From a virus: a DNA stretch of 24,225 bases. How positions within the stretch are numbered: the stretch's first letter is position 1; the number at the start of each line of letters is the position of its first letter. The translations under genes were made by a program, and so were the position numbers. The stretch covers positions 1 through 24,225 of the IMG/VR virus record IMGVR_UViG_3300036781_000818; one strand, written 5' to 3'. The notes beneath the pieces are model-generated. The model searched no databases, had not been told where the DNA came from, and saw only the letters and a list, made by a program, of their open reading frames with translations. Positions 1-24,225 of the stretch are shown here, piece by piece.

Positions 1-138
1 TTACGCCGTCACGAAGGCGTCGGCGGTCTGCTGGTTGGCGTTCCAGTGCGGATGGAACGCGGCGAGCTTGTCGGCGATGTTGCTGTCCATCTTCCGCCGC
101 GCCTCGTCGATGGTCATCTGCTGGCCGTCGAACGTCAT
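1..138 (-). CDS. Small hypothetical protein, 45 aa
   Basis: The stop codon TAA lies exactly at the window edge (bases 3-1). The frame runs back to an ATG at 138, with an alternative GTG at 144. The product begins MTFDGQQMTIDEARRKMD and ends with a Gln/Thr/Ala-rich tail; it is hydrophilic and probably helical. I do not recognise a family. The reading looks protein-like (Asp, Glu, Lys and aromatic residues mixed) rather than the Arg/Ala-rich pattern of antisense frames here. The ATG overlaps the TGA of a possible upstream ORF as ATGA, the coupling used through this operon. No strong Shine-Dalgarno is visible. It is the last gene seen of the tail-fiber end of the late operon. Confidence 0.45.
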   Translation of the reverse strand: MTFDGQQMTIDEARRKMDSNIADKLAAFHPHWNANQQTADAFVTA

Positions 139-275
139 CCGCACGGGCTGCCCTGGTTGGGTTCCCGACGCGCCGCCCTCGGTGCCGCCAGGTCTCGCTC
201 AGTCATCGATCTGCTCCGTGTTGATGTCGTGACCGCGCCCTCAGCAACGCGCGAGGGCGGCGCAGGCTGCGTCAC
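135..275 (-). CDS. Possible small ORF linking two small genes
   Basis: A GTG at 275 overlaps the stop of the small membrane protein as GTGA, and the ORF ends in a TGA overlapping the next ATG as ATGA. An internal ATG at 206 is preceded by GGAG and could be the real start (23 aa). The translation is rich in Arg, Ala and Pro, as non-coding frames of this high-GC DNA are, and resembles nothing I know. Only the overlap chain supports it. If it is not a gene, 139-271 is a short spacer holding the inverted repeat cgccctc/gagggcg. Confidence 0.2.
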   Translation of the reverse strand: MTQPAPPSRVAEGAVTTSTRSRSMTERDLAAPRAARREPNQGSPCG

Positions 276-451
276 CACGCGATGCAGCAGCCGGTGGCGC
301 GCGACAGGATCAGCAGCGCGGCGACGACGACCACCAGCGCCTGCAGCGGCCGCTTAATGTAGGGCGGCGGCGGCGGCGGGATCAGCTCGACCGCGTAGAG
401 CAGCAGCGCCATCACGATCAGGACGATGATGATGATAATCACGACGTTCAT
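272..451 (-). CDS. Small two-helix membrane protein (Thivi_2564-like)
   Basis: This 59-aa protein starts at an ATG at 451 with AAGGAG seven bases upstream, and overlaps the previous stop as ATGA. Residues 2-24 are almost entirely Ile, Val, Leu and Ala. A run of six prolines (25-30) and a short YIKRP turn follow. Residues 36-50 form a second Val/Ala/Leu helix, and the tail carries two adjacent cysteines. This helix-turn-KR-helix layout matches the small Thivi_2564-type inner-membrane proteins widespread in proteobacteria, whose function is unknown. Its place just after the tail fibers is where many phages carry lysis or membrane accessory genes. A pinholin-like role is possible but not shown. 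Confidence 0.6.
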   Translation of the reverse strand: MNVVIIIIIVLIVMALLLYAVELIPPPPPPYIKRPLQALVVVVAALLILSRATGCCIAW

Positions 452-690
452 GGCTGGCTCCTTTCCGCCTCAGGTGGTGCCTCGGGGACCGACATCGCGC
501 TGATCGCGGCATCCGCCACGGCCCACTTGGTGCCGGGCGCGCCGAGCGTTCCGCCGGTCACACGCACCATCGCTTCGGTGCTGGTGTTGCTTTCGCGCCA
601 TGCCCAGCCGGTCAGCGAGTTGCCGCCTGAGAGGATCGTTACTTGGATGGCGTCCTGTTCACCGATCGGGAGGTATTTGCTGATGTCCAT
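448..690 (-). CDS. Hypothetical protein following the tail fiber
   Basis: The 80-aa product starts at an ATG at 690, preceded by GAGGGAG on the minus strand at good spacing and 12 bases after the tail-fiber stop. The centre (residues 13-60) alternates Thr, Val, Gly and Trp in a beta-rich pattern including GGNSLTGWAWRES, and the tail is acidic and Pro/Ala-rich. No catalytic motif or membrane segment is seen. Its position suggests a fiber-associated or fiber-assembly protein, but I do not recognise the family. Translation is coupled to the membrane protein downstream through an ATGA overlap. Confidence 0.6.
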   Translation of the reverse strand: MDISKYLPIGEQDAIQVTILSGGNSLTGWAWRESNTSTEAMVRVTGGTLGAPGTKWAVADAAISAMSVPEAPPEAERSQP

Positions 691-702
691 GCCGATGCTC
701 CC

Positions 703-1773
703 TCAGAGCTTGATGTGCATTTTCTGGTAGGCGGTGGGCGGCATGACTAGCGCGTGCGTGTGACCGTCACCCGCCATCACCCAGCCACCAGGCGGCGGGC
801 CGAGGCCTTGCGGGTTATCGCTGGGTCCGGTGCGCGGTGTCTCAGACGTGCCCACCGTGTCGCCGGGATTGTGCGCCGTCAGGCCGGCGCCAGCTGGCGG
901 TCCCGCAACGCCGATTAGGCGGCTCAACACCTTGGGCAGGCTGAGCGCCTTGTGCGCTCCCCAATCAGCGGCGGCCGACGCGCCCTTGCCGCCCGCGATG
1001 GTGCAGTTGGCGTTGGGCCAGAACAGATTGAACAGGTCGATGCAGTCGGCGTTGGCGCGCGTCGTGCCAGCCGACGACGCGTCGCCGATGGTGCCGTCGT
1101 CCATGATGATCCAGCCGACCGAAGGCACGGTGCGATAGCTCAGCACGGTGTCGCCCGTCTGCCAGCCGCCCGCTGGCCCAGGTTGGCCGGGCGGTCCCTG
1201 CACGCCGGTGCCGATCTCGCGGATCGTCATGGTGCAACGCTGGATGCCACCGCCGAGGCGATAGGCGTCGACGCCGTTCACGTAGCAGCCTTGACCGTTC
1301 GCGCCGCCGCCGCGAACCGTGAAAGTGTGCGGCCCCACCGCGAGCACCCCCTGCCAGCGCGCGCGGAGGAACGCGCCCCATTGCGTGTTGCAGACCATTG
1401 CGCACTGCGCGACGGCGGGAGCCGCGCCGTCGACGAAGATGCCCGCGACGCACCACACGGCCGCGCCGCCGGCGCCGAACGGCATGTCCACATCGACCTC
1501 GATGGGGTGGGTCGCGTCGAGCGCCGTGAAGGTGCGGTTGAAGATTTCGGTGCCGTGCGTGATCTGCATCACGTTGTCGCCGACCGTCCACGACGCGTTG
1601 CAGAGCTGCTTGGCGTTGAACGTGTCGTAGGTCGGCGCGGCGGTGGAACCCGCGATCACGCCGCTCGTGCCGTAGACGATCCAGGCGGTGCCGTCCCACT
1701 GATAGGTGACGCTGTTGGGTGCCGCGAACAGCTGATTGAGGGCCGGCGCGTTGGGGAAATCGATGGCGGCCAT
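703..1773 (-). CDS. Tail fiber protein with collagen-like and tail-collar-like segments
   Basis: The 356-aa product starts at an ATG at 1773 that shares one base with the preceding stop (TGATG), and AGGAG lies just upstream. Residues 1-35 contain the FPNAP...YQWDGTAW pattern common at the N-terminus of phage fiber proteins. A cysteine-rich beta region spans about 58-180. A short collagen-like stretch (GPPGQPGPA, 193-201) leads into a collar-like domain (about 216-290) with GWIIMDDGTIG, TTRANAD, LFNLFW and GASAAADWGAHKALSLP. The C-terminus has GDGHTH and MPPTAYQKMHIKL, typical of fiber tips. It probably trimerises and contacts the host surface. Paired with the gene before it, it is the likely receptor-range determinant beside J. 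Confidence 0.8.
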   Translation of the reverse strand: MAAIDFPNAPALNQLFAAPNSVTYQWDGTAWIVYGTSGVIAGSTAAPTYDTFNAKQLCNASWTVGDNVMQITHGTEIFNRTFTALDATHPIEVDVDMPFGAGGAAVWCVAGIFVDGAAPAVAQCAMVCNTQWGAFLRARWQGVLAVGPHTFTVRGGGANGQGCYVNGVDAYRLGGGIQRCTMTIREIGTGVQGPPGQPGPAGGWQTGDTVLSYRTVPSVGWIIMDDGTIGDASSAGTTRANADCIDLFNLFWPNANCTIAGGKGASAAADWGAHKALSLPKVLSRLIGVAGPPAGAGLTAHNPGDTVGTSETPRTGPSDNPQGLGPPPGGWVMAGDGHTHALVMPPTAYQKMHIKL

Positions 1774-2864
1774 CAGGCGATCTCCTCGATCTGGAAGAAC
1801 GAGTTGCCGACGCCGCCGAAGTGCTGCGCCGAGGCGGATGATCCGTTGAGCCAGATGGTGCCGCTGGTCGAATTCGCGCCCGCCCGGATGCTGAAATTCG
1901 TCGCGACGGCGGCCGCTGCCGGAGTGATGAAGTCGATCTCGGCGAAGCCCATGATGTTCGCGCCGCCAACCCAATTGCCCGACGCGACGAGCGATTGCGC
2001 GCCAGCGTCGCGGAACAGCGCGATGCTCACCACGTCGTTCTGATCGCAATTGTATTGAGCCTTGCAGCGGACGCGCAGTTTGCTGCTGGCAAACTTCGGC
2101 GTGATGGCGAGCGGGGCGAACATCTGCATACCGTTCGCCGTCGTCGGGCGATTGGCGACCGGCATCGTCGGCGCGCCCGGCAAGGCGACGATGGCCTGCG
2201 TATCGAGCCGCGCCGTCTGCAGGATGGTGCCCGGCACAGGCGGTCCCTGCGGCGGCGAGCACGGCACCCACTGCGCCGAGGTGCCGTCGTTGTAGTATAC
2301 GAACAGCACGCCCGTGTCGGACTTCCACCAGAGCTGGTTCGGTCCCGGCCCAGCCGGTGGCGCGGTGCCGACATAGGTGCCGAGCGGGATGCCACTCGAG
2401 CCCGACAGATCGGCGATGATCTTGCCGTCGCGGGTCATGACGATACCGGGCGCGATCTCGACGCCCGCGTCGGTGTATGGCGCGAATTTCAACGTGCCAT
2501 CGGCCAGCACAGTCGAGCGCCAGTCCTTCTGGTCGGCAGCGTTGCCGGTGGCGTTCCAGCGCATCGAGGGCAGCGCGGCGGCCTGCGCGAGCAGCATGCC
2601 GCTCTGCATCGTGATCGCGCCGGTCGTGGTGTCGTAGCCGAACACCGCCACGTCGCCGACGGTCGGCCCCATGTAGACATTGACGAGCCAGTTGGTCGGG
2701 CCGCCCGTGTCGTTGATCCACATCATGCCGGGCACGGCGTAATCGGGGCGCGTCGGCCCGCGATGCCACGAGTGGATGGCATCGCGCCAGTTGTTGAGCA
2801 TGTCGGCGAGCTGCTCGCCCGTGTTCACGAACGGGTCGATGGTCCCGAAGTCGTACTGGCTCAT
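1773..2864 (-). CDS. Tail fiber or accessory tail protein
   Basis: The 363-aa protein starts at an ATG at 2864, overlapping the J stop as ATGA. Residues 1-75 contain NTGEQLADMLNNWRDAIHS and a WINDTGGPTNW segment, a type seen in phage proteins encoded just after J. A middle region has VMTRDGKIIADLSG and a short Pro/Gly linker (about 200-215). The C-terminal 130 residues are beta-rich with many Asn, Ser and Gly, consistent with a fiber shaft or receptor-binding head. No enzyme motif is seen. A structural fiber role is inferred from position and composition. The large C-terminal domain shows no recognisable family. Confidence 0.7.
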   Translation of the reverse strand: MSQYDFGTIDPFVNTGEQLADMLNNWRDAIHSWHRGPTRPDYAVPGMMWINDTGGPTNWLVNVYMGPTVGDVAVFGYDTTTGAITMQSGMLLAQAAALPSMRWNATGNAADQKDWRSTVLADGTLKFAPYTDAGVEIAPGIVMTRDGKIIADLSGSSGIPLGTYVGTAPPAGPGPNQLWWKSDTGVLFVYYNDGTSAQWVPCSPPQGPPVPGTILQTARLDTQAIVALPGAPTMPVANRPTTANGMQMFAPLAITPKFASSKLRVRCKAQYNCDQNDVVSIALFRDAGAQSLVASGNWVGGANIMGFAEIDFITPAAAAVATNFSIRAGANSTSGTIWLNGSSASAQHFGGVGNSFFQIEEIA

Positions 2865-5800
2865 GCGTGGCCCCCGTACCCTTGCACGAAGTAATCGATG
2901 GAGCCGCCCGCCACGGGCGCGCCTGTGGCGTCGCGGTGCTCGATCTTGAAGTGATCGCGGTCGCTCTCGATGAGGACGATGTTGCCGCCCGCCGAAAGGT
3001 CCTGCCGCGCGGTGAGCTGCACGGTCGGCGTGGCGGCGAAGCCGTGCGCATAGACGACGATCAGGTGGCCCGTGCCATCGAGCGCGGCGTCGTTGCCGCT
3101 GATCGAGCGCGTCGGTATCTCGACGTGCACCTCGGCCTGCATCATGCGCAGCGTCGTCGCGAGATCGTAGACCGCGCCGACCAGCCGCCACTCGAAGGCG
3201 CGGCCGGTGATCAGCGTCGACTTGAGCGGCGTCCAATCGCGGTACTCGACGGCATCCTGACTGACGCGCATCTCGATGTGGGCATCCCACTGATCCGAGG
3301 TGTTGCTCGCCAGCGGCTTGGCAGAGGCCAGCGGCACCCAAGTGACCATCGCGCCGGGCACGCCCGTCGCCAGTGGGTCGGCGCTCGCCAGCGGCACCCA
3401 ATCCGCCATCACGGTGCCGGTGAACGAGCCGTGCCCCTCGAGGAGCGCGACAATCGACACGTTGCTGACGAGCCCGATGTCGAGGTTCGCGGCGAAGCCG
3501 TACACGTCGAGCCGCGTCGGCGACTGGTTGACCGCCAGCGCCCGACCGCCGGGGAACACGCCAGCCGGGATGGGCTCGGGCTCGCGGGGCGGCGGCATCC
3601 ACAGCTCGTCGCCCACGCGATGCCAGTAGTTGCTGAGGTCGCCCGCCCAGTTGGGCTGCTCTGCCTCGACCGCGATCTGCACCGCCTCGCTAGCCTGCTG
3701 CAGCAGGATGGCGAGCGCGTAGTCGACGCTCTCCTGTCCGAGGCTGTCGATGGCCTTGACCATGAACGTGCCAGCGCGCGTCGGCGTGGTGACTTGCGTC
3801 GTGTTGCGGTCGACGCGGGCAATCGAGGTCGTCGCGTTTTCCCAGACCGCCGAGCCATCGGTGCGCGGCGACCACTTCACCCAATACATCACCACGTCGA
3901 TGTCGGGCGACGCGACCCACGTCAGCGTGGTCGTCGTGCCCTGCGGCGTGATGTAGAGCGCGCCGGGCGCGGCGGGCTTCGCGGTCAGCCCAATCGGCGT
4001 GAAGTTGTACGTGATCGGCTGCGCGCGCCGACCGAGATTGTCGAAGCCGGTCAGCGTGGCGACCCACTGACCCTGCCGCATCAGCGGCACGTCCTGCGCG
4101 ATGCCGATCACCTGCGCATAGCGGCGATAGTCGGCGGCCGGGCCGCTGAGCTCCAGCATGTAGTTGCGCACGCGCGGGTCGGGCGACGCCTGCCACGACA
4201 TGACGACGCCGAATTGCGGCCAGCCCGAGCCGTCGAGGTAGATGTATTCGTTGTGTGTAAGGTCGCTCGGAGACTGCAGCGGACCGGTCGGGATCAGCGA
4301 AAACGGCGGCGGCGGGATCAGCACGCCGTTGTCGACGTAGTCGCATTTCTCCTCGTGGTGCTCGGTCGCGACGATCTCGTAGCTCCCCTTGCCGCGATCC
4401 GTGATGCCCGCGATGCGCCAGTGCGTCGGCTCGACCGACGCGCTCGACGCCATCCAGTTGCAGCCCGCATCCATGCCCGGCTGCTTGCCGACCACAGTCA
4501 CCTGATTGTCGGGCAGCACGGCCTGGACGTGGCACGCGATCACGCGCGGCGTCTCGCCTTCGGCGGCGTTGCCCACGGTGACGTAGATCGTCCACGCGGC
4601 CGGGCTCGCCGCCATCTCGGTGGGGAAGCTGTCGAGCGTCAGCGTGTCGGTGCCGTCGTCGGCGAGCAGTCGCCCGGCAAGGCGCGCCCCGACGCGGCTC
4701 GGGTCGCTGATGGCGACGATCTCGCCCGGTCGCAGATCGGCATTTTCGAGGCCGACGCGGAAGGTGACGACCTCAGTCTCGAATTGGTTGGTGTAGACGA
4801 GCCAGCGACCGAAGCGGATCGCCTGACCGCGCACCGTGCAGCCGAAGGCGGTCTGCTGCGTCTCGCGATAGCCCTGCTTGGCGATCAACGCGGTGTCCTG
4901 CACCAGCTCGACGGTCGCGTTGTACTCGTCGCTCGGGTCGTTCCACGTCACCGCCGCAGCGGTCCAGCGCGAGCGATAGTCCGCGCCCTGATAGTCGAAG
5001 ATGCCGCTTTCGACATCGGCCGGGCCGAACAGCCGCGTCGGCGGACCCATGCGGCGATCCTGCACGAGGAACACCGTGCCGTTGCTCCAGTAGAGCAGCG
5101 CCAGCATCGACGAGGCCACAGCGTTGAGGACGGTGTAGGCGTCCTGCCGGGTGTTGATGACGCAGTTGCACAGCCAGCGGGGCTGCAGGCCGCCGAGCCC
5201 GTCAGGCACCAGCTCGTCGTTGGCGACGGCCGTCTCGTAAAAGCTCCACTTGTCGACCGCCTGCACGTCGAGGAAGCGGCCTAGGCCCCAGCGTTCGTTG
5301 GTGAGCAGGCCGTACAGCACCCACGCCGGGTTGTTCGTCCACGCCTGCTGGAAGGTGCCGTCCCAATCGCCGCTATAGGTCCGAGCGCGCGGATCGTAGT
5401 TGCTTGGGATGTCGAGCAGCAGCCCGTCGAGCAGATAGCCGCGCTGCGGCGGCGACGGGAAATTCTCGGCGTCGATGGTCATCGCCGCCACGGCGGTGTC
5501 GTCGTAGCTGATCGTGCCGTCCGTGATCTCGACGTAGCTGGACCAGAAGATGTCGTTTTGGGTTTGCGGCCCGTGCTCGGGATCGACGCGGCTCATGCGC
5601 ATCTGGATCGAGCCGGTCGTGTACGGCAGCTGCACGCGGACGGCGCGCTCATACGGCGACATCGTCTTGCCGCTGATCTGCTCGGTGACGACGTTGAACC
5701 ACGGGCCGCCGTCGACCGAGAGGTCGAACGTGTACGTCACGCTGGCGTTGGTTACATCGCCCTGATCGGTCTGCCCGTACAGGCCGTTGAGCCGCACGAT

Positions 5801-6259
5801 GTAGCGCACCGCCGACAGCGGCACGTTGAGCGCGCGCACGCTGTACTGCCCGGTATGCAGCTGCACCCCGACCGAGAACGGAGCCTCGCTCATGGGGTAG
5901 CCGGGGATCGGGTCTTGGCTCGGGTAGCCCTGCCGGAAGTAGGCTTCCTTGATGTTGAATTGCGGGTTGCCCGCGCTGTCCATTGCGGGCGTGCCGTCGA
6001 GGAACAGGCCCTGCAGCGGCGAGATCGGCGCGCTGCTCGCACCGTAGATCGGCCCCTCGCTCAGCACCTCGAGGAGACGCACCGTCGCCATGCTGCGCAG
6101 CGTGTTGGGCGCGATCTGTGGCTGGTGCTGGCTGCTCGACCCGCCACCGCCGCCCTTGCCCCCGCCCTTGGCCGCGACCCTCGTCGCTCTCGGATCGGGC
6201 ACCGAGTAGACGCGCACGCCCGCCTCGTCGCGACGACGACGGATCAGGGAAACGGCCAC
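2861..6259 (-). CDS. J: Host specificity protein J (tail tip)
   Basis: This 1132-aa protein has the size and position of lambda gpJ, the central tail-tip protein that contacts the receptor. The start is a GTG at 6259 with a perfect GGAGGT five bases upstream; that Shine-Dalgarno lies inside the glycine codons at the end of gene I, and the genes overlap by 16 bases. A Gly/Lys/Ser linker (about 30-45) precedes TVRLLEVLSEGPIYG, the usual start of the conserved J core. FN3-like repeats occupy roughly 640-830, including SLIPTGPLQSPSDLT and PAAPGALYITPQG. A short tandem repeat WVPLASA lies near 952-983. The C-terminus is beta-rich and probably variable. Confidence 0.92.
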   Translation of the reverse strand: MAVSLIRRRRDEAGVRVYSVPDPRATRVAAKGGGKGGGGGSSSQHQPQIAPNTLRSMATVRLLEVLSEGPIYGASSAPISPLQGLFLDGTPAMDSAGNPQFNIKEAYFRQGYPSQDPIPGYPMSEAPFSVGVQLHTGQYSVRALNVPLSAVRYIVRLNGLYGQTDQGDVTNASVTYTFDLSVDGGPWFNVVTEQISGKTMSPYERAVRVQLPYTTGSIQMRMSRVDPEHGPQTQNDIFWSSYVEITDGTISYDDTAVAAMTIDAENFPSPPQRGYLLDGLLLDIPSNYDPRARTYSGDWDGTFQQAWTNNPAWVLYGLLTNERWGLGRFLDVQAVDKWSFYETAVANDELVPDGLGGLQPRWLCNCVINTRQDAYTVLNAVASSMLALLYWSNGTVFLVQDRRMGPPTRLFGPADVESGIFDYQGADYRSRWTAAAVTWNDPSDEYNATVELVQDTALIAKQGYRETQQTAFGCTVRGQAIRFGRWLVYTNQFETEVVTFRVGLENADLRPGEIVAISDPSRVGARLAGRLLADDGTDTLTLDSFPTEMAASPAAWTIYVTVGNAAEGETPRVIACHVQAVLPDNQVTVVGKQPGMDAGCNWMASSASVEPTHWRIAGITDRGKGSYEIVATEHHEEKCDYVDNGVLIPPPPFSLIPTGPLQSPSDLTHNEYIYLDGSGWPQFGVVMSWQASPDPRVRNYMLELSGPAADYRRYAQVIGIAQDVPLMRQGQWVATLTGFDNLGRRAQPITYNFTPIGLTAKPAAPGALYITPQGTTTTLTWVASPDIDVVMYWVKWSPRTDGSAVWENATTSIARVDRNTTQVTTPTRAGTFMVKAIDSLGQESVDYALAILLQQASEAVQIAVEAEQPNWAGDLSNYWHRVGDELWMPPPREPEPIPAGVFPGGRALAVNQSPTRLDVYGFAANLDIGLVSNVSIVALLEGHGSFTGTVMADWVPLASADPLATGVPGAMVTWVPLASAKPLASNTSDQWDAHIEMRVSQDAVEYRDWTPLKSTLITGRAFEWRLVGAVYDLATTLRMMQAEVHVEIPTRSISGNDAALDGTGHLIVVYAHGFAATPTVQLTARQDLSAGGNIVLIESDRDHFKIEHRDATGAPVAGGSIDYFVQGYGGHA

Positions 6260-6912
6260 TTGCCACCTCCGCCGCTGCCGGGCGTCTCGCCGGTCGGGAT
6301 GTCCTCGGCGTTCAAGCCCGCGCCGATGACGACGGAGCCGGTTAGATGGGTGCCGAACACCAGCGGCACGGGGCCGCCCTGCTGGCTGTTGTTGCTCACG
6401 CCGTTGAACAGAAACGACGGCCGGTCGTCGGGCCGAGCTCGATCGGTCGCCGCGTCCGAGCTGGGCGGCTGCGTGAGCAGCGAGCTGATACCGCCCAGGA
6501 TCATGGACGCACCCAGCAGCACGACCGAGCCGTACGACATGCCGAGCGCGAGAGGCGTGGCGAACGCCGCCGCCAGGCCACCCGTCGCGACGATGGCCGC
6601 GCCGATCAGCACCACGCCGACGATGATCCCGGCGATGCCCTTGCCGTCGCCACCACCGCGCGGGCGCGTGGCGGGCACGAAATGGATGGGCTGGCTGCCC
6701 GCGTTCATGAGCAGCAGCTCGGGGTCGATGGCGTTGCGCAGTCGCGGCGGGCCGACGACGACGCGCCAGTTGCCTTCGCGGATCACCGAGCGCAGGCCGG
6801 GCCGTAGCGTGATCAGCGCGCGCACCGCCTCGGCCGGGCTCGACACGTCGATGCGGAAGTGGGTGCCGTACAGCCGCCCGGCAGCGCCGTAGAGGTAGAC
6901 ATCGCGGATCAT
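6244..6912 (-). CDS. I: Tail assembly protein I
   Basis: The 222-aa protein starts at an ATG at 6912, overlapping the K stop as ATGA, and sits between K and J exactly as lambda gene I does. The first 80 residues hold the conserved domain, with RDVYLYGAAGRLYGTHFRID, an EAVRAL helix and a PELLLMNAG segment. Residues 92-147 are strongly hydrophobic and Gly/Ala-rich (GIIVGVVLIGAAIVATGG), the membrane-like region typical of the family. The C-terminus ends in a Gly-rich stretch. Family members are needed for tail-tip assembly; the mechanism is not established. Confidence 0.88.
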   Translation of the reverse strand: MIRDVYLYGAAGRLYGTHFRIDVSSPAEAVRALITLRPGLRSVIREGNWRVVVGPPRLRNAIDPELLLMNAGSQPIHFVPATRPRGGGDGKGIAGIIVGVVLIGAAIVATGGLAAAFATPLALGMSYGSVVLLGASMILGGISSLLTQPPSSDAATDRARPDDRPSFLFNGVSNNSQQGGPVPLVFGTHLTGSVVIGAGLNAEDIPTGETPGSGGGGKWPFP

Positions 6913-7655
6913 GACCGGCGCACGGCGACCGAGATGTGCCGCACGTAACGGCTGCGCGGCACGAGCACCGAGAGGCGTGTCGGGTCGACCGGCTTGGTCC
7001 CGGCCGGGTGATGCAGGATCAGCTGGTCGTCCCAGACGACCGCACCGTGCATCGGCACTTCGTAGTTGAAGCGCATCAGCAGCCCATCGCCGGGGCGCGT
7101 CGCCTGGCTCGGGTCGATCTGGTGGAAACCCGCCTTCTCGAAGTTGTCGCGATAGAGATCGAGGCCGCGCGCCTTGCTCCACCAATCCCAATCGCGCGGG
7201 TAGTCGGGCAGATCGATGCCCTTGTCGGCGTAGTAGTCGCGGATCAGGGAGTAGCAGTCATGAACGCCGTGCCGAAAGCCGCGCCCGATCAGCGGCGCAC
7301 GCGGCAGCGCATCGCCCCACCAGAACAGGTCGTAGAGGGGCCAGCACATGACGACGAACGGGGTGCCGAGTTGCTGCTGGTAGCGCATGTCGCTGGCGCT
7401 CGGGCAGCCGAAGCCGTCCGGGTGGCTGTGAAAGAACACGTCCGCCATGGCGACGCGCAGGAGATCGTCGTCGCTCAGCGCGACATCCGCGCCCGGCTGG
7501 GTGCTGAGGTTGTCGAGCCGCACATACTCGCCACCCTCGACGATGCCCGCCGCCTCGTGCGGGTAGGCGTCGGCGGTGTGCTGCTTGGCCGCCTCGTGGA
7601 TCGCATCCGTCCAGGCCAAGGGGCGCGCCGGGCTGGTCGGGTTGGGTGCCTGCAT
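6909..7655 (-). CDS. K: Tail tip protein K: JAMM peptidase plus NlpC/P60 hydrolase
   Basis: The 248-aa protein has two domains. The N-terminal domain (about 12-110) has a JAMM/MPN metal site: Glu34 in PHEAAG, then His76-x-His78-x7-Ser86-x2-Asp89. The C-terminal domain (about 120-245) is NlpC/P60-like, with Cys134 in HDCYSLIRDYY, His203 in MHGAVVW and a further His pair at 215-216. This layout matches lambda gpK, a tail-tip component whose NlpC/P60 half is thought to cut peptidoglycan during entry. The start at 7655 shares one base with the L stop (TGATG). All expected catalytic residues are present, so both domains may be active. Confidence 0.92.
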   Translation of the reverse strand: MQAPNPTSPARPLAWTDAIHEAAKQHTADAYPHEAAGIVEGGEYVRLDNLSTQPGADVALSDDDLLRVAMADVFFHSHPDGFGCPSASDMRYQQQLGTPFVVMCWPLYDLFWWGDALPRAPLIGRGFRHGVHDCYSLIRDYYADKGIDLPDYPRDWDWWSKARGLDLYRDNFEKAGFHQIDPSQATRPGDGLLMRFNYEVPMHGAVVWDDQLILHHPAGTKPVDPTRLSVLVPRSRYVRHISVAVRRS

Positions 7656-8338
7656 CACTTCACCTTTCCGACGCCGGGGAAGAAGCGCGCAGGCAGCGGC
7701 TGCTGCCCGAAGCGCGCCAGACAGCCGTTGAGGTTGCGCGAGCACTGATCGTGCGCCGCGTCGGTCGGCTGGTTGCTGGTGTCGAAGTTGGCCGCGCCCG
7801 TGTAGGGACAGGTCGCCTTGCTGTAGTCGAACGCGCCGGCGACCGGGTCCCACGAGCGATAGAGATGGGTGCAAACGTCGCGCAGGATTTGGCGGCGCGG
7901 CAGCTGCGTGCCCTCGACATCCATGCGCGACGCCAGCTTGAAGGCGATGGCGACGGCGGTGTGGCTGGTCTTTTGCGCCACCACGAATTTGTCGCGCGTG
8001 ATGTAGGCGGCGGGATCGGGCGTGTCGCCGTCGTCGAGGAAGCGCCGCAGCGTCAGCAGGCGGACCAGCTCAGCGCCGACCAGCCCCTTGTAGCTGTCGA
8101 GCAGCAGATTGCCCGCGCCGTAGAGGTTGCTGATCGTCACGCTCGGCGTCGGGAACGCGCCGCGCGTCGTCATCTCGAAGCCCTGCGCGTCCATCGGCAG
8201 CGGCGAGTAGAGCTGGCCGCCCCACATGATCTCGTGCTCGGCGTCGCTGGCGCTGGTGAAGTAGAACCACGGTCCGCCGAGGCTGGTCGTGTCGAGCTGC
8301 CACAGCGTGATCAGGCCCTCGGTCGTGAGACTGGTCAT
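7655..8338 (-). CDS. L: Minor tail protein L, predicted iron-sulfur protein
   Basis: The 227-aa product follows M with an ATGA overlap, matching lambda gene order M-L-K-I-J. The N-terminal half (about 10-140) carries the beta-rich L domain with LWQLDTTSLGG and GFEMTTRGAFPTP. The C-terminal half has four cysteines at 155, 177, 199 and 206; the last three are spaced 22 and 7 residues apart, close to the spacing in lambda gpL. Lambda gpL is known to bind a [4Fe-4S] cluster through four C-terminal cysteines. The same chemistry here is inferred from that conservation. The protein belongs to the tail-tip complex. Confidence 0.88.
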   Translation of the reverse strand: MTSLTTEGLITLWQLDTTSLGGPWFYFTSASDAEHEIMWGGQLYSPLPMDAQGFEMTTRGAFPTPSVTISNLYGAGNLLLDSYKGLVGAELVRLLTLRRFLDDGDTPDPAAYITRDKFVVAQKTSHTAVAIAFKLASRMDVEGTQLPRRQILRDVCTHLYRSWDPVAGAFDYSKATCPYTGAANFDTSNQPTDAAHDQCSRNLNGCLARFGQQPLPARFFPGVGKVK

Positions 8339-8724
8339 GAGCCGACGTCGCCGGGCTGCGGATTGAAGCTACGCGTCAGCGTCACGCTCAGCGTGCCGAC
8401 GATGCCGCTCGCGCGGTTCCTCTCGCTGATCTGCGCCGTCCACTCGTCGGCAGTGACGAGCACGTACCCCGTGCCATCGGGCGGCGTCATCCAGAAGCCG
8501 CGCGCGGCATTGGCCTTCAGGAAGTCGTCGCGCTCCTCCAGCTCAGCCAGCGACGTGAACGGGAATGACAGCGACCAGCTGGGGCGCGCCGGGTTGAGCC
8601 CGCGCGTTGAGCGATGCTTGTAGCCGTCGCCGAACGCGACCTCGTCGACCGACAGCTTGGTGTCTCGCGACGCGCCCGGCATCGCGCACCACGGCCAGTA
8701 AGGCTGCGGGACCGGATCGGCCAT
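8335..8724 (-). CDS. M: Minor tail protein M
   Basis: The 129-aa protein starts at an ATG at 8724 with GAGGTGA close upstream, eight bases after the tape-measure stop. It shows the M-family pattern: VDEVAFGDGYKHRSTRGLN near residue 26, then NPARPSWSLSFPF and LKANAARGFWMTPPDG, which is the region linking a distal-tail fold to the tip. Its length is close to that of lambda gpM (109 aa). It lies between tape measure and L as expected and should sit where the tail tube meets the tip complex. Confidence 0.85.
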   Translation of the reverse strand: MADPVPQPYWPWCAMPGASRDTKLSVDEVAFGDGYKHRSTRGLNPARPSWSLSFPFTSLAELEERDDFLKANAARGFWMTPPDGTGYVLVTADEWTAQISERNRASGIVGTLSVTLTRSFNPQPGDVGS

Positions 8725-8732
8725 GGCTCACC

Positions 8733-11009
8733 TCACGCATTGGCGCGGCGATAAAGGGTGCCGCCGGGGCGCTTCTCCTGGGCGATCACGTCGACGACGG
8801 CGGCGCGGATGCGGCGTCCGAATTCGAGCGCAGCACCGGGATCTGCAGCGCCCGCCGTCTGGCCCATGTCGAGGTTGACGTTGACGGTGCCGCCCGGCCC
8901 GTTGCCGCTCGGCTCGACGCGCCCAGCGGCGGCCGGGATGAAGCGCTCGGGGCCGTTCTCCCCCACCGTGTAGACGACGCCCGGCTGAACATCGCCGCCC
9001 GTGGCGCGCCCACCGCCGAAGACGCTGCCGACCCAGCCGAACAGCCCGCCGCCGCCACCGCCGCCGTACGACGAGAAGGCCCTGATCTGGTCGTCGGTCG
9101 ACCAGCCCGAGACATCCATGCCCGCGAACGGGCTCGCGCCGCCGCCCAGCCCCCCGAAAATGCTCTTGAAGATCGACGACGTGGCCGCCTGCAGCGCCAT
9201 CTTCGCCAGCATCTGCGCGAAGTCGGCGGCAACCTGCCCGAAGGTGCGATCCGACTTGCCGAGCAGCACGTCGAGCCCTTCGCCCATGAAGTTGGTCGTG
9301 GCAGTGAAAATCTGCCCGCCTTGGCTGAACAGGTCGTTGCTGCGCGCGTACTGTCGCGCCGCCAGCTCGAAGCCCGCCGTCAGCGAGCCGAGATCGTCGT
9401 CGTAGCGCTTGGCCGCCAGCGCGGCGTTCTCGACTTCCTCCGTCTGCTCCTTGAGCGCGCGATTGTAGGCGACGATCTCCAGCCGACCGCTGGCGAGCTG
9501 CCGGTTGAGATCACGCTGCACGCGGCCGTAAGCTTGCATGCCGTCGCCCAGGCGCCGCTGCGTGGCGTCGGCTTGCGTCGCATACTGCATCGAGCGCTGG
9601 GTTTCGGCCTGCTGCTGCTTGGCGGCGAGCACGGCATCCTCAAGCGCCTTGCGCTGCTCGGGCGCGACCGCCTTGTGCTGCTCGATCCGCGCGAGGATGT
9701 CCTGCGTCTCCTGCTTGGCCTGAACGACCAACGCGAAATCGTCGATGTCGATCTTGGTGTTGGCGCGCACCGCAGCGGCGCTGTCCTGCGCCGCCTTCGT
9801 CATCTTGGTGTAGCGCTCGATCAGCGCTTGCACGTCGTCGGCATCGCTGCGACCGCCGCCGCCGCCCGTCGTCGCCTTGGGCGGCTGCTTGCCCGGCGGC
9901 TCGGTGCGCGGCACCACGAACCCGCCCTCGGACGGGTACTGCTCGGTCTGCGTCGCCTTGAGCCGACCGATCTCGACGCGGGCATCGGCGATCTTGCCGC
10001 GCAGCTGATCCACGTCGTACGCGTTGCGCTGGAAGAAGTTGGCTCCCGGCTGCGTCGAATAGTCGATGTTCTTCTGGTAGCGCTCTACGTCCGTCTCAAG
10101 CTGCTTGACCCTCTCGGCGACGGGATCGGCGCTGCCGAGGATCGTGCCGCCGAGCTTGAGCTGCTCCATCGGGCTGAACAGCAGCCGGATGATGTTCTGC
10201 AGCTTGGTGTAGTCGTTGGCGACGATGGCGGCGTTGAGCCGCTCCATGCCGGTCGCCCAGCCCTCGAGGAAGCCCGCCTTGGTCGGCATCGTCGTCGCCG
10301 CCACCAGCAGGTCAAACCTCTCCTTTGCCGCAGCGGCGCGATCCTCAAACTGCTTGAGCTGCGCGTTCGCCTGCGAGATGCGGATGGCGTCGGCGCGCTG
10401 CTGGAAGTTGTCGCTGCTGGTCGTCAGCTCCTTGAGCACCTTGTCGGTCTGCTCGCCGGTCTGCCCCAGCAGCTGCAGCTGGAGCCGCGTCTTTTCGATG
10501 CTCGGCGGCATCCGCGTGAAGGCTTCGGCGACGCGGCGGTTGATCTCCTCCTGACTGCGCTGCTTGCCGTTGTTGTCGAGGATCGTCACGCCGAGCCGGT
10601 TCAGCGAGCTGATGATCGCTGCGTTGCCAAGCAGCGCCTGCTGGGTGACCGACTGCAGGCGCGTCATCGTCTCGGTCAGCTTGTCGACGCCGAGCCCGGC
10701 CTGTATCGCGTCGATCCGGAGCTGCTCGAAGCGCTCGAAGCTCACGCCGAGCTTGTCGGCCTGATTGCCAATATCGGTGATTTTGCCTTGCAAGCGGTTG
10801 ACCTCGTCGATCACCGCCGAGATCGCCTTGCCGACCAGCGCCACGGCACCCGCCACGGTCGCGAAGCGGCCGACCGAGGCGATGCTGTCCATCATCGAGT
10901 TGGCACGCTTGCCGAAGTCGTCGAGCTGCTTCGTGCTCTCCTGCATGCCCTTGCTGAATTCGGCGAAGTCCGCCACCAGCTTGACGAGAACGTCGCCGAT
11001 CACCGCCAT
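8733..11009 (-). CDS. H: Tail tape measure protein
   Basis: This 758-aa protein is the longest in the tube section and follows the chaperone pair, as tape measures do. The start chosen is an ATG at 11009 with GGGGAGG upstream, two bases after the preceding stop. An in-frame upstream ATG would sit inside the previous gene. Residues 1-120 are Ala/Val/Lys-rich with a hydrophobic stretch. Most of 130-560 is Gln/Ala/Arg-rich and probably coiled coil. The C-terminus has the classic Gly-rich segment (GGGGGGLFGWVGSVFGGG), then VGENGPERFIPA (about 682-693) and a final basic tail, as in lambda gpH. It sets tail length; by the usual relation the tail should be of roughly lambda-like scale or a little shorter. 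Confidence 0.92.
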   Translation of the reverse strand: MAVIGDVLVKLVADFAEFSKGMQESTKQLDDFGKRANSMMDSIASVGRFATVAGAVALVGKAISAVIDEVNRLQGKITDIGNQADKLGVSFERFEQLRIDAIQAGLGVDKLTETMTRLQSVTQQALLGNAAIISSLNRLGVTILDNNGKQRSQEEINRRVAEAFTRMPPSIEKTRLQLQLLGQTGEQTDKVLKELTTSSDNFQQRADAIRISQANAQLKQFEDRAAAAKERFDLLVAATTMPTKAGFLEGWATGMERLNAAIVANDYTKLQNIIRLLFSPMEQLKLGGTILGSADPVAERVKQLETDVERYQKNIDYSTQPGANFFQRNAYDVDQLRGKIADARVEIGRLKATQTEQYPSEGGFVVPRTEPPGKQPPKATTGGGGGRSDADDVQALIERYTKMTKAAQDSAAAVRANTKIDIDDFALVVQAKQETQDILARIEQHKAVAPEQRKALEDAVLAAKQQQAETQRSMQYATQADATQRRLGDGMQAYGRVQRDLNRQLASGRLEIVAYNRALKEQTEEVENAALAAKRYDDDLGSLTAGFELAARQYARSNDLFSQGGQIFTATTNFMGEGLDVLLGKSDRTFGQVAADFAQMLAKMALQAATSSIFKSIFGGLGGGASPFAGMDVSGWSTDDQIRAFSSYGGGGGGGLFGWVGSVFGGGRATGGDVQPGVVYTVGENGPERFIPAAAGRVEPSGNGPGGTVNVNLDMGQTAGAADPGAALEFGRRIRAAVVDVIAQEKRPGGTLYRRANA

Positions 11010-11011
11010 GG

Positions 11012-11278
11012 TCAGCCTCCCCGCCAACTCGCCATGTGACGGTCGATCTCGCTGAGCCCGTCATCGGGCGGCGGCTCGGGGTCGCGGATGACGAGAAACT
11101 CGGCAGGCCGCACCGGCTGCGCATCGGGCGAGCGCGCCAGGTTGACGACGACGGCGGCGAGCATCGCGACGTGGATGTCGGCGAGCCGATCCGGCAGCGG
11201 CTCGTGCATTGCCTCGAAGCGCTGCCAGTCGAGCAGCTCTCGCATCGACATCGAGCCTTCGAGATCAGCGACGCGCAT
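11012..11278 (-). CDS. T: Tail assembly chaperone, T-like C-terminal part
   Basis: The annotated start is an ATG at 11278 (88 aa), but the frame is open back to a TGA at 11348-11350. The codons upstream of the ATG already look like the family: they read PERAFLHRLALALHMRVADL. The body has SMRELLDWQRFEAMHEPLPD and RLADIHVAMLAAVVVNLAR, the pattern of the lambda T / DUF4035 chaperone domain. No good Shine-Dalgarno precedes the ATG. It is therefore probably translated mainly as a G-T fusion by a -1 frameshift in the overlap with the upstream gene (about 214 aa). A free T product cannot be excluded. Confidence 0.75.
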   Translation of the reverse strand: MRVADLEGSMSMRELLDWQRFEAMHEPLPDRLADIHVAMLAAVVVNLARSPDAQPVRPAEFLVIRDPEPPPDDGLSEIDRHMASWRGG

Positions 11279-11322
11279 GTGCAGCGCCAGAGCGAGCCGA
11301 TGCAGGAACGCGCGCTCTGGCG

Positions 11323-11347
11323 TCAGTGGGAAGGGCCTGCACCCTCG
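11323..11347 (-). promoter_or_regulatory. Overlap window for a -1 ribosomal frameshift (G/GT)
   Basis: The G frame ends at TGA (11325-11323). The T frame lies at -1 to it and is open only downstream of a TGA at 11350-11348. Any shift must occur in these 25 bases, read on the minus strand as CGAGGGTGCAGGCCCTTCCC and onward. No canonical X-XXY-YYZ heptamer is present. The best candidate is a P-site slip at GGC CCT TCC, where CCT can re-pair as CCC. Confidence 0.5.
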
Positions 11348-11655
11348 TCATGGCCATTGGGCTGGGTGCCCGGCGCGACATCGGCGTCGGGGTCGCGCTC
11401 GCGCAGCCCGTTAGCGTAGGCGCACTTGCCCGACAGGTAGGCGAGCCGCTCGCGCTGGCGGAACGGCTGATCCATCACTTCGTCGACCGAGGTGAACACC
11501 GGGCTTCCGTCGTCGGCATAGCGCAGAGCCTGGACCAGCAGGACGAACGAGCCTTCCTCGCTGTCGCGCGCGAACGCCTCGACCAGCGGTCGCCCCTCCC
11601 GGATGGAGAATTCCACGAATTTGACGGGCCGACCATTCCAGCTGTCGCGGTTCAT
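11323..11655 (-). CDS. G: Tail assembly chaperone, G-like
   Basis: The 110-aa protein starts at an ATG at 11655 that overlaps the tail tube stop as ATGA, the usual position of gene G between tail tube and tape measure. It begins with a beta-type segment (SWNGRPVKFVEFSIREG), followed by helices including VDEVMDQPFRQRERLAYLSG, and ends in an acidic, disordered Pro/Gly-rich tail. In lambda, G and its frameshifted G-T extension coat the tape measure before the tube polymerises around it. The following T-like frame is offset by -1, as in lambda, supporting this assignment. Confidence 0.78.
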   Translation of the reverse strand: MNRDSWNGRPVKFVEFSIREGRPLVEAFARDSEEGSFVLLVQALRYADDGSPVFTSVDEVMDQPFRQRERLAYLSGKCAYANGLRERDPDADVAPGTQPNGHDEGAGPSH

Positions 11656-12371
11656 GCAGTCACCGCAGGCGCAGTCGTGGTGGGACGCGGCGACACGGCG
11701 GGCTTGACGCGCGCGACGAAGCCCGGCGCGGGCGTCTTGTAGAAGTGGATGCCGCCGTCGATCTGGCCGCCCAGCGTGTTCGCCACGGCCGCGTTGATGC
11801 CGAGCGTCACGTCGAACGTGTTGACGATCGCCATGAACGTCCAGCCGCAGCCATCCGGCAGGCGCACGTCGATCACGACATCCTCGCCCGTACGATAGGC
11901 ATCACGTGCCCGCGCCAAGGCGAGATCGCCGCAGTCGTAGAAGCCGGCCGCGTTCCAGGTGCCGATGGCAGGCAGGCCCGCGACGATGCGGTGTGCGATG
12001 TCGCACAGCGTGGTGACATCGATGGTCGCGCCGGCCGGGTTGTTGGCGGTGAAGTTGGACCGGCACAGCTCGAGGAACGTCGGCACGCCGAGCGACGCAT
12101 CCGCCGCGATGTCGGCGACTTCGTCGGTGGTGTCGCTGTCCTCCAGTGTGATCTGGCCCGCCGCCACGGCCGAGACCTTGAACGGCATCGCCTCGATGCT
12201 GTTCCAGCCGGTGCCCTTCGGGACGACGATGTCGCCGACCACGGGAGCCGCGCCGACCGCGCACGTCAGCACGCACGGCTTGGCCTTGGTCGCGGCGGTG
12301 ATGTCGACACTGACGGCGTCGATGTCGTCGCTGATCATGATGATGGAGCCCTGAGACGAAAGTCGGGCCAT
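11652..12371 (-). CDS. Major tail protein (tail tube)
   Basis: The 239-aa product starts at an ATG at 12371 preceded by GGAGG, nine bases after the gp10-like stop. It begins ARLSSQGSIIMISDD, as many siphophage tube proteins do, and is beta-rich with few charges. Segments such as GLPAIGTWNAAGFYDCGDL and GCGWTFMAIVNTFDVTLG fit the tube fold. The C-terminal Pro/Thr/Ala tail (about 222-239) is probably disordered. Position just before the G/T chaperone pair and a length typical of tube subunits support the call. It polymerises into the non-contractile tail tube. Confidence 0.87.
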   Translation of the reverse strand: MARLSSQGSIIMISDDIDAVSVDITAATKAKPCVLTCAVGAAPVVGDIVVPKGTGWNSIEAMPFKVSAVAAGQITLEDSDTTDEVADIAADASLGVPTFLELCRSNFTANNPAGATIDVTTLCDIAHRIVAGLPAIGTWNAAGFYDCGDLALARARDAYRTGEDVVIDVRLPDGCGWTFMAIVNTFDVTLGINAAVANTLGGQIDGGIHFYKTPAPGFVARVKPAVSPRPTTTAPAVTA

Positions 12372-12380
12372 GGTTGCCTC

Positions 12381-12986
12381 CTACTTTTTGGACATGGCGC
12401 TGACCGCCGCGTCGATCAGCTTGACGATGGTTTCGCGGAAGGCCTCGACGGATCTCGGCGCTGAGGGTCCGAACACGGGGCGAAGCCACGAGCGCGACGC
12501 GACCGCGCCGCGATTGCCGCTGCCCAGCCAGCGCTGCAGCTGCTTGCGCGTGCGCTCGCGCGCCTTGCCCGTCCTGCCGACGCGACCGCTTCGCAGCGCC
12601 TTGGGCGTGCGCACGCTGCGGCGCTCGTTGGTGCCGAATTCGAGGAACCGCCAGTAGAACGGCACGGCAGGATCGGTAGTGCGTCGCCGGTTCTTCCGCA
12701 GCAGCGCCCCGAACGGCGACAGCGGCTGTTTCGTCGGCAGCTCCTCGACGTAGGCGACGAGACTGTTGTCTTTCGGCTCCCGCGCGACTACGACGCCCAT
12801 CGCCGCCCTGATCGCGCCTGTGCGGCGGACGAACGTCGTGTAGGTCGCGCCGCGCATCGGGCGGGCCAGCGTCCAGCCCTGCGCGCGCAGCGACTGGCGG
12901 CCGATGTCCTTCTGCACGAGCTGGTCGAGCTTCTCGAAATTCTCCTTTGCCTGACTGAGCCCGCTGACCTCGACGCGGGTCGGCAT
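12381..12986 (-). CDS. HK97 gp10-like neck/tail protein
   Basis: The 201-aa product starts at an ATG at 12986 just after the tail terminator stop. It begins with RVEVSGLSQAKENFEKLD, the usual start of the HK97 gp10-like family (a short strand and a helix with LxxL spacing), then LRAQGWTLARPMRGATYTTF. PAVPFYWRFLEFGTNERR is the characteristic YAxFxEFGT-type motif. A very basic insertion (about 130-155, RSGRVGRTGKARERTRKQ) and a helical C-terminus follow. Family members act at the head-tail neck. Here it comes after the tail terminator-like gene rather than before it. Confidence 0.85.
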   Translation of the reverse strand: MPTRVEVSGLSQAKENFEKLDQLVQKDIGRQSLRAQGWTLARPMRGATYTTFVRRTGAIRAAMGVVVAREPKDNSLVAYVEELPTKQPLSPFGALLRKNRRRTTDPAVPFYWRFLEFGTNERRSVRTPKALRSGRVGRTGKARERTRKQLQRWLGSGNRGAVASRSWLRPVFGPSAPRSVEAFRETIVKLIDAAVSAMSKK

Positions 12987-12988
12987 GA

Positions 12989-13471
12989 TCAGCCCGGCAG
13001 CGGCAACGGTGGCGGCGGCGTGTCGGGGAAGCCCTCCCAGCCGCCATAGAACAGATCGGTCCCGTGGCGCCGCGTTTGGAACGTGTAGCGGGCGGTCATG
13101 GCGAGCTGCCACCACTCGCCGAGGCCCTCGGGGTCGACATCGTGAGGCCCGTCGACCTGCAGGATGGCGAGCCCGTCGCGATGCGCGCCGTGAAACGTCT
13201 GGCGGATGTAGTCGACGGCCTGGTCCAGCGCGTCGGGGCCGGTGCCCGAGCGGGTGAAAAGCCCGATCAAGATCGTGCCGACTTCCTCGACCCACGGCAT
13301 CGAGCCGAGCGTGACATCGGTGCGCGTGTCGTTCTGCACCACCGCCGCGCCCCAGACGTTCGGCGCTAGGCTGGCATCGACCGGGGAATTGACCGCCTCG
13401 ATGTAGGGCAGCACGTCGACGGGGATGCGCTCGGCCCAGATCGCCTTGAAGATCGCGAGCGGCGTCGTCAT
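12989..13471 (-). CDS. Tail terminator-like protein
   Basis: The 160-aa protein starts at an ATG at 13471 overlapping the previous stop as ATGA. Residues 1-30 (TTPLAIFKAIWAERIP) form a helix. A beta segment with RTDVTLGSMPWVEEVGTILI and the loop FTRSGTGPDALDQAVDYIR follow, matching the tail-terminator fold, in which a strand ending in a G-x-G loop precedes a long helix. The tail is Pro-rich (PPPPLPLPG). It should cap the tube at the head-proximal end. The assignment rests on this pattern and on its place between head closure and tube genes. Confidence 0.68.
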   Translation of the reverse strand: MTTPLAIFKAIWAERIPVDVLPYIEAVNSPVDASLAPNVWGAAVVQNDTRTDVTLGSMPWVEEVGTILIGLFTRSGTGPDALDQAVDYIRQTFHGAHRDGLAILQVDGPHDVDPEGLGEWWQLAMTARYTFQTRRHGTDLFYGGWEGFPDTPPPPLPLPG

Positions 13472-13812
13472 TGCGAGCCTCCGCGCAGCAAGAGCTTGTA
13501 GAAAACCGGCTCGTCGTCGTTTGGCGAGCCGCGCCATTCCTCGACCGACCACGAGCGGCCGGAGATGCGCAGGCGGTCGTAGCGCTGCGGCGTCGCGCGC
13601 GGTGCGAACGCGGCGCGGAACGCGGCGGCGTTGATCACAGCGGCGATGTCCTGTTGCTGGGCGTTGGCAAAGAGATCGTCCGCCCGCACGCCGCGCACGT
13701 AGGCCACCAGCTGCATCGTCGCGCTGTTGTCGTTCAGCGCATAGAGTTGCGGGCGGCCGAACATGGCCAGCGCCCATCGCAGCGCCCCCGCCATCTGGTC
13801 GACGAGCGTCAC
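13468..13812 (-). CDS. Head closure / head-tail joining protein
   Basis: The 114-aa product starts at a GTG at 13812 that overlaps the connector stop as GTGA. It opens with a helix (LVDQMAGALRWALAMFG). A beta barrel-like half follows, with QRYDRLRISGRSWSVEEWRG, where an ISGRSWSVEE strand pair resembles the oligonucleotide-binding-like fold of FII-type joining proteins. Its length and place between connector and tail terminator fit head closure. No specific motif fixes the family, so this is mainly a positional call. Confidence 0.6.
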   Translation of the reverse strand: MTLVDQMAGALRWALAMFGRPQLYALNDNSATMQLVAYVRGVRADDLFANAQQQDIAAVINAAAFRAAFAPRATPQRYDRLRISGRSWSVEEWRGSPNDDEPVFYKLLLRGGSQ

Positions 13813-14576
13813 GGCGTGGGCTCGCGGTCGACGGCGCTGGTGCTGGGGTAAGCGCCGCCGGTGATCGACCGCCAGTCGACGTAGGGGTCGAGGATCATGG
13901 CGTACGGCCCCAGCAGTGGATCTGATGCGTCGCGCCGCCCGGCCTGATCAACGAAGAAGTTGGACGCGCTCGACAGCTCGATTTCGCCGACATCGGTCGC
14001 GTTGATGCGGGTCGGCATAAGGCCGCCTGGTGCGACGCCGCCCGCTGCCGCTTGTCGCGCCGTCCACTGCGCGGTGAGCGCGCCGAGTAGCGCCTCGTAG
14101 AGATCGGGCGGCAGCTCGTCGAAACCCGCCTCGTACTCGACCAGCGCCTGCCCGGTGACCAGCGCGGTGCGCAAATCGCTGGCGTAGCCCTCGAGGCCGA
14201 TCAGCTTGCCGCTTCCGAGCTCGATCAGCAGCCGCGCGGGGTCGTGCTCCTGCCCGCTCAGCACCAGCTTGGACACCGCCTGCACGGGGAACATGCGCAG
14301 GAACACCGTCGCGCTCGGCATGGCGCGCCACAGCGGCGGCTGGGTGTACGCCGGGTGATTGGTGATCAGCAGCCCCCAATCGTCCGCCCAGGTAGAGGCG
14401 AGCTGCAGCGGCCGGCCGGTGTATGCCTGGAAGCGGCTCCAGATGCCGTCTATGCGGCGCTGCAGCCACGCGTCGTTGCTCGTGTCGTCGGCCGGGATGC
14501 CGAGGTCGTCCTTGATCGTCGCGAGATCGACCGGTGCGGACATCGCGACGGGCTTGGCGTCAGCTGCCGTCGTCAT
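13809..14576 (-). CDS. Head-tail connector protein (gp6-like)
   Basis: The 255-aa protein starts at an ATG at 14576, within the last codons of the preceding gene (17-base overlap); a second ATG at 14543 is possible. The opening DLATIKDDLGIPADDTSNDAWL and RRIDGIWSRFQAYTGRPL is the standard beginning of gp6-like connectors (hydrophobic VKxxLxI, then an acidic loop, then a helix ending in YTGR). Further segments include PPDLYEALLGALTAQWTARQ, the second connector helix pair. It forms the ring below the portal. It is longer than many members because of a beta insertion at about 95-140 and a C-terminal extension. Confidence 0.82.
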   Translation of the reverse strand: MTTAADAKPVAMSAPVDLATIKDDLGIPADDTSNDAWLQRRIDGIWSRFQAYTGRPLQLASTWADDWGLLITNHPAYTQPPLWRAMPSATVFLRMFPVQAVSKLVLSGQEHDPARLLIELGSGKLIGLEGYASDLRTALVTGQALVEYEAGFDELPPDLYEALLGALTAQWTARQAAAGGVAPGGLMPTRINATDVGEIELSSASNFFVDQAGRRDASDPLLGPYAMILDPYVDWRSITGGAYPSTSAVDREPTP

Positions 14577-14829
14577 CCTCGCCCCCGTCACCCTTGAGAT
14601 GCCCGGCCGCCGTGAGCGCCTCGACGACGACGCTATGGAACAGCGGCCGAAGATCGCCAGCGAAGTCGCCGCCGACGAACAGCTCGCCATTCGGCGTCAC
14701 CTTCCACAGCGGCGTGCGCAGCTCCAGCATCCTCGCGTAGACATCGGCGCGCAGCTTGTCGTAACCGGCGTTGACCGCGTCCGCGACGATGTCTGCGATC
14801 AGCTGTTGATCTTCGCGCGAAATGCTCAT
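14560..14829 (-). CDS. Hypothetical protein between portal and connector
   Basis: The 89-aa product starts at an ATG at 14829 overlapping the portal stop as ATGA. The first half is helical (EDQQLIADIVADAVNAGYDK), a short strand region follows (PLWKVTPNGELFVGGDF), and the C-terminus is acidic (GDGGEDDDGS). I do not recognise the family. Its position suggests a small virion or head-assembly factor. No catalytic or membrane feature is visible. Confidence 0.7.
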   Translation of the reverse strand: MSISREDQQLIADIVADAVNAGYDKLRADVYARMLELRTPLWKVTPNGELFVGGDFAGDLRPLFHSVVVEALTAAGHLKGDGGEDDDGS

Positions 14830-16202
14830 GCGGCCCTCCGTAGGCGTTCGCGCACGAGCTGCCGCAGCAGCGCGGCGTCGAGGCTCTCCTGCGTGGGATT
14901 GGTCGGGTTCGGGTCGGATGGCGTCGGCGCGGGCGCGGCACCCCGCGTGCCCGCGTCGCTGAGTGGGACGTACTGCATCTGGATGTGCGGCTCGTCGCCG
15001 CCCTCGACCGGGGCGAGCCCTTCCTGCGCGCGCACTTCGTTGATCGTCGACCACGCCGACTGCAGCGCCTTCTGGTAGGCGTCATACCGGACATCGATCT
15101 CGGCGCGCAGCAGCGCCGACAGGTCGAATTTCAGCTCGTAGTTGACGGGGAATTCAAAGGCGCGGGCGAATCGCTGCTCCAGCGCCTCGATGTGGTACGA
15201 CAGGCAGCCCGACAGATAGGCGCGGCCGAGCTGCTCGCTGTTGCGATACGTGCTCTTGCTCGTGTCGCCCAGCATGAACGGCGGCACGCGGAACACGCGC
15301 GCGACATCCTCGACGCTCCAGCGCAGCTGCTCGATCAGCTGCGCATCCTGCGCGGTGATCGTGAGCGGCTCCCACTTGAGCCCTTCCGGCAGCACGGCTG
15401 TCTTGCCGTAGCGCTGGCCCTGGTAATTGCTGTCCCAATCTTCCTTGAGCCGGTCGGCGGTCTCCTTGCTGATGCGACCCGGCGCGGTCAGCACGCCCGA
15501 GGGGCGCGAGGCGTTGCCGAAGAAGCTCTGCGAGTTGCGCAGGATGTGGAGCCCGACTGCGCTGGACGCGGCGGCGGCGAAGATCGGCGTGACCCCGACC
15601 AGTGGGAAGGCCGGCAGCAGCGGCAGGCGGTGATGGATGACGAACCGCTCCGGCACCATCGCGCCCGACCGCAGCCCGGCGAGCTGGTTCTCGCCGACTC
15701 GATAGAACACCGTCGCCGTCTCGGGCTCGACATACGCCTGCGTGGTACGCGGATCGAGCACATGCATCTCGCTGATCTCGCCGCGGGCATTGCGTCTCGC
15801 GAAAGCGTAACCGTTGCCCTGCAGCAGCACGCTCAGCAGATAGAGCTGCATGAAGTCGGCGGCGGTCTGGTACTCGTTTGGCTCGCGCATGAGTTGGGCG
15901 TAGTAGTCGCGCCGCTGCAGCTCGCGAGCGCCGCTCGCCATGTCGATCTTGAAGACCTGCAGGGGCAGCTTGGCGATGTCGCCGCTGATGATCGTGGTGC
16001 AGGCGTACACCGCCGAGAAGGCGACCAGGTCGGGCGCGGGCATCGCCCCGGCGTTGAGGTTCATCTGCCACGCGCCTAGCGGGCCGCGATCACCGTTGCC
16101 ACTGGGCGGCCAGTACCAGCTCGTCCCGCCAGGCCAAGCGGGCTGCAGCGCCCGCAATGCGGCGCGCCCCGCTGCACCGATGCGCGAGATCAGCGAGGGC
16201 AT
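14826..16202 (-). CDS. Portal protein, HK97 family
   Basis: The 458-aa length is typical of the family. The start is an ATG at 16202 with GGGAAGGG about ten bases upstream. After a basic, hydrophobic N-terminus, residues 57-85 read DLVAFSAVYACTTIISGDIA and KLPLQVF, the hallmark HK97-portal opening. FMQLYLLSVLLQGNGYAFAR and the clip/stem part with YRNSEQLGRAYLSGCLSYHI follow, then helical wing residues and a Pro/Thr-rich disordered tail. It forms the dodecameric vertex through which DNA passes. Unlike HK97 it does not lie between terL and protease but after the capsid gene, separated by a plus-strand cassette. Confidence 0.93.
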   Translation of the reverse strand: MPSLISRIGAAGRAALRALQPAWPGGTSWYWPPSGNGDRGPLGAWQMNLNAGAMPAPDLVAFSAVYACTTIISGDIAKLPLQVFKIDMASGARELQRRDYYAQLMREPNEYQTAADFMQLYLLSVLLQGNGYAFARRNARGEISEMHVLDPRTTQAYVEPETATVFYRVGENQLAGLRSGAMVPERFVIHHRLPLLPAFPLVGVTPIFAAAASSAVGLHILRNSQSFFGNASRPSGVLTAPGRISKETADRLKEDWDSNYQGQRYGKTAVLPEGLKWEPLTITAQDAQLIEQLRWSVEDVARVFRVPPFMLGDTSKSTYRNSEQLGRAYLSGCLSYHIEALEQRFARAFEFPVNYELKFDLSALLRAEIDVRYDAYQKALQSAWSTINEVRAQEGLAPVEGGDEPHIQMQYVPLSDAGTRGAAPAPTPSDPNPTNPTQESLDAALLRQLVRERLRRAA

Positions 16203-16208
16203 AGTGCG

Positions 16209-16280
16209 TCAGCCCTTCCCTTGCATCTCGCGTCGGCGATAGTCGCTCGGCGCTGTTCCAACACTCCGCTTTTTGGACAT
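16209..16280 (-). CDS. Possible 23-aa basic leader peptide before portal
   Basis: An ATG at 16280 preceded by GGAG on the minus strand opens a 23-codon frame, MSKKRSVGTAPSDYRRREMQ and three further residues, ending six bases before the portal ATG. The peptide is strongly basic. It could be a translated leader, a coupling ORF for portal, or chance. Its Shine-Dalgarno and tight junction are the only evidence. Confidence 0.25.
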   Translation of the reverse strand: MSKKRSVGTAPSDYRRREMQGKG

Positions 16281-16455
16281 GGGCAGTCTCCGTCGGCGGC
16301 GCGCAGCCGCGAAGATCACGCGCTTCCAGCGTCGCGCCGAGCAGCTTCCACGCGCTGAATGCGATGCGGATCGCGGGAAACGCTGACCGGCTTGCGCCTT
16401 AGATGCGACAATCCGCGGCCAAGTCAGCGCCGACACCTGCAGGCGGCCCGCTATG

Positions 16456-16470
16456 CTGAGCAAAGCTTAG
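16456..16470. repeat. Imperfect inverted repeat CTGAGC-AAA-GCTTAG
   Basis: Six-base arms with one mismatch (a G-T pair in RNA) flank AAA. The last G is the first base of the GACA part of the neighbouring motif, so the palindrome abuts a possible promoter element. It may be an operator for the plus-strand gene that starts about 110 bases downstream. Confidence 0.3.
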
Positions 16471-16483
16471 ACATTCTGTTTAA
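16468..16483 (+). promoter_or_regulatory. TNGWCA-N3-TGTTTAA motif upstream of the H1-like gene
   Basis: The sequence TAGACATTCTGTTTAA lies about 100 bases before the H1-like start. The same pattern occurs twice more in the window (21090-21105 minus, 21116-21131 plus), each time in a divergent intergenic region and facing a gene. TAGACA matches a sigma70 -35 box at five of six positions, but no good -10 follows at standard spacing. It could instead be a regulator site. Confidence 0.4.
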
Positions 16484-16580
16484 CCGATCGCTCTATGCAT
16501 CGTTGAAACGCGCGCTTTTCCAGCCATCGCCGACGGCGTTGGCGAGCGCGCAACGCATGGACTTTTCCAAGGAGACTGTG

Positions 16581-17156
16581 ATGACTAACACAACCAAGAC
16601 TACTGCCGACGATCTCGCCATCCCGGCGTTCCTCAAACGCGACGCGCAGAAGAACGTGGCGGCGGCGAAAAGGCCGACGACTGCAGCGACCACGAAGCAC
16701 GAGACGAAGTCGATCCCGCAAGCTATGACCCCCGAGGCCGTCAAAGCCGTCGTGGCCTCGCGAGCGAAAGCCGTCAAAGCAGCCAAGACCGCGAAGCTCG
16801 CGACGACAGCGGCAGCGAAGCCCAAGGCAGAGCCGAACGCGCCGGCGAAGAAGGCAGCGCCCAAGACTGCTGGCAAAAAGGCAGCAGCGCCGAAGCCCGC
16901 GAAGGCCAAGGCAGAGAAGAAGCCGAAGGACCTCGACCCGAAGGTCGTTGAGTTGATCGCGCTACTCAAGACGAAGAAAGGGGCTACGAACGACGAAGCG
17001 GCAAAGGCGCTCAAGCTCAAGGCGAAGGGTACCGCGCCGCATCAGTCGGCGTCCGCTCAAGTGCGAGCGATGATCCGCGACAAGGTTCGCAGGCTGCACG
17101 AAGTGAAGGCAGACCATGACAGCGAGCGCGGCGGTGTAGTGTTCCGCGTCGCCTAG
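16581..17156 (+). CDS. H1-like Lys/Ala-rich protein with DUF3489-like C-terminal domain
   Basis: The 191-aa product starts at an ATG at 16581 with AAGGAG six bases upstream. A short N-terminus (DDLAIPAFLKR) leads into a long Ala/Lys/Pro/Thr-rich arm (about 50-116, such as KKAAPKTAGKKAAAPKPAKA) like the tails of H1-type and AlgP-type proteins. Residues 118-191 form a compact domain: LDPKVVELIALLKTKKGATN and DEAAKALKL, then a basic helix and SERGGVVFRVA. This resembles the winged-helix-like DUF3489 domain common in rhizobial genomes. DNA binding is inferred from composition and fold. It might compact DNA or regulate cargo or late genes. It has its own promoter region and terminator, and opposes the late operon. 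Confidence 0.75.
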   Translation: MTNTTKTTADDLAIPAFLKRDAQKNVAAAKRPTTAATTKHETKSIPQAMTPEAVKAVVASRAKAVKAAKTAKLATTAAAKPKAEPNAPAKKAAPKTAGKKAAAPKPAKAKAEKKPKDLDPKVVELIALLKTKKGATNDEAAKALKLKAKGTAPHQSASAQVRAMIRDKVRRLHEVKADHDSERGGVVFRVA

Positions 17157-17175
17157 AGCACATTGACGATCCAAG

Positions 17176-17200
17176 CCCCCGCTTCGGCGGGGGTTTTTTT
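17176..17200 (+). terminator. Rho-independent terminator
   Basis: A perfect seven-base stem CCCCCGC/GCGGGGG closes on a UUCG tetraloop and is followed directly by seven Ts. It sits 20 bases after the H1-like stop. It works only for plus-strand transcripts, since no T run follows on the other strand, so minus-strand late transcription is not obviously stopped here. Confidence 0.92.
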
Positions 17201-17357
17201 GGTTTGGCGCCCGAAGTAGGGCGGCGTCTTCGGGATCAAGATCATGCCGTCCGTGCGCGGCCGCTTTGCACCAGTCTCGTCCGTCATGTCGCTATTCGCT
17301 TTTCCGTGCGAGGCGGCGCGGCCGGCTTCGACCTGAGCTGGAACTCTTGTCTCCGCT

Positions 17358-17373
17358 CTTAGATGTGTCTAAG
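17358..17373. repeat. Perfect palindrome CTTAGA-TGTG-TCTAAG
   Basis: Perfect six-base arms with a four-base loop lie about 75 bases before the transporter start, in the 245-base stretch between the terminator and the transporter, where I see no gene. The right arm runs into AAGGAG. It may be an operator or a leader hairpin controlling the transporter. Confidence 0.4.
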
Positions 17374-17445
17374 GAGAACCAGGGGTGCCCTTGCATTAGG
17401 CAAGCGGCAGGAAATGCGTCGGTCGGGCCGCCACGCGGAGTCGGC

Positions 17446-18630
17446 GTGCCCCCTGTGAGCTTTCCTTCGGTCCCTGCCGAGTATTTCATCTTCGCGGCCA
17501 CTCTGATCGCGATCGGCATCTTTCATCGTCATACCCTGCCGGCCGCTGTCTCCGGCCTCCTGACCGTCATCGTTTACCGGTTCGTGATGCTCGGCGGGGC
17601 CGAATGGCTGCACTGGATCGGCTCGCTCGCCGCTCATGAGTGGTCCACCCTCACCAACATCATTTTGGTGCTGCTCGGGTTCGCGGTGATGGCCAACCAC
17701 TTCGAGCGCAGCAAGCTTGCAGAAGCGTTGCCGCACGTGCTGCCGAAGAACTGGACCGGCGGGATGTTGCTGCTCGGCCTCGTGTTCGTGATGTCGATCT
17801 TCCTGGACAACATCGCCGCCGCCATCATCGGCGGGATCATGGCGCGGCACTACTACCACGGGCGGGTCGGGGTCGGCTTCCTCGCGGCCATCGTTGCGGC
17901 CGCCAATGCCGGCGGTGCTGGAAGCGTCGTAGGCGATACCACCACGACGATGATGTGGATCACCGGAATCCCTGCCCTCGAGGTCTTGCCGGCCTTCGTG
18001 GCGGCGCTGGTCGCCTTCGCCGTGTTCGGGCCACTGGCCTCGGTCCTACAAGGCCCGCCACGACGGCAGGCAACTACTGTCGCGCCTCCAACGATCGATT
18101 GGGCACGAACAGCGGTTGTTCTGGTGCTGCTCGGCGCGATCATCGCCGTCAACTCGTTCGGCAACGCCTTGTCACCCGCTCTCTACAAGACCGGGCCCTG
18201 GCTCGGCATTGGCCTGTGGATCGCCATCGCAATGACGGGCCTGTGGCGGAAGGTCGACTGGCGCGCGCCGCGGCGGGCAGTGCCCGGAACTTTGTTCCTG
18301 GCCTCTCTCGTGGCACTCGCGGCAACGATGCCCGTTGACGCGCTGCCCGCGGCCTCATGGCAGACGGTATTGGGCCTTGGCTTCCTCTCGGCCGTCTTCG
18401 ACAACATCCCGCTGACGGCCCTGGCCCTCAAGCAGGGCGGCTACGACTGGGCGCTGCTGGCGTACGCTGTCGGATTCGGGGGATCCATGATGTGGTTCGG
18501 GTCGTCGGCCGGCGTCGCCCTGTCGAACGAGTTTTCCCAGATCCGATCGGTCATCGCCTGGGCCCGCGCCGGGTGGTTCATCCCCGTGGCCTACGTCGCG
18601 GGCTTCTTCGCCCTGCTCTCTGTCAGATGA
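17446..18630 (+). CDS. NhaD-like ion transporter (putative Na+/H+ antiporter / citrate-transporter-type permease)
   Basis: The 394-aa membrane protein belongs to the ion-transporter superfamily that includes NhaD, ArsB and CitM. I chose a GTG at 17446 because GGAG lies five bases upstream and the mature sequence begins shortly after; a GTG at 17455 is an alternative, and the open frame extends further back without family-like sequence. About ten hydrophobic segments are visible. Two inverted-repeat signatures stand out: SIFLDNIAAAIIGG (117-130) and SAVFDNIPLTALAL (315-328), with SVVGDTTTTMMWITG (160-174) and GGSMMWFGSSAGVALSNEF (345-363). GDTTTTM and the paired DN motifs are typical of NhaD-type antiporters. 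Ion specificity cannot be proven. It lies on the opposite strand between capsid and portal, so it is cargo. Host-like and intact. Confidence 0.85.
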   Translation: MPPVSFPSVPAEYFIFAATLIAIGIFHRHTLPAAVSGLLTVIVYRFVMLGGAEWLHWIGSLAAHEWSTLTNIILVLLGFAVMANHFERSKLAEALPHVLPKNWTGGMLLLGLVFVMSIFLDNIAAAIIGGIMARHYYHGRVGVGFLAAIVAAANAGGAGSVVGDTTTTMMWITGIPALEVLPAFVAALVAFAVFGPLASVLQGPPRRQATTVAPPTIDWARTAVVLVLLGAIIAVNSFGNALSPALYKTGPWLGIGLWIAIAMTGLWRKVDWRAPRRAVPGTLFLASLVALAATMPVDALPAASWQTVLGLGFLSAVFDNIPLTALALKQGGYDWALLAYAVGFGGSMMWFGSSAGVALSNEFSQIRSVIAWARAGWFIPVAYVAGFFALLSVR

Positions 18631-18716
18631 AGTCCGACCTCATCCTTTTCGTAATCGTTACGTCCTTCCTTGCAGCGGGCCTGGTCATCCCCTTGCATGC
18701 ACGACATTTCCTTTGA
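18627..18716 (+). CDS. 29-aa single-helix membrane peptide coupled to the transporter
   Basis: An ATG at 18627 overlaps the transporter stop as ATGA and opens a 29-codon frame. The peptide MKSDLILFVIVTSFLAAGLV continues IPLHARHFL: a short polar start, one clean hydrophobic helix (about 5-21), and a basic tail. Small helices coupled this way often serve as subunits or regulators of the transporter before them (KdpF is a known case). A role here is inference. No homologue is recognised. Confidence 0.45.
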   Translation: MKSDLILFVIVTSFLAAGLVIPLHARHFL

Positions 18717-18801
18717 ATCGGTGGATGGAGCACTCCTCGCCGGATGATGGAGTTGCGCGCGCCGGCCAGGGATGTGCACGACGCGCGCTCCTCGTTGCCG
18801 A

Positions 18802-20172
18802 TCAGGCCGCCTGCCGGACACGCTGTTGCGAGGCGGGCGTGGACGGTACCGGAGCACCCGTAATCTCCTGCACGGCAGGGAGGCGGCGCATCATCCAGTA
18901 CGCAAAGCGTTCAGCCTTGATGCCCAGCAGGTTCTGCTGCCACAGCGACACCAGCGGCGTCGGCGGCGTCGCTGGGGCCTCGTCCATTTGCAGCGACGCC
19001 TCGTGCGAGGTGTCGATCATCGTTTCACCATCGTCGGCGACCATCAGCTCGAACTGCTCCAACAGGATGATCACCCCGGCTTTGACGTTGCCCGATACGA
19101 TGACCGGGATCCCCATCAGCGTGGGGGTGGAGCCCAGCACCCCCGGCGCACCGCCGGCAGACATAGACGGGAAGGCGAAGATGTCTTGAGCGGTGCGCAG
19201 TGTGGCGAGGTAAGTCGCTACCCCATAGCCCATCAGCCACACCGGACGGCGCAACGGGATGTTGGCTCCCGTCATGTTGAGGATCGCCGTGCTGAGGTCG
19301 CTCGTAATGTTGGCGACCGCGCCTCCGGAGCTGGGGATTTTCGTCGCCGCATTGGTGATCGAGGCGGGGCGAACACCCGCAATAGCGGTCACCTGGTCGT
19401 CAAGCAGCTGATTGTCCATGAATTCCGCGATGGCCGCGATTAGGTCGTCGCGCACGAGCTGCTCGGCACTCGGGGTCGAGAACCGCGCCAGCTCCTGCGT
19501 GATGACGACGATCACGGCCATCTTGGTCCAGGGCAGCGTGATCTGGTCGAACGCCAGCTTGCTGACCGGCTTTGAGCCGCCCTCACCGACCCAGCCCGCC
19601 GTCGCCCCGGCCGTCTGGCGCGGGATCTTGATGGCGAACGGCACGCGGCGATAGCCGTTGAGGCGGCCCATCACCGTCTCGGCACGCAGGAGCTCGATGA
19701 ATTCGCCGACCATCACCTGATAGTTGACGAGCGGCGCCGCCCACGCGGGGTCGGTGGTCGTGCCCGCCGCAACGGCGGCACGCAAGATCGCGCTGACCTC
19801 GGGTGTCTCGTTGTCCCATGCCTTCGCCATCTCGGCCGCCAGCATGAGATTGCCTTTGGCTCGTGCGAGCGCGCCGACATAGCGCGTGAACGCCTGCCCC
19901 TTGAACGCGACGAACTTCGGCTTGGGATCGAGGATCGCGGTCGGTGTCGGCGCGGGCTGCGCCAGGTGCGCGAGTTGGCGCTCGGCCTCGAGCAGCTTCT
20001 CCAGCTGCCCATCGATGTCCCGCACTTCGCCCTGATCCTTGTCGAAAGCCTTCTGTTCGTCCTCGGTGAACAGCCGGTTGTCGTTGGCTGCGGTGTCGCT
20101 CAGCGCCTGCATGGCGTCGAGATGCGCGTTTCGCTTCTTCTGGAGCGCGTCGATCTGCTTGCGAATAGACAT
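18802..20172 (-). CDS. Major capsid protein, HK97 fold
   Basis: The 456-aa protein starts at an ATG at 20172 with GGGGAG seven bases upstream, 15 bases after the protease. Residues 1-70 form a charged coiled coil (IRKQIDALQKKRNAHLDAMQ), the scaffold-like delta domain of HK97 that the protease removes, followed by a Pro-rich linker (72-85). The shell domain includes IPRQTAGATAGWVGEGGSKP and the E-loop/P-domain region KLAFDQITLPWTKMAVIVVI. RPVWLMGYGVATYLATLR and TPTLMGIPVIVSG follow, a recognised HK97 coat pattern. The C-terminus (about 430-456) is extended and Pro/Gln-rich. Confidence 0.94.
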   Translation of the reverse strand: MSIRKQIDALQKKRNAHLDAMQALSDTAANDNRLFTEDEQKAFDKDQGEVRDIDGQLEKLLEAERQLAHLAQPAPTPTAILDPKPKFVAFKGQAFTRYVGALARAKGNLMLAAEMAKAWDNETPEVSAILRAAVAAGTTTDPAWAAPLVNYQVMVGEFIELLRAETVMGRLNGYRRVPFAIKIPRQTAGATAGWVGEGGSKPVSKLAFDQITLPWTKMAVIVVITQELARFSTPSAEQLVRDDLIAAIAEFMDNQLLDDQVTAIAGVRPASITNAATKIPSSGGAVANITSDLSTAILNMTGANIPLRRPVWLMGYGVATYLATLRTAQDIFAFPSMSAGGAPGVLGSTPTLMGIPVIVSGNVKAGVIILLEQFELMVADDGETMIDTSHEASLQMDEAPATPPTPLVSLWQQNLLGIKAERFAYWMMRRLPAVQEITGAPVPSTPASQQRVRQAA

Positions 20173-20187
20173 GACTAAACTCCCCGG

Positions 20188-20823
20188 TCACGGGGTGGGG
20201 GCCGCCTGATGCCTGCCGAGGCGGGAAAGAGTGATGGTGCGGCTGCGCGCTGCGGCTGCGACCTGGGCGGCAGTCCCATCGTCGAACAGGCAGCGCATCT
20301 CAGCGGGCGTGAGCCCGAATGACTTGGCGAGCTGCAGCGCGTTAGGGTTCGCGGGAACCGGCACGACGCTCAGCTCCAACAGCTCTTGGGCGATGTATTC
20401 GAAGCCCGTGAGGTGCTTGTCGGCATTAAAGATCGGGTTGGGCGGCGCCAGCGGCAGGAAGCCGACCGAGACCGCGTTGAGCGCGCCATGCTCGATCAGC
20501 GACCAGACGCTGTCGGCGAAGCTGGTCACGCCCTCGGGCAGAAACTCGGCGTGCGCGATCAGCTGCGTGCCTTCGACGGCGATCGGATCGACCTTGCCGA
20601 CCGGCAGCGAGTCCGACTGGTGTCCGAACAGCAGCACGGGATTTTTGCGATAGTTGCCGAGCTGCCACCCGCTGGCGCGAATAATGTCGCCGTAGCGGTC
20701 GACCGTCTCGTCGCTGGCGACGAAGCGGGCGCGTCGGGTGCCGCCATCACCGCTCGCGCGTGCCAGAATGGCGGCGCGCCTCTGCATCACGCCGACTTGC
20801 GGCGCGGTACGGGTAGCGGGCAT
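20188..20823 (-). CDS. Prohead protease, HK97 family (peptidase S78)
   Basis: The 211-aa protein starts at an ATG at 20823 with GGAGG five bases upstream. The core shows the family signature: TVDRYGDIIRASGWQL (40-55), NPVLLFGHQSDSLPVG (61-76) with the catalytic His68, ALNAVSVGFLPL (114-125) with the catalytic Ser119, and ELLELSVVPVPANPNA (147-162). It cleaves the delta domain of the capsid protein encoded next and then itself, allowing head maturation. The C-terminal Thr/Arg/Ala-rich tail is likely its own cleavage region. Confidence 0.94.
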   Translation of the reverse strand: MPATRTAPQVGVMQRRAAILARASGDGGTRRARFVASDETVDRYGDIIRASGWQLGNYRKNPVLLFGHQSDSLPVGKVDPIAVEGTQLIAHAEFLPEGVTSFADSVWSLIEHGALNAVSVGFLPLAPPNPIFNADKHLTGFEYIAQELLELSVVPVPANPNALQLAKSFGLTPAEMRCLFDDGTAAQVAAAARSRTITLSRLGRHQAAPTP

Positions 20824-20863
20824 GGCCCCTCCGTGTCGTCAGATTGTTGAAGGGAGCGCGCGC

Positions 20864-21043
20864 CTACCGAGGCCTACGATGCTCTAAGCCACGCGGCGTT
20901 GACCGTTTGCTCGACCGTACCGGCTTCGGTTTGCCCGATCGTGGCGTGTTCGGCTTGGCGCTTGGGCGCTTGATGATCCGCTCGCTCGTCATCGCCGAGC
21001 CGAGCCCGAGGCCAGCTTGGGGTCGCGATGATTTGATCGTCAT
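20864..21043 (-). CDS. Small basic hypothetical protein, 59 aa
   Basis: The start is the ATG at 21043, because AAGG lies seven bases upstream; an in-frame ATG at 21097 would remove that signal. The product is very basic and rich in Arg, Lys, Ser and Pro, with SERIIKRPSAKPNTPRSGKP in the middle and no hydrophobic core. It might bind DNA or RNA, but I do not recognise it. It is the first gene after the divergent intergenic region and precedes the protease by 40 bases, so it may be the leading gene of a protease-capsid transcript. Confidence 0.6.
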   Translation of the reverse strand: MTIKSSRPQAGLGLGSAMTSERIIKRPSAKPNTPRSGKPKPVRSSKRSTPRGLEHRRPR

Positions 21044-21089
21044 GTTGTGACCTTTTTGGCCGCAGTCGAGATATGCGTTTCTGCGCGAT

Positions 21090-21105
21090 TTAAACATCCT
21101 GTCGA
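21090..21105 (-). promoter_or_regulatory. TNGWCA-N3-TGTTTAA motif upstream of the small basic gene
   Basis: Read on the minus strand it is TCGACAGGATGTTTAA, about 50 bases before the start at 21043. It stands back to back with the plus-strand copy at 21116, ten bases apart, in a 212-base intergenic region that is AT-rich for this genome. It may drive or control the protease-capsid transcript. Confidence 0.4.
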
Positions 21106-21115
21106 AATATTGAAC

Positions 21116-21131
21116 TGGTCAGTTTGTTTAA
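21116..21131 (+). promoter_or_regulatory. TNGWCA-N3-TGTTTAA motif upstream of the unknown plus-strand gene
   Basis: The sequence TGGTCAGTTTGTTTAA points towards the gene starting at 21256. Its 3' end is part of the palindrome GTTTAAAC (21126-21133). It pairs divergently with the minus-strand copy at 21090-21105. Confidence 0.4.
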
Positions 21132-21255
21132 ACGCTTGCCTTGCAGTCTCACTGCTCAGTAGCTTCCGGTCATTCGGAGTGCGGGAGCGCAACCCGCCAA
21201 CGTGACCGCTGGTGGAGGAAAGGCGGCGACATCAACCAATGCGACGAGGAGCAAG

Positions 21256-21627
21256 ATGACTATGCAGGCGTTGCTTAGCGTAGCGCGGAGGCGTCACTGT
21301 CTCGCCGAACAGGACGGGGCGCTAATGCCGTTCTTCCGAGTTGAGCAACACCACGAAGGGTTCGTCCGCATGCTGATGGGACTTGGCATGTCACTCGCCG
21401 CCGTCCCTGTGCAACACCTCGGCGAGCAGCGGCTCTACCTCGGCGTGCGCTGTCACAATGCGGTGCAGGCCAAGCGCCATACCATCGAAATCGTACGCGA
21501 GCTGCTGATCGTTCGGCCCGAACTGCTGCCGGGCCTCGATCTCGGCACTTGGAAGGCACGCAAACTGAGCAATCGCCTGTGCCTGTTCTGGACAGGCGTA
21601 GAGATCGAGCGCGTGCTGCTACACTAG
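21256..21627 (+). CDS. Unknown 123-aa protein, opposite to the late genes
   Basis: The start chosen is the ATG at 21256 because AGGAG lies five bases upstream; in-frame ATGs further back lack a signal. The protein is a mix of helical and strand segments: MPFFRVEQHHEGFVRMLMGL, then LAAVPVQHLGEQRLYLGVRC, IEIVRELLIVRPELLPGLDL and a C-terminal RLCLFWTGVEIERVLLH. Composition is that of a real globular protein, unlike the Arg-rich antisense frame. No family comes to mind. It converges on terL with a four-base overlap of stop codons and has its own motif-bearing upstream region, so it looks like a moron. Confidence 0.65.
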   Translation: MTMQALLSVARRRHCLAEQDGALMPFFRVEQHHEGFVRMLMGLGMSLAAVPVQHLGEQRLYLGVRCHNAVQAKRHTIEIVRELLIVRPELLPGLDLGTWKARKLSNRLCLFWTGVEIERVLLH

Positions 21628-23351
21628 ACAAAGAACATGTCGGGCTCGCCGCGCTGGGTTACGGTCATTCGCCGACCGAGGGCCATGATTAGTGCGGTGA
21701 TCCCATCGATTCGGCCGGTGCTGTGCGCCTTGTTTGGCATCTCGTTGAGGTTCTTGTCGCGCTGTACCTTGAGATTGGACGCCATGACCGTGAGCACGGG
21801 GTTGTCGCCGTGGTCGAGCTTGCGGTCGGCGATCAGCGCCTGCAGCTCCTTCGTCGGCGCCGTGTAACTCCGCATGCCCTGCACGAATTCGACCGCCTCG
21901 ACGCCTGCCTCGTTCAGCTCGACCGCGAGCTGCGTGGCGTTCCAGGGGTCGTAGGCCATGGACTCGATCTCGCAGCGCTTGGCGTCGGCGATGATCGCCG
22001 CCTTGATTTCGGCGTGGTCGATGACGTTGCCTGGGGTCGCCTCCATCCATCCTTCCTCGACCCAGCGGCGATAGGGCATACGATCACGATCGGCGCGCTC
22101 CTCGATGGTGTCGGCGGGCATCCAGAACCGGCAAGCGACCCGCATGATGCCGCCCTCGTCGGGCTCGTAGAGCCGCACGAAGGCGCTGATGTCGATCTTG
22201 CTCGACAGATCCAGCCCGGCGAAGCAACGGCGGCTTTCGAGCTTGTCGGGGTCGAACCGCCCGCGCGAATTCTTCGCCCATTGCGCCATGTCGATGACGC
22301 GGTCCATGGCCGACGAACGAACGTTGAGCCGCAGCCGCTTGAAGGCGACCAGCGCGCCGGCGCTCTTGGCTGCCTTGCGCGCCTGCCGCTCGAGATCGTC
22401 GAGCTTGACCGAGATGCCGAGGTTGGGATTGGCCTTCGCCCAGGCCACGGGATCGTCCCACCGGTCGCCCTTGTCGATGGTCGAGATGAAGGCGAACACG
22501 CTGTCATCCTCGACGGCGCCCTCCAGCACCTTGATGGCGTAGTCGTTCTCCGCCGTGTAGACGCTCTCCGGGTCGTCGTCGCCCGCCGTGGTGATGATCC
22601 ACAAGATCGGCTGACGGCGCGAGCCCAGCGCGGTGTCGAGCACGTCGAGCAGCGCGCGCGTCTTGTGGCGGTGCAGCTCGTCGACCAGCACGCAATGGGG
22701 ATTGAGCCCGTCGAGCGTGCGGTCGTCGCTGCTCAGCGGCTCGAATTTCGAGGCGGTCGCGTCGATGGAAAGATTGAGCTTGTAGCGCGCAATCGTCGCC
22801 GCCAGGTCGGGCGAGCTGGCGACCATGCGCTTGGCTTCGTCGAAGATGATCCGCGCCTGATCGCGCTTGGTCGCGGCGGCGTAGATTTCTGCGCCGGGCT
22901 CGCCGTCGCACGCCAGCATGTCGAGCCCGACGCCCGCCAGCTTGGTGCTCTTGCCGTTCTTGCGCGGCAGCTCCTCGTAGACGTAGCGGAACCGGCGGGT
23001 GCCATCTGGGCGCTTCCAGCCGAACACCGAGCCGATCACGAACTTCTGCCACGGGCTCAGCTCGACAGGCTGGCGCGCCCATTCCCCCTTCGAGTGCCGC
23101 AGAAACGTCGAGTAGAAGCCGATCCGGTGCTGCGCGGCGGGCGCATCGAATACGAGCCCGCGCCGCTTGCCCTTGGCGAGGTCGCGCAGATGCCGCCGGC
23201 AGGCGAGTTTGACGAAGCGGCAGGCGATGATCTCGCCGGCGATCACCGAGCGGGCATAGGCGGTCGTCTCGTCAATGGAGCTTGTCGGGCTTGCGGTCGA
23301 GGTACGCCGCGAGCCGCGCGTTGTTCCGCGGCTGGCCGATGCTCGGGACAT
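21624..23351 (-). CDS. terL: Terminase large subunit (HK97-type, Terminase_1)
   Basis: The chosen start is the ATG at 23351 (575 aa), with GGAG ten bases upstream, overlapping terS by 80 bases. The first 27 residues (Arg/Ser/Thr-rich) are not family-like, so a later non-ATG start close to the terS stop is possible; conserved sequence begins with ETTAYARSVIAGEI. Walker A is RKNGKST (130-136), Walker B is VLVDELH (221-227), and TTAG (254-257) may be the coupling motif. The nuclease domain has GLDLSS (Asp380), AYDPWNA (Asp467) and GRIDGITAL (Asp549). It is the ATP-driven motor and nuclease that packages DNA, together with terS upstream. Confidence 0.94.
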   Translation of the reverse strand: MSRASASRGTTRGSRRTSTASPTSSIDETTAYARSVIAGEIIACRFVKLACRRHLRDLAKGKRRGLVFDAPAAQHRIGFYSTFLRHSKGEWARQPVELSPWQKFVIGSVFGWKRPDGTRRFRYVYEELPRKNGKSTKLAGVGLDMLACDGEPGAEIYAAATKRDQARIIFDEAKRMVASSPDLAATIARYKLNLSIDATASKFEPLSSDDRTLDGLNPHCVLVDELHRHKTRALLDVLDTALGSRRQPILWIITTAGDDDPESVYTAENDYAIKVLEGAVEDDSVFAFISTIDKGDRWDDPVAWAKANPNLGISVKLDDLERQARKAAKSAGALVAFKRLRLNVRSSAMDRVIDMAQWAKNSRGRFDPDKLESRRCFAGLDLSSKIDISAFVRLYEPDEGGIMRVACRFWMPADTIEERADRDRMPYRRWVEEGWMEATPGNVIDHAEIKAAIIADAKRCEIESMAYDPWNATQLAVELNEAGVEAVEFVQGMRSYTAPTKELQALIADRKLDHGDNPVLTVMASNLKVQRDKNLNEMPNKAHSTGRIDGITALIMALGRRMTVTQRGEPDMFFV

Positions 23352-23778
23352 GGGGGGCAAACTCCGGTGCCATGCGGCCCAGGCCCGCGCGAGCGGCCGG
23401 GGAGAAGCCGAGCTCCGACGCGCAGCGCAGCATGATATGGGCCTGCCGGTTCATCACGCCGAGGTAGGGATTGGGCATCACGCCGCCATCGCGCGTGCTG
23501 ACGACTTGCCCCAGCTCCCGCACCTTGAGGGAGGCGCGGGCATGCTCGACCGCCGCGACCACCCAGATCACCAGCACCTCACGGTCCGTCCCGGTCAGCA
23601 GTCCGGGCGGCGCATGCTCGGCGCTGTAGTGCCACTGCTCGCGCTGCTGATCGTCGAACCACGCAGGCGGTGCCCAGATGTCGCCGACGCCCTCGGGCTC
23701 GGCAGCTTCGATGGGTCGCCTGCCGGGCTTTCCGTGCAGCTTGTGCAGTGCCGCAGGAATTGTTTTCTTGGTGCGCAT
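23272..23778 (-). CDS. terS: Terminase small subunit, P27 family
   Basis: The start at 23778 gives 168 aa beginning [20 protein letters not shown], which is the usual P27 opening (basic stretch, Leu-x-x-Leu-HG-x-PGxRP). GDIWAPPAWFDDQQREQW, LTGTDREVLVIWVVAAVEHA and PNPYLGVMNRQAHIMLRCAS follow. A GTG at 23787 is an alternative start. It recognises the phage genome for packaging and works with the terL encoded next. Its ATG overlaps the ATG of the plus-strand ASCH-like gene within the shared tetranucleotide CATG, so the two starts are head to head. Confidence 0.88.
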   Translation of the reverse strand: MRTKKTIPAALHKLHGKPGRRPIEAAEPEGVGDIWAPPAWFDDQQREQWHYSAEHAPPGLLTGTDREVLVIWVVAAVEHARASLKVRELGQVVSTRDGGVMPNPYLGVMNRQAHIMLRCASELGFSPAARAGLGRMAPEFAPHVPSIGQPRNNARLAAYLDRKPDKLH

Positions 23779-24061
23779 GATGACCACGCCGCTCTGGTTG
23801 GTGCTGCGCGGCGAACACTTTGACGCCTTCGCTGCAGGCACCAAGACGACCGAGTACCGGCGATTCGGCTCGCCGCTGGGCAGGCTGGAGCGCCTGCCGA
23901 TCGGGCGGCCAGTCACGCTGTCGCGCGGGTACTCAGGGCCGCGGCTGCATATGGTGATCAAGGCAGTATCGGTTGTGCCGGCGGCAAGCGTGCCTAAGGC
24001 GGCCGAAATCTACGGACGGCGCGCCCGTCTGGTCGCCATCGAGCTTGGCACCCGTGTTTAG
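23777..24061 (+). CDS. ASCH-like domain protein, 94 aa
   Basis: The frame opens further upstream inside terS, but family-like sequence begins at the ATG-ATG pair at 23777. [20 protein letters not shown] (6-25) runs into EYRRFG, then [12 protein letters not shown] (43-54). This is the phage and bacterial ASCH-like pattern: a strand, a helix, the AGTKTxEYR loop, then a strand ending in a GY turn. ASCH domains are thought to bind RNA or modified nucleosides. Ribosome binding is weak: AGGA lies about 18 bases upstream. It fills the gap between terS and nhaA exactly, overlapping both genes antisense at its start and stop codons. Confidence 0.72.
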
Positions 24062-24225
24062 TGTCGCTCGCCCTGGCTTTTGGGCGGAGGACCTTGCACG
24101 GAGTCGCCGGACGTATCCTGCCCCCAACTGAGACCGAGTAAGGCCGCGACCACGGATCCGGGCAACACGCCTAGTTTTGCTGCGCCTTCGTCGGAGAAGG
24201 CCAGCATGGCGATGAAGATGGACAT
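24058..24225 (-). CDS. nhaA: NhaA Na+/H+ antiporter, C-terminal part
   Basis: Reading minus from the window edge gives [12 protein letters not shown], then [17 protein letters not shown] (15-31), then a polar tail of about 24 residues ending RH. This matches the last membrane helices of NhaA, where GFTMSLFIxxLAF and AKLGILxGSLLAGLLG are well-known signatures. The visible Met is internal in NhaA proteins, so the gene should continue beyond 24225. If the sequence really begins there it is a truncated remnant. NhaA exchanges Na+ for H+ across the inner membrane. The stop TAA overlaps the ASCH stop TAG on the opposite strand. Confidence 0.72.

Follow-up and report, generated by a model that had tools for sequence, protein, structure and literature searches.

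What is a multi-helix transporter gene doing among the head genes of a siphovirus, and what controls it? The question arises from the window, i.e., the whole stretch of DNA analysed, which is an IMG/VR virus record in its entirety (24,225 bp) and probably a fragment of a phage genome. The minus strand carries a siphovirus late region. It comprises the terminase small and large subunits (large subunit, TerL, at 21624-23360), the prohead protease (20188-20823), the HK97-type major capsid protein (18802-20172; PF05065/TIGR01554) and an HK97-type portal protein (14826-16202; PF04860, E 4e-89), together with connector genes, tail genes, the tape measure and a J-like tip protein. Between the capsid and portal genes, which flank the slot, and antiparallel to both lies the transporter gene (17446-18630, plus strand). 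The reading favored here, which is considered reasonably probable, is that a host-derived nhaA-I riboswitch and an NhaD-like transporter form a moron of a probably temperate siphovirus and would protect the lysogen against Li+/Na+. It builds on the gene order, an empty site in related phages, an intact protein with its motifs, the predicted fold, a riboswitch family match and foreign codons.

The open reading frame encodes 394 amino acids, starts with GTG, is free of stops and frameshifts, and is preceded by a Shine-Dalgarno-like GGAG at 17438-17441. The translated sequence displays two DN pairs, D121-N122 and D319-N320, and a GDTTTTM motif at residues 163-169. The first-pass annotation had described an intact, host-type multi-helix transporter with paired DN and GDTTTTM motifs on the opposite strand within the head genes, and the reading frame, coordinates, motifs and flanking genes have all been verified. 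It recognised the transporter in the slot but missed a second plus-strand gene, a terminator and the nhaA-I riboswitch. That the frame is a real gene and not a chance one is confirmed, since relatives can be aligned over the full length, near-invariant columns are kept and the fold is predicted with confidence. Compared with 93 relatives, 8 of 111 near-invariant columns are changed, mostly conservatively. The AlphaFold model (pLDDT 88.6, pTM 0.86) has helix breaks at 120-121 and 318-319, and its Foldseek matches in the PDB are INDY, Pho90, NaS/NaS1, DiT and TRAP (E 5e-7 to 1e-3, TM 0.41-0.66). The modelled fold is of the DASS/INDY type, its helices interrupted at the DN sites, and points to the IT superfamily. 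Viral structural matches to the model were not found in BFVD at E 0.001, nor did the protein match Pfam or PHROG. A small open reading frame 3′ of the gene (18627-18716, 29 amino acids) is missing from all 16 host relatives listed.

Two NCBIfam NhaD models match the protein, at E 1e-20 and 1e-11, but the scores miss the cut-offs (TIGR00775, 73.6 versus 577.1 bits; NF038006, 44.6 versus 80). The TIGR00775 cut-off is strict, as gammaproteobacterial NhaD-type proteins themselves reach only ~350-477 bits on this model, yet the transporter is still far below. All 39 family members scanned match both NhaD models, the only NCBIfam families that they hit; the CitMHS Pfam model is matched by 10 of the 39. 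D121-N122, N154, D164, T166 and D319-N320 are invariant in a joint alignment with NhaD-type proteins, which were taken from gammaproteobacterial genomes, and the DN pairs thus occur together with the NAGG...GDxTT signature. A profile comparison with these proteins gives a match probability of 97.3% at 26% identity. The EWDT sequence of NhaD-type proteins, however, aligns to D271-W272-R273-A274 of the transporter, where the Asp-Thr pair is absent. An Asp-Thr pair is critical to exchange in characterised NhaD proteins, Asp344-Thr345 in Vibrio cholerae and Asp369-Thr370 in Halomonas elongata (PMC1552076), and by our own assignment from the alignment the EWDT residues would be this published pair. 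As the DN, NAGG-GDxTT, DNIP and GGS-GSxAG motifs are held in common and the EWDT Asp-Thr pair is missing, the protein is classed by sequence as NhaD-like, a sister group of NhaD within the IT superfamily and not NhaD itself. The earlier label of an NhaD-like permease inside the head genes stands to that extent; NhaD proper does not, with cut-offs missed by far and the pair absent. The transporter is presumably a cation/H+ exchanger. A role in Na+ or pH stress, also proposed earlier, is retained as plausible, for Na+ (or Li+) and pH, and the riboswitch described below independently points to alkali cations.

Relatives of the transporter are abundant in bacterial chromosomes. GTDB genomes contain at least 576 matching stretches, and hundreds of chromosomal proteins align over the full length with 49-58% identity, the range for the family as a whole being 48-58%; the best (~58%) are from Caulobacteraceae. 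In the tree the window protein is sister to a Caulobacteraceae-containing clade (98/90 support) on a branch so long (1.46) that its position is unsure. The long branch may reflect relaxed constraint or an unsampled donor. Against a family profile built from the other 93 members, the protein has the lowest score of 94 (524.8 bits), and its C-terminus is shorter than in most relatives. Relatives were not found in phages or plasmids by tblastn, nor in IMG/VR viral contigs by single-sequence and alignment-motif searches, and the insert DNA has no match in plasmids. The host neighbors of the relatives are not conserved and provide no functional clue; a UspA-like gene, whose identity is read from sequence, is near relatives in 5 of 80 loci.

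Upstream of the transporter gene is an aptamer of the nhaA-I (Li+-I / Na+-II) class at 17383-17435 on the plus strand. The match to RF03057 covers the full length of the model (1-55 of 55) with 47.2 bits against a gathering threshold of 37 (E 1.4e-7), and there is no other Rfam match at gathering threshold in the window. The 3′ end of the aptamer is 10 nt ahead of the GTG at 17446 with GGAG in between, which places the leader next to the ribosome binding site (RBS). The conserved GGGUGC, GCAGG and GGUCGGGCCGCC are kept. Unpaired bases and non-standard pairs weaken P1 and P2 of the aptamer, however, and the U that follows GCAGG is replaced by A. RNAs of this class are experimentally validated Li+ switches, with rare variants that answer Na+; control of RBS access has been proposed for most of them, and some precede nhaD genes (PMC9646797). 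The element was not found in the related phages searched. A short aptamer match in phage record MT838627, at E 0.1 over 46% of the query, was too weak to count.

Similar pairings exist in chromosomes. In an Acidobacteriota metagenome-assembled genome (L024), an nhaA-I RNA (53.4 bits) is followed by a short open reading frame that we read as membrane-peptide-like and then by a relative of the transporter. The P1 sequence differs between this RNA and that of the window, and the pairing is largely retained. In this host operon (noted at 7724-8001) the short peptide may cooperate with the transporter. In L104, whose genome shares its family with a Caulobacter MAG, an nhaA-II (Li+-II) RNA (1264-1504, 71.9 bits) is upstream of a chromosomal NhaD-like relative. 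A conserved-core search of up to 600 bases upstream detected a Li+ riboswitch in these 2 of 93 relatives only, and the pairing is therefore not general in the family.

ViennaRNA predicts an alternative hairpin at 17425-17451 on the plus strand (pair probabilities ~0.97) as a candidate OFF state. With the aptamer unformed, 17425-17434, the 3′ half of aptamer P2, pairs with 17440-17451, the end of the RBS plus the GTG; when the aptamer is enforced, the RBS end and the start codon are partly freed. Shuffled downstream sequence equals the start-codon pairing in 144 of 500 trials (29%), so the hairpin alone is not significant, and an RBS-covering structure is plausible but not proven.

The related phages reveal how the slot is normally occupied. 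The order protease-capsid-portal is normal among them, and the capsid and portal genes of Salmonella phage FSL SP-016 are likewise adjacent, so an abnormal capsid-portal order is ruled out. The closest relatives are L086, L087 and L089, with portal proteins 81-83% identical and TerL 93-96% identical in L087 and L089 (in L086 TerL is not covered). They display protease, capsid, an opposite-strand H1-like gene with its terminator, and portal, with the transporter absent, i.e., an empty site. In the window the corresponding gene (16581-17156, plus strand) encodes a Lys/Ala-rich protein of 191 amino acids with a DUF3489-like C-terminus, an older moron, followed by an intrinsic terminator (plus strand; 17173-17196, or 17173-17200 by its wider limits) that is conserved in the same three phages. 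DNA homology to the relatives ends at 17202, at the terminator end, and restarts at 18883-18911 inside the capsid gene. The inserted riboswitch-transporter cassette has outer limits of 17203-18800 and no DNA homology in related phages; the transporter is found in none of 116 related loci. Since related phages hold an empty site in the same gene order, the unit is a moron, a cargo cassette beside an existing one. Insertion between two genes that are adjacent in related phages is the moron definition (PMC4378225). The composition is also unlike that of the neighbors: the codon usage of the transporter lies outside the phage core range (G 93.4 versus a median of 46.3 and a maximum of 71.9 in 395 core windows), which fits a recent moron. 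Neither a sigma-70-type promoter upstream of the transporter nor a terminator between 18630 and 18802 was recognised, the one at 17173-17200 belonging to the upstream moron, and convincing direct repeats as a sign of transposition were not found at the insert ends.

The capsid-portal slot is a recombination-prone cargo site, in which the transporter is one unit more. An opposite-strand H1-like gene is present in 5 of 69 related loci that have both capsid and portal; the slot of L086 and L087 additionally has a small head gene, in L090 a different small opposite-strand gene follows the H1-like gene, and in L091 and L092 the capsid-portal gap is 147 bp. It had been assumed that auxiliary genes in phages usually sit at module edges. 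This is not supported by published descriptions of such genes (PMC4378225; PMC7067206) or by the five related contigs with another opposite-strand gene in the slot. A position antisense to lytic genes has been called characteristic of accessory loci (PMC7067206).

Several other features of these phages were observed. Opposite-strand DUF3489-like genes lie between capsid and portal in the window, L086, L087, L089, L090 and L143, and in several related phages the gene has a conserved upstream box (TTGACC...GCGACAAT) in addition to the terminator; its relative in L120 weakly matches PF11994 (E 0.006). The capsid gene of the window is mosaic after about residue 50: the first 50 residues are 94% identical to those of L087 and L089, and the remainder is nearer to the L082-L085 group. 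An open reading frame at 21202-21627, between TerL and the protease and on the strand opposite TerL, has a weak coding signal, no family match and a counterpart in L120 (12537-12977). In L120 (G006), called the closest relative where this gene was reported, a host-like Crp/Fnr-type regulator (5576-6283; PF00027, PF13545) is upstream of the terminase region and is possible cargo. L120 also encodes a protein with ABC/AAA-like ATPase and GNAT acetyltransferase parts (7535-8659), beside a ParB-N-like protein; this ATPase-GNAT protein precedes the terminase genes of related phages.

The phage is probably a temperate siphovirus, a reading made by analogy because one relative (G008) has an integrase (PF00589) and another (G007) a repressor-like gene. 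A lysogeny gene was not found within the 24,225-bp window. Searches for close prophages gave no portal match in 385 alphaproteobacterial genomes, and with a TerL query only distant TerL proteins in 299 Caulobacter-family and 342 Bradyrhizobium-family genomes, the best of them at most ~44% identical over part and ~40% over most of the protein.

A scheme for the function of the cassette can be proposed. It would have entered the slot on the opposite strand, immediately downstream of the older DUF3489-like moron, and in the lysogen, where the late operon is silent, this plus-strand unit would have transcription of its own. When the cation is scarce, the leader may fold such that the 3′ strand of aptamer P2 masks the RBS and start codon. 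A rise in Li+ (or Na+) would allow the aptamer to form and translation to start. The transporter would then move the cation out of the cell, probably exchanging it for H+ through an elevator mechanism, and the lysogen would be guarded against Li+/Na+ and alkaline stress. The promoter, the ligand, the translational switching, the transported ion, lysogenic expression and the benefit are parts that we infer; for a Li+/Na+ ON switch, export and lysogen protection the grounds are the class of the riboswitch, the family to which the protein belongs and the moron-like setting. Most likely the transporter lets lysogens expel Li+/Na+. The stronger form, that the prophage carries a complete alkali-cation circuit in which nhaA-I senses Li+/Na+ in the host and the NhaD-like exporter expels the cation, is judged to be evenly balanced between true and false.

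Other explanations have been weighed. As the evidence base for the insertion is one contig and neither junction, searched also by k-mer, was found in other viral contigs, the locus could be an assembly chimera in which a host riboswitch-transporter fragment was joined into a phage contig; the foreign codon usage and the lack of the transporter in all 116 related loci would be explained as well. This is unlikely. The sequence on either side belongs to one and the same syntenic phage, with the TerL and portal identities referring to the same relatives, so that two independent misjoins would be needed. Moreover, the insert follows directly on the conserved terminator of the older moron, stops short of the capsid stop codon and holds exactly one complete regulated gene, and the content of the slot varies among relatives too. 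Decidedly unlikely is a passenger gene, recently acquired or decaying and functionless for phage and host, in fact the least probable of the readings considered and hardly credible: the long branch, the lowest profile score and the short C-terminus are in its favor, but the frame has no stop or frameshift, the few changes at near-invariant residues are mostly conservative, and riboswitch, RBS and start codon are retained together.

Two further alternatives accept a functional gene. The transporter might act in the lytic phase, when it would sustain the proton/sodium motive force or the internal pH while virions are made, and the riboswitch would confine it to salt-stressed cells. Riboswitches are indeed known in lytic myophages, such as the glutamine riboswitch of Melnitz (PMC9004378). 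The orientation against the late genes and the position beside another opposite-strand moron agree with a gene that is expressed independently of the lytic programme (PMC7067206), and a relative has an integrase; a lytic role is accordingly rated as quite improbable. A transporter of another IT-superfamily substrate, e.g., an anion or carboxylate, may instead have been captured with its leader, the NhaD likeness being at superfamily level only. The missing Asp-Thr pair, the CitMHS matches and the nearest solved folds, which are anion/carboxylate carriers, favor this, but the exclusive match of all scanned members to the two NhaD models and the alkali-cation riboswitches ahead of three family members do not, and it is very improbable. 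The moron reading, with a regulated cation exporter expressed in the lysogen, is preferred.

Opposite-strand cargo of foreign composition between late genes, i.e., morons, is already known; the transporter cargo with its riboswitch is new. Neither the collections nor the literature searched yielded another phage cassette in which an alkali-cation riboswitch is coupled to an NhaD-like transporter; as far as these searches reach, both the Li+/Na+ riboswitch and the NhaD-like transporter would be the first of their kind on a phage. The word "phage" is absent from the main text of PMC9646797 and of the companion Na+ paper, PMC9337991, so the locus, if correctly read, provides a phage example for a riboswitch class whose two primary papers mention none. 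It would also mean that phages can transfer a stress-resistance transporter along with the ligand-sensing element that controls it as one small cassette, whose gene stays silent unless the cation is present, and that alkali-cation homeostasis joins the traits of lysogenic conversion. For the large NhaD-like family in hundreds of bacterial genomes, Li+/Na+ export would be a first functional clue, and the riboswitch makes the question of transporter substrate directly testable.

Among known systems, the NhaD antiporters (TC 2.A.62, IT superfamily; TIGR00775, NF038006) share with the window protein the DN pair, the predicted fold class and the motifs N-A-G-G...G-D-x-T-T-x-M-x-W, S-A-x-x-D-N-I-P and G-G-S...G-S-x-A-G-V-A over 328 aligned columns. 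The transporter differs in its 23-26% identity, its scores below the cut-offs, the lack of the EWDT Asp-Thr pair and of LRKSKPV near the N-terminus, and a shorter loop between the halves. The chromosomal NhaD-like family, mostly of proteobacteria, is closer, with full-length similarity at the identities given above, DN and GDTTTT motifs and a Li+ riboswitch upstream of two members; its members are chromosomal with a variable neighborhood, whereas the window copy is long-branched with a shorter C-terminal tail. The RNA resembles the published nhaA-I / Li+-I (variant Na+-II) RNAs of RF03057 (PMC9646797) in its full-length match and in adjoining the RBS of a cation-transporter-like gene, but it is phage-borne and its gene is NhaD-like, not nhaA. 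Phage-encoded riboswitches are described as rare, and the glutamine riboswitch of Melnitz and its relatives (PMC9004378), although also in a phage genome, is of another RNA class and ligand and is linked to tmRNA, not to a transporter. The cassette is comparable to the morons of temperate phages (PMC4378225; PMC7067206; PMC6814406) as a single opposite-strand gene of foreign composition between late genes, absent in close relatives; it differs from them in carrying a cation transporter under a predicted ligand-sensing riboswitch of its own.
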